A DNA stretch of 44,625 bases, taken from positions 1 through 44,625 of IMG/VR virus record IMGVR_UViG_3300010371_000049. One strand, 5' to 3'. Shown here piece after piece: positions 1 through 44,625 of this stretch. A program made the position numbers and the translations under genes. The stretch's first letter is position 1; each line of letters begins with the position of its first letter. The DNA is from a virus. The notes under the pieces are model-generated. The model did no database searches, was not told the origin of the DNA, and saw nothing but the letters and a program-made list of their open reading frames with translations.

Positions 1-323
1 ATCTGTTTCAAAGCCAATTCAACATTATCAAAATACATTAATAAGATAGTTTCTATTTCATTATGACATTGTTCTGCACATTCTTCAATTGTTTTATTTC
101 CTCTAATTGAATTACATTTATTATGCGCTAAACGTAAATTACATAAATCTCTGGTACCACCAAAACTTTTTGGTACAATATGATCTATAGTAGAACGTAG
201 AATGTGAAATAATTCTGGAATTTGTTTAACTTTAACTCCTGGAAATAATACAGGAAATCCACAAAGATGACAATTAGGATTTTGACTCAATAAAATTTTT
301 CGTTTAAAATTACCATTTGCCAT
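1..323 (-). CDS. HNH endonuclease, partial (runs off left edge)
   Basis: Reading leftward from an ATG at 323, the frame stays open to the first base of the window, so about 107 residues are present and the C-terminus is missing. The protein has the HNH layout: an early CxxC pair (NCHLCG, about residues 17-22), then STIDHIVPKSFGG (the catalytic His region), then LRLAHNKCNSIRGNK, containing the last Asn/Cys. These features fit a McrA/HNH nuclease, often a free-standing homing-type endonuclease in T4-like phages. A sigma70-like promoter lies upstream at 370-398 on the same strand. Whether it is a homing enzyme or a packaging-type HNH nuclease cannot be decided here. Confidence 0.8.
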   Translation of the reverse strand, partial: MANGNFKRKILLSQNPNCHLCGFPVLFPGVKVKQIPELFHILRSTIDHIVPKSFGGTRDLCNLRLAHNKCNSIRGNKTIEECAEQCHNEIETILLMYFDNVELALKQ

Positions 324-369
324 ATTTTTTTAATTTTGTAATAAATTAAACAGTCCTCTCTACATTTTT

Positions 370-398
370 AGAATATCAAAAACGGTACCACTTGTCAA
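370..398 (-). promoter_or_regulatory. Sigma70-like promoter for the HNH gene
   Basis: On the minus strand there is a TTGACA box (393-398), a 17-bp spacer and TATTCT (370-375). TGA directly precedes the -10, an extended -10. The spacer contains the palindrome GGTACC, as does the promoter at 2756-2784. It would start transcripts about 40 nt before the HNH start codon. Confidence 0.7.
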
Positions 399-413
399 GA
401 ACTAAATAGCTCG

Positions 414-971
414 ATGCCTATATTTGTTGGTTTAGACCTTTCCTATGTGAGTCCTGGACTTTGTCTGTTTGATAGCAAACATAAGCAATTTGATTGGAAA
501 CATTGTAATTTTTACTCATATGGTACATATTCTCTACCATCATTCAAAAATTTCAATTTCATCCAAAGTACTGATGATTGGATAAACGATATTGACCGCT
601 ATAAACGCATTGTAGACTGGATAAATGATTGTTTACCTCTCCATAATAATATTATCGTTACCATGGAGGGTTATTCCATGGGTTCAAAGGGTAAAGTATT
701 CGCAATAGCTGAATGTGGTGGTTTGGTAAAGTATAATTTCTATACACGTAATATAAAATACAATCTTGTTTCACCAAATAATGTAAAAAAATTTGCAACT
801 GGTATTGGTAAAGGTAATAAAGAACCTATGTTTGAAGCTTGGTTAAAAGAAACATCCTTTGATTTGAAAGATTACATTCAACCCAAAAGAAAACTTGGCT
901 CACCAACAACCGATATCATAGATTCATACTGGTTATGTAAAATGGGTTATATTAACGTAATGAACCAGTAA
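414..971 (+). CDS. RuvC-like Holliday junction resolvase
   Basis: This 185-residue protein has the acidic residues of the RuvC/RNase H fold in order: D8 in VGLDLS, E85 in VTMEGYS, and D167 and D170 in TTDIIDSYW. The 3-residue spacing of the last two Asp matches RuvC. The likely role is resolving branched DNA before packaging, a job done by the unrelated endonuclease VII in T4 itself. A KGNKEPM segment near residue 133 fits the basic DNA-binding region of phage RuvC relatives. The start ATG has no clear Shine-Dalgarno sequence. Its end overlaps the convergent small gene at 952-1203 by 20 bp. Confidence 0.75.
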   Translation: MPIFVGLDLSYVSPGLCLFDSKHKQFDWKHCNFYSYGTYSLPSFKNFNFIQSTDDWINDIDRYKRIVDWINDCLPLHNNIIVTMEGYSMGSKGKVFAIAECGGLVKYNFYTRNIKYNLVSPNNVKKFATGIGKGNKEPMFEAWLKETSFDLKDYIQPKRKLGSPTTDIIDSYWLCKMGYINVMNQ

Positions 972-1203
972 TATATAAATAGTATTCCTTTTCACAATTT
1001 TCTGAACATAACATGGTTCTACCATTATAACAATAACATCCACAATTCATACACCTACCAGTAGGCCTATTTTCTTCCGGTATTTCATAGTATGTTTCAA
1101 TACATGTAAATCCATAATATAATGTATTGTATTGTGATGCTGTTGGATCTATGATTTTATTTTTTTGGGGTCCGCAACCACCAATGAGCACGTACCAAAC
1201 CAC
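952..1203 (-). CDS. Small cysteine-rich protein, unknown function
   Basis: This 83-residue frame holds a compact Cys cluster (GRCMNCGCYCYNG, then LCSENC) typical of a small zinc-binding fold. The start is uncertain: the longest frame begins at a GTG at 1203 with no convincing ribosome site, and a second GTG lies at 1191. It overlaps the upstream same-strand gene (1157-1342) and the 3' end of the RuvC-like gene. The Cys pattern argues that it is real. No function can be assigned. Confidence 0.5.
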   Translation of the reverse strand: MVWYVLIGGCGPQKNKIIDPTASQYNTLYYGFTCIETYYEIPEENRPTGRCMNCGCYCYNGRTMLCSENCEKEYYLYITGSLR

Positions 1204-1342
1204 TTTTTAACAATACTTCACCAGCACATCGGATTAATTCTGGAAATACTTGTTGCATTTCTAAAGTCCATTCAGCACAATTTCCTGATGGATCTTCATC
1301 CCGTAATTTGTTTTCAATCCAATTTAGGTATCTCGGATTCAT
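1157..1342 (-). CDS. Small hypothetical protein (61 aa)
   Basis: The ATG start at 1342 lies inside the end of the preceding gene (1314-1493), a typical phage overlap. The sequence begins MNPRYLNWIENKLRDED and is mostly helical-looking, without motifs I recognise. It belongs to a minus-strand run of four overlapping or abutting small genes (952-1743) that is probably one transcription unit. Confidence 0.5.
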   Translation of the reverse strand: MNPRYLNWIENKLRDEDPSGNCAEWTLEMQQVFPELIRCAGEVLLKSGLVRAHWWLRTPKK

Positions 1343-1493
1343 TTTCTTCTATTGGTTCAAAAGTATCAGTCTTTAAAAAGGCCAAAAAATTTTTGTCATA
1401 ATCCGTAAAGTCATCATTTTTTACAGATTTCGATTCTTGAGATATTGGTCCTTCAAAAAAACCTTCATCTTCACTGAATATATCATCTTCCAT
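1314..1493 (-). CDS. Small acidic protein, unknown function
   Basis: I place the start at ATG 1493 rather than the longer TTG form because GAGGA sits 5-6 bases upstream. That site overlaps the last codons of the preceding gene, which suggests coupled translation. The product has about 59 residues and is rich in Asp and Glu (MEDDIFSEDEGFFEG). Acidic small phage proteins are often inhibitors or DNA mimics, but nothing here proves such a role. Confidence 0.55.
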   Translation of the reverse strand: MEDDIFSEDEGFFEGPISQESKSVKNDDFTDYDKNFLAFLKTDTFEPIEENESEIPKLD

Positions 1494-1494
1494 A

Positions 1495-1743
1495 TTATTC
1501 CTCAATTGTTAACTTATGAACAAATTTCCACTTAACTTCAAAATGTTCTTCTAAATTTGTATCCTTCAATACATTTAGAATTTCTTGACCAATTACCTTT
1601 CTACCATCTGTTAAGTGTGGATTATCACAAGCAATTTCCATTTCCAAAACAGGTTTGTGTTTTTGGATGCTAATTCCGTTCACACATGTTAGATTATGAA
1701 CGGAATTAGCTAATGTTTGTACCAGATGGTCAAGGTTTTTCAT
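1495..1743 (-). CDS. Hypothetical protein (82 aa)
   Basis: ATG 1743 is preferred over a TTG at 1758 because a GGTGA ribosome-binding site lies 8 bases before it. The sequence begins MKNLDHLVQTLANSVHNL and has no motif I recognise. It is the first gene of the small minus-strand run and follows the terminator at 1783-1807, so it either needs read-through or has its own weak promoter. Confidence 0.55.
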   Translation of the reverse strand: MKNLDHLVQTLANSVHNLTCVNGISIQKHKPVLEMEIACDNPHLTDGRKVIGQEILNVLKDTNLEEHFEVKWKFVHKLTIEE

Positions 1744-1782
1744 AATAAATTTCACCAAAACTAGTTATTTCAGCAAATGTTG

Positions 1783-1807
1783 AAAAAAACGGGTGGGTGC
1801 CCGTTTT
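1783..1807 (-). terminator. Rho-independent terminator with U7 tract
   Basis: On the minus strand AAAACGGG and CCCGTTTT form an 8-bp stem (1786-1807) with a 6-base loop, followed by seven consecutive T at 1789-1783. It overlaps the TAA of the gene ending at 1806 and is the most classical terminator in the window. Confidence 0.85.
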
Positions 1808-2333
1808 AATGAGCACCCTTTGCAGCAACCTTCTTCTTTACAACAGGCTTTTTACCAGTAGACTTTGCAGTGGTCTTTCCCTTTGCCTTTGAAACTACCT
1901 TTTTCTTGTTAACAGGCTTCTTTGTTTCTTGCGCGGTCGGTTCCGAAACAGGTGTTTCTGCTTGCATTTCTCCTGCAGGTGTTGCCACAACAGGTTCCTG
2001 CGTTTCAGTTGATGTTGCGACCATTTCGGTGGTTTCCATCTTCTTGGACTTACGAGTTTTCTTCGGTTTTTGTTCGGCTTCCGGAACATCTTCATCCATT
2101 ACCGTAACTTCTTTCGAAATATCGTAAAAACCACGGAGGGGTTTACCATCTTCACCAACAGCCTTAAACTTCAGATTCTTGGTGATAAATTGTGGAGTGG
2201 AATTCAGGTTGTACTTCTCATGTTGAAATTCCTGAAGTTCCTTTCGTCCAACAATCGTCTTAGGAGCAAAAAACTCGCGGGCATCCATCAAAACTTGATT
2301 CTGCCGCTTTGAAACTGTCAATGTATCAATCAT
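1806..2333 (-). CDS. Protein with histone-H1-like Lys/Ala/Pro-rich tail
   Basis: This 175-residue protein has two parts. Residues 1-80 look folded (MIDTLTVSKRQNQVLMDARE...). From about residue 88 the chain becomes low complexity, rich in Lys, Ala, Pro and Thr, with repeats such as KPVNKKKVVSKAKGK and KPVVKKKVAAKGAH that resemble eukaryotic and bacterial H1-like nucleoid proteins. It probably binds DNA, either phage or host. It is more GC-rich than its neighbours. It has its own promoter (2403-2431) and the best terminator in the window, so it is a single-gene unit and is probably well expressed. Confidence 0.7.
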   Translation of the reverse strand: MIDTLTVSKRQNQVLMDAREFFAPKTIVGRKELQEFQHEKYNLNSTPQFITKNLKFKAVGEDGKPLRGFYDISKEVTVMDEDVPEAEQKPKKTRKSKKMETTEMVATSTETQEPVVATPAGEMQAETPVSEPTAQETKKPVNKKKVVSKAKGKTTAKSTGKKPVVKKKVAAKGAH

Positions 2334-2402
2334 TTTCTTTCAATCTATCCTTTTCACTTTTTTAAAATTTGTTCTGTAGAACTTTTCTTGTCTACGTTTC
2401 TA

Positions 2403-2431
2403 ATCTTAACGCGGTTGGTCTCCATTGTCAA
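2403..2431 (-). promoter_or_regulatory. Sigma70-like promoter for the histone-tail gene
   Basis: On the minus strand TTGACA (2426-2431) and TAAGAT (2403-2408) are separated by 17 bp. The leader before ATG 2333 is about 65 nt and carries an AAAGGA-type ribosome site. Confidence 0.6.
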
Positions 2432-2488
2432 CAAATTTTTTGGATATTTTCCAATTTTTTTTATTAGAATGGTCACAAAAGATTTTTC

Positions 2489-2516
2489 TTGCATTTTTGG
2501 ATCCCTACCATATAAT
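2489..2516 (+). promoter_or_regulatory. Promoter immediately before the gene at 2523
   Basis: TTGCAT (2489-2494), a 16-bp spacer and a perfect TATAAT (2511-2516). Only six bases separate the -10 box from the ATG at 2523, so the transcript would be nearly leaderless. Confidence 0.45.
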
Positions 2517-2522
2517 AATGAT

Positions 2523-2759
2523 ATGAAAAGAGCATACCTAAAACAAGTTTTAAAAACAATAGCAGAAGGTGGAAGAGTCGAATTTGCTTGGAACACAATG
2601 ACCGCAACATTATATAACAGTCAAAATGAAGCTTGGAGAATAGATGGAAGATGCTACCATGCTTTTGTATACAATCCAACAAATCTTGAAAATGTGAAAC
2701 GATTGGAAACTGGTTCAACTGATGAAAAAAATTTGGTAATTATTTGGAAAAAGTCTTGA
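2523..2759 (+). CDS. Hypothetical protein (78 aa)
   Basis: I chose ATG 2523 (MKRAYLKQVLKTIAEGGR) because a good -10 box ends six bases before it. Longer in-frame starts at 2469 and 2388 exist, but they would lie upstream of this promoter and overlap the divergent promoter at 2403-2431. The protein is a small alpha/beta-looking chain with no motif I know. The next promoter begins inside its last codons. Confidence 0.5.
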   Translation: MKRAYLKQVLKTIAEGGRVEFAWNTMTATLYNSQNEAWRIDGRCYHAFVYNPTNLENVKRLETGSTDEKNLVIIWKKS

Positions 2760-2784
2760 CAAATGGTACCGAATTTGATATCTT
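2756..2784 (+). promoter_or_regulatory. Sigma70-like promoter with extended -10
   Basis: TTGACA (2756-2761), 17 bp, then TGA plus TATCTT (2779-2784). The spacer contains GGTACC and is nearly identical to that of the promoter at 370-398. It drives the gene at 2830. Confidence 0.7.
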
Positions 2785-2829
2785 TAAAGCATAAAGCATT
2801 ATCCGAATCTATTTGTGAGATAAAAAACA

Positions 2830-3057
2830 ATGGTACAACGAGGCCCAATACAAACAAATTATGAAGTAGATGATGAAATTGTACTCATTCATCCCTATTA
2901 TGGATTTCGTTTCGGATTCATCAACGAAGTAATAACACCCGGAAAACTGTATTGTATTACTCTTTACGGTTATCATAATCCAAATGTGGATTTTAGTATT
3001 ACAGAATTCATGAAAGGTACCATTCCCAGTTTCAGATCCAAAATTATTTCGGATTGA
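2830..3057 (+). CDS. Hypothetical protein (75 aa)
   Basis: The frame starts at ATG 2830, about 45 bases after a good promoter. The product (MVQRGPIQTNYEVDDEIVLI...) is rich in beta-forming and aromatic residues and reads like a small SH3-like barrel (VDDEIVLIHPYYGFRFGFI), but I cannot assign a family. It stands alone on the plus strand between minus-strand genes. This arrangement, one promoter and one small gene, is common for phage host-takeover genes; that role is inferred from context only. Confidence 0.55.
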   Translation: MVQRGPIQTNYEVDDEIVLIHPYYGFRFGFINEVITPGKLYCITLYGYHNPNVDFSITEFMKGTIPSFRSKIISD

Positions 3058-3098
3058 TAAAATTTCAATCACTTTAAAACAAGAAGATTAAGTAATTT

Positions 3099-3374
3099 TT
3101 ACAACATTCTCGGTATATTCTGGGTCTTATCAACATAAGATCCAGGATTACCTTTTTTTATTTTACCTAACACTTCCCTTCGGAATGCTGAATCTGCTTT
3201 ATGGATTCCTAAACGAACAGGATCTCCTATATTGACAGCAGAAACATACTGTTCTATATTGTAAGTATTACAGTTAGGGCAAGGATCTTTAGTAGGTAAG
3301 GAATGGTCCGTAATAGGTAAACGTTTTTCAAATTCAGTATTACATTGTTGGCATCGATATTGATAAAATGGCAT
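3099..3374 (-). CDS. FmdB-type zinc-ribbon protein
   Basis: The N-terminus MPFYQYRCQQCNTEFEK followed by DPCPNCNTYNIEQ is the Cys4 zinc ribbon of the FmdB/CxxC_CxxC_SSSS family. At 91 residues it has the expected size, with a basic C-terminal half (FRREVLGKIKKGNPGSY). Similar proteins occur in cyanomyoviruses. The molecular role is unknown and may be regulatory DNA or RNA binding. It lies downstream of a terminator hairpin (3404-3434). Confidence 0.8.
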   Translation of the reverse strand: MPFYQYRCQQCNTEFEKRLPITDHSLPTKDPCPNCNTYNIEQYVSAVNIGDPVRLGIHKADSAFRREVLGKIKKGNPGSYVDKTQNIPRML

Positions 3375-3394
3375 TTCAATGAGTATTTAAAGGC

Positions 3395-3434
3395 AAAAAA
3401 TTTAGGCAGCATCTTTTCTTATCAAATGCTGCCT
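3395..3434 (-). terminator. Rho-independent terminator
   Basis: On the minus strand AGGCAGCAT (3434-3426) and ATGCTGCCT (3412-3404) form a perfect 9-bp stem with a 13-base loop, followed by AAATTTTTT. It ends the transcript of the gene at 3470-3658. Confidence 0.75.
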
Positions 3435-3469
3435 TTCGGAGGTTATCAGAATCTTTTAAATTAATCAAA

Positions 3470-3658
3470 TTATTGGGTATCCATGACAAGTGTTTGTCCT
3501 TCAAAATCGGAAATATCAGTAGCTTCTGATTCATCAATATAAAATATCTTTTTAATTGAAAGAAATCCACTTTCAATTCCAACTCTAGCTGTCATGGCTA
3601 ATTCAGTTTGACTAAGGGTCTTTAAATGATTTAAAAGATCCTGATAAGTGAGGGGCAT
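3470..3658 (-). CDS. Small conserved phage protein (62 aa)
   Basis: ATG 3658 is preferred; an in-frame start 48 bases upstream is possible, but AAGGAT lies about 12 bases before 3658. The product opens MPLTYQDLLNHLKTLSQTEL and continues with a beta-rich half (IKKIFYIDESEATDISDF). This layout, a helix TYQxLLxxLxxLxxxQL then strands ending in a short acidic segment, recurs in small phage proteins of unknown function. Confidence 0.6.
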   Translation of the reverse strand: MPLTYQDLLNHLKTLSQTELAMTARVGIESGFLSIKKIFYIDESEATDISDFEGQTLVMDTQ

Positions 3659-3706
3659 AATAAAATTTATATCCTTTATACTAAAGTAATGAATCAAAAG
3701 TTTCAA

Positions 3707-4008
3707 AAAGTTTACTTAACGAATGAAAAAGTATTTCTTGAAACTGTTAAATCTACTGTACAACAAATGAAAACATCAAGTCAAGTATTTTTTACATTAT
3801 TTTCAATCAACAGTTTAAAATTTTTTCACAATCATTAGTTTTAAAACTATGGAGTACAAGAGTACTGAATTGGAATAATTTTTCGTACAATTGACATTTT
3901 TTATAATTTGATTTAATCTTAAAGTGTTGAAGCAAACAAAAATCAGGGGAAAGGATAGTAAAAACCAAATAGAAATATAAAACCAATTTAAAAGGAAAAT
4001 TTTTAATT
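3707..4008. other. Gene-free stretch with promoter
   Basis: No convincing gene in about 300 bases. It is very AT-rich. It contains a small stem (AGTAC/GTACT around 3853-3866), a weak minus-strand TTGACT-like box (3779-3784) and the plus-strand promoter at 3891-3919, followed by an 89-base leader for the gene at 4009. Confidence 0.5.
3891..3919 (+). promoter_or_regulatory. Sigma70-like promoter for the gene at 4009
   Basis: TTGACA (3891-3896), 17 bp, TAATCT (3914-3919). The leader to ATG 4009 is about 85 bases and ends with AAAGGAAAA as ribosome site. Confidence 0.55.
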
Positions 4009-4452
4009 ATGATTAACCAAGTTATGGAAAATGATAAGCGATTATTTGGACTTCGGAAATTTTATTCAAAGAATGAATCAGCCCAAAAAGTACTGAATTT
4101 CTTTGCATCGGGTGATTTTCCAAAAGTACAAACTGCTGAAGGTGGTATTACAGTAGATAGAATCGTATCAACTTTGAATTTAACCAGGAATGAAATTCTC
4201 TCAGTTTTTAAACATTTAGAATCAATGAGGTTTGGTAATCTCATGATTGGTCGGAGAGGATTTCCATCCAGGTTTATTTCCTTTGTGGATTTAGCATCAT
4301 TGGGAAATGCAGCATTAGAAAAAACAAATATCATTTCACCGATTAATAGAATGGAAACTAATGTTCATACGGATGCAAGGGAACCAGTCATTATTCAAAT
4401 TGTGTTACCAGAAAGTTTGAGCAATATGGTAAAACAAGTAAGAAAAAGTTAA
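4009..4452 (+). CDS. Winged-helix-like DNA-binding protein
   Basis: This 147-residue protein contains, around residues 43-85, ITVDRIVSTLNLTRNEILSV then FKHLESMRFGNLMIGRRG, the spacing of a winged helix-turn-helix (helix, turn, recognition helix, wing). It is probably a transcriptional regulator. It has its own promoter and an AAAGGAAAA ribosome site, and is transcribed against its neighbour with a shared hairpin at 4492-4521. The target is not visible. Confidence 0.6.
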   Translation: MINQVMENDKRLFGLRKFYSKNESAQKVLNFFASGDFPKVQTAEGGITVDRIVSTLNLTRNEILSVFKHLESMRFGNLMIGRRGFPSRFISFVDLASLGNAALEKTNIISPINRMETNVHTDAREPVIIQIVLPESLSNMVKQVRKS

Positions 4453-4491
4453 AAATAACACCATGTAAGTGTTTACAAACAGAAAGGTAAG

Positions 4492-4521
4492 ACTTCTGGT
4501 GGATCTTATTCCACCAGAGGT
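4492..4521. terminator. Hairpin between convergent genes, overlapping a stop codon
   Basis: ACTTCTGGTGGA and TCCACCAGAGGT pair over 12 positions with one G-T wobble around a 6-base loop. The stop codon of the minus-strand nuclease gene (4506-4508) lies in the loop, so the stem encodes its last residues. There is no long U tract. It is probably bidirectional. Confidence 0.6.
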
Positions 4522-5216
4522 AAACCTTTAATCTCATAGTATTTTTTAACGTGATCCTGTAATTTTTGCACTTTTTGCCGATCAATTTGTTCAATAAATG
4601 GTTTAGTTGATAAATCATCACCAACTATAAGAGTTACAATTTGTTTAGCCTTATATTTTGTCATTTCATATAATGCTAAAGAATAGAATATTTCTTGAAG
4701 AAAATAGTGTTCAATCCATTTTTTCTTTTTTAATTTATTCGATCCTTTGAAATCAATAATAGATAATACACCATTCCATTCTGCTACTAAATCTACCCTA
4801 CCAGCTACTTTTACAATATCACTATATAAAATGGTTTCTTGAAGTAAGATATTATCAATATTTTTATTCAATAATAATCTGATTTGGTTAAATCTAACCT
4901 GATTCCTTGATGAATATTCCTTAATAAAAGACCGATCTTCATTCTTTAAATATCGTTCAATCATTTCATGAATATTATTACCACGATCTTTGGCATCATT
5001 GGATATTTTATCGGCTTCCTTTTCACCAATTCTTTTTCTCCATAATTCTATTTTTTTCTTTCCTATTAAAGATAATACTGTGGTAATTGAATAATAACCA
5101 TGAGGGCGGTTTTTTATAAAATAAATTCTACCATCACCTTCCTTGGTATGGTAGGATTCAGGTTTATATACTGACGAAATATCAATATGATTAAATACTT
5201 TATTTCTAATTAACAT
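4506..5216 (-). CDS. PD-(D/E)XK (RecB/Cas4-like) exonuclease
   Basis: This 236-residue protein has the nuclease core: a His motif RGNNIHEMIERYL (H83), then VAGRVDLVAEW (D142) and IIDFKGS (D155, K157), followed by a helix with YSLALYEM like the QxxxY motif of RecB nucleases. It probably degrades host DNA or processes recombination ends. Similar genes occur in T4-like cyanophages. Its start overlaps the end of the upstream gene by 7 bases, so the minus-strand genes from 4506 to 6900 form one operon. Confidence 0.75.
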   Translation of the reverse strand: MLIRNKVFNHIDISSVYKPESYHTKEGDGRIYFIKNRPHGYYSITTVLSLIGKKKIELWRKRIGEKEADKISNDAKDRGNNIHEMIERYLKNEDRSFIKEYSSRNQVRFNQIRLLLNKNIDNILLQETILYSDIVKVAGRVDLVAEWNGVLSIIDFKGSNKLKKKKWIEHYFLQEIFYSLALYEMTKYKAKQIVTLIVGDDLSTKPFIEQIDRQKVQKLQDHVKKYYEIKGLPLVE

Positions 5217-5485
5217 TTTTCATAGACTTCATGAAATTGGTCATTTGTTAATACTTGAACATTTCCTGTCCAATATATTACTAACCAATGAGAATATGGT
5301 AAGTCAATAGGATCACAAAATCCGCCATTAATCTTTGGTATTACAAATATTCCAGATTCTCCTGGTTTATCACAAAACCAAAATGGTTTTTCTTTTGAAT
5401 TTCTAATATCTTTATGTAACTTCCTGGTAAAACGAATTGCTTCAACAATTGGTGGATTTTTAACCTTATATTTTTTATAAACCAT
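5210..5485 (-). CDS. Conserved phage protein of the VEAIRFT type
   Basis: Start ATG 5485 ([20 protein letters not shown]) overlaps the end of the IMPDH-like gene by 11 bases and is preferred to a longer frame. The opening KYxVKxPxIVEAIxFT, a middle GIFVIPKINGGF and a closing SHWLVIYWTGNVQVLTNDQF match, in my memory, a widespread phage family that starts YRKKPVxVEAxQFT and ends in a PGDWIV-like strand. The function is unknown. Length is 91 residues. Confidence 0.6.
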   Translation of the reverse strand: MVYKKYKVKNPPIVEAIRFTRKLHKDIRNSKEKPFWFCDKPGESGIFVIPKINGGFCDPIDLPYSHWLVIYWTGNVQVLTNDQFHEVYEKC

Positions 5486-6452
5486 GAGGTGTTGACTCTC
5501 TATAACCAGAATTTGTAATTTCAATCATTTCACAGTATCTTAAACCATATATATGATTTGTTCCTCCATAAGAAACAGCACTTTGCAATCCATCTTTTAT
5601 TGTATCTAAAATATTGCTTACTGGTCCTTTCACATCTACGAAACTTGATACACCTTCAATATTTGTCATTTCATTTTTTTGTACATAACTTGCTGAACCA
5701 TAATACAATTTTTTACCCTTTACTGCCTCACCTGGTGTTTCATCACATCCAGCAAACATTGCACCACACATTACCATACTTGCACCAGCAGCAAAACATT
5801 TTGCCATATCACCAGTATTTTTAATTCCACCATCTGCGATAAACTTTAAATCATGACATGAATTAAACCATAAAAGGGATTGTAAAGTAGGAATTCCAAA
5901 ACCTGTAACGATTCTAGTAGAACAATGAGAACCTCCTCCAATACCTACTTTAAAAACAATATTATCGTGCCAATATTCTTTACATTGAGTTTTCAATCCA
6001 AATGCGGCATATGGATCAGCATAATTACCAACAATCAATGGAAAATTTGGATATACCTTTAAAAAATTCAAAACAAATTCATGAGTTTGGATTGAATCTG
6101 CATGAGCAATATCCAAACAAATAATATCTGCTCCAGATTCAATTAATTTACAAGCATTTTCAAAATTTAAACCAACAGAAACAATTTTGGGTTTAAGTAT
6201 ATAATTTTTACAAAAATCAATTTGTTTTTCAAATGGTATAAATCTGTTTAATACGCCTACTCCTCCATTACTATACATTTCTAATGCCATTTCAATATCA
6301 GTAATAGATTCCATATTAGCCGACATTACTGGAAGATCAATATCAAATCCAAGAAAATTAACTTTTAAATCTGCTTCGGATCTTGATTTTAAAATTGATG
6401 TTTTTGGTAATAATAAAACATCATCGAATGATACAGCCTTATTTAGTTTCAT
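5475..6452 (-). CDS. IMP dehydrogenase / GMP reductase family enzyme
   Basis: This 325-residue TIM barrel has the family signatures: SFDDVLLLP at the N-terminus, a [11 protein letters not shown] active-site loop with catalytic C177, the phosphate-binding [11 protein letters not shown] (about 205-215) and a YYGSASYV flap. The regulatory CBS pair found in most IMPDHs is absent, and the length and LKSRSEADL segment are closer to GMP reductase. The closing GYRESTPHG resembles IMPDH. It would interconvert IMP with XMP or GMP using NAD(P)H, altering guanine nucleotide supply during infection. It sits between a membrane protein gene and a small conserved gene with overlaps on both sides. Confidence 0.75.
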
Positions 6453-6900
6453 TTTTCGCTCTAAAATCTTTTAATACCTTTTCTACTTCTTTATTATGAT
6501 AATGATCGTATTTTATCTTTAAAATTTCTGTGGTATAATTTTCCATTCCAGCTACAGCAATATGTTTCCATACTGACTCTAGAAAAGGTATACTTATTTC
6601 CACTTGTGGTGGAATGTAGGGAAATTTTACCACACTTTCGCATAATGGAATACCATTTACCTTATGAAGAATGGTTACTTTACAATTTTTAATAATTTGT
6701 TTTTTGTGAAGGTTTTGAATAGTAATTTCAGAATATAAATTTACTGTTAATCCATTTTCTGAAAATGTAATTTGGTGATTTTTGGTATATTTGATAATAG
6801 AAAGTTTTACATCTATTATAAGGAAAATAATCTCAAGAATATATAAAGTCAAATAACCAACAATAATACCTGTACCAAGGTTAAACAAAAAATATAACAT
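6439..6900 (-). CDS. Membrane-anchored hypothetical protein
   Basis: ATG 6900 is chosen over a TTG six bases upstream. The N-terminal 30 residues (FLFNLGTGIIVGYLTLYILE, IIFLIIDV) form one long or two short membrane segments, followed by about 120 soluble beta-rich residues that would face the cytoplasm or periplasm. Its 3' end overlaps the IMPDH-like gene by 14 bases. I do not recognise the soluble domain. Confidence 0.55.
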   Translation of the reverse strand: MLYFLFNLGTGIIVGYLTLYILEIIFLIIDVKLSIIKYTKNHQITFSENGLTVNLYSEITIQNLHKKQIIKNCKVTILHKVNGIPLCESVVKFPYIPPQVEISIPFLESVWKHIAVAGMENYTTEILKIKYDHYHNKEVEKVLKDFRAKNETK

Positions 6901-6909
6901 AATCAATTC

Positions 6910-8088
6910 TTAATGAAAATCACTATTATTTTTATCTAGATAATAGGAATCACTTATATATTTTAGAACTTTTCTTCCAGCAATGGACTGTGTTTCATAT
7001 GCAGGTTTAATTATCACACCTTCTTTAATTTTTTGTTCGGAACATAAAGTAGAAGGATGTGTATTTGCAAGTCTATGAATTAAATTTGCCTCATAAGGAC
7101 CTTCGTATAATACCGGAACTTTTGGTAATCCCCAATATTCAACAATATCTTGAAAGTGGTTAGTATTTAAATATGTATTATAATCTTTGCCAACTTCTTG
7201 AATATCAAACAAAGCTAATTTTCGTTCACCTTTTACACATCCATAATTATAATTTTTTTGAATACCATCACCATAAACTTCTCCATAAACTACATATCCT
7301 TCTGGAATACGTTTTTCTAAATCATATTTTTTTACCATTTCTAAGTAAATGTTATCATCATAATAACCTTTATATTTCTTTTTGTATTGTAATTGTACCC
7401 GTCGGGACCCATAAACAAATTCATATGGTTTAGTAATTTTTAAGAAATATTTTACCTTATCCCAAAATGTTCGTGGTACAAAGGGAACCCAACCCGCTCG
7501 GAAATTGCATCCATGGATTTTTTCTGTAACAAAAACAATTTCACCTTGTTCAAAGAGATTCTTATACCATTTAAAATGTTGAATGTCGGTATATTCTTTA
7601 AAATATGGATTCTTATTTTTCTTTGATACCTGATTACCACTTGTGTTAGATTGGAACTTTGGTTCAGGTGGTTCATATTTCCGAATATCTAATTTTTCTG
7701 CAAAACTATCTCCAACTTTATATTCATAAATACCAATTTGTTCTGGAGTAACAAGCATTCCTTGGGATAATTGACCACGAATTTTAATTGATCGTACCCT
7801 ATGTTTATGTAGAGTAATTTTTGAACCTGGTGGAAATAAAATGTTTTCTACATCATCAGGCAAAACAGAATCAACAGGAATATATAATGCTAAATTACCA
7901 ACTTGAAATTGTCCTTTTCCTACAACACAAGTCCATCCTTCAATAAGAGCAAATTCTAATCTATCTGCATTCGAATGTGGTAAAATTTCTTTAATTTCAA
8001 AAATTTCTACTTTTTGTAAATCACCTTTTGGTTCCTCTTTAGGAACATTTGGTGTAATAGATGCTTTTTTTCGAGCAAATGAAATCAT
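6910..8088 (-). CDS. RNA ligase with N-terminal OB-like domain
   Basis: From ATG 8088 the protein has 392 residues. A longer TTG start at 8124 coincides with a TTGACA promoter box and is unlikely. Residues 20-140 look like the OB-type domain of the Deinococcus DraRnl (Rnl5) group. The nucleotidyltransferase core follows: motif I EKIHG with lysine nucleophile about 190, YGSRR, a YGEVYG motif IIIa, KLALFDI, EGVIIKP motif IV and RKVLKYIS motif V. It seals nicks or breaks in RNA. It is divergent from a metallophosphoesterase and a PseT-like kinase/phosphatase, which together make a plausible RNA-repair set. Confidence 0.8.
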   Translation of the reverse strand: MISFARKKASITPNVPKEEPKGDLQKVEIFEIKEILPHSNADRLEFALIEGWTCVVGKGQFQVGNLALYIPVDSVLPDDVENILFPPGSKITLHKHRVRSIKIRGQLSQGMLVTPEQIGIYEYKVGDSFAEKLDIRKYEPPEPKFQSNTSGNQVSKKNKNPYFKEYTDIQHFKWYKNLFEQGEIVFVTEKIHGCNFRAGWVPFVPRTFWDKVKYFLKITKPYEFVYGSRRVQLQYKKKYKGYYDDNIYLEMVKKYDLEKRIPEGYVVYGEVYGDGIQKNYNYGCVKGERKLALFDIQEVGKDYNTYLNTNHFQDIVEYWGLPKVPVLYEGPYEANLIHRLANTHPSTLCSEQKIKEGVIIKPAYETQSIAGRKVLKYISDSYYLDKNNSDFH

Positions 8089-8096
8089 ATTTTTTA

Positions 8097-8124
8097 AATG
8101 TAACAGAAAATTATCTTTTGTCAA
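8097..8124 (-). promoter_or_regulatory. Promoter for the RNA ligase gene
   Basis: Minus-strand TTGACA (8119-8124), 16 bp, TACATT (8097-8102), eight bases before ATG 8088. The short distance gives an almost leaderless transcript, as at 2523, 10740 and 31312. Confidence 0.45.
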
Positions 8125-8159
8125 ATTAATTTGTTACTATCTATTAAAAGAGATAATTT

Positions 8160-8417
8160 ATGGAATGGTTAACATTAGAGGACGCTTTAAAAGAAGCAGA
8201 ATCACTCACTATAACAGTTTTAATTGAATTAACAAAACCATCAGGAACAACTTGTCATTTTGTTGAAATCAATGGTATTGCCGAATTCAAATCATTAGTT
8301 GGTAATTTAGATAAATTGGTAAATTCTAAAAAGATTATCAAATATACTGTAACAAATATAAACGATTTACATGCCACTAGTTTGAATGACTTTTTACAGA
8401 AAGCAAGAAGGAAATAA
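8160..8417 (+). CDS. Hypothetical protein (85 aa)
   Basis: The ATG at 8160 is preceded by AAGAGA, a weak ribosome site, and by a poor TTGTCA/TATTAA promoter (8118-8147). The sequence (MEWLTLEDALKEAESLTITV) has alternating helices and strands and no motif I recognise. It ends two bases before the TTG start of the metallophosphoesterase gene, and its last codons carry that gene's AAGGA ribosome site, so the two are co-translated. Confidence 0.55.
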   Translation: MEWLTLEDALKEAESLTITVLIELTKPSGTTCHFVEINGIAEFKSLVGNLDKLVNSKKIIKYTVTNINDLHATSLNDFLQKARRK

Positions 8418-8419
8418 TT

Positions 8420-9163
8420 TTGCGATATCTTATTATTCCAGATATTCATGAAAAGATTGATAAAACATTAGATATTCTTGAACAAATACCAAAAAAATAT
8501 GGCACCGACAAAACCATATTTCTTGGTGATATCTATGATATTTTAGCTCCTTATGATCCACTACGGACACGATTGGCAGCCAGATTACATAAAAGATTAA
8601 TCAATGAATGTATTGTACTTTGGGGAAATCATGACATTCAATATTTTTATGAAGACGTAAAAGGAATCCATTCATCTGGTTATCATCCAAGAAGAACAGA
8701 TATTATTTTTGATGAATTTGGTATGGACAAAATCACTGATTATATGAATAAAATCAAATTTTTTGAAATGTTACATAATGATAATCCAGAAAAAAGGTTT
8801 TTAATTTCACATGCTGGTGTTCATAGTTCTTTCTTAAATGATTATAGTCCGTTATGGTCTCAATTACATAACCAAAGTATGTTTGCTTTAATGGCTTTAA
8901 AAAGAGGTGAAATGCACCAATTTATTGGTGCTGGATTAAGTGTAGGTGGTAAACAACCATATGGTGGAATTATTTGGTTACGTGATTGGGAAATGGATTA
9001 TATCGGTATCAATCAAATAGTAGGGCATACTGAAAATGATAACGTAAGAAAATATCCAAATCAAATTGGTAATCAAAAATTTATTAACTATTGTATTGAC
9101 ACAAATTTACATCATCTTGCTATACTAGATGATGAAGGTAATATAGAAATTATAGACATTTAG
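8420..9163 (+). CDS. Metallophosphoesterase
   Basis: The start is a TTG at 8420, supported by AAGGAAATAATT just upstream. This 247-residue protein has the calcineurin-like metal motifs in order: IPDIHEK, FLGDIYD, LWGNHDI, ISHAGVH and GHTEND. These bind a two-metal centre that hydrolyses phosphomonoesters or diesters. Candidates are protein Ser/Thr phosphatase or a nucleic-acid 2',3'-cyclic phosphate or phosphate end-processing activity. The neighbouring kinase/phosphatase and RNA ligase make the second attractive, since bacterial Pnkp combines a metallophosphoesterase, a kinase and a ligase. This is inference from context. Confidence 0.8.
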   Translation: MRYLIIPDIHEKIDKTLDILEQIPKKYGTDKTIFLGDIYDILAPYDPLRTRLAARLHKRLINECIVLWGNHDIQYFYEDVKGIHSSGYHPRRTDIIFDEFGMDKITDYMNKIKFFEMLHNDNPEKRFLISHAGVHSSFLNDYSPLWSQLHNQSMFALMALKRGEMHQFIGAGLSVGGKQPYGGIIWLRDWEMDYIGINQIVGHTENDNVRKYPNQIGNQKFINYCIDTNLHHLAILDDEGNIEIIDI

Positions 9164-9166
9164 CAT

Positions 9167-10045
9167 ATGGAACAAACTGTATACATAACACATGGCCTGC
9201 CGGGATCTGGAAAATCAACTTGGGCAAAAAATCTTGTTTTACCATCAGAAGGTAAAATTGTCCGAGTCAATAATGATGATGTCCGGGAAGAATTGAATAT
9301 CAACCAAAAAAATTGGGATTATAAAAAAGAAAAGATTGTAAAAGCACATTTCTATGATCTCTTATCCAGAAATTTGGCACTTGGTAATAATGTTGTTTGT
9401 GATAACACTTATTTGAATCCAAAAACATTAAATCATTTACAAAATTGGTTAGAAGAATTTTATCCAAATGTAAAACAAGAATTTGTAGATTTTACTCATG
9501 TACATCCAAATGAATGTATTGACCGAGATAAACAAAGAGCAAAAAATGGGGAACGGTCGTGCGGTTGGGAAGTTATTTGGAAAATGTATTGTGAGTTTCT
9601 ATTACCAAAACAAAATTTGGTAACATATGACAGTACCAAAGATAATACCATAATTTGCGATTTAGATGGTACATTATGTAATCTAAATGGTAGAAATCCT
9701 TACGATGCATCCACCTGTCAACATGATTTACCGAATTATGCTATTTTGGATCTTTTGTGCCGATATAAATTACCTATTTGTTTTGTTTCTGGTAGGTGTG
9801 ATAAATTTAGAAATAATACCCTAGAATTTCTAAAAACTCATGGATCACCGTTGAAATTCCATCTCTTCATGAGAAAAGATGGTGATACAAGAAAAGATTG
9901 GATTATTAAAAAAGAAATTTTTGATAATGAGATTAAACCAAAATATAATGTCTTTTTTGCTATAGATGACAGAAATTCTATTATCCGTATGTGGAAGGTA
10001 GAAGGTATTCAAGTTTTCAGCGTAGGACATGGATATGAGTTTTAA
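9167..10045 (+). CDS. pseT: Polynucleotide 5'-kinase / 3'-phosphatase (T4 PseT type)
   Basis: At 292 residues it is close to T4 Pnkp (301). The N-terminal kinase has a P-loop GLPGSGKST (10-18). The C-terminal half is a HAD phosphatase: DLDGTL (165-170), SGR (208-210), a lysine-containing RKDW segment (about 242) and DDRN (267-270). In T4 this enzyme heals tRNA cut by host anticodon nuclease by phosphorylating the 5'-OH and removing the 2',3' phosphate, before RNA ligase seals it. It overlaps the next gene by 17 bases and follows the metallophosphoesterase by 3 bases. Confidence 0.88.
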   Translation: MEQTVYITHGLPGSGKSTWAKNLVLPSEGKIVRVNNDDVREELNINQKNWDYKKEKIVKAHFYDLLSRNLALGNNVVCDNTYLNPKTLNHLQNWLEEFYPNVKQEFVDFTHVHPNECIDRDKQRAKNGERSCGWEVIWKMYCEFLLPKQNLVTYDSTKDNTIICDLDGTLCNLNGRNPYDASTCQHDLPNYAILDLLCRYKLPICFVSGRCDKFRNNTLEFLKTHGSPLKFHLFMRKDGDTRKDWIIKKEIFDNEIKPKYNVFFAIDDRNSIIRMWKVEGIQVFSVGHGYEF

Positions 10046-10694
10046 AGATCCTGAATTATTCGGTAAGATTGTAAAATACAATTTATATGAATTTATTGAT
10101 GCTTTATGGACAACATATCATACGCATGGATATGTTACAAAACAAGCAGCAATTGGTAACAATAAGAAAACTCCTACCATTCAAAAAGTAAGAGATATTC
10201 TTAAACAAAAATCCTTAACCTTAACCATTGAAGAATTGGATATTATTATTGATGATGTTTTCCAAACACTACAAAAACAATCTCCGTTAAATGATCGATT
10301 TTTGGGTTTTTATAACAAATTTAATATAAAAACACAAACCTTAACAGAAAACGATAGACGAAAAAATGTAATTGCTGATTTAGAAATACCAAAATTATGT
10401 CCTATTGCCTTTGCTCTTCCAAATCCACGAATTCTAAAAAAACCAAAACCAAAAGTATCAGATCCAGACAAAACTTATAAATTCTTTGGAAAATACATAG
10501 GTATTCAAGATAATGCTCATCATTTTATAGATCATAAAGCAAATCACTATATGTTTGTACATACCGAGGATTTGGTTATGCATATTGATTCATTTTATAT
10601 TTTGGATATTATCAATGTAACAACAAACATACGGCATTCCAAGTATTATGGTATTATGGAAAATGTTAAACTTCATATATTTCAAATGTCATAA
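10029..10694 (+). CDS. Hypothetical protein (about 221 aa)
   Basis: The gene starts inside the end of the kinase gene; ATG 10029 or 10035 are both possible. The N-terminal 100 residues are helical (NLYEFIDALWTTYHTHGYV). A basic Pro-rich hinge (ILKKPKPKVSDPDK) separates them from a beta-rich C-terminal 80 residues (KFFGKYIGIQDNAHHFIDHK), reminiscent of a small binding domain. I do not recognise the family. It may take part in the same repair or RNA-handling unit because of translational coupling, but that is only context. Confidence 0.55.
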   Translation: MDMSFKDPELFGKIVKYNLYEFIDALWTTYHTHGYVTKQAAIGNNKKTPTIQKVRDILKQKSLTLTIEELDIIIDDVFQTLQKQSPLNDRFLGFYNKFNIKTQTLTENDRRKNVIADLEIPKLCPIAFALPNPRILKKPKPKVSDPDKTYKFFGKYIGIQDNAHHFIDHKANHYMFVHTEDLVMHIDSFYILDIINVTTNIRHSKYYGIMENVKLHIFQMS

Positions 10695-10701
10695 AACTTT
10701 C

Positions 10702-10730
10702 TTGACATTACATTTGGAACCTGATATTAT
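10702..10730 (+). promoter_or_regulatory. Strong sigma70-like promoter with extended -10
   Basis: TTGACA (10702-10707), 17 bp, TGA then TATTAT (10725-10730). The ATG of the next gene is at 10740, so the expected transcript is nearly leaderless. It probably starts the replication operon. Confidence 0.75.
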
Positions 10731-10739
10731 AAGTCCAAC

Positions 10740-11909
10740 ATGAAAAGAACCAAAAAAGAAAAGAAAAGTAGAACACCAAAATTTAAGGATATTTCCGATG
10801 CGGTAGCATGGGGTCCAGAACCAAAATGGACTGGTGTTATATTTTATACTGATTCTGATTACCAAGATTACTTGGGATCTGCATTGAATTGGTATTCATA
10901 CATGACGGATAGCGAAAAACAGAAAAAGTATGTTCTAGATTACGTTACCGCCAATCAAAATGAATTTCCAAATAAGTTTGTAAATGTGTTATCTAGGATA
11001 CATGAACGTTGGTTCATATCCATTGGATCCATGGCTAGAATTGCCATGCTTGATGCTCCTATTACAGCCGAACAAAAAACAATGCTAATTAGTAGGATTC
11101 TTAACATTAAAAATAATGTAATGGAACCTACAGAAAATGTTATCAAGACAAAACCTTTAATTGTGGATCCAATCGTTTGTGGTTTGATTTCAACATTAGA
11201 TCGACACATAGATGGTTTTATTGATGGCACCGTGAAAAGTTTGGATAAATTAGAAGTAAAGTCAATTATATTACAATCAAAAGTAAATCCTTCACAGTTA
11301 GCTAAAGTTGTTTCCAAATATCAAAATCTTATAAAAGAAATTAAGATATCTAACAGTTTTGAAGATTCGGACGAAATTTCAAATTTGGATCCAAATTTTC
11401 AAATTTTTGAGGCCTATTCTCACCTGACAATAGAAGAAGGAGAAGAAATAATTCGCTTTTTGAGCCGTGTTTCAGACTCCCTATCAATCGTTCCTAGGGC
11501 CTCCTATACTACGCAACGTAAGCCAAGGAAAAAGAAAGTGAAGGCGGCTGAACAACTGCTGAAAAAATTTGTATATAGGCAGTCAGACACAAAATTAAAA
11601 ATTCAATCGGTATCTCCAACAAGTTTTCTGGGATCAAAAGGTCTTTTAGTCTATCACGTGGAAACCAGAAAAGCTTGTGTATTTTATGCCAAGGATGACA
11701 AAGGATTACAAGTTTCTGGATCATCAATTCGAAATTACGATGAAGACAAGAGTTATTGTAAGATTATTAGGAAACCAGAAAATGTTGTACCAAATCTCAT
11801 GGTAGGAACTAAAACAGCAGCAGAACGGTTATTAGATGGATTGAATGTAACACCTCAATTTGCTCGGAGTAAAATCAACGAGGATACCTTGCTTTTACGA
11901 GTTTTCTGA
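10740..11909 (+). CDS. Conserved T4-like (cyanophage-type) hypothetical protein
   Basis: This 389-residue protein starts with a basic stretch (MKRTKKEKKSRTPKFKD). Its last third has a distinctive region: YRQSDTKLKIQSVSP, LLVYHVETRKACVFYAKDD, LQVSGSSIRNYDEDKS, then RKPENV. I recall the same order (a strand ending in an xKTRKLG-like motif, GLSVKGT, NFDExxS, RKPE) in conserved hypothetical proteins of T4-like cyanophages near replication genes. The function is unknown. It opens the operon leading to RNase H, gp59 and gp32, under a strong promoter. Confidence 0.6.
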   Translation: MKRTKKEKKSRTPKFKDISDAVAWGPEPKWTGVIFYTDSDYQDYLGSALNWYSYMTDSEKQKKYVLDYVTANQNEFPNKFVNVLSRIHERWFISIGSMARIAMLDAPITAEQKTMLISRILNIKNNVMEPTENVIKTKPLIVDPIVCGLISTLDRHIDGFIDGTVKSLDKLEVKSIILQSKVNPSQLAKVVSKYQNLIKEIKISNSFEDSDEISNLDPNFQIFEAYSHLTIEEGEEIIRFLSRVSDSLSIVPRASYTTQRKPRKKKVKAAEQLLKKFVYRQSDTKLKIQSVSPTSFLGSKGLLVYHVETRKACVFYAKDDKGLQVSGSSIRNYDEDKSYCKIIRKPENVVPNLMVGTKTAAERLLDGLNVTPQFARSKINEDTLLLRVF

Positions 11910-11930
11910 TATATAATTAAAGAAAACTCT

Positions 11931-12236
11931 ATGCTTACATTTAAAAAACAAATCATTACAACAGAAATTGAAGAAGATATATTGGTGCTAGCTACTTGCG
12001 ATGCTTGTGCCAAACTTTTAGAAATTAAAGATAATAATACTCCAGGAGTCCTTTATTTCAATATTGGAGGAGGATACGGAGATTATATTGATGGAAGTAT
12101 TTGTGGTATTATTTGCACAGAATGCATTAATAAATTAAAACAATTATTTCCAAAAATGTTTGAACAATATAGTGATGGTGTTAATAACCGTGAATTTATT
12201 TATGGGAAATCACCAAATTCGGTGGCGACCGAATGA
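11931..12236 (+). CDS. Small CxxC/CxxC protein, unknown function
   Basis: This 101-residue protein has two Cys pairs, TCDAC near residue 24 and ICTEC near residue 63, separated by about 36 residues with a GGGYGDY turn between. That fits a zinc-ribbon-like fold. Its stop overlaps the RNase H start (ATGA at 12233-12236), so the two are translationally coupled. No specific function can be given. Confidence 0.6.
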   Translation: MLTFKKQIITTEIEEDILVLATCDACAKLLEIKDNNTPGVLYFNIGGGYGDYIDGSICGIICTECINKLKQLFPKMFEQYSDGVNNREFIYGKSPNSVATE

Positions 12237-13120
12237 TTCTCCTAGATTTTAATGGTACCATTTTATCAAGCCTCTCTGCTCAATTAGCACAAAATAAATC
12301 ACTGCAAATTGAAGAAGACTTGGTCCGACATTTCATTTTAAATACACTTCGGTCATACAAACAAAAATTTGAAACCAAATATGGTAGGATTGTAATTTGT
12401 AATGATGGACGAAACTACTGGCGCAAAACTGTATTTCCAAATTACAAATCAACTAGAAAAAAGACTAGGGAAGATTCTGGATTAGATTGGAATAAAATTT
12501 TCCAATTTGCTAACAAAATTCGGGATGAAATAAAAACCAATTTACCATATCAAAATCTGTATATCGATCAAGCGGAAGCAGATGATATTATCGCCATTAT
12601 AACGAAACATTATCACAGCCGCGAAAAAATTCTAATCATTTCTTCTGATAAAGATTTGACTCAATTACAAAAATATTCCTATGTGGAACAATATTCACCT
12701 ATCCTGAAAAAAATGTACAAGGTGGAGGATCCATTTGTTTCTTTAAATTTGCATATTCTGATGGGTGATTCTGGTGATGCTGTTCCAAATTTTCTCAGTC
12801 CAGATGATACCTTTGTAAATGGTATCCGTTCAAAAAGTTTATCTAAGAAGAGTTTAGAACTTTGGTCCAAATTGAATCCAGAGGATTTTTGTACTCCTAA
12901 AATGCTTGTTGGATATCATCGAAACAAAGAATTAATTGATTTTGATTACATTCCAAAATCTATTGAAATGGAAATACTAAATCAATTTCGACAACCTTAT
13001 TTTGATTCAAATAGTCAAATTTTTCCATATTTTGTTAAAAATAAACTCACAAACTTACTACAATCCATCAATCAATTTAAAGTAGAAAAATCGAAAGGCG
13101 CATTAGAATGTCACTTTTAG
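12233..13120 (+). CDS. rnh: T4-type RNase H (5'-3' FEN-like exonuclease)
   Basis: This 295-residue protein (T4 Rnh is 305) has the acidic metal ligands of FEN-family nucleases: D5 (LLDFNG), D58 (ICNDGRNYWRK), E115/D117/D118 (AEADDII), D139/D141 (SSDKDLTQL) and D179/D182 (LMGDSGDAVPNF). It removes RNA primers from lagging-strand fragments. Its position upstream of the gp33-like, 59 and 32 genes matches the T4 order. It overlaps the next gene by 13 bases. Confidence 0.88.
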   Translation: MILLDFNGTILSSLSAQLAQNKSLQIEEDLVRHFILNTLRSYKQKFETKYGRIVICNDGRNYWRKTVFPNYKSTRKKTREDSGLDWNKIFQFANKIRDEIKTNLPYQNLYIDQAEADDIIAIITKHYHSREKILIISSDKDLTQLQKYSYVEQYSPILKKMYKVEDPFVSLNLHILMGDSGDAVPNFLSPDDTFVNGIRSKSLSKKSLELWSKLNPEDFCTPKMLVGYHRNKELIDFDYIPKSIEMEILNQFRQPYFDSNSQIFPYFVKNKLTNLLQSINQFKVEKSKGALECHF

Positions 13121-13716
13121 TTCCAGAAATTTTAACGGCAGTCCATACTGCTAAAGATAATAAACAAAGAAAAAAGATTCTGTTAGATCGGCAAAATAAT
13201 ACTCCAGCATTGCGTTTTATTCTTCGGTTAACATATTCTCCTTGGATCAATTTCAAAGTTCCATTTCCAAAAGATGTCAAAACAGATAATCGTCCAGCAG
13301 GTCTGACATTAACTAATCTAAATGGTGAATATAAAAGATTATTAGTATTCACTGATTTGGATTCGAGAAATGTTGAACCAAAAAAATTAACCAAATTGTT
13401 GAGTAGTTTTCTAAGTGGTTTATATGAAAAGGAAGTAAAATTATTGGAATTTGTATGGGCAAGAAATTTACCAATTAATGGATTGGATGCTGATTTTGTT
13501 CATGAAACATTTCCTGGTATTTTGGATGTAAATCATTATCAATATCCAAATGATGTAGAACAAAAAAAGGCAGTAGATGTAATTCCACAAGAAGAAAAGA
13601 AAGAACCTAAAAAGAAGGGTGCTGGACGACCTGCAGGAGCAAAAACAAAGAATCATACAAAACCACCAAGGAAACATGCACCAGATGGTAAGTTTCTTCC
13701 CAGATCGGCCGAATAA
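13108..13716 (+). CDS. Conserved phage protein with basic AT-hook-like tail
   Basis: Residues 1-150 (AKDNKQRKKILLDRQNNTPA, FILRLTYSPWINFKVP, then a FPGIL segment) resemble a family of T4-like phage hypothetical proteins, which I believe is the DUF6433 type. The last 45 residues are Lys/Pro/Gly-rich with GRPAGAKTK, an AT-hook-like element, so DNA binding is likely. It lies where T4 carries dsbA, between rnh and 33, but the sequence does not let me call it DsbA. Confidence 0.55.
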   Translation: MSLLVPEILTAVHTAKDNKQRKKILLDRQNNTPALRFILRLTYSPWINFKVPFPKDVKTDNRPAGLTLTNLNGEYKRLLVFTDLDSRNVEPKKLTKLLSSFLSGLYEKEVKLLEFVWARNLPINGLDADFVHETFPGILDVNHYQYPNDVEQKKAVDVIPQEEKKEPKKKGAGRPAGAKTKNHTKPPRKHAPDGKFLPRSAE

Positions 13717-13738
13717 ATAAATTATGTAAAAGGGTTGT

Positions 13739-14290
13739 ATGTTTGATAAAATTATCGAGGTAATATTACAATTCCTCGATTTATTTTGTTTTTGGTTTAT
13801 CAATGCTGATTATGAAGGATCTTTGGTATTAAGATTTGGTATATTCAATCGGATAGCCAAACGAGGATTTAATTGGAAATATCCATTTAATATTGAGAAG
13901 GTATTATCCACAAATATTGCAATTAGAACATTAAGAGTAGAACCACAATCCATAATGACTGTTGATGGTAAGGAAATTATCATATCAGCGGTCATTACGT
14001 ATAAAGTAGAAGATATTAAATTATTCCTCATTGATGTAGAAGGTGATAAAGAAGTATTGGATGATTCCACATTCGGTATTATTTCTGAGTTTGTTCGCTC
14101 CAAAACATTAACGGAGTTAATTGAAATCAATATAGCCAATGAAATATCAAAGAAAACAAGAATTGTTGCAAAAAAATACGGGGTTAATGTAATTAGTGTC
14201 CAATTAAGAGATTTTACTAAATCTCGTTCAATTCGATTAATTATGGATCATAATATACCTAGTACAGTTGAAAATCATTATGTAATTTGA
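13739..14290 (+). CDS. SPFH / Band-7 (prohibitin-like) membrane protein
   Basis: A hydrophobic N-terminus (IIEVILQFLDLFCFWF) precedes a Band-7 domain: EGSLVLRFGIFNRIAKRGFN, SIMTVDGKEIIISAVITYKV, a regularly placed VRSKTLTEL and a RIVAKKYGVNVISVQLRDF segment. At 183 residues it contains essentially only the SPFH core, without the long coiled coil of stomatins. SPFH proteins scaffold membrane proteins and modulate FtsH-type proteases. In a phage it may protect lytic or replication factors at the membrane. It is embedded in the replication operon. Confidence 0.7.
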   Translation: MFDKIIEVILQFLDLFCFWFINADYEGSLVLRFGIFNRIAKRGFNWKYPFNIEKVLSTNIAIRTLRVEPQSIMTVDGKEIIISAVITYKVEDIKLFLIDVEGDKEVLDDSTFGIISEFVRSKTLTELIEINIANEISKKTRIVAKKYGVNVISVQLRDFTKSRSIRLIMDHNIPSTVENHYVI

Positions 14291-14297
14291 TATAATC

Positions 14298-14579
14298 ATG
14301 TTGATGGCAAGTCCCACATTACAAGCATTACAAATAAATCCTATCAATTTTTCCCAATTAGTATTTGAAAAAGCAAAAACAGATAAAATTTTGCATCACC
14401 AGGCAGTAATTGAAGTGGCAAATTCACTTGGAATGGATACAGAAACTACTGAAGGTATTCAAAATATTGTAAAAACACTTCTTACTCCTTTATTGGTAAC
14501 TAAAATTCAAGAAGATGGAATTATGTTTCATATGATTAAACCAAATAATACCGAAAAAATTCAGGATGAATGGTTCTAA
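14298..14579 (+). CDS. 33: Candidate late-transcription coactivator gp33
   Basis: The assignment is mainly positional: the gene sits directly before 59 and 32 and after rnh, as gene 33 does in T4 relatives. The 93-residue product (T4 gp33 has 112) is helical, with FSQLVFEKAKTDKILHHQAV and a later NIVKTLLTPLLVTKIQEDG, which I read as resembling the short helical gp33 of cyanophages. gp33 bridges RNA polymerase and the sliding clamp at late promoters, which would fit the late-promoter-like motifs here. ATG 14298 or 14304 can be the start. Confidence 0.5.
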   Translation: MLMASPTLQALQINPINFSQLVFEKAKTDKILHHQAVIEVANSLGMDTETTEGIQNIVKTLLTPLLVTKIQEDGIMFHMIKPNNTEKIQDEWF

Positions 14580-15194
14580 ATGACAGGTCCAGAAGTTTAT
14601 AACCTATGGACTGCAATGAAATTACACTTTACCACCGAGCAATACGATTATATCAAATATAATGGTAAAGTTAAACCAATCAAGGAACAACATTTTTTAG
14701 TTAATAAATGTAGATATTTTTGCCAAAAATTATCATCTGAACCAAAAGGACAATTAGAAAACTTAATGGTTTCTAATTTTGTATATAATGACAATTTAAA
14801 ATGGATTGGTGATTTGGATGAAAATATTTTATTGGATTGGCAAAAAAAGATGGATGGTATTACTTATCAATTTAGACAAGAATGTAAAGAAATCAAAGAA
14901 TATCTAGATGAAAATCATTTAAATTGGAACGATTTACATAAACCAAAAGAAAATACTTTTCCTCTAATTGTTCAAATGGTATTACAAAATGATATTAATT
15001 TAGAAACTTTTTTGATTTTTGATTCTTTCTTTCATTTTATAGGAAAATATGATAAAATATATTCTGATAATCCTATTTGGAAAGAATTTAAATTTAAAGC
15101 TTTAAAGTATGAGAAATTTTTACCGTGGTTGCATAATGGTAAAGCAAAAGAAGAAAAATATAAAATAGCAAAGGAGATTTTTTGTCCAAATTAA
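14580..15194 (+). CDS. 59: Helicase loader gp59
   Basis: This 204-residue protein (T4 gp59 has 217) opens with a VYNLWTAMKLHF segment and then YDYIKYNGKV, the same order as T4 VYKLYLMIKQH and YDVIKYN. It keeps the NFVYNDNLKWIGDL region and the C-terminal LETFLIFDSFFHFIGKYD. gp59 loads the replicative helicase at forks covered with gp32. The ATG directly follows the stop of the preceding gene, and the gene ends 13 bases inside the next one. Confidence 0.85.
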   Translation: MTGPEVYNLWTAMKLHFTTEQYDYIKYNGKVKPIKEQHFLVNKCRYFCQKLSSEPKGQLENLMVSNFVYNDNLKWIGDLDENILLDWQKKMDGITYQFRQECKEIKEYLDENHLNWNDLHKPKENTFPLIVQMVLQNDINLETFLIFDSFFHFIGKYDKIYSDNPIWKEFKFKALKYEKFLPWLHNGKAKEEKYKIAKEIFCPN

Positions 15195-16168
15195 GTATTT
15201 CTCTTAATAAATCAGTTGTATATTCAACATCTATCAAAGATAATGATATTTTGGATTTAAATATTCAACCAGATGCACCTTACCAATTAAATTGGAAAGA
15301 TCGTAGGCCAATTATAATGGTAAATTTGGCAACTATTGAATCATCATCACCAACTAATCCTAGAGGCTGGTTTAATGCCAAAACAGCCGATTATGTCAGT
15401 AATAAAGGTATTACCCAATTTCATACCGATCTTCTTAGTTCCGCGGATAAAACAATAGCCGAAATGACTCGAATTGGAGCGCAAGGCATGGTATTCTGGA
15501 ATCCTGAAGGTTGCCAATGGGCTAATAGTTCATTTATTGGTGATCCTACGCTAACCGAAACTTTAGCTCCTGAAATGACTGGTGTTATTGATCAATTTTT
15601 TGCTAAATTTGTAAGTGCTGGATTTAAAGTTGGTTGTTGTTTACGACCAAATACCTTGAGTATTACTCGAAATTTATCTACTGGATTAATTACAGCCACT
15701 TCACAATCATTTTCTCCAGTACCAGATGAAGTATTACATAAAAAAGCAGCATATGCCATGGAAAGATGGGGATGTACAATTTTCTATTGTGATTCTACAG
15801 TACAAGAAAATTATCCTGGTTCCGGACCAACAAAAGTAAATCCATTACCATCTACAATATTTCAATCGGTTGCATCGTCTTTTCCAAATGCTTTATTCAT
15901 TCCAGAAAATGAAGTAGATGGAGATTATCAGTTTACAGCACCATATAATCAATTAAATCAAGGTTGGATTGGAACTCCAACAAATATTCGCTCATTATAT
16001 CCCAATTCATTTTCAGTCAATTATATTCCGGATGGTAATATTACAGCAAATTATGATGCATTAGTTTCTTCTGTGAAATCTGGTGATATCCTAATGTGCC
16101 GGGGTTGGTTTAGGGATGATCCTACAAACCAATTAGTAATTGACATTTATAAAGCGGCAACTGAATAA
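15182..16168 (+). CDS. TIM-barrel glycosidase-like protein inserted between 59 and 32
   Basis: The start is TTG 15182 behind a near-perfect ribosome site (AAGGAGA). This 328-residue protein has no signal peptide. Regularly spaced strand-end motifs suggest a (beta/alpha)8 barrel: PRGWFNAKTADYV, GAQGMVFWNPEGCQW, AGFKVGCCLRPN, WGCTIFYCDST, FPNALFIPENEVD and GDILMCRGWF. The acidic residues at FWNPEG, YCDST and IPENE are candidate catalytic groups. I recall uncharacterised bacterial homologues in soil Acidobacteriota and Verrucomicrobiota. In T4-like phages 59 and 32 are normally adjacent or nearly so, so this looks like an insertion. A 13-bp hairpin spans its stop codon. Confidence 0.6.
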   Translation: MSKLSISLNKSVVYSTSIKDNDILDLNIQPDAPYQLNWKDRRPIIMVNLATIESSSPTNPRGWFNAKTADYVSNKGITQFHTDLLSSADKTIAEMTRIGAQGMVFWNPEGCQWANSSFIGDPTLTETLAPEMTGVIDQFFAKFVSAGFKVGCCLRPNTLSITRNLSTGLITATSQSFSPVPDEVLHKKAAYAMERWGCTIFYCDSTVQENYPGSGPTKVNPLPSTIFQSVASSFPNALFIPENEVDGDYQFTAPYNQLNQGWIGTPTNIRSLYPNSFSVNYIPDGNITANYDALVSSVKSGDILMCRGWFRDDPTNQLVIDIYKAATE

Positions 16169-16184
16169 GTACCGCTTTATAAAT
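16145..16184 (+). terminator. 13-bp hairpin enclosing the stop codon
   Basis: ATTTATAAAGCGG (16145-16157) and CCGCTTTATAAAT (16172-16184) are perfect inverted repeats with a 14-base loop that contains the TAA of the TIM-barrel gene. No U tract follows. It may terminate or stabilise the upstream mRNA before the gp32 leader. Confidence 0.6.
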
Positions 16185-16307
16185 CAAATAATAGATTAAC
16201 TAAATAATATATGTGATGATTCTATAATATGTTTAATCAAATCAAGTAAATTAAAAAAAAAAGGAAAAAGTTAATCGTTATGTGCAAGTGGATCAAGTTA
16301 AATCCAA
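16169..16307 (+). promoter_or_regulatory. gp32 leader region with late-like motif and upstream ORF
   Basis: This 140-base AT-rich leader contains CTAAATAATAT at 16200-16210, similar to the motif before structural genes, then an A-rich tract with AAGGA. An ATG at 16280 opens a 28-codon frame that runs into gp32 out of frame and ends at 16366. T4 gene 32 is autoregulated through an unstructured A/T-rich leader; a similar arrangement is possible here. Confidence 0.4.
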
Positions 16308-17228
16308 ATGTCATTCGCAGATTTAAAGAAGAGCCGTCAGGCAGCAGCAGAGAAGTTAGCAGGTAGTTTTCAAAAACAATCTTATTCAGATCCAGCATAT
16401 TGGGCTCCTACAGTAGATAAAAAACTCGGAACCGGTTTTGCAATTTTCCGTTTTTTACCAGCTAAAGAAGGTGAAGATATACCATATGTTGAACAACATT
16501 CACATTCTTATCAAGGTCCTGGTGGTTGGTACATTGAAAAATGTCCGACCGATTTAAAGAAAAATTGTCCCCAATGTGAAGGTAATTCAGTACTCTGGGA
16601 AACTGGTATTGAAGAAAATAAGGCGGTTGTCCGCAATCGTAAACGCAATAAACATTATCATTGTAATATTTTTATGATCAATGATAAGGGTAATCCAGAA
16701 AATAATGGTAAAGTTTTTAAGTATAAAATCGGACCAAGAATTTTAGAAAAGATTACTTCAGCAATTAAACCAGAATTTGATGATGTAGAATCTATTAATC
16801 CATTTGATCTTTGGGAAGGTGCTGATTTTACTCTAAAGATTAAGAAAAATGCACAAGGACAAAGAGATTATGGTGATTCGTCATTTGGTCCAAAGAAACC
16901 ATTATTTGTATTAAAGAATGGTAAACCAGATGAAGAAAAAATGGAAACAGTGTATAACCAAGTTTATTCCTTAAAAGAAGTTGTATCTGAATCTAATTAT
17001 AAGTCCTATGAAGACTTAGAAAAGAGAATGAATAAGGTACTTGGTCAATCATCTATATCTAATCGTGAAACCAAAGTGAATAAAAATAAAACAAAAGAAC
17101 AACCTTCCATTAAATCAAAGAAAGTGGAAGATGATGATGAATTACCTCCATTTGATACCCATGAAACTTCAAATGGAAGTGAACCCGATGAATTTGAGGA
17201 ATTTGCTAGTTTAGCAGCCGAAGATTAA
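16308..17228 (+). CDS. 32: Single-stranded DNA-binding protein gp32
   Basis: This 306-residue protein (T4 gp32 has 301) starts MSFADLKKSRQAAAEKLAGS, the basic N-terminal arm used for cooperative binding. The core begins with AIFRFLPAKEGED, then HSHSYQGPGGWYIEKC. A zinc site is formed by H64 or H66, C79, C87 and C90, close to T4 H64/C77/C87/C90. NPENNGKVFKYKIGPRILEKI and the INPFDLWEGADFTLKIKK motif follow. The acidic C-terminus (EPDEFEEFASLAAED) recruits partner proteins. It ends in an 18-bp terminator-like hairpin. Confidence 0.93.
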   Translation: MSFADLKKSRQAAAEKLAGSFQKQSYSDPAYWAPTVDKKLGTGFAIFRFLPAKEGEDIPYVEQHSHSYQGPGGWYIEKCPTDLKKNCPQCEGNSVLWETGIEENKAVVRNRKRNKHYHCNIFMINDKGNPENNGKVFKYKIGPRILEKITSAIKPEFDDVESINPFDLWEGADFTLKIKKNAQGQRDYGDSSFGPKKPLFVLKNGKPDEEKMETVYNQVYSLKEVVSESNYKSYEDLEKRMNKVLGQSSISNRETKVNKNKTKEQPSIKSKKVEDDDELPPFDTHETSNGSEPDEFEEFASLAAED

Positions 17229-17236
17229 AAAACAAA

Positions 17237-17277
17237 GATTTGGTAAAGCCTTGAAAGAATCAAGGCTTTACCAAATC
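17237..17277. terminator. 18-bp perfect hairpin between gp32 and a convergent gene
   Basis: GATTTGGTAAAGCCTTGA (17237-17254) and its exact complement (17260-17277) are separated by AAGAA. The right arm starts exactly at the stop codon of the minus-strand gene ending at 17260, so it encodes that gene's last five residues. It is very stable and probably bidirectional. Confidence 0.8.
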
Positions 17278-17442
17278 CAATAATTTATTAATCTCTGTAA
17301 TTAAAATTTCTAACCGTGTTAAGGTTTCAAATGTTTTTTGTAATTGAAACTTATTAATTTTTGTTTTTTGGTCGAGAGATATTATAAGTTCTTTCAATTG
17401 TTTGTTTTCTTCTTCTAAAGAAACACCATTCTCCGATGACAT
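17260..17442 (-). CDS. Small coiled-coil protein
   Basis: This 60-residue protein is almost entirely heptad-like helix (SLEEENKQLKELIISLDQKT, then TFETLTRLEILITEINKLL). It could be a small baseplate or tail chaperone, or simply a dimerising accessory protein. It is the last gene of the minus-strand tail block and ends in the gp32 terminator stem. Confidence 0.55.
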   Translation of the reverse strand: MSSENGVSLEEENKQLKELIISLDQKTKINKFQLQKTFETLTRLEILITEINKLLDLVKP

Positions 17443-17453
17443 ACAATATTATA

Positions 17454-17687
17454 TCATGAAGATAGATTCAATTTCAATAAATCTTCTTTCAATTTCTGAA
17501 CTCCAAATAAAGAGAATGAATAACAATCTGAAAATGGTAAAGATTCGTTATATACATATAATGAATCCGTACCTTCTAATGAATAAAAGACAAATTCCAA
17601 ATCTGGGCAAAATGTTCTTAGTACACGTGAAAATTTATCCATAATAAAAGCATCACCTGATTTAACCACCGTCATTTGAAATAACAT
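17454..17687 (-). CDS. Hypothetical protein (about 77 aa)
   Basis: Possible starts are ATG 17687 or 17675 (MTVVKSGDAFIMDKFSRVL). The product is a compact alpha/beta-looking chain with no motifs I recognise. It lies between the 914-aa hub protein and the coiled-coil gene in the same direction, with short spacings, which supports co-transcription. Confidence 0.5.
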   Translation of the reverse strand: MLFQMTVVKSGDAFIMDKFSRVLRTFCPDLEFVFYSLEGTDSLYVYNESLPFSDCYSFSLFGVQKLKEDLLKLNLSS

Positions 17688-17710
17688 AGCAAACAAATTA
17701 TATCACATGT

Positions 17711-20455
17711 TTAGTTGCGATAGTAACTGGATTGTGATGATTGTTGATGGGTAGAATCGTTTTGTCTTGAACGTAACCCAACTCCAATAGTATTGTTAGT
17801 AACATTTTGATTTGTAGTTTGTTGAACTACCGTATTACCAGATGGTTGAGAAATTTGGTTCCTTTTCAATGCAGAGTTTTCATCCAATTTACTCAATAAA
17901 TTTTTAGCTTGCAAATTTTGTTGAGATTGTTCAAGAGAGTATAATGCTATTTGAGATTCCTTGGCAAATCGGGTTCTCTCATTGCTAGATTGGCGATATA
18001 ATGATATTGCATGATTAAAGTTTCCCATTCTAAATGCAGCATATGCTTCACGTTCTTTTGATCCACCATAAAGATTACCAAGGGAATTATAAAATGATTG
18101 GATTAATTGAGCATCAGAGATGCCATTTAAATTCCCACCAAATTGATTTTTAATAGTTTCCACAATTTGGTTTGCATTTTTTCTTCCAGAAATAGCTAGT
18201 TCAAATACCGCGTCCTTTAATTGTTGTGATCGGTTTGTTAAATCCAAACCTTTTTGCTTTAAATCTTCCACAACTGGTTCATAAATTTTATCCTCTGCAA
18301 AAGCTTGTTGGAGATATATCATCCTTCGATTATTCGATAGACTTCTCCAAGCTGATTTAAAAGTCTCAGTCCCTTGTCTAGCACCATTCTTACCACCAGC
18401 GGCAATTAACTTATCATCAATCATTTTAGTTTCTGGATCGATATCCGAAAGAGAATGGATATAATCTAAAAATTTATCCATTGTTCCTTGTTTTGTTGAA
18501 AACTGATACAAACCATATGAATAACCACCTAAATCATCACCACCAGAATTAACTAATGAATCATTAATTGTTCCGGCATTACCATTTGCTTCATTCAATC
18601 TTGCCATCATTCCTAATTCCGGTAATGTATAATTTGTAGAATTGGCTAAAGATGCACCAGTAGATAATAGAGCACCGGAACCCATCATTGGTTTTGTTCT
18701 CAAAATATCCAATCTTCTTTTTTGTTCTACTTCTCTTTGTTGTTCGGATAAAACAGGTGTTGCTTTTATCACTCCAGCCATTTGTGATGGATCAAATTGA
18801 CCACTAAAAAGATCCTTCCAATTACCATGAATTAGATCAGTAAATCCTCTCTTTAGATTTTCCCAAGGATGTAATAAATTATTTGCTGCTACTGCTCCAT
18901 TATTAATTACTGATGATTCTAAACCTTTACGGGATGATTTACCATAACCCATTTTTTCATTGATAGTATCAGCATCTTTGAATATCTTATAACTAGCAAC
19001 CGCTCCGGTACCTAATGCTAAACTAGCCAATCCACCAAGACCAAATAAAGCACTACCAAAAAACTTACCGGCGGCCCCGGCGATTCCACCAGATATGACT
19101 TTTTGAGTAACTCCTTCTGCAACACCAGTTTCTACAGCATGTGTTAAACCAGATGATGATTCTTGGGATTTTTTTGGTACCAAACTGTTAACACCTGAAC
19201 CTGATCCTAATAAACCAGCTACCATTACAGGGGGTTTCGATTTTCTTATTAATCCTTCTTCTTGATTCTCCTCATTAATTCCTTCTGAAAGTTCATCCCT
19301 TTTGGTTAACTTATCAGATATTTTTTTTAAAGAACCATCCATCGAATGTAACAATTTTACTTGGTCTTCAAATAAATCTACAACATGTTCAGGTTTTAAT
19401 TTTGGATTATCTCGTTGAATTGGATTGTTGTAAGAATTATTTGAACCTACTGGGATAATACTTCTATTACTAATTGGTGGTCTTTGTACTGGAATCGGTT
19501 CGGATCTTTGGACCCCGGTAGATTTTGGTTTCTTTAAAAATTTCTTTACTAATTCATCTTCAGCACCTAAATCCTTTAAAGTGCCAGCAGCATGATATTT
19601 TAATTCTGGTGATTTATTTGGATTTTTCAAAACATCATATAAAACATTATTCAGATTTTTTCCAGAATTTGCATCAATAATACTAGCCAATTCTTCTACG
19701 GGAGAAACTTTTAGCCCATCATTTAATAATCCTTCTTGAATAATATTTTCAGGAGGTACATTTATTGTTTGACCAATAGGCGCTTCAATTATTGGATTTT
19801 TAGGTGTATTTTGATCAACAATTTTAATAGGTTGTTTTTTTGATATGGTTTTTACAGGTTGTTTTGGTTGATTGATTTTTGGATTTTTAGGAATTTTTGG
19901 GACTTGTGTGATTACTGCGGTATTTGATTTTGATTGAGTACTAAGATTTTTTAATAATTCCTGATGACGGATTCTTTTTCTTTCATTTTCTGATTTTTGT
20001 TTATCTAAATATGTACCAAAAGCAACTGCTAATGGTGAATCACCTGTAAGTGCACCTAAAATAGCACTAACTCTTACCGGGTGATTTTTTACATAATTAC
20101 TGATAGAATTTGTTTGATTTGAAATATTATTCTTTAATTGATTGGTAGTTTGATAAACTGCATCAAATTCACTCATTACCAAATCTAATTGTTTTGGGTA
20201 ATCCTTCAATAAAATGGAAACTGCGGCTCGTATTTCATCCAATTTATTATCTACGGATTTAATTGTACCATAACTAATTTTTTCAGGATCGATAGAATTC
20301 CTTAAGAAATCTAAAGATTTTCTTACATTTTTAACAATTTGATTAACTTGTTGATTTGAATTTAATGGACTTTTTCGTAAATCTTGGAGATACTGATCCA
20401 ATTTAATTAAATACGTATCTCCAGTTTCAGATTGGTTTAACGGTAAACTAGCCAT
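17711..20455 (-). CDS. Large tail/baseplate protein with muralytic-like domain
   Basis: This 914-residue protein is modular. Residues 1-200 are helical coiled-coil-like. Residues 200-430 are Pro/Lys/Asn-rich linkers with PKNP repeats. About 455-500 is a Gly/Ala hydrophobic stretch (GGIAGAAGKFFGSALFGLGG) that could insert in a membrane. About 610-800 holds LNEANGNAGTIND, GGYSYGLYQFSTKQGTMDKF and NRRMIYLQQAFAEDKIYEP, a layout I associate with phage peptidoglycan hydrolases (SYGxYQxS motif, upstream Glu). The end is Gln/Asn-rich. It probably opens the cell wall during DNA entry. An AT-rich late-like motif lies just upstream. Confidence 0.65.
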   Translation of the reverse strand: MASLPLNQSETGDTYLIKLDQYLQDLRKSPLNSNQQVNQIVKNVRKSLDFLRNSIDPEKISYGTIKSVDNKLDEIRAAVSILLKDYPKQLDLVMSEFDAVYQTTNQLKNNISNQTNSISNYVKNHPVRVSAILGALTGDSPLAVAFGTYLDKQKSENERKRIRHQELLKNLSTQSKSNTAVITQVPKIPKNPKINQPKQPVKTISKKQPIKIVDQNTPKNPIIEAPIGQTINVPPENIIQEGLLNDGLKVSPVEELASIIDANSGKNLNNVLYDVLKNPNKSPELKYHAAGTLKDLGAEDELVKKFLKKPKSTGVQRSEPIPVQRPPISNRSIIPVGSNNSYNNPIQRDNPKLKPEHVVDLFEDQVKLLHSMDGSLKKISDKLTKRDELSEGINEENQEEGLIRKSKPPVMVAGLLGSGSGVNSLVPKKSQESSSGLTHAVETGVAEGVTQKVISGGIAGAAGKFFGSALFGLGGLASLALGTGAVASYKIFKDADTINEKMGYGKSSRKGLESSVINNGAVAANNLLHPWENLKRGFTDLIHGNWKDLFSGQFDPSQMAGVIKATPVLSEQQREVEQKRRLDILRTKPMMGSGALLSTGASLANSTNYTLPELGMMARLNEANGNAGTINDSLVNSGGDDLGGYSYGLYQFSTKQGTMDKFLDYIHSLSDIDPETKMIDDKLIAAGGKNGARQGTETFKSAWRSLSNNRRMIYLQQAFAEDKIYEPVVEDLKQKGLDLTNRSQQLKDAVFELAISGRKNANQIVETIKNQFGGNLNGISDAQLIQSFYNSLGNLYGGSKEREAYAAFRMGNFNHAISLYRQSSNERTRFAKESQIALYSLEQSQQNLQAKNLLSKLDENSALKRNQISQPSGNTVVQQTTNQNVTNNTIGVGLRSRQNDSTHQQSSQSSYYRN

Positions 20456-20462
20456 TTATCAC

Positions 20463-20473
20463 TATTTATTTCT
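20463..20473 (-). promoter_or_regulatory. Late-promoter-like motif
   Basis: Minus-strand AGAAATAAATA eight bases before the ATG of the 914-aa gene. It is similar to CTAAATAAATA before other structural genes. It is weak on its own because the region is AT-rich. Confidence 0.3.
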
Positions 20474-20669
20474 GGACAATATCTTTTTGTGAAATATGAA
20501 ATATAGCTAAACCACCAATCGTTGCAAATTTTGCAATTGATATAATAATTGGCCAATGTTCGAAATATTTTGGTTCAAATAAGACAAATGATAAAACAGT
20601 GGAAACAACCACACCAACAGTGGAAGATTTCCAACTTTTAAATATCCTGGTAATTAATTCATCTTTCAT
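20466..20669 (-). CDS. Small two-pass membrane protein, holin-like
   Basis: This 67-residue protein has a basic N-terminus (MKDELITRIFKSWKSS), a first hydrophobic helix (VGVVVSTVLSFVLF), a short loop EPKYFEHWP and a second helix (IIISIAKFATIGGLAIF), ending HISQKDIVQK. Size and topology match class II holins or phage membrane proteins of the KFxxxGGLA type. The ATG overlaps the stop of the frameshift extension (ATGA at 20666-20669), and the ribosome site AAGGAG lies 10 bases upstream. The lysozyme gene is 6 kb away, so holin is only a candidate. Confidence 0.6.
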   Translation of the reverse strand: MKDELITRIFKSWKSSTVGVVVSTVLSFVLFEPKYFEHWPIIISIAKFATIGGLAIFHISQKDIVQK

Positions 20670-20836
20670 TGTTTATTATTCTCCTTTTCAAGTTGCTGTA
20701 CTAATAAAGTAGTTAAAATTTCTCTATCCGAAGGAACCATATCATGTAACTCAGTCCAACTCATTTTGTGGTGGTACCAAAGAGCAAAATTACGGACGTA
20801 AAATTGCGTTAAATTGGTATGGCTGAGCCCTATCCG
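20666..20836 (-). CDS. -1 frameshift extension of the gp26-like protein (gp51/chaperone-like)
   Basis: Read in the -1 frame after the slippery TTTTTTC, 56 codons stay open from CGG at 20836 to the TGA at 20666-20668. The product starts RIGLSHTNLTQFYVRNFALW, passes a YHHKMSWTELHDM segment and ends SDREILTTLLVQQLEKENNK. The pattern W/Y-x-HHK-x-S-x-x-E-L-x-x-M-x-P-x-x-R-(E/D)-I is what I remember from small proteins encoded right after gp26 in T4-like cyanophages. An internal ATG (20764) has no ribosome site, which favours expression by frameshifting. Confidence 0.65.
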   Translation of the reverse strand, partial: RIGLSHTNLTQFYVRNFALWYHHKMSWTELHDMVPSDREILTTLLVQQLEKENNKQ

Positions 20837-21576
20837 AAAAAATCCGCGATTCCTTGTAATTTAATTTTGGATTTATGTCCGCATTTGGTACAATGAAACG
20901 GTGCTTCAAATTTATAATCTGGAATAGTATCAAAAAATGTCCGAATTTTTCCAAATGCTGGTTGTGATAAACCTTCTAAAAATTGTGTTAATTCTTCATC
21001 TGTAAATTTATCTCTGGTATAAATTTTTTCTTCTTCAAATATCGTAGAAACACAATCTTTAATAATTTCAAAGGTAGATTGAATATTACCATCTGTTTTC
21101 ATTTGGGCTATTTTATCAGCTACTTCAAATCTTGGATATCGCATTTCAATACCAATCAAAGGATTTTCTTGTAACCGAATAATATTATGTTTATCTGGCG
21201 GAATTTCTATTTTTAAATCCTTTTCCAGATCAATTTTATATTTAATCACATATCCACACAAACCATCTTCGTTTTCAGGATTTGGTTTAGGACATTTAAA
21301 TGATATTTCTACCACATCAGAAATAGATTTGCAACGGATTTGAATAAAAAGATATTCCAAATCTCGTAATGGTAAATTTTTAATGTCAATTTTATTTACC
21401 AAACATAAGGAAATAATTTGGTGGATTGCTCTAATAAAATCTGGTACTTCATTTGACTGTAAAGCAATTAAAAAAACTTTTTCCGCACCGGCTGTAAATG
21501 GACGAAAGACTACCTTCTTTTTGGAAAGTGGTAAAATGGTTTCAAATTCAGGAAGAATTATTCTAGGTAATTGCAA
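20830..21576 (-). CDS. 26: Baseplate hub / tail-assembly protein, gp26-like (zero frame)
   Basis: This 248-residue protein opens MQLPRIILPEFETILPLSKK and VVFRPFTAGAEKVFLIALQS. It ends in a zinc-ribbon half (HCTKCGHKSKIKLQGIADFFG) after an earlier SFKCPKPNPENEDGLCGY Cys pair. This order (LPxxxVxYRPFxxxEEKxLLxA, PCxxC, QxFF ending) is that of gp26 in T4-like cyanophages. The final IADFF is encoded over the T6C slippery sequence; a -1 shift yields a fusion of about 303 residues. gp26 helps build the central hub that nucleates the tape-measure complex. Confidence 0.75.
   Translation of the reverse strand: MQLPRIILPEFETILPLSKKKVVFRPFTAGAEKVFLIALQSNEVPDFIRAIHQIISLCLVNKIDIKNLPLRDLEYLFIQIRCKSISDVVEISFKCPKPNPENEDGLCGYVIKYKIDLEKDLKIEIPPDKHNIIRLQENPLIGIEMRYPRFEVADKIAQMKTDGNIQSTFEIIKDCVSTIFEEEKIYTRDKFTDEELTQFLEGLSQPAFGKIRTFFDTIPDYKFEAPFHCTKCGHKSKIKLQGIADFFG
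20836..20842 (-). promoter_or_regulatory. Candidate programmed -1 ribosomal frameshift site
   Basis: The heptamer T TTT TTC lies in register with the zero frame (GAT TTT TTC GGA TAG), the canonical X XXY YYZ form. An AAGGA element ends 8 bases upstream, comparable with the stimulatory Shine-Dalgarno of dnaX, and the zero-frame stop is two codons downstream. The -1 frame is open for 56 codons after it. Confidence 0.65.
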
Positions 21577-21781
21577 TGTTTAAAAGTCTCCGGGATCACG
21601 ATTTATTAAGATTTTTTAATATTTTAACTTGTTGAAAATAAAAGATTTAAAAATGGTAAAATTCATTTATTTTAAGGTAAATCCCAAAATCAATACTTTG
21701 TAGCACCTAACAAATTAAAATAGAAAAAAATGAATTATTTTTATTCTAAATATACTTATTTACTAAGAATTTTGAGGAAAC
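21577..21781 (-). other. AT-rich gap without a gene
   Basis: About 205 bases between the tail-tube-like and gp26-like genes. I see no open frame of note. It is very AT-rich, has a T-rich stretch after the upstream gene and offers several weak TATAAT-like boxes, none with a good -35. Confidence 0.4.
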
Positions 21782-22486
21782 CTATTTAATTGGCGTTAAG
21801 TTATAACTAATTGTAGAATTCACCTGAGTTTTTTGTTGTGGTTCGTTTTTTGAAAATTGTATCTTATCAATGGACAACATAGTATCACCATTTGAATCTG
21901 TAATACCATTGATACCTGCTACAATCCATCTTCGATATGAAAAACCAACTACCAGGCTATGTACTTGATTATTTGGTGAATAATCTAACTCTAAATTACC
22001 AACAAAATTTGGCCATGCATTTTGCAGAGTTATTTCGTAGATAATATTGTCCGATTCATCAAATTGGCTAATTCCAATATCGGTTGTATATTCAGAATAA
22101 TAATTATAATCCAAAGTTATGGCATCCTCAATTGCATAATGCCATGAATCAAAAAATAATTTTTCATCAAATTCACCAGTAATAAGAAATTGGACTCTTA
22201 CATCATCATAAATGGCTTCATATGGTTGTTTATAAGTTGGACCATAATGACGAATTTCAGTAGTTGCAAAAAACTTACTTGGAAATTCTGCTCGATGGGC
22301 TAATAATGAAATTCGTTTTTGAATATCTACACTATCTACCAAAAATTTCTTAAAATAACCACCATCTTGGAAAAATGAGTTATTTGTAATGATAACTGGT
22401 AATGCAGCTATATCTACTCTATATTTGTTTGGTCTTGCAAAACCACTAGCCGCAGATACAGATGCAATAAATTCTGTAATATCCAT
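21782..22486 (-). CDS. Tail-tube family protein (gp19/gp54-like)
   Basis: This 234-residue protein opens MDITEFIASVSAASGFARPNKYRVDI, the typical start of T4 gp19-family tube proteins (FxxxxxxGxxRPNxFxVxI). LLAHRAEFPSKFFATTEIRHYGPTYKQP follows, then a DVRVQFLITGEFDEKLFFDSWH region and a NAWPNFVGNLELDYSPNN strand pair shared by the tube and its baseplate initiator gp54. At 234 residues it lies between gp19 (163) and gp54 (320), so tube initiator or tube protein are both possible. The start overlaps nothing but directly follows the upstream gene's stop. Confidence 0.7.
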   Translation of the reverse strand: MDITEFIASVSAASGFARPNKYRVDIAALPVIITNNSFFQDGGYFKKFLVDSVDIQKRISLLAHRAEFPSKFFATTEIRHYGPTYKQPYEAIYDDVRVQFLITGEFDEKLFFDSWHYAIEDAITLDYNYYSEYTTDIGISQFDESDNIIYEITLQNAWPNFVGNLELDYSPNNQVHSLVVGFSYRRWIVAGINGITDSNGDTMLSIDKIQFSKNEPQQKTQVNSTISYNLTPIK

Positions 22487-23137
22487 TTATTTCTTCTTTT
22501 TCCAATTTTTGGTACCAGTTTGAGTACCTGCAATAATCGCTTCGCTATCCTTCCAAACTTGTGTATTGGTGGCTTTCTTAAATCTTGAAACTGGCAATAA
22601 AACTGCCATCTTGGCATCTTCTATTGATACTTGCAAAAATTTGGATTGTACGTGGCTTGGAATATAAGAGTGTAAAGTGGGTTTAACCATTTGATGTTTA
22701 GCGAAATGCTTTAGAAAAGCATAAGTGGCTTTTACTTTTGTCGTTTCATCCCATTTGTTATTAGAACGAAAATGAATAAGATAATCCAATAACTGGGCTC
22801 TTAATGTAATTGGGAGGTAATGAAAATTTATTCCAAATAGTCTTCCATCATCAAAAAAATCAATTAGCAGAATAAACGGAAAAACATCATAGTAGTTAAG
22901 ACTGGCCGCCCATTTAGGATCATACCAAAAAAAGTAAAATTTACCTTGTAATGTTTCATCAACCAAATTATTTTTATCCAACATCAATCGTTGTGGACGT
23001 GCATTGGCATGAATCTTAATCAAATTTTCTAACCATTCTTCAGATTCTTTTTGACCTTTTTTCAATTGTTGATTGGTCATATTCCGAATTCGGTTAAAAA
23101 GATTAAAATAACCTGGTCGATGTGGTTCGTATGCCAT
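22487..23137 (-). CDS. Conserved T4-type virion-associated protein
   Basis: This 216-residue protein contains GKFYFFWYDPKWAASLNYYD, VFPFILLIDFF, LFGINFHYLPITLRAQLLDYL and a C-terminal SRFKKATNTQVWKDSEAII. I recall the same series (YxFxYDPK..LPYYDxFPLxxP, GxNxHYLP, VWxDS) in a protein present throughout T4-like cyanophages, often annotated as DNA-end protector (gp2-like) or structural protein; I cannot verify which. The preceding late-like motif at 23144-23154 fits late expression. Confidence 0.55.
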   Translation of the reverse strand: MAYEPHRPGYFNLFNRIRNMTNQQLKKGQKESEEWLENLIKIHANARPQRLMLDKNNLVDETLQGKFYFFWYDPKWAASLNYYDVFPFILLIDFFDDGRLFGINFHYLPITLRAQLLDYLIHFRSNNKWDETTKVKATYAFLKHFAKHQMVKPTLHSYIPSHVQSKFLQVSIEDAKMAVLLPVSRFKKATNTQVWKDSEAIIAGTQTGTKNWKKKK

Positions 23138-23143
23138 CTATTT

Positions 23144-23154
23144 TATTTATTTAG
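23144..23154 (-). promoter_or_regulatory. Late-promoter-like motif CTAAATAAATA
   Basis: Located on the minus strand 7 bases before the ATG at 23137, at the head of the whole minus-strand tail block. It is a good match to an extended form of the T4 late -10 (TATAAATA). Confidence 0.4.
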
Positions 23155-23177
23155 TACTTTGTGTTATAACTCTAAAC

Positions 23178-23444
23178 ATGGAACATTTATCCAAAATATT
23201 TTTTATCCGGAATGAAAATGGTGAATATCTTAGGAAACCAGCATATCAAACAGGACGTAAATTCACAGATAGTATTTGGACAACCAAACAATCAAGTATT
23301 AAACCATTTAATAAGCTTGGTCATGCTAGGACATGTATTACCTTCTTGGTTAAAAATCATAAGGTCAATAAAAATCTTTTAAAAATTGAAGAATGTTCTC
23401 TCACAATCACCGGATATCATAAAGTGAAACAAGATAACTTTTAA
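23178..23444 (+). CDS. Small hypothetical protein, paralogue of the gene at 23586
   Basis: This 88-residue protein carries FIRNENGEYLRKPAYQTGRK, then DSIWTTKQSSIKPFNKLGHA and a KIEEC end. The order NG-x-YL, GRK-x-F, S-x-IWTxKxxSIKxxNxxGxA and IEE is shared with the next gene, so the two arose by duplication. A TATAAC box ends seven bases before the ATG. Function unknown. Confidence 0.6.
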   Translation: MEHLSKIFFIRNENGEYLRKPAYQTGRKFTDSIWTTKQSSIKPFNKLGHARTCITFLVKNHKVNKNLLKIEECSLTITGYHKVKQDNF

Positions 23445-23466
23445 TAAATTTTAATATGGTATTTAC

Positions 23467-23496
23467 TTGACAAGGTATTTTAGATATCGCTATTAT
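23467..23496 (+). promoter_or_regulatory. Sigma70-like promoter
   Basis: TTGACA (23467-23472), 18 bp, TATTAT (23491-23496); a perfect TATAAT overlaps it at 23494-23499. The leader to ATG 23586 is about 85 bases. Confidence 0.55.
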
Positions 23497-23585
23497 AATA
23501 GTGTCGTTTTTAATGTCATTTTAAAAATTCTTTTTCAACCATATATGATAGATTTAATCTCAATACAAAATAGAAATTATTAAAA

Positions 23586-23831
23586 ATGAATAAAAAATTT
23601 TATTTGGTAAAAAACAAAATAAATGACTTATATTTAAAATCTCCTAGTGGAAGAAAAGATGATTTTTCTGGAATCTGGACTGATAAACTTCAAAGTATAA
23701 AATCTTATAATACAATCGGTTTGGCCAAACTTGCAGTTTCTAATGCTGAATATTATTATAAGGTAAAATATTCAGATATGGTAATTGAAGAATATGAAAG
23801 TATTTTAATGAAAACTTATGAAATGCAATAA
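23586..23831 (+). CDS. Small hypothetical protein, paralogue of the gene at 23178
   Basis: This 81-residue protein shares with its neighbour the segments DLYLKSPSGRKDDFSGIWTD, LQSIKSYNTIGLAKLAV and VIEEYE. It has its own promoter. Its end overlaps the next gene by 14 bases, so the pair at 23586-24039 is co-translated. No known domain. Confidence 0.6.
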   Translation: MNKKFYLVKNKINDLYLKSPSGRKDDFSGIWTDKLQSIKSYNTIGLAKLAVSNAEYYYKVKYSDMVIEEYESILMKTYEMQ

Positions 23832-24039
23832 ACATCCTGGTTATCAAGCAAAAAGGCGGCCTTTAAGCAATTGTCAAAATTGTTGGACGATTTATATTGA
23901 TACGGTGGAAAAGAAATCTTATAAACAAGGTATTAAAGATGTTATGAATTTATTGGATGATTTAAAAAATAAGATATCGGAATGCCTAATAATCCATGGT
24001 AATATAACCGGTTATATTACCATGGATTATGATAAATAA
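23818..24039 (+). CDS. Small zinc-finger-like phage protein
   Basis: This 73-residue protein begins MKCNKHPGYQAKRRPLSNCQ then NCWTIY. The C-x2-H...C-x2-C-W pattern recurs in small T4-like phage proteins of unknown function. The C-terminal third is a helix followed by residues encoded by a 42-bp perfect palindrome that reaches almost to the stop codon. Confidence 0.6.
   Translation: MKCNKHPGYQAKRRPLSNCQNCWTIYIDTVEKKSYKQGIKDVMNLLDDLKNKISECLIIHGNITGYITMDYDK
23989..24030. terminator. 42-bp perfect palindrome, terminator between convergent genes
   Basis: Bases 23989-24009 are the exact reverse complement of 24010-24030, with the centre at ACCGGT. It encodes residues of the zinc-finger-like protein close to its C-terminus and lies 19 bases from the end of the opposing 845-aa gene. 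The likely role is a bidirectional terminator or mRNA 3'-end protector; it has no U tract. Confidence 0.7.
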
Positions 24040-24048
24040 AAATCCAAA

Positions 24049-26586
24049 TTATTTAACTTGGAACGATCCAATAATAGCAGTTATTTGTGGCGCGGTTGGT
24101 TCATTTACATTATAATTATATGCATATGGACCAACTTTTGTTACCACTAATATTTGATCAAATTGGTTCACCTGTGTGAATGTGTTTCCATCGGTACTAT
24201 AAGAAACAGTAAATGTATTTCCTGTTCTTTTTACTTCTAACCAAATTGGACCGTTTGTCACGGTAAATGGAACTCCAGATAGTTTTGTTTGTTGTCCATT
24301 AGAAACCAAACTAGAATTGATATTCAAAGAACTACCAGAAGCAATTTCACATCTTAAATACGTTCCATTATCCTGTTCAATCATAATTCCTTCGCCTGTA
24401 TAAGAACCACTTGGTAGTGTTTGGAAATTTACTACCACATCAAAATCAGCATCCTTAGTTGGTTGTAAGGCTTTTGCTGCAAGATTACCACCAACAAATG
24501 CATCATGATTTTTTCCTGCAGGAACATTGATAATCATTTGGTTTTTACCATATATGACAGTTTCATCATTTATTGGTAAATCAGGTTGCCATATAAAATT
24601 ATCGGAAACTAAACTAGTTAAAATAGGCGGAATGATTGTATAAGTCTCACTTACTATTTTGCTTGGATTATCACCAGAAGCAACCGCAATTGCTTTAATA
24701 GTGATTGTAGTGGAAATGGTTAAAGCATTTTGATATATTGGTGATTTTGACGGATCAGGATCAGTTCCATCCACTGTATAATAAATGATTGCATTTGGTG
24801 TAGCATCTCCAATTGTTACTGTAATAGGACTTCCTGATAGATATATATCACTATCTGGTGTAATTACTGGATCCGCAGTATCAGGTATTGTTGGTGGAGG
24901 TGGAGCCTGATCTGTTGGTACGATTGAAACATTGTCAATTTTGTATATATCTCCATTATTAGCATTCGATCCAAACATAAAAGTTAATCGAGCATCATTA
25001 ATATCATAAGATGGAGTTTTAAAATTGATTGCATATTGTTTCCATGTAGTATCTACCGTTTGAGCATTATTAATAATACCATAACTTGAATAAGGTGCGG
25101 TATGTTTGATAAGACTTATAGTAATTGTACCATTCACATTTGCGGTAGCATTATAAAATAACGTATAATTGGTATTTCCTTTTAAAGAAATTGGTTGTTG
25201 ATATAATTGTGTATTTCCACCAATTTTATTTACATTTATTGTAGCCACATTTCCTGTTGTGGTAGTAGAATCATTATTGATACTCATTGTTACATCACCG
25301 TCAGAATAAAATGTCCAGTTGTTAGTTCCTTCAAAATCACCATTAATAACACCAATGGTTGCTGTAGGTGGTAAAATAATTGGTGGTGGATTATTGTCAT
25401 CGTTATTATCTACAGGAGGATTTGTATTACCATTTGATGTAATTGGATTTGGATATGTCGCTGGGCAGCTATTAGCATGAATCTGATTATTGGTAATTGA
25501 AACATTTGTAGATTCATGTGTTTCCCATTTGATTCTTGCTGTTGCTCCATTTGCTAATCCGCAAGTCCAATTATCATGAATTTTTACATTTGGAGCTCCA
25601 TCATATGTAATAGCAGTACCCCAAGGACCTACAACAGTATTTCCATAAATCTCCATATTCGCCGATCCAGATTCGATTCCATAGCCATTTGGTCCATTCA
25701 TTCCATATGAAGGAATTTCACTAACCAAATAATTATAACGAATAATAGCGCCATCTCCACCAGAAGGTGCAGGATTTGCTAAACTAATTGGATAAGTCCA
25801 CCAATATGGAAATAAAGGATTAGTAAATGAATTATATTCTATAATAAAATTATGTGTATCAGGACCATTGATTGTTGGTTTTTGTGCACCACAACCTTGT
25901 GCTCCTTGAATTTCCATGCCCATACGGTGAATATGAGTGAATTTATTATAACCAATATACATATTATTTGATTGATATGTATTATTAAAACAAATTTTAA
26001 TACCTTCATCTAAATGGTCAAATGTATTATGGTCAATTGAAACAGCATCAGCACCATAAAACCAAATTGCATTATTACCACCATAATCACCAGATCCTGT
26101 TTTACCAGCAGGTATCAAATTTTTAAATGTATTATATGTAATTTTAGAGTTTCGTAATCCTCCACTACCTGCAAAAATAGAATTTTCTAAAGTCCAATTA
26201 CCACCGGAATAATTATTTTGATTATTTTGAAATGTATTATTACTAATTGTCAAACCAGAAGAAAGACCTTGAATAAGAAATCCTCCATTATCAAAAATAA
26301 AGCCTGAAATTGTTCCATTATTTTGATTTGTTGCAGATTTAATAATCCAGTCCCGACCATTTCCATGTAATATAGGATTTCCATTTCCTTGTAAATTCAC
26401 ACCGCTTTTCCAAATTAAGGAATTAATATTATATGTTCCAGAATTAAATATGATTGTATCACCGCTATTTGCAGAATTTATAACGTTTTGAATTGAAGAT
26501 AAAGAATCCGTTGAATGAACATTCAGAGTAGAAGCTACCCCAAGGGTTCCAACAGTTAATATTAGAGATAGTAATTTACTTAACAT
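24049..26586 (-). CDS. Secreted beta-helix protein with carbohydrate-binding modules
   Basis: This 845-residue protein starts with a signal peptide (MLSKLLSLILTVGTLGVAST). Residues about 26-390 form a right-handed parallel beta-helix with many N-N-x-F/I coil repeats (SGLTISNNTFQNN, KITYNTF, VSIDHNTFDHL), as in pectate-lyase-like enzymes. After an Asn/Asp/Pro linker there is a CBM4/9-like sandwich (about 408-552, INGDFEGTNNWTF), a chitobiase C-terminal-like domain (about 560-645, IIYYTVDGTDPDPSKSP) and a DUF1349/laminin-G-like domain (about 650-845, FDVVVNFQTLPSGSYTGEG). It is probably a polysaccharide lyase or depolymerase; bacterial-type architecture suggests acquisition from a bacterium. 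Confidence 0.75.
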   Translation of the reverse strand: MLSKLLSLILTVGTLGVASTLNVHSTDSLSSIQNVINSANSGDTIIFNSGTYNINSLIWKSGVNLQGNGNPILHGNGRDWIIKSATNQNNGTISGFIFDNGGFLIQGLSSGLTISNNTFQNNQNNYSGGNWTLENSIFAGSGGLRNSKITYNTFKNLIPAGKTGSGDYGGNNAIWFYGADAVSIDHNTFDHLDEGIKICFNNTYQSNNMYIGYNKFTHIHRMGMEIQGAQGCGAQKPTINGPDTHNFIIEYNSFTNPLFPYWWTYPISLANPAPSGGDGAIIRYNYLVSEIPSYGMNGPNGYGIESGSANMEIYGNTVVGPWGTAITYDGAPNVKIHDNWTCGLANGATARIKWETHESTNVSITNNQIHANSCPATYPNPITSNGNTNPPVDNNDDNNPPPIILPPTATIGVINGDFEGTNNWTFYSDGDVTMSINNDSTTTTGNVATINVNKIGGNTQLYQQPISLKGNTNYTLFYNATANVNGTITISLIKHTAPYSSYGIINNAQTVDTTWKQYAINFKTPSYDINDARLTFMFGSNANNGDIYKIDNVSIVPTDQAPPPPTIPDTADPVITPDSDIYLSGSPITVTIGDATPNAIIYYTVDGTDPDPSKSPIYQNALTISTTITIKAIAVASGDNPSKIVSETYTIIPPILTSLVSDNFIWQPDLPINDETVIYGKNQMIINVPAGKNHDAFVGGNLAAKALQPTKDADFDVVVNFQTLPSGSYTGEGIMIEQDNGTYLRCEIASGSSLNINSSLVSNGQQTKLSGVPFTVTNGPIWLEVKRTGNTFTVSYSTDGNTFTQVNQFDQILVVTKVGPYAYNYNVNEPTAPQITAIIGSFQVK

Positions 26587-26619
26587 CTATACTTTCTAAA
26601 TACCAAAGAGTGGTACCAT

Positions 26620-26630
26620 AATTTATTTAG
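26620..26630 (-). promoter_or_regulatory. Late-promoter-like motif CTAAATAAATT
   Basis: Minus strand, 34 bases before ATG 26586, in the 64-base divergent gap between the beta-helix gene and the lysozyme gene. Confidence 0.35.
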
Positions 26631-26650
26631 ATTTTCCTCAACAAATACAT

Positions 26651-27088
26651 ATGAAAATTAGTCCTAATCTTATTAATTTTGTAAAAGAATTTGAAGGTTT
26701 TCGGGAAAAAGCGGAATTAGATACATTAGCAAATCCTCCTGTATTTACAATTGGTTATGGAGAAACCAAAAATGTACATCAAGGCGATAATATAACAGAA
26801 CAAGAGGCATCAGAAAAACTTGCAAGTAGATTGCAAGAATTTGGTGATGAAATGATTAAATATGTTTCTGTATCTTTAACACAAGGTCAATTTGATGCCT
26901 TAACGGATTTTTGTTATAACGTTGGTATCGGTAATTTTAAAAAAAGTACCTTATTAAAATTACTTAATCAAAATAAATTGCAAGAAACAGCAAAACAATT
27001 TGATAAATGGGTGTATTCTGGTGGTGTAAAGCGAGAAGGCTTAATTAAACGTAGAAATCAAGAAAAGCAATGGTTTATAGGATCTTAA
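26651..27088 (+). CDS. T4-type lysozyme / endolysin (GH24)
   Basis: This 145-residue protein has the GH24 catalytic set: E15 in KEFEGF, D24 and T33 in FTIGYGET, then QFDALTDFCYNVGIGNF and a closing RRNQEKQWF. It is slightly shorter than T4 lysozyme (164) and has no signal peptide, so it would need a holin. It hydrolyses the MurNAc-GlcNAc bond of peptidoglycan. Its 3' end overlaps the convergent gp4-like gene by 14 bases. Confidence 0.92.
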   Translation: MKISPNLINFVKEFEGFREKAELDTLANPPVFTIGYGETKNVHQGDNITEQEASEKLASRLQEFGDEMIKYVSVSLTQGQFDALTDFCYNVGIGNFKKSTLLKLLNQNKLQETAKQFDKWVYSGGVKREGLIKRRNQEKQWFIGS

Positions 27089-27527
27089 TTCCTAATTTTC
27101 TTAATATAGTTTCTCCCCATCGTTCAAAAATCATATTGTGTTTGGCAGCAAATATATCCGCGGCCGCCCATTTGGCTTGATTAATTGCAAAAGTACTTAC
27201 TTCTTCTAAATATCTTTTTGTATTTCGCCTTTTTTTAGGAAGCATTTGTTGTTTATCCGGTTTTATTTCAACTAACATTTTTTGAATACTTCCATTCTCC
27301 ATTTTTACTTCCAAATAAAAATCTACAAAATATCTTCGTTGTTTTTGATTTATTTCATCCCAATAAGGAATTATAATTTCTTCAGATGCCCACCGGAGAA
27401 TTTTTGGATGTTTATCAAAATGTTCCATACAGGCTCTTTCCCATAAGCTGCGGTATTGAATATTATTCACATTTCCTATATATTTTTCGGTATTTTTTGG
27501 AGTAAATATCCCTTTATAACCTAACAT
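27075..27527 (-). CDS. 4: Head completion protein gp4
   Basis: This 150-residue protein opens LGYKGIFTPKNTEKYIGNVN, then YRSLWERACMEHFDKHP, ILRWASEEIIIPYWD and RRYFVDFYLEV, followed by MLVEIKPDKQ. This is the gp4 (gp50/65) head-completion family of T4-like phages, a TnsA-like nuclease fold with D (VDFY), E and K (VEIKP) as putative active residues. It acts on the packaged head before tail joining. Length equals T4 gp4 (150). Confidence 0.9.
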   Translation of the reverse strand: MLGYKGIFTPKNTEKYIGNVNNIQYRSLWERACMEHFDKHPKILRWASEEIIIPYWDEINQKQRRYFVDFYLEVKMENGSIQKMLVEIKPDKQQMLPKKRRNTKRYLEEVSTFAINQAKWAAADIFAAKHNMIFERWGETILRKLGIKIL

Positions 27528-27558
27528 TAGTCATATTTAAATATACCGAAAGGAAACA

Positions 27559-29133
27559 ATGAAGTTTTTATTTACTCTTTTAATTAGTTTATGGTGTTGT
27601 GTTAATATGTTTGGGACATGTTTAACATTGGGAAATCAAGGATGTGTTAGATTTGAATTTAAAACAACCCCTTCTAGTGATCAATACACAACCATTCCAT
27701 CCAATCAAAATGATTTAAATTGGTTTAATTCCAAAATTTCAAAAATTGTAGGTTATTCTACCTATTGGGATTCTAGAATTCCTTCCTATAATGCCGAAAG
27801 TTGGTTTTACCAAGATTCAAGTGCCATTTATTTAAATTCAGCAGATGCAAGAAATCATCCAAATTGGATTTTAAAAAATCAATACGGTGTATGGATGTAT
27901 ATTAATTACAATTGTTATGGTAATGGTACTTGTGCTCAATATGCCGTTGATTATTCGAATGAAGATTTTAGGAAATGGTGGATTGCAAAAGCCAGGGCTA
28001 CTTTTGATAAAGGATATAAAGGGATATTCATTGATGATGTAAATTTTCAAATGAATTTAAGTAATGGTTGGAATGCTGATACACCAATAGATCCTAACAC
28101 CGGGGAAAATATGACTCAACAAAATTGGGAAAAATATTTCGCTGGATTTCTAAAAGAGGTGCGGCAAGCATTTGCTGATAAAACTATTACCCATAATGCT
28201 TTATGGTTTGCAGGAATGCCAAAATCAGATTCTTATATATCGGAAGAGGTTTCATCAGCAAATTTTATTAATTTGGAAAGAGGATTTGATGATTCCGGAT
28301 TAACTACAGGGACAGGATTTTGGACAGTAAATAATTTTATGACATATATTGACCAAGTAAATAGTTATCCAAATACGAAAGTATTATTAGAACAATATGG
28401 ATATGATAACAATGATTTTGCATTAGCTTGTTATTTGTTGGTTAATAATGGTGGAGATTTGTTTGCAAATGATGGTATTAATCCAAATTCTTGGAATAAC
28501 CATTATGATGTAAATTTAGGTAGTGCAAAAAATTCAAGATATACTTGGAATAATTTAACCCGACGGGATTTTGCAAAAGGTATTGTTTTGGTAAATTTAA
28601 CAGGAACCACGATTAAAACTGATTTACCAGATGAATATAAAACATTTGATGGTACAATTATTGATTCTATAACATTAGATCCAAAAGAAAGTGCAGTTTT
28701 AACTTATTATGGTAGTACTATATTACCAAATGGAACATATTTTGTGTATAGTGGCGTAGGAAATAACTTAGTATTAGATGATCCAAATTGGGCGACCCAC
28801 TCCGGAATCCAACCTGATTTATGGTCTTATAATGGTGGAAAAAATCAATCTTGGAAATTTATATCCATTGGAAATAACGTTTATACAATCCAATGTGTTT
28901 CAAATGGATTATATTTGACGTCTCCAACAGGATTTAATAAAGTAACATTAGAGACAAAAATTTCCAGTGATTTACAAGCTTGGACATTGAAGAAGGATGG
29001 TAAATCTTATGTGATTGTAAATAAACAAACTGGACTAGCTTTAGCAGATCCTGCAAGTAGTAAAACACAAGGAACTGGTGTAATCGTTTGGTATGTTGAT
29101 AATGGTATAGAACAAAATTGGGAAATTCATTAA
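27559..29133 (+). CDS. Secreted glycosidase-like protein (GHL15-like plus ricin-type lectin)
   Basis: This 524-residue protein has a strong AAGGAAACA ribosome site and a signal peptide (MKFLFTLLISLWCCVNMFGT). Residues about 55-385 read as a TIM barrel of the hypothetical glycosyl hydrolase family 15 type: IVGYSTYWD, HPNWILKNQYGVWMY, YAVDYSNEDFRKWW, KGIFIDDVNF (D159/D160 candidate catalytic pair), GMPKSDSYISEE and LLEQYGYD. Residues about 390-524 form a ricin-B-like lectin with repeats (QSWKFISIGNNVYTIQ, QNWEIH). It would bind and cut an extracellular glycan. It lies between gp4 and gp48 genes, an unusual place for such an enzyme. Confidence 0.7.
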   Translation: MKFLFTLLISLWCCVNMFGTCLTLGNQGCVRFEFKTTPSSDQYTTIPSNQNDLNWFNSKISKIVGYSTYWDSRIPSYNAESWFYQDSSAIYLNSADARNHPNWILKNQYGVWMYINYNCYGNGTCAQYAVDYSNEDFRKWWIAKARATFDKGYKGIFIDDVNFQMNLSNGWNADTPIDPNTGENMTQQNWEKYFAGFLKEVRQAFADKTITHNALWFAGMPKSDSYISEEVSSANFINLERGFDDSGLTTGTGFWTVNNFMTYIDQVNSYPNTKVLLEQYGYDNNDFALACYLLVNNGGDLFANDGINPNSWNNHYDVNLGSAKNSRYTWNNLTRRDFAKGIVLVNLTGTTIKTDLPDEYKTFDGTIIDSITLDPKESAVLTYYGSTILPNGTYFVYSGVGNNLVLDDPNWATHSGIQPDLWSYNGGKNQSWKFISIGNNVYTIQCVSNGLYLTSPTGFNKVTLETKISSDLQAWTLKKDGKSYVIVNKQTGLALADPASSKTQGTGVIVWYVDNGIEQNWEIH

Positions 29134-29141
29134 AATAAATG

Positions 29142-29171
29142 TTGACATAATGTTTATGTGTATGTTACTAT
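29142..29171 (+). promoter_or_regulatory. Sigma70-like promoter before the gp48 leader
   Basis: TTGACA (29142-29147), 18 bp, TACTAT (29166-29171). It begins 8 bases after the glycosidase gene's stop codon and would produce a leader of about 115 bases containing two hairpins. Confidence 0.55.
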
Positions 29172-29197
29172 TAAAGTAATTCAAATCTCCGAATTGT

Positions 29198-29284
29198 GAG
29201 ATTAAGGAATCCTCCCCTAATCTCCTGATTTGGTAATGACCCGATTATGGTGGAAAGTTTCTGGTTCTGATTCTTTCCACCATA
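29198..29284 (+). promoter_or_regulatory. Two-hairpin leader upstream of gp48
   Basis: GAGATTA/TAATCTC (29198-29224) forms a 7-bp stem. TATGGTGGAAAG (29246-29257) and CTTTCCACCATA (29273-29284) form a perfect 12-bp stem with a 15-base loop. The second stem ends nine bases before the GTG start of gp48, where no usual ribosome site is seen. It may control translation or terminate transcription. Confidence 0.5.
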
Positions 29285-29293
29285 AATATTGTT

Positions 29294-30277
29294 GTGCCAG
29301 GTTTTTATTGGTCTGATCCTCTACAGGATTTAGACACATCTAAAAAAAATAATTCGTACCAAACTAATGCATTAACTTATCCTTTGGATTTGGGTTCACA
29401 AGGCTTGAATCATTGGGTAAGTTTTTATTTTAATCAATCCAGCAATTCTCAATATAAATCTAATTTTTCTTCTACCACACAATCGGATCCAAAAAATCCT
29501 ATCGCAACCTCTTTAGGAAAATATCAACCAGATTCTACAGTTAATCAAAATATCAATTCTGGTGCGGATCAAAATGTAATTTTAAGCCAAAATACAAAAC
29601 GGTTAGCTTCTGTTGTTTCTTTATACATGCCCCCAGATATTACCAGTATATATTCTGCCGATTGGGGTCCAGAAAATTTGGGATTTATCGGAAATGGTGT
29701 TGGTGCCTTACAAGGTAGTATGAATGGTACATCATCATTCATTGATACAGCAAAGGCTTTGGTAGGTGATTTAGGTCAATCTATTGGTAGAAATATTGCT
29801 AATAAAGCTGATCAACTATCCGGTTTAAATTTAACTGGTGCTACAGGATTAAAATTACGAGCCGCTTTTAATCCACATGCGGAAGTATTATTTCGCGGTA
29901 TTACTTTCAGAACATTTCAATTCCAATTCAAATTTACACCAAGAAGTGAAAAAGAAGCTATAGCGGTTTATAATATTGTAAGTTTATTTAAATTTTCCCA
30001 GGCTCCAGAAATCAATTCTGGTGTTACAGGACCTTACTTCGTTTATCCTGATGTTATAGATGTGAAATTTTTTTCTAATGGGAAGGAAAACGATTTTATT
30101 AATAAGATTTCTACCTGTGCCATGATTAATTTGAGTGTAAATTATACAGGCCAAGGAAAATTTACCGCATTTAGAAAAGGTGAAATGAATGGTATTCCAG
30201 TAGAAACCAATATATCATTTAATCTTTTAGAGTTGGAATTGATTCATAAAGGTATTTTATCAAACGGTAATTACTAA
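29294..30277 (+). CDS. 48: Baseplate tail-tube cap gp48
   Basis: The start is GTG 29294. The 327-residue protein contains SVVSLYMPPDITSIYSADWG, then GLKLRAAFNPHAEVLFRGIT and FRTFQFQFKFTPRSEKEA, ending YTGQGKFTAFRKGEMNGIP and SFNLLELELIHK. The NPHAEVLFxGIxFRxFxFxFxFxPRSxxEA core is that of gp48 in T4-like phages; gp54 is related but shorter on this motif. gp48 caps the baseplate hub and starts the tube. It overlaps gp53 by one base. Confidence 0.85.
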   Translation: MPGFYWSDPLQDLDTSKKNNSYQTNALTYPLDLGSQGLNHWVSFYFNQSSNSQYKSNFSSTTQSDPKNPIATSLGKYQPDSTVNQNINSGADQNVILSQNTKRLASVVSLYMPPDITSIYSADWGPENLGFIGNGVGALQGSMNGTSSFIDTAKALVGDLGQSIGRNIANKADQLSGLNLTGATGLKLRAAFNPHAEVLFRGITFRTFQFQFKFTPRSEKEAIAVYNIVSLFKFSQAPEINSGVTGPYFVYPDVIDVKFFSNGKENDFINKISTCAMINLSVNYTGQGKFTAFRKGEMNGIPVETNISFNLLELELIHKGILSNGNY

Positions 30278-30816
30278 TGGATTTATTTTCAAATTATCCC
30301 ACCATACGTTATTCGTTTGATCCTAATTCAAATGTCGAAATTACTTTAACTAATTTCTTCATTCGAGTTAAGGTCCGTGAAATGCTTTTGAATAACAGTT
30401 ATGTATTCTATGATTATACAGTAAAAGCAAATGAAAAACCAGAAGATATCGCTTTTAAATATTATGGATCAACGGAATATTGGTGGGTTATCAATCTAGC
30501 AAACAATATTATAGATCCATTATATGATTGGGTATTACCAAATGAAATTTTAGATGAAGTGATTACCAAAAATTTTGGTTCAATTGGTACAGCACAAAAT
30601 ACTATCTTTGCTTATTTGGACCAATATGGTAATCAAGTGGATCAAATTGCTTATACTGGTTTACCAGAATCTCAACGATCCACAATTTCTGTTTATGATT
30701 GGTATCAACAACAAAATGAAGCCAAACGAAATATTAAATTACTTTCAAAAGATTACTTAGGAGAAGTTGAAAGTAATTTAAATACCATTTTGCAGGATGC
30801 CATATCTACGGTTTAA
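30277..30816 (+). CDS. 53: Baseplate wedge protein gp53
   Basis: This 179-residue protein (T4 gp53 has 196) opens MDLFSNYPTIRYSFDPN and has the LysM-like core VFYDYTVKANEKPEDIAFKY then YGSTEYWWVINLANNIIDPL, YDWVLPNEI. This is the gp53 family, which completes the baseplate wedge. The ATG overlaps the gp48 stop (TAATG), as expected for paired baseplate genes. Confidence 0.88.
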   Translation: MDLFSNYPTIRYSFDPNSNVEITLTNFFIRVKVREMLLNNSYVFYDYTVKANEKPEDIAFKYYGSTEYWWVINLANNIIDPLYDWVLPNEILDEVITKNFGSIGTAQNTIFAYLDQYGNQVDQIAYTGLPESQRSTISVYDWYQQQNEAKRNIKLLSKDYLGEVESNLNTILQDAISTV

Positions 30817-30896
30817 TCATTTTGCTTTTTAACATAAATTCCTAAACCTGTAATTATTATAAAGAGAATAATACACCAAAAATCTAGAGAATCCAT
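30813..30896 (-). CDS. 27-residue single-pass membrane peptide
   Basis: From ATG 30896 to TAA 30813-30815 the frame encodes a peptide starting MDSLDFWCIILFIIITGLGI and ending YVKKQND: a short acidic head, one hydrophobic helix and a basic tail. It follows the gene at 30900-31202 by three bases, and AGAGAA near that stop acts as ribosome site. It overlaps the gp53 stop by a few bases. It is too short for certainty, but the membrane-type residue pattern is clear. Confidence 0.5.
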   Translation of the reverse strand: MDSLDFWCIILFIIITGLGIYVKKQND

Positions 30897-30899
30897 TTT

Positions 30900-31202
30900 T
30901 TATTCTCTTAAAGCTTTTTTGATGATATTGTAATCATAATCCGGAACTTTTGCTTTTTTCAAATCTTTTAAAGTGATTCCATTAGCATCCATAATACCTT
31001 TGGTTACTGTAGGATAATCATACAATTTGATTAAAGATGAAATAGCAAAAGAAAAACCAGTATAAAAATCATGTTGTTTTTTGACAGTATCTTGTTTAAA
31101 AAATTGCTCCATCATCCAAGATGTAAAGTGTTGTTTTGGACTCGAATTTTTAAATTCAGTTTCTTTCTCTTTCATCCATTCCATATATTTGGTACTAATC
31201 AT
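30900..31202 (-). CDS. Hypothetical protein (100 aa)
   Basis: ATG 31202 is preferred to ATG 31214 because GAGG sits seven bases before it. The protein (MISTKYMEWMKEKETEFKNS) is helical and basic, with a TGFSFAISSLIKLYDYPTVT segment, and has no family I know. It is read from its own promoter at 31238-31266, divergent from the unit at 31312, and is co-transcribed with the 27-residue membrane peptide. Confidence 0.55.
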   Translation of the reverse strand: MISTKYMEWMKEKETEFKNSSPKQHFTSWMMEQFFKQDTVKKQHDFYTGFSFAISSLIKLYDYPTVTKGIMDANGITLKDLKKAKVPDYDYNIIKKALRE

Positions 31203-31237
31203 TTTTAGCCTCATTTGCTCTAATTAGCATGGATAAA

Positions 31238-31266
31238 AGTATATATTTTTTACCTCCATTTGTCAA
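31238..31266 (-). promoter_or_regulatory. Sigma70-like promoter, minus-strand member of a divergent pair
   Basis: Minus-strand TTGACA (31261-31266), 17 bp, TATACT (31238-31243), upstream of the gene at 30900-31202. Confidence 0.65.
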
Positions 31267-31275
31267 TATTTTTTC

Positions 31276-31304
31276 TTGACACCATCTAAATTTGTTGATA
31301 TTAT
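31276..31304 (+). promoter_or_regulatory. Sigma70-like promoter with extended -10, plus-strand member of a divergent pair
   Basis: TTGACA (31276-31281), 17 bp, TGA plus TATTAT (31299-31304). The ATG is at 31312, so the transcript is nearly leaderless. Its -35 box lies only nine bases from that of the opposing promoter. Confidence 0.7.
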
Positions 31305-31311
31305 TTAAGGT

Positions 31312-31731
31312 ATGAAACAATATGTGATTTATGGTACTATCCATAAAATGGATTTGGCGCCATCTGATGTTTGCTCACTTTGTAAAAAATCTCACAATGC
31401 GGATTTAGTCCAATTTCAAAATATGGCAAACGAAAATGAAATGATTTTAGCTGGAGGACCTTGTGCCGCGAAAATTATCTTTGATGCTGGCACAAAATCA
31501 CGTTCCAATACAATTATACGCATCGGAGATTTGATCAAAAGCATTCGATTGAGGATTTCTTCAGCAATTACATATAAACAAAAAAATGAACCCCTTCCAG
31601 AATACATTCGGAGGCGTGGGTTAAATTACGATACGTATGTACAAGAGCAACTAGAAATGATGAAAGCAGTCCAAAAAGATAATATTTTATGCTTGCAAGA
31701 TTCTACCATATGTGCTAATATAAAAACATGA
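31312..31731 (+). CDS. Hypothetical protein with CxxC motif
   Basis: This 139-residue protein begins MKQYVIYGTIHKMDLAPSDV then CSLCKKSHN, a zinc-finger-like start, followed by LAGGPCAAKIIF and a basic helical C-terminal half. It has its own divergent promoter, and its stop overlaps the ATG of the first metalloprotease gene (ATGA at 31728), so the two are translated together. It may regulate or assist that protease, but nothing in the sequence shows this. Confidence 0.55.
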   Translation: MKQYVIYGTIHKMDLAPSDVCSLCKKSHNADLVQFQNMANENEMILAGGPCAAKIIFDAGTKSRSNTIIRIGDLIKSIRLRISSAITYKQKNEPLPEYIRRRGLNYDTYVQEQLEMMKAVQKDNILCLQDSTICANIKT

Positions 31732-32273
31732 AGAAGTTATTTTTAATCTTTTTTGCGGTAATCCCAACACTACTTGCAAATTGTGGGAAAAGTAATGAAT
31801 TAAAAAAGCATACTACAATGGCATTAGGTGTGAAATTTGATACAAATAATCCAAGAGTAATAAAAAGTACAGTGAAAGCTTTACAATATTGGGAACAGGT
31901 GGTAGATTTTTATTGGTTTGACGATGAAAATGAAGCCACTTGTTCCATTGATATTTCGGTCACTTTCAATAAAGCTTTTTTTAAAGGTATTACAACTACT
32001 GCTGATGGTAAGAAAAAATACAATTATATTGTAGCGTTAACTGATAACATTTATAATCCAGAATTTCATGGAAATATGTTTTTAAATAGGTTTATGGTTG
32101 ATGAAATGTCTGATGCAGAATTAGATGAAACAATCAAACATGAATTAGGCCATGAATTTGGTTTATTAGATAATCATAATCCAAAATCTCTTATGAGGTG
32201 GATTGGTTTTGGATCATTTATATTAACACCTCAAGATATCAATAATCTTAAAAAATTACATGCATTAAAATAA
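31728..32273 (+). CDS. Secreted zinc metalloprotease 1 (HExxHxxGxxD)
   Basis: This 181-residue protein has a signal peptide (MKKLFLIFFAVIPTLLANCG). C19 could be lipidated, although Asn just before it is unusual for a lipobox. The active site HELGHEFGLLDNH gives H138, E139 and H142, with D148 as the probable third zinc ligand (HExxHxxGxxD, as in snapalysin-type metzincins), and SLM (M156) as Met-turn. A weak WEQVVDFYWF region upstream resembles the substrate-cleft part of matrixins. It is a compact catalytic domain without pro-region. A second copy (33741) lies on the other side of gp27. Confidence 0.75.
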   Translation: MKKLFLIFFAVIPTLLANCGKSNELKKHTTMALGVKFDTNNPRVIKSTVKALQYWEQVVDFYWFDDENEATCSIDISVTFNKAFFKGITTTADGKKKYNYIVALTDNIYNPEFHGNMFLNRFMVDEMSDAELDETIKHELGHEFGLLDNHNPKSLMRWIGFGSFILTPQDINNLKKLHALK

Positions 32274-32299
32274 AAATAGAAATAAATGGTATTTAAAAA

Positions 32300-32398
32300 A
32301 TGACTTTATTGATTGTTTGTACTGTGATTTGGATTGGTTCTTTTATTTGGTGTATTTTCGCTCTGTTGAATTTGTGGAAAAAGGCATCAAGTAAATAA
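32300..32398 (+). CDS. 32-residue single-pass membrane peptide
   Basis: ATG 32300 to TAA 32396-32398 encodes MTLLIVCTVIWIGSFIWCIF followed by ALLNLWKKASSK: one long hydrophobic helix and a basic end. It lies between the first metalloprotease and gp27, with its stop inside the late-like motif at 32391-32401. It has no strong ribosome site. It is one of several tiny membrane peptides in this phage. Confidence 0.5.
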   Translation: MTLLIVCTVIWIGSFIWCIFALLNLWKKASSK

Positions 32399-32401
32399 AT
32401 A
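32391..32401 (+). promoter_or_regulatory. Late-promoter-like motif GTAAATAAATA
   Basis: Directly before the gp27 start at 32405; only three bases separate the motif from the ATG, so it may act as promoter for a downstream start site or simply be an AT-rich translation context. Confidence 0.3.
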
Positions 32402-32404
32402 AGA

Positions 32405-33667
32405 ATGGTAAATCAAAATCAGGTTGTTAAACCCAAATCTTACGTTCTAAATGATTTAACAATCTATCCAAATGCTCATGATCCTATTACCTTGAAATAT
32501 AGGTTTTTGGAAATGAATATTATGGAAGACTTGTTTACTAATTCTGTGAATGCTGATTTATTAATTTCCGATGCTAATAATATCATCCAAAATTATCCCA
32601 TTACAGGTTTTGAGAAAATTTCGGTAAATTTTACAACACCTGGGGGAGAAGTATACCAAAAAAAATTTCGGATCTATAAGATATCAAAACAGCAACCCAT
32701 TCGAGAAAGAGAGCAAGCTTTCATTTTACATTTGGTTTCGGAGGAAGAAATTCAAAATTATAAAATCCGAGTTTCAAAAGCATATGTAGGAAAAACCATT
32801 TCTGATATTGTGGATGATATTCAAAAAAATTATTTACAATCCAAATTATATGCAAATGAATCCACCAAATATCTACAACATATTGTTATACCAAATTTAT
32901 TACCATTTGATGCGATTCGGTGGTTAACAACAAAAGCAATATCTGGAAATACAAATTCACCATCATATTTGTATTTTGAAAATAAAAATGGTTATAATTT
33001 TGTAACTTTAGATAGTTTGGTAATTCAACCATCAGTAGTCACATATAATTACCAACCCACTAATTTAGCAAATATTAATCCATCTTTTCAAGCAATCCAA
33101 TCATTTTCATATGATTGTATGTTTGATATTTTGGAAAAGATTCGGAATGGTATGTATGGTGGTAATTTGCAAACTTATGACATCCTGAAAAAAGAATATA
33201 AATCATTTCCGTTTCGATATAATCAAGATTGGTATAATTCAAGAAATCATCTTCATCCTATTAAATCTAAAAATCCAATCACTGGCCAAACTGGTCCAAC
33301 ATTTTTACAGAACCAACAGCAAGAATTAATGAATCCAAATAGTATTCAAAGATTTTTACCAATAACACACGGTCAACAATATGATAGTAAAATGGAACAA
33401 GTGGTAATGGAAAGAATTTCACGTTTGGAACAAATGCATTGGTTAACATTAAATTATACTATTCCGGGTGATACTTCCAGAACAATTGGTGAAGTAATAA
33501 CATTTAATCAACCATCAACAGAACCTTTAACTAAAGATAGTCAAATACCAAATTATTATTATTCAGGTAAGTACTTGATTACATCTTTAAGGCATTTGAT
33601 TAACCAGGATGAACATGTAACGGTAATGACCTTATCAAGAGAATCACATCCTATACCAATTCCATAA
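32405..33667 (+). CDS. 27: Baseplate hub protein gp27
   Basis: This 420-residue protein (T4 gp27 has 391) shows LKYRFLEMNIMEDLFTNSVN and ADLLISDANNIIQNYPITGF, the first tube-like domain, then VHLVSEE-like FILHLVSEEEIQNYKIRVSK. LPFDAIRWLTTKA and SYLYFENKNGYNFVTLDSL then give the second domain. These are the gp27 signatures; it forms the trimeric ring that holds the gp5 spike. Position two genes before gp5 agrees. The two metalloprotease genes lie on either side. Confidence 0.88.
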   Translation: MVNQNQVVKPKSYVLNDLTIYPNAHDPITLKYRFLEMNIMEDLFTNSVNADLLISDANNIIQNYPITGFEKISVNFTTPGGEVYQKKFRIYKISKQQPIREREQAFILHLVSEEEIQNYKIRVSKAYVGKTISDIVDDIQKNYLQSKLYANESTKYLQHIVIPNLLPFDAIRWLTTKAISGNTNSPSYLYFENKNGYNFVTLDSLVIQPSVVTYNYQPTNLANINPSFQAIQSFSYDCMFDILEKIRNGMYGGNLQTYDILKKEYKSFPFRYNQDWYNSRNHLHPIKSKNPITGQTGPTFLQNQQQELMNPNSIQRFLPITHGQQYDSKMEQVVMERISRLEQMHWLTLNYTIPGDTSRTIGEVITFNQPSTEPLTKDSQIPNYYYSGKYLITSLRHLINQDEHVTVMTLSRESHPIPIP

Positions 33668-33672
33668 ATTTT

Positions 33673-33744
33673 ATGTGGTTATTTATTTTTTGCGGTTGTT
33701 TAGTCATATTGTTAATTTGGACTAGTTTGCAGAAAAATATATGA
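33673..33744 (+). CDS. 23-residue single-pass membrane peptide
   Basis: ATG 33673 to TGA 33742-33744 encodes MWLFIFCGCLVILLIWTSLQ then KNI. The stop overlaps the start of the second metalloprotease (ATGA at 33741), which supports translation. It follows gp27 by five bases. The size and hydrophobicity recall lysis or membrane-targeting peptides, without further proof. Confidence 0.5.
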   Translation: MWLFIFCGCLVILLIWTSLQKNI

Positions 33745-34334
33745 AAATTATTGCATTATTTTTTACCTTATCGTTTTTATTATCACTGTACGTAGTGGTT
33801 GAGGTGAAGGCCGGGAAGCTGATAGACGCCGCACCGCTCCCGTTATCAGCAAAAAATTCTTTTTTGCTAAAAGGATATGTACCAAATATCAATGTTTGTA
33901 CGAATGATTTTAGTGATGTAGAAATCCTCGAATTAAAGATGGCTACAAATGTTTGGAAAAATGTTGTTATTGTTAATTTTTCAATTGATAATCCACAACA
34001 AAATTGTGATTATTTAATGAGTTTTGTTAATAATCGTTTCCTAGAAAAAGATAATATAGCAGAAACTTGGCTAGATTTTAGTGGAACACGTCCTCTTTGG
34101 ATTACATGGTATAGTAGAATGTGGTCGAATTCACATAAACCGAGTAAATTAAAGTTAATTATGATTCATGAAATTGGCCATATGCTAGGATTAGATGATT
34201 TAATGGAAAATGTTAAGGATATCATGTTTGCTGTCCAAAATGACCAAAAAACATATCTCATTTCTTCTTATGATTTACATCATATTTCTAAAACTTATTT
34301 GGTAAAAACTTTCAAACCTTATGTTATCCAATAA
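33741..34334 (+). CDS. Secreted zinc metalloprotease 2 (HExxHxxGxxD)
   Basis: This 197-residue protein has an N-terminal hydrophobic signal segment (FFTLSFLLSLYVVVEVKA). The active site HEIGHMLGLDD gives H143, E144 and H147, with D153 as likely third ligand, and DIMF (M162) as Met-turn. It is a paralogue of the protease at 31728 by architecture. Bases about 33795-33850, coding for the end of the signal peptide and the mature start, are much more GC-rich than the rest of the gene. Its end overlaps gp5 by 14 bases. Confidence 0.72.
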   Translation: MKIIALFFTLSFLLSLYVVVEVKAGKLIDAAPLPLSAKNSFLLKGYVPNINVCTNDFSDVEILELKMATNVWKNVVIVNFSIDNPQQNCDYLMSFVNNRFLEKDNIAETWLDFSGTRPLWITWYSRMWSNSHKPSKLKLIMIHEIGHMLGLDDLMENVKDIMFAVQNDQKTYLISSYDLHHISKTYLVKTFKPYVIQ

Positions 34335-35487
34335 TATTAACGAGTATACCAATTTTCTTGGTAAGAGTGGATTATATTGGTTTATCGGTAGAGTAATTGA
34401 TAGACAAGATCCCCTTAAAATTGGTAGAGTTAGAGTTAGAATTTATGGAATACATTCTAATGATTTAAATTTAATTGATTATGACCAGCTACGGTGGTGT
34501 ATGGTTATGGGATCAATTAACGATCCTGCCACTTCTGGTTTCGGTAAAAGTCCAGTAGGACTTGTGCCTGGTTCGGTTGTAATTGGATTATTTTTAGATC
34601 ATGACCATATGCAAGAAGGATTAGTAATTGGTTCTCTTTATGGTCTTCCTACACAAAATGCAAAATCAACATTACCATTTGGTGATCCAAGAGATACAGA
34701 TAAACTCATTGAAAAACTTGCAAGTGCTCCAAGAAAAGTAGCAACCTATTCTTATGCGTATGATGGTTCAGGTGTAACATTTTCACCAGAATCTCAAGGT
34801 CAAAATTATCCAAGAGAAAATAATAGAAATGATACTGTTTTATCTGATGGGAATGATTTATCTCTGCTTTCTACTGGTGATAATCTTCAAAAAACAATAA
34901 TTGGAATTAAAAAGAATTCCAGGGATATGAATGTCCAAAGTGCTTTTGGTATTCAATGGTCCGAACCAGAAGTATTAGATAATCCAATTTATCCATATAA
35001 TTTGGTATATCAAAGTGAATCAGGTACATATTCAGAATATGATTCTACACCAAATGCAGAAAGAACCTCTTTTTTTGATCGTAGTGGTTCATGGTGGAGT
35101 TACAATACTGATGGTACATTTGTCGAAAAATTTGGCCAGGATAAGTATTCAATCAATTGTAAAGATGAATATCTTCATAATTGTGGAACAAAAAATGAAA
35201 CAATTGGTAAGGATTCAAATGAATTCGTGGAAGGATCAAAAAATGTTGAAGTTACTCAAGATTTAAAAATAACAGTCCATCAAAATGGAAACATTGTTAT
35301 TGAAGGAGATGCTAACATTACTATTGATGGAAATGTTATAATGAATGTGTCAGGTGATGTAAATGCTATGGTAAATGGTAAATTAACTGCTACTGCTAAT
35401 GAGATTGATTTAAAAGCAAATGGTGATATTAATTTGACCGCTGGTGGTAATTTGAATTTTAAAGGAACTAAGATAAATTTGAATTAA
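34321..35487 (+). CDS. 5: Baseplate spike protein gp5-like, without lysozyme domain
   Basis: This 388-residue protein has the gp5 OB-fold (about 15-115): GLYWFIGRVIDRQDPLKIGR, VRVRIYGIH, LRWCMVMGSI, GLVPGSVVIGLFLDHDHMQE. The last 110 residues carry repeating I-x-I-x-G-x-(A/V) units (NIVIEGDANITIDGNVIMNV) that form the triple-stranded beta-helix needle. The middle lysozyme domain of T4 gp5 is missing, as in many cyanophages. The muralytic role may be played by the 914-aa protein. A PAAR tip gene follows nearby. Confidence 0.85.
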   Translation: MLSNNINEYTNFLGKSGLYWFIGRVIDRQDPLKIGRVRVRIYGIHSNDLNLIDYDQLRWCMVMGSINDPATSGFGKSPVGLVPGSVVIGLFLDHDHMQEGLVIGSLYGLPTQNAKSTLPFGDPRDTDKLIEKLASAPRKVATYSYAYDGSGVTFSPESQGQNYPRENNRNDTVLSDGNDLSLLSTGDNLQKTIIGIKKNSRDMNVQSAFGIQWSEPEVLDNPIYPYNLVYQSESGTYSEYDSTPNAERTSFFDRSGSWWSYNTDGTFVEKFGQDKYSINCKDEYLHNCGTKNETIGKDSNEFVEGSKNVEVTQDLKITVHQNGNIVIEGDANITIDGNVIMNVSGDVNAMVNGKLTATANEIDLKANGDINLTAGGNLNFKGTKINLN

Positions 35488-35623
35488 ATGAAAAATTATA
35501 ATCAAGATGATTTTTTACAATAATAAAAACTGTTAGTTTATGGATATTATTAAGATTAAATTTTTATTAAAAGGTATTAAATTTAACTAACAAAATGAAA
35601 AAATGGAGTAAACCAAAAACAGT
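35488..35623 (+). other. Short gap between the gp5 and 60-aa genes
   Basis: About 135 AT-rich bases with two frames too short to trust (11 and 16 codons) and an 8-bp inverted repeat (TGTTAGTT/AACTAACA) that brackets most of it. I see no clear promoter. Confidence 0.4.
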
Positions 35624-35806
35624 ATGAGAATAATTTTTATTGATGGCCAATCTTATTGTATTCCGGAATGGTTTTATAAGGAGTTATCGGATTATATTGC
35701 TTCTTGGAAAACACCCATAGATAAACCAAAATTTTTTAAGAAATTTTATCAATTATGGAATAAATGGATGGTAGATATTCATGCCAAACGTAGCCCGGCA
35801 GACTGA
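35624..35806 (+). CDS. Hypothetical protein (60 aa)
   Basis: ATG 35624 to 35806. The product is basic and aromatic (FYKELSDYIASWKTPIDKPK, then FFKKFYQLWNKWMVD). Its end overlaps the PAAR gene by 26 bases in another frame. It may be a small chaperone or accessory of the spike, suggested only by position. Confidence 0.5.
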   Translation: MRIIFIDGQSYCIPEWFYKELSDYIASWKTPIDKPKFFKKFYQLWNKWMVDIHAKRSPAD

Positions 35807-36026
35807 TACAACTTCACAAGGAAATACCATTATACAAGGCTCTCCAAATGTTTTTGTTAATGAATTACCGATTGCAAGATTAGGAGATTCCGTCACTAGT
35901 TTATCAGTAAAAATTGTAGCAGGTTCTCCCACTGTATTTGCAAATAATTTACCGGTAGCTAGAATTGGTGATCCTACAGCAATAGATAATATTATAACTG
36001 GTTCAGAAAACGTATTCTCAAATTAA
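35781..36026 (+). CDS. PAAR-type spike tip protein
   Basis: This 81-residue protein consists of PAAR-like repeats: MPNVARQTDTTSQGNTIIQG, SPNVFVNELPIARLGD, then SPTVFANNLPVARIGDP and TGSENVFSN. PAAR proteins cap the gp5 beta-helix needle and may carry a metal ion at the point. Length and position after gp5 match. It is followed two bases later by the next gene. Confidence 0.9.
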   Translation: MPNVARQTDTTSQGNTIIQGSPNVFVNELPIARLGDSVTSLSVKIVAGSPTVFANNLPVARIGDPTAIDNIITGSENVFSN

Positions 36027-36027
36027 A

Positions 36028-36639
36028 ATGGAAATAAAAATATATTCTCCTGAAGAAATTAAACTATCCGGAGAAAAACATCGAAAAGAACGTCCAATCC
36101 ATTTTTTCTTTCATCGAATTTTACCGAGAAAATATCGTATCATTAAAAGATATTTTAATGATTTTTACTGGGAAATTCGTTGGAGAACTACTAACCGATA
36201 TAATGTTGTCAAAATACCAACTTTAAAACCTGGTTATTATGATAAGGATAGAATTTTACTTCATGCTTCTTTTGCATTATTGGTAGATTTTGTTGAGCAT
36301 GAAAAAGCTTGTATGCAATCCTGGCTTTGTAATGAGAAAAAAACAAAACAAAATGCTGTTGAATTAGGGTTAAAATATCTAGATTGGGAAATTGGTTTAA
36401 AATATGGTCCAGATGATTTTACACCAGAAGATGATCCAAATTATGGTCAACCTACACCGCAATCTAAAAATTCTTTAGAAATTAAAGCTTTATATCTATG
36501 GTGGAAATCATATTTAATTCGAGAAAAAGAATTTTATGAAAATTACGATTATACATTTGAAGAAGAATTGAATTTTTACCATGAAGCAGATGAAATGTTA
36601 GCAAGATTGGCAAAAGTCCGTGGATCTCTTTGGACTTAA
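36028..36639 (+). CDS. Conserved phage protein of unknown function (203 aa)
   Basis: The sequence includes LKPGYYDKDRILLHASFALL, VDFVEHEKACMQ and WEIRWRTTNRYNVVK. The YYDKDxxLLHAxFxLLVDFVExExAW motif occurs in uncharacterised proteins of many tailed phages. It is mostly helical, with no signal peptide or catalytic motif. Position between the PAAR and fibre-like genes suggests a late, possibly structural or assembly role. Confidence 0.6.
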   Translation: MEIKIYSPEEIKLSGEKHRKERPIHFFFHRILPRKYRIIKRYFNDFYWEIRWRTTNRYNVVKIPTLKPGYYDKDRILLHASFALLVDFVEHEKACMQSWLCNEKKTKQNAVELGLKYLDWEIGLKYGPDDFTPEDDPNYGQPTPQSKNSLEIKALYLWWKSYLIREKEFYENYDYTFEEELNFYHEADEMLARLAKVRGSLWT

Positions 36640-36669
36640 ATCACTCCCTAAGTAATTAAAACCGATTCT

Positions 36670-36680
36670 CTAAATATAAT
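36670..36680 (+). promoter_or_regulatory. Late-promoter-like motif CTAAATATAAT
   Basis: Plus strand, 13 bases before the ATG at 36694 of the fibre-like gene. Confidence 0.3.
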
Positions 36681-36693
36681 AGAAAACTATTCT

Positions 36694-38460
36694 ATGAAGA
36701 GAATCCTACCACTATTGTTATTATGTAGTTCTGTTATATTTGCTCAATTTTCACCTGGATATAACTGGCCAGGAGATATCAATTTTACTGGCAAAATTAC
36801 AACCTTAAATGCCAAAGAAACCGCTCCAATTAGACCAGTTACTTCCGATCCAGCCACTTGTGATGCTACCAATAGAGAAATTATATTAAATACCACTTCA
36901 TGGCAATTAAAAGTTTGTAGTACTACAAATACTTGGACAGTAATTACAGGAACTGGTGGTAGTGGTGGGGGTGGTACATATGTGTTACCAATTGCTGGTC
37001 CTACTACTTTAGGTGGTGTTAAAATTGGGTCAGGAATTGCAGAAGCAATTGATGGTACAATTTCTCTTTCAGGTACATATTCTTTAGGTACAAATGGTGC
37101 AATTACGGTTACAAAGGTTGCTGGAACTGGTGGAACTACAGCAAATACTTTAGTGCAATTAACATCAACAAATAAAGTAGTTACCTCTACAATTGGTACC
37201 AGAGGTTATGGTATTGCATTAACTACCCAATCTTCTGGTCAAAATGTAGAAGTTGCTATTTCTGGAACTGTACAATGTCTAGCAGATAATGTTACTACAA
37301 TTGGTGATATTGCTATTGCTGGTACAGCATTTTCTGGTTATTGTCGAGATTCTGGAACAAATAATGTTAATACCATTTCCTCAAATGTTAATATAGTAGG
37401 TATTATTACCCAAGCAGTTTCGCAAGGTCAATTAGTTACTATTCAATTGGTAAATCCTTTAATCAATGGACCAAATCCAGTACTTATGGTAGGAGATACT
37501 GGTGCCGGTGGTGTAGCTGGTGCGGTTGCTGCGCCAGCAGCGGGTGATGCTGCTATTGGTAAATTTTGGTCCGCGGCTGGTGTATGGGCTGTTCCTAGCT
37601 TTACATCTGGTATGGCTTCAGAATTTGGTGATTGTAAGGTAACAAGAATTTCCAGTACACAAGTTTCTGTAGGACCTAATAATTCACCAACAAATGCTTG
37701 TATTATTAATTTTGGTTCTACCACTTACCGGATTACAAATCCTGCAACAGTAAATTTATCAGGATCAACAACCGGAGTTTTATATTTTTGGATTGATAAT
37801 ACAGGCTCTATTGACGTTGGATATCCTACTGATGCAACTGTAACATGTACAAATTGTACAACTTTAACAGCCACATCTTTTCCAAATGATGTAATTACTT
37901 TAGGAACAGCTACCTATACATCAGGATCCTTTGACACAACCGGAGTTACGGATTATAGAGCGATTTATGATAAAAATAATATAACTGCTGGAATTGGGAT
38001 TCAAACAACCGAATCTGGAACATCTACAACAATATCTTTAGATTCTACTATTGCAACTACCTATCAAAGTGGTACCGGTGTACCAAGTAATTCCACTTGT
38101 ACTGCAATTGGTCAATTATATATTCAAAGTGGTTCTTCTACCAACCATTTTTATCAGTGTAGTTTCAATGGATCATCTTTTTCATGGTATCAAATAGATC
38201 AAACAAATGTACAAACAGGATCTAATGTAGCCTCGGCCACTACAATTACACCTACAGGAACAATTTTCCATATTACTGGTACCTCACCAATTACTACTAT
38301 AAATTTACCTGCATCTGGATTCGTTGGATGTTTAGATATTTTGGCAGATGGTGCATGGAGCACAACCAATTCTGGAAATATTGCTACGATAATTTCAACA
38401 GCGAATGTTGGAAGTCTATATAATGCCTGTTATGATGGAACAAAATGGTATTTCAAATAA
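36694..38460 (+). CDS. Tail-fibre-like protein with signal peptide
   Basis: This 588-residue protein starts with a clear signal peptide (MKRILPLLLLCSSVIFAQFS). After that come fibre-like beta segments: SDPATCDATNREIILNTTSW then KVCSTTNTWTVI, a glycine-rich hinge, a tail-fibre motif PIAGPTTLGGVKIGSG, Gly/Ala repeats (GAGGVAGAVAAPAAGDAAIG) and a C-terminal TPTGTIFHITGTSPITTINL ending YDGTKWYFK, patterns I recall from phage fibre tips. A signal peptide on a fibre is abnormal, since tails assemble in the cytoplasm. It may instead be a secreted adhesin-like decoy. It ends four bases before the next gene. Confidence 0.6.
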   Translation: MKRILPLLLLCSSVIFAQFSPGYNWPGDINFTGKITTLNAKETAPIRPVTSDPATCDATNREIILNTTSWQLKVCSTTNTWTVITGTGGSGGGGTYVLPIAGPTTLGGVKIGSGIAEAIDGTISLSGTYSLGTNGAITVTKVAGTGGTTANTLVQLTSTNKVVTSTIGTRGYGIALTTQSSGQNVEVAISGTVQCLADNVTTIGDIAIAGTAFSGYCRDSGTNNVNTISSNVNIVGIITQAVSQGQLVTIQLVNPLINGPNPVLMVGDTGAGGVAGAVAAPAAGDAAIGKFWSAAGVWAVPSFTSGMASEFGDCKVTRISSTQVSVGPNNSPTNACIINFGSTTYRITNPATVNLSGSTTGVLYFWIDNTGSIDVGYPTDATVTCTNCTTLTATSFPNDVITLGTATYTSGSFDTTGVTDYRAIYDKNNITAGIGIQTTESGTSTTISLDSTIATTYQSGTGVPSNSTCTAIGQLYIQSGSSTNHFYQCSFNGSSFSWYQIDQTNVQTGSNVASATTITPTGTIFHITGTSPITTINLPASGFVGCLDILADGAWSTTNSGNIATIISTANVGSLYNACYDGTKWYFK

Positions 38461-38464
38461 AAAC

Positions 38465-41400
38465 ATGAAATTCATATCTAAGATTTTATTTTTTCTATCT
38501 CTTTCAATTTTTTGTACAGCTTCAAATATACCCATTACTAATCTTGGTGTATCTAATACACAAGCAGTTTTTAAATATGATTCAACTGTTACAAATGCAT
38601 GTACATTTAATGTAATTGATTCTAATTCGGGAATAATAAATGATGTAAACTCTACTTTATTTCCTGGTTCAAATATTGATAATAGAAATGGAAGTTTAGA
38701 TTATGGAAAATTAAGAATAATTGTTATTGGAGAAAAAAATTCAGATAAAGCAAATGATGGTAAACTATATTCCAGAGCATTACAAGCCGATTCTTTATAT
38801 ACATTAACTGTTACTTGTGGTTCTGATATAGGAACATTAAAATTTAAAACTAAAACTATTCCTTTAGGTAATTCTTCACCAAATCCTTACCCATATAATA
38901 CTGATGGTTATGGTAATTATGGATATCCTACAGTGGATTATTCAGATTTAACTAAAACTTATATTGATCCAGAAACTGGAATATTATTAAAACGGATGAC
39001 TTCACCAGGCTATGGTAGTCCTCAAATTCATAGTGATATTTTCCCATTATATTCTTATACTGTAAATTCAAGCACATCTTGGATTAATATTCAAAATTTA
39101 TTATCAAATGATAGTCAATATGCTACTTTTAGTGGATCAGGTGGTATCAACGATGCCTTGTTTATTCCAACACCAATGGCAGAAGCTCAAAGAGCATATA
39201 TAAATTTTCAGGAAAACTATATTGATGATATCTTAATTAAAATTCGAGGATTCGGAAATCAAACAAATTCTATTGATCGGGCTGTAAATGTATGTATTAC
39301 AATTGATGCTGGCCAAACTTGTACTGGTAATACATTAACTCTTGTTTTACCACAAACTACAGCAGGTGATATCACCGGTCCTAATAATTTTGCAACACCA
39401 TTTTTTGATGGTTGGGGTTCACCAAATATTCAAATTCCATCATTTACAGCAGATTTTTCCTCGGCGGCTACTATGTCTGCCAATGGTACTACGGTTATTA
39501 ATACCACACCATTATTAGTTGGTTTATTTGCTTATTCGTTTCCGGATGTACTTAAATCTGGAGATAGAATTAAAATTGCTGGAAGTAATCCAACTTGTCC
39601 AAATAATGATTGTACAATATCTTCCTATATAGATCCTCAACATATTACCTTATCTCAAAATTTAGGCTCTGGTTTTACGGGATTTTCTACTACACTTTCT
39701 TCTGGTATTTCTTCTGGGGCAACATCAATAACATTAACCAATACAACTGGTTTAATAAAGAATTATGCTGTTACACCTATTTGGATTATAACAATTGGAT
39801 CAGATAACATTCGTTGTACTGGATTAACAGGAAATACATTATCTGGATGTACAGGAGTAAATAATACTCATAATTCTGGTGATACAGTCACTAGCAATTC
39901 CTTTATTTTAAATAATTTTGGTTTTAAAATATGGAAACAATCTGGTACAGGAAGTATTTCATTAGATTCGGTGAAATATTCTTATGGAAGTTCGGCTGAT
40001 TATAATGTAGGTTTTGAAGGTGAAGGATTAATTTGTTCTGGTTCTACAGTCACATCAACATACGCCGCTGATGGAACAACAGTATTAACAACACCATTAC
40101 AAGGAAAGACTTGTATTATTTCCGATAAATGGACAAATCCATTTCTGTGGTTTTTTGCTCCATCTACTGGTGAAATGCGACCAATTGCTAGATTATCTGC
40201 TGATGGTGTAACACAAGACACAACCAATCCTTTAAAATTTTATCAATATAATGCTAGTACTGGTATAATTTCGGATTGTATGTATGATTCTGTAAATGGT
40301 AGATTTCGATCATTACCATTAGACTATAATGTATCTACAAATCCTTATCTTACTTGTGGTACAAACTTAACACCAGGATCTGGAAATGATGTAATTTCTC
40401 AAATCCAAACGAAATATCCGCAAATTGACATGTCCTATTTTGGTCATCCGCAATTCGTTAGTATTTTAGGAAATATTGCTACTTTTGAATTACAAGGAAT
40501 TCAAAATGGTTTAACTTGGGGATGTTATTTTGATATGACACAACCATCTGGTTCTCAGTTAAAATCTTGTACAAATAGTTGGGATACCTGGCCACTTCGA
40601 TGGGGAGGCATTCATGGAGGATTTGGTAATCGTACTACAGATGGTTGGTTAACTTGGTCATTAGCTGGAACTTTAAATGCACCAAATACTGCTGATATTG
40701 GAGAATATACTGTAGATATTAATAAGATCTATAATAATAGTAATTTAACTTCCCTAAGTCCTACATTTACTGATCCATTAACATGTGAACAATTAGGAGT
40801 TATTGATGCAAGATGGTTACAGGCTGGTGCTACAGGGAACAATTGCATCAAGATAAACATTTCTAGAGAACCTGTTAATAAAAATCCAAATACTTTGGAT
40901 TTAACTTCCCTACCTACAGGTGGAACACGACCAAAGGCATGGATTCATAATTCGGTTGCTTGCGGCGGTGATGGTACTACTGCTAATTGTTGGGGATATT
41001 TGCAACCAATTGAAGAAGGTGATTGGTTACGAGATTTAGCAGATTTAAATTTGCCTTTAAATGGCGAAAGATTTTTAGTAGCAAAAAAGACTACTTTAGT
41101 TGATGGAAGTATTGATTTGGTATTATCACGTGCAGCATCAGCAAATCCTATTCCATATTGTGTAGGTGACAAAGAATCACATACTTCTGGGTTTTCTTTA
41201 TTAGTTGATTTGCCTTATGGATGTAATGGTAATGAATATTGGACAAATGTCAATGATTCTACAAAGACCATTTATGCTGATAATCCGGCGGCATATGCGG
41301 CTCATACAAATTTAACATATGATGCTAATTCCAAAGTGTTTACACAATGGACTCCAAATGCAATTAGTCTTGGTGGTTTTGGTGCAGATTATGGATTTGG

Positions 41401-42493
41401 ATATGGAGTAAGACATGGAAACGTACCATCTTTCTTTTCTAAATCAAATGATTTCGGTTTAGGAAGCGGATATACATTTTCAGGTAATCAATTTGGAACA
41501 TTATTACTCCAAACACATCCTGGTGATTTAATTACTTATAATACAAATGGTAATGAATTTCAATTTGGATTAGATGGTCGACCATTTGGTGGTGGAGGTG
41601 GTGGTCAGACACTAGCATGGAATCATAGTTATACTTTGGTAGGTGGTACTACACATGTTTATAAAGTAAGTTTACCATTACAAGTACCAAATGGATCACC
41701 AATTACAGAGACTGGTGTGGAACGTAAGAAAATGGAAACATATGCATGGTATGCTCATACACTTTTAAAGGATATAAGTGGTCCTGGTTCAACAATTACA
41801 GATTCTGATTTGGATTCGTATTGTGTAGCTGATTTACCAGGAGAATGTGTTCCAGGATCCAGTAAAGATGATGAATATGTTAGTATTTTAAATCCAGATA
41901 TAAGTGCTCAATCTTGTTTGGTCCAGATGACTGATAGGACACCTTGTATTGTATCCGCACCAAGAGTGGCTGGAAGATATACTCAATATGATATTACTCG
42001 GGCTGATCCTTCGGGAGCAAATCATCGAATTATTACGAGTTTATTAGGTGGTGTTGGTACAACGGATAATTTTGCCAATGTCCATGGTACAGATGGTACA
42101 GATTGGATTTTTGGAGAAGGATATTGGATTAATGGTGTGAGGAGTATGATTTGGGGAGCCAAAGTTCCATCGTGGAGACAGGATTCCGTTTATCGTGGAG
42201 ATTATGTCTATATTCCTATAGATTTAAAAGGTAATACAGGTGATTCAATTCGGATTAGGTTTGGTTATAATACCAATTTGTTTTGTACTACCAGAAATGA
42301 ACAATGTTCCACTAATGGAATTAAAACAGAATTTGCTTGGTTATCAGAAACACCAAATTGGGTAAATTGTGATACCAATTGTACTGTCAATATTCCAGCT
42401 TATAGTACCAATGTATTATATTATGTAGTGGATCGTAAGAAATCAGATGGTACCATAATTAGTTCACCAATGCAATTAATTATGGTACCATAA
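38465..42493 (+). CDS. Very large secreted protein (1342 aa), Acidobacteriota-like
   Basis: I start the gene at ATG 38465 (MKFISKILFFLSLSIFCTAS), giving a signal peptide; a longer frame from 38405 would overlap the previous gene. The N-terminal region (GVSNTQAVFKYDSTVTNACT, then DVNSTLFPGSNIDNRNGS and KLYSRALQADSLYTLTVTCG) is a fibronectin-III-like domain of a type I remember from acidobacterial proteins. The rest is beta-rich with many Cys (DCT, NNDCTISSY). It includes a WGGIHGGFGNRTTDGWLTWS segment and an LAWNHSYTLVGGTTHVYKVS region. No enzyme motif is certain. A 14-bp hairpin precedes its stop. Confidence 0.65.
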   Translation: MKFISKILFFLSLSIFCTASNIPITNLGVSNTQAVFKYDSTVTNACTFNVIDSNSGIINDVNSTLFPGSNIDNRNGSLDYGKLRIIVIGEKNSDKANDGKLYSRALQADSLYTLTVTCGSDIGTLKFKTKTIPLGNSSPNPYPYNTDGYGNYGYPTVDYSDLTKTYIDPETGILLKRMTSPGYGSPQIHSDIFPLYSYTVNSSTSWINIQNLLSNDSQYATFSGSGGINDALFIPTPMAEAQRAYINFQENYIDDILIKIRGFGNQTNSIDRAVNVCITIDAGQTCTGNTLTLVLPQTTAGDITGPNNFATPFFDGWGSPNIQIPSFTADFSSAATMSANGTTVINTTPLLVGLFAYSFPDVLKSGDRIKIAGSNPTCPNNDCTISSYIDPQHITLSQNLGSGFTGFSTTLSSGISSGATSITLTNTTGLIKNYAVTPIWIITIGSDNIRCTGLTGNTLSGCTGVNNTHNSGDTVTSNSFILNNFGFKIWKQSGTGSISLDSVKYSYGSSADYNVGFEGEGLICSGSTVTSTYAADGTTVLTTPLQGKTCIISDKWTNPFLWFFAPSTGEMRPIARLSADGVTQDTTNPLKFYQYNASTGIISDCMYDSVNGRFRSLPLDYNVSTNPYLTCGTNLTPGSGNDVISQIQTKYPQIDMSYFGHPQFVSILGNIATFELQGIQNGLTWGCYFDMTQPSGSQLKSCTNSWDTWPLRWGGIHGGFGNRTTDGWLTWSLAGTLNAPNTADIGEYTVDINKIYNNSNLTSLSPTFTDPLTCEQLGVIDARWLQAGATGNNCIKINISREPVNKNPNTLDLTSLPTGGTRPKAWIHNSVACGGDGTTANCWGYLQPIEEGDWLRDLADLNLPLNGERFLVAKKTTLVDGSIDLVLSRAASANPIPYCVGDKESHTSGFSLLVDLPYGCNGNEYWTNVNDSTKTIYADNPAAYAAHTNLTYDANSKVFTQWTPNAISLGGFGADYGFGYGVRHGNVPSFFSKSNDFGLGSGYTFSGNQFGTLLLQTHPGDLITYNTNGNEFQFGLDGRPFGGGGGGQTLAWNHSYTLVGGTTHVYKVSLPLQVPNGSPITETGVERKKMETYAWYAHTLLKDISGPGSTITDSDLDSYCVADLPGECVPGSSKDDEYVSILNPDISAQSCLVQMTDRTPCIVSAPRVAGRYTQYDITRADPSGANHRIITSLLGGVGTTDNFANVHGTDGTDWIFGEGYWINGVRSMIWGAKVPSWRQDSVYRGDYVYIPIDLKGNTGDSIRIRFGYNTNLFCTTRNEQCSTNGIKTEFAWLSETPNWVNCDTNCTVNIPAYSTNVLYYVVDRKKSDGTIISSPMQLIMVP

Positions 42494-42699
42494 TTATAGG
42501 GTTGAAAATATTCCATTAAGTTTTTTATTAATCTTTCAGCTTCGGCTATTTGATTAACAGATAAATTTTTTTCATAATTTAGGATATCTTTAGCTTCCTC
42601 AAAGATATCCATAACATCACCATCATATTGTTCAAATCTATATAAAAATTTAACCAACATAAAGGCAATTTTGCGTTTTTCGCGTTCACTTTTTGTCAT
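42421..42699 (-). CDS. Hypothetical protein (92 aa) overlapping the end of the large gene
   Basis: ATG 42699 opens MTKSEREKRKIAFMLVKFLY, then DIFEEAKDILNYEKN and a helical middle. The last 24 residues are antisense to the 3' end of the 1342-aa gene. The first two thirds look like a real helical protein; the extension into the opposite gene, through its terminator hairpin, may be a read-through of a weak end. Confidence 0.5.
   Translation of the reverse strand: MTKSEREKRKIAFMLVKFLYRFEQYDGDVMDIFEEAKDILNYEKNLSVNQIAEAERLIKNLMEYFQPYNYGTIINCIGELIMVPSDFLRSTT
42448..42490. terminator. 14-bp hairpin just before the stop of the 1342-aa gene
   Basis: TGGTACCATAATTA (42448-42461) and TAATTATGGTACCA (42477-42490) are perfect inverted repeats with a 15-base loop, directly followed by the TAA at 42491. 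Each arm also contains GGTACC. The stem encodes the last residues of the protein. Confidence 0.6.
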
Positions 42700-42802
42700 A
42701 TTTTAAATACTCCAATTCAACCAAAGTTGATTGTTATTTTGTATATCTAAAATATATCAAATTTGGTATGATTTCTCAAGAGGAAAATCCAAAAGAATTT
42801 AC

Positions 42803-42832
42803 TTGACTTTCATTATCACCAATAGATAAAAT
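42803..42832 (+). promoter_or_regulatory. Sigma70-like promoter before the gene at 42844
   Basis: TTGACT (42803-42808), 18 bp, TAAAAT (42827-42832); ATG follows after 11 bases, again nearly leaderless. Confidence 0.5.
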
Positions 42833-42843
42833 GATATAGATTT

Positions 42844-43029
42844 ATGAAACGTTTTGAAATATACGATCATTCATCCAAGCAGCCAAATGGTGTTGGATTT
42901 AATACAATGTATGATTATTCAAGGTTTTTGAACAAGAAAGAAAATCGAAAAGAGTTGGAATGGTCTATGGGATTTTTATTTCGTTTGAAAACTGATGGTA
43001 AACTGTATTTTTTAAGACAGAACTGGTAA
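42844..43029 (+). CDS. Hypothetical protein (61 aa)
   Basis: ATG 42844, a single small gene behind its own promoter. The product (MKRFEIYDHSSKQPNGVGFN) is basic and aromatic, ends KLYFLRQNW, and contains no known motif. The one-promoter, one-gene arrangement matches the genes at 2523 and 2830 and is typical of phage early accessory genes. Confidence 0.55.
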   Translation: MKRFEIYDHSSKQPNGVGFNTMYDYSRFLNKKENRKELEWSMGFLFRLKTDGKLYFLRQNW

Positions 43030-43051
43030 TTAAAATTTCCATATTTTCTTC

Positions 43052-43080
43052 TTGACTTTTTATACCAAATTTGATACTCT
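43052..43080 (+). promoter_or_regulatory. Sigma70-like promoter with extended -10
   Basis: TTGACT (43052-43057), 17 bp, TGA plus TACTCT (43075-43080). It heads the cluster of tiny genes from 43118 onward. Confidence 0.55.
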
Positions 43081-43117
43081 AAAACTTGCAGGAGATGAAA
43101 ATGGAAAGGAATTATTT

Positions 43118-43213
43118 GTGAAACCTTACAAATATTGGTTAAAACTTTTAGGAATTGCACTATTGATTATTCCTATAGCATATGTTATATTTATTTTGAT
43201 CCCTGTCGAATAA
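43118..43213 (+). CDS. 31-residue single-pass membrane peptide
   Basis: GTG 43118 has AAGGA seven bases upstream. The peptide MKPYKYWLKLLGIALLIIPI then AYVIFILIPVE has a basic N-terminus and one hydrophobic helix. It is the first of four small genes in a row. The AAGGA after its stop serves the next gene. Confidence 0.55.
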   Translation: MKPYKYWLKLLGIALLIIPIAYVIFILIPVE

Positions 43214-43226
43214 AAGGAAAAATTTT

Positions 43227-43358
43227 ATGTTCATGCTTTTGGTGAAGTATGCTATTGCTCTAATTTTTTATTTAGGTATGATATCTTGTTTGGTATCAGG
43301 AATATTTGGTCTTATGCTGTTTATTGCTCATTTTGCAACTAAGGAAAAAAATGTCTAA
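43227..43358 (+). CDS. 43-residue two-segment membrane peptide
   Basis: ATG 43227 has AAAAGGAAAA upstream. The product MFMLLVKYAIALIFYLGMIS, then CLVSGIFGLMLFIAHF, ends in a charged KEKNV. Two hydrophobic stretches suggest one long or two short helices. It overlaps the next small gene by 8 bases. Confidence 0.55.
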   Translation: MFMLLVKYAIALIFYLGMISCLVSGIFGLMLFIAHFATKEKNV

Positions 43359-43410
43359 TAACGAAGTTGTTTGGCAATTGATCGACTGGCATTTTGAGGC
43401 GCTTGATTAA
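43351..43410 (+). CDS. Possible 19-residue peptide
   Basis: ATG 43351 (AAGGAAAAAA just before it) reads MSNNEVVWQLIDWHFEALD and stops. It bridges the membrane peptide and the zinc-binding gene at 43415 through overlap and a 4-base gap. It may be a leader or coupling peptide; it is too short for certainty. Confidence 0.35.
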   Translation: MSNNEVVWQLIDWHFEALD

Positions 43411-43414
43411 CGAA

Positions 43415-43624
43415 ATGAGTCAATTGAAAGTACATTACGTATTAGATCCAACTTGTATCTGTGGTCATGCAAGAAATCAGCATGTTCAAGTAAACACTGA
43501 AATCTACAACAACGTCTCTTACGATATTGTAAGAGAGGAAATAATATTTCCTGAAGGTGTTTTGCTTTTTATTGGCAGTTGTTGGAAATGCGAATGTTCC
43601 GATTATCGGGTACAAGCGAATTAA
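43415..43624 (+). CDS. Small Cys/His zinc-binding-like protein
   Basis: I start at ATG 43415 (MSQLKVHYVLDPTCICGHAR); a TTG 21 bases upstream is possible. It shows CICGHARNQH near the start and CWKCECSDYR at the end: a C-x-C-G-H-x4-H...C-x2-C-x-C pattern seen in small phage proteins of unknown function. A second frame overlaps its 3' end. Confidence 0.6.
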   Translation: MSQLKVHYVLDPTCICGHARNQHVQVNTEIYNNVSYDIVREEIIFPEGVLLFIGSCWKCECSDYRVQAN

Positions 43625-43712
43625 AAATGATTGGAAAAGGAATGAGATTGTAAAAAGATATCCTGATACTCATTTTATTTTGGAAGGTTGGCCAAAGAAA
43701 ATAACAATATGA
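43557..43712 (+). CDS. Possible overlapping gene in the alternate frame (about 51 aa)
   Basis: In the +1 frame relative to the zinc-like gene, an open frame runs from about 43551 to TGA 43710-43712. The part beyond 43624 (GYKRIKNDWKRNEIVKRYPD, then THFILEGWPKKITI) reads like real protein, and the stop overlaps the next ATG (ATGA at 43709). The start is uncertain (GTG 43557 or TTG 43572). It could also be a frameshifted continuation of the zinc-like protein. Confidence 0.35.
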   Translation: MFCFLLAVVGNANVPIIGYKRIKNDWKRNEIVKRYPDTHFILEGWPKKITI

Positions 43713-43882
43713 CACTTTTACAAATTTATATTACATTATCTACAATTATTATATTTATTCTTGCGATTATTTGGACAAAAAAGGCTTTTCTTAATCTCAT
43801 AATAAAAATAGTTTTTTTTATTGTCTCAATATTTGGTTTTTTTAATTTACTTCAAATATTTGGTTATATTATCAAAAGGTAA
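43709..43882 (+). CDS. Two-pass membrane protein (57 aa)
   Basis: ATG 43709 overlaps the preceding frame's stop. MTLLQIYITLSTIIIFILAI, then WTKKAFLNLIIKIVFFIVSI and GFFNLLQIFGYIIKR show two hydrophobic helices separated by a basic loop. A TTG at 43688 behind GGAAGG is an alternative start. The topology is compatible with a small holin or membrane inhibitor. Confidence 0.55.
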   Translation: MTLLQIYITLSTIIIFILAIIWTKKAFLNLIIKIVFFIVSIFGFFNLLQIFGYIIKR

Positions 43883-43903
43883 ATATGATACTTCAAAAAC
43901 CAA

Positions 43904-44625
43904 TTAATATAATCCACTTTTTCCTGATAATATAACCTTACCGGTAAACAAACCAAGTACTCCAGAAGATGTTTGACCACTGGATAAATCCATCGGGGGT
44001 ATGAATATTTCACTAAATGAGGTGGTTGCGCTGGTTGGTTGAATAGCTACATACTCTCCTGTTGGTGACTCTGCCATATTAGGACTATCCCAACTGGTTG
44101 TATTATATGCTGATCCCGGATTCGTCACCGTTCCGCCATTCGTCCCGCTGGCGAAGCCGTTCACTTTCATCGAAGCGGTGGAGTAATGAATCGTATAGGT
44201 GACGGTCGTTTGCTTCGGCGTATTCCATGTCAGTTCATATTTCGTTCCCGTGTGAGTCGCGGTGATATTCGAGACATAGTTATCAGGCTCTCCGCTAGTA
44301 TCGGTGTCGAGGTAAACATTCGCCACATTGCATGTCACCGGCAGCGTGGGAGGCGTCGGCGGATACATCGCGATATAGAATCGCGTCATGCCGTCGTAGT
44401 AGTGGACCGGCGCTCCTGTCGTGGGATTCACCCACTCCGGGTCATCGGGATAATTGGTGTTGGGGTCATCGCCGACCTTGTGCGATGGTACGCGATTGAA
44501 CTCGAAAAGCACCCAACGCCCCGCATAGAAAGCGGGCGAGGTCTGATGATAGTAGTGTTGGCCTTGGTAGGCTGGCTGCACATCGCCATGCTGCTTGACG
44601 TAAGTGCCCATGTCGAGATTGCCGC
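43904..44625 (-). CDS. Partial secreted-type beta-rich protein with GC-rich 5' part
   Basis: The frame is open through the right edge, so the N-terminus is missing; an internal ATG lies at 44611. The visible 239 residues include TSPAFYAGRWVLFEFNRVPS, the GAPVHYYDGMTRFYIAMYPP motif and a fibronectin-III-like region (NYVSNITATHTGTKYELTWN, TTVTYTIHYSTASMKV), ending VILSGKSGLY. I recall similar proteins from Acidobacteriota. Codons upstream of about 44115 are very GC-rich, while the last 70 codons have the AT-rich use of the phage. This suggests recent transfer or recombination within the gene, or a junction in assembly. Confidence 0.6.
   Translation of the reverse strand, partial: GNLDMGTYVKQHGDVQPAYQGQHYYHQTSPAFYAGRWVLFEFNRVPSHKVGDDPNTNYPDDPEWVNPTTGAPVHYYDGMTRFYIAMYPPTPPTLPVTCNVANVYLDTDTSGEPDNYVSNITATHTGTKYELTWNTPKQTTVTYTIHYSTASMKVNGFASGTNGGTVTNPGSAYNTTSWDSPNMAESPTGEYVAIQPTSATTSFSEIFIPPMDLSSGQTSSGVLGLFTGKVILSGKSGLY

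Follow-up and report, generated by a model that had tools for sequence, protein, structure and literature searches.

The gp26-type gene of this marine T4-like virus very probably yields two proteins through a programmed -1 frameshift at its 3' end, namely gp26 itself (TAC-N) and a longer gp26-gp51 fusion (TAC-NC), in what would be the T4-type counterpart of the G/GT pair of phage lambda. The window analyzed here is the whole 44,625-nucleotide stretch of IMG/VR record IMGVR_UViG_3300010371_000049. An earlier note on the same DNA had proposed the frameshift, and its reading is supported by the register of the slip site and its conservation among relatives, by selection on the coding content of the -1 frame, by stimulators detected in relatives, and by collinearity with gp51 of phages that carry two genes. 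Slippage in this particular phage, its efficiency and the chaperone role are inferred.

The slip site and the two reading frames

The zero-frame product belongs to the T4 gp26 family, matching PF12322 (2e-50; 171.9 bits against the Pfam cut-off of 24.5) and phrog_150 (2.3e-54), as the earlier note had assumed. The gp26 frame ends with GAT TTT TTC GGA TAG, where the TAG occupies positions 20832-20830 of the minus strand, and the canonical heptamer T TTT TTC lies in the correct register ahead of this stop (Table 1). The G+C content of the record is 31%, and T runs are therefore common; nevertheless, among the 146 in-frame X XXY YYZ heptamers found in 32 window genes, the one at the end of gp26 is the only case in which the -1 frame remains open for at least 20 codons beyond the gene stop, which excludes a chance association. 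A second in-frame TTTTTTA is located near position 21470 on the minus strand, at about codon 35 of gp26; there, the -1 frame stops after 8 codons, and this occurrence is probably due to chance.

After a -1 slip at the end of gp26, 56 codons stay open (58 when FF is counted) up to a TGA at 20668-20666, which shares bases with the start codon of the following gene (ATG, 20669-20667). On its own, this extension matches the gp51 family phrog_634, "baseplate hub assembly catalyst", at 3.9e-14, in line with its proposed identity as a gp51-like partner of gp26, and also weakly matches the final 50 positions of phrog_150. Neither ATG, GTG nor TTG is present before residue 27, and the ATG at residue 27 lacks a good Shine-Dalgarno (SD) sequence, so that the extension has no usable start codon, nor a ribosome site of its own, as the earlier note had stated. 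PF12322 is found in a single copy and phrog_634 gives a single match in the whole record, which might be a fragment.

Table 1. Features of the gp26 region, with positions in the window
Feature	Position	Strand	Remark
Tail tube-family gene, upstream of gp26	21782..22486	-	phrog_45 tail tube, 1e-39
gp26-type gene, short form (TAC-N)	20830..21576	-	TTG start as listed
AAGGA, SD-like element, 8 nt before the heptamer	20851..20855	-	anti-SD duplex -5.4 kcal/mol
Slippery heptamer T TTT TTC, zero-frame register	20836..20842	-	in-register TTTTTTN in 184/190 loci
Predicted -1 extension (FF + 56 codons + TGA), gp51-like C-terminus of TAC-NC, the long form	20666..20842	-	phrog_634; purifying selection in relatives
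Predicted downstream stem-loop, candidate stimulator	20748..20829	-	base 6 nt past the heptamer; single sequence
Next gene, 67 aa, small hydrophobic protein	20466..20669	-	weak phrog_29636 match, 1.5e-4
914-aa gene, tape-measure position	17711..20455	-	VgrG3-like muramidase domain, PF21277, 4.5e-21

Conservation across T4-like phages

We compared the nucleotide sequence of the junction across 190 loci, which comprised 80 loci from IMG/VR collected with the extension as the query, 80 collected with the body of the S-PM2 gp26, the window, and reference phages. The S-PM2 query excludes the slip site, so the second set serves as a control for the bias toward FF in the set found via the extension. 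A search of viral contigs with gp26 of the window recovered no relatives, in contrast to the search with the extension peptide; the KVP40-like and Rhizobium queries returned few loci, and a mixed gp26 alignment proved too diverse to be used as a query. An in-register TTTTTTN near the end of gp26, accompanied by a gp51-like extension in the -1 frame, is present in 184 of the 190 loci, with C as the last base in 138, A in 39, T in 5 and G in 2; because the loci share descent, these counts are not independent. The combination is found in Kyanoviridae, KVP40-type Straboviridae, Pootjesviridae, Emdodecavirus, Menderavirus, Cr30 and others, and the phages sampled include Caulobacter Cr30, Pelagibacter Mosig, Methylophilales Melnitz, Stenotrophomonas Bhz51, Vibrio ValKK3, Vibrio EniLVp02, Citrobacter Ci1, Rhizobium RHph_I46, Sinorhizobium phiM7 and Acinetobacter nACB2.

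After dereplication, all 78 loci show NNT TTT TTN at the slip site, whereas in the rest of gp26 from the same loci, Phe is encoded by TTT in 70% of the cases and the third base is T in 39%. Where FF must be specified in both frames, the needs of the two proteins account for part of the T6 run, a constraint that presupposes translation of both frames. Comparison of related pairs of extensions beyond the gp26 stop yielded differences in the ratio 3024:1759:6082 at positions 1, 2 and 3 of the -1-frame codons. Thus, the -1 frame behaves as a translated frame under purifying selection across the relatives. In the public records that we sampled, the gp51 region is either omitted or annotated as a short gene in its own right, in many cases with a start chosen arbitrarily, and none of these records contains a joined gp26-gp51 gene. 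Among the cyanophage records, L181, L182 and others leave the gp51 region unannotated or assign to it an arbitrary short open reading frame (ORF).

The six exceptions among the 190 loci include two Tevenvirinae (T2 and F2), three phages that are Ackermannviridae-like or similar to Vibrio K448, and one poor match. T2 and F2 encode a separate, full-length gp51 and a gp26 without the T6 run, which in T2 is replaced by TTC TTT. In the gp51 of T2, a PF12322 domain spans residues 1-201 and the phrog_634 extension comes after it; the alignment of this protein with the predicted products of frameshifting is collinear across the junction, where DVFKLL pairs with DFFRIG, and past it (FYQINHTLVKSNYSL in T2 gp51 against FYQTNFALVQHHKYSL in the predicted frameshift product). 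Thus, phages with two genes carry a dedicated gene for the product that phages with one gene would obtain by slippage. The Ackermannviridae-like and K448-like exceptions, together with three additional phages, retain the -1 ORF without the T6 run. In Ackermannviridae (L093:2205-2270, L187, L190 and L191), the sequence is ATT TTC ATT TAA, with GAG before it in the version found among the six exceptions; PH4 and Ds25CZ contain TAATG, and heyday has no start codon. In Vibrio K447 and K448 (L192 and L087), the sequence is CTT TTC AAG TAATG. In these T6-less phages, the second part must be made by a different slip or by a restart. Homologues that contain both parts with no slippery run and with a ribosome site preceding the second, which the earlier note had named as grounds for abandoning a frameshift, were encountered only in such side branches.

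Candidate stimulators of the shift

The AAGGA that the earlier note had likened to the enhancer of dnaX is located where the entire family displays its strongest pairing with the 16S anti-SD sequence. Across the family, the strongest pairing falls 8-14 nt before the heptamer, at a mean of -5.8 kcal/mol compared to the background of +0.5, and 55-65% of the loci reach -5 kcal/mol or lower in this interval, against 2.6%. The Glu codon within the SD-like element is GAG in 30 of 50 cases, compared to 24% elsewhere.

Downstream of the heptamer, folding of 45-nt windows across the family reveals a single sharp minimum that starts at a distance of 10 nt from the heptamer's initial T, with a mean z of -2.3 and 51% of the values below -2, against approximately -0.2 in the remainder of gp26 and of the extension. 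The hairpins vary from lineage to lineage. The stem of the TTTTTTA clade starts 5 nt past the heptamer, and one of its pairs appears as AU, CG, UA and GC; compensatory changes in this hairpin amount to 16 double-change cells, compared to 5.9 +/- 1.9 in shuffled alignments (0 of 500 as high) and to 2-7 in slid controls. Relatives of S-PM2 share a conserved 11-bp hairpin core that includes a C-G to U-A exchange. A consensus fold across all clades yielded nothing for the largest cluster because the stems differ among lineages, and smaller clades were used instead; an Rfam search at the junction produced no real match. In the window, a 94-nt fold of the predicted stem-loop has an energy of -22.5 kcal/mol and a z of -2.4, compared to -1.6 for a 68-nt window; given that this is one sequence and that the significance of the fold varies with the length used, the hairpin of the window itself is only suggestive. 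At the level of the family, both putative stimulators, the SD-like element and the downstream structure, are present, and in the window itself the SD-like element is clear.

Alternative routes to the second protein

The gp51 part could, in principle, be a separate protein produced by termination and reinitiation at the gp26 stop, the T6 run simply mirroring a conserved DFF peptide. Such a route has a possible starting point in Cr30, KVP40-like, Rhizobium and Menderavirus phages, where an ATG in the -1 frame overlaps the gp26 stop, but we consider it improbable as the general explanation. Indeed, 45 of the 78 dereplicated loci (the window and 44 other representatives) lack any ATG, GTG or TTG in codons 1-9 of the extension, and the conserved FFR block precedes any start. 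Furthermore, T2, in which gp51 is separate, keeps a similar peptide, KEFF, but encodes it with TTC TTT, and the SD and hairpin signals lie at the distances typical of frameshifting. The slippery heptamer and an overlapping -1-frame ATG do occur together in several lineages (L083, L086, L088, L090, L091 and L184), so that both a fusion and a free extension made by restart are possible there, and some lineages may use slippage and restart alike.

The T run at the junction could also cause RNA polymerase to slip, generating a mixed mRNA pool in which the long form would come from edited transcripts. Six T residues are, however, a short run for efficient transcriptional slippage, and this scenario would require neither the precise codon register nor the SD element ahead of the run nor the compensated hairpin; we regard it as less probable still. 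A sequencing error or a decayed gene, with both frames once forming a single ORF, is a negligible prospect given that the two-frame layout is shared by 184 of the 190 records.

Proposed mechanism of the -1 frameshift

Under the favored -1 frameshift, ribosomes translating gp26 would pause at T TTT TTC, aided by the upstream AAGGA and the downstream hairpin. A fraction of them would slip back by one base as tRNA-Phe shifts its pairing from TTT TTC to TTT TTT, and would read on in the gp51-like frame, whereas the majority would terminate at the TAG one codon past the slip site, releasing gp26 as the short chaperone. The remainder would yield the gp26-gp51 fusion of about 303 aa. By analogy with the G/GT pair of lambda, coating of the tape measure protein would fall to the short form, and the long form would recruit parts of the tail tube or the hub through its C-terminal extension.

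Predicted fold and neighboring genes

The AlphaFold2 model of gp26 (pLDDT 91.8) resembles, in its predicted fold, the tail assembly chaperone of HK97: residues 1-94 align with 2ob9 at a Z of 7.5 over 84 residues and with 3fgx at a Z of 8.2, compared to 2.6 for the next entry and at most 2.6 for unrelated ones. Foldseek alone gave a weak match (E 1.6), and a search of solved structures with the gp26 sequence returned chance matches only. The simplest reading is that gp26 and gp26-gp51 correspond to TAC-N and TAC-NC as in lambda G/GT, with the chaperone role assigned by analogy. The earlier note had described a "gp26-like hub protein"; the family assignment stands, and tail assembly chaperone appears to be a better label than hub.

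The gene order is that of a tail tube-family gene, gp26, and then a 914-aa gene that is tape-measure-like by position and composition only. Its position after the chaperone and its glycine/alanine-rich hydrophobic stretch suggest that this gene encodes the tape measure. The muramidase domain is located at the C-terminus of the 914-aa protein, which has almost no relatives in the phage collection. The 67-aa protein contains hydrophobic segments and is encoded between the chaperone and the tape-measure position, its start sharing an ATGA overlap with the stop of the extension.

Implications and relation to known systems

If the frameshift operates as proposed, the short gp51 frame of marine T4-like phages would be explained as the C-terminal part of a frameshift protein rather than a separate gene, and T4-type tails would come under the lambda rule, in which a fixed ratio of two chaperones is set by slippage. 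The comparison also hints at the route by which T4 became dependent on a gene 51 of its own. Should efficiency matter as it does in lambda, tail assembly in very abundant ocean viruses would depend on the slipping of ribosomes in cyanobacteria and other hosts. We tentatively put forward, as a possibility held with much less confidence than the frameshift itself, that the combination of an SD-like element, T6N and a lineage-specific hairpin is the widespread and ancestral route to gp51 in the T4 superfamily that has not been described as such, T4 gene 51 being a derived duplication.

Tail assembly chaperones of T4-like phages have reportedly been assigned by Vladimirov, Gautam and Davidson 2022 (Virology 566:9). 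The PRFect paper (PMC10885494) cites Vladimirov et al. 2022 for some T4-like phages in which a short gene is accompanied by a longer fusion gene encoded separately, and the paper on phage Adele (PMC12846349) credits the same study with poly-T slippery sequences in T4-like TAC-N genes. Judging from these citations, the concept of a frameshifted T4-like chaperone is probably already known. A literature search, the reach of which did not extend to Vladimirov et al. 2022, yielded no paper on a gp26/gp51 frameshift for cyanophages. The T4-type equivalent of G/GT that the earlier note had called notable has thus probably been discussed already, and the wide conservation, the stimulators and the contrast with gene duplication amount to confirmation and to detail that may be partly new.

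The analogy with lambda-type G/GT is upheld by the predicted chaperone fold, the layout of the extension and the conservation of the slip site. Lambda-type G/GT and P2 E/E' both combine a short chaperone gene located ahead of the tape measure with a -1 slip near its 3' end and a C-terminal extension on a minor long form, an arrangement that the window, with its putative tape measure gene, would share. The slip site of P2 E/E' is T TTT TTG. The family of the window differs from the lambda-type chaperones in that it is T4 gp26 (PF12322), which is larger and lacks a sequence match to solved chaperones, the likeness to HK97 gp13 being at the level of the predicted fold. With E. coli dnaX, gp26 has in common the SD-like element, the heptamer and the putative downstream hairpin. 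In dnaX, the SD-like element lies about 10 nt upstream, the heptamer is A AAA AAG, and the shift shortens the product, whereas in gp26 it would lengthen it. The tail assembly chaperones of Vandenendeviridae and Andersonviridae (phage Adele, PMC12846349) also employ a -1 frameshift at poly-T, and there, too, the next ORF has been misannotated as a separate gene; these systems differ in using a GTTTTT motif and in belonging to other virus families. A further parallel is T4 itself, where both gp26 and gp51 are catalogued as chaperones of hub assembly; T4 gp51 is reported to be absent from the particle (PMC3004832). The same two parts are found in both systems, a gp26 domain and a gp26 domain with the extension, but T4-type phages encode them in two full genes, whereas the record of the window virus contains one gene with a predicted slip and no separate full-length gp51.
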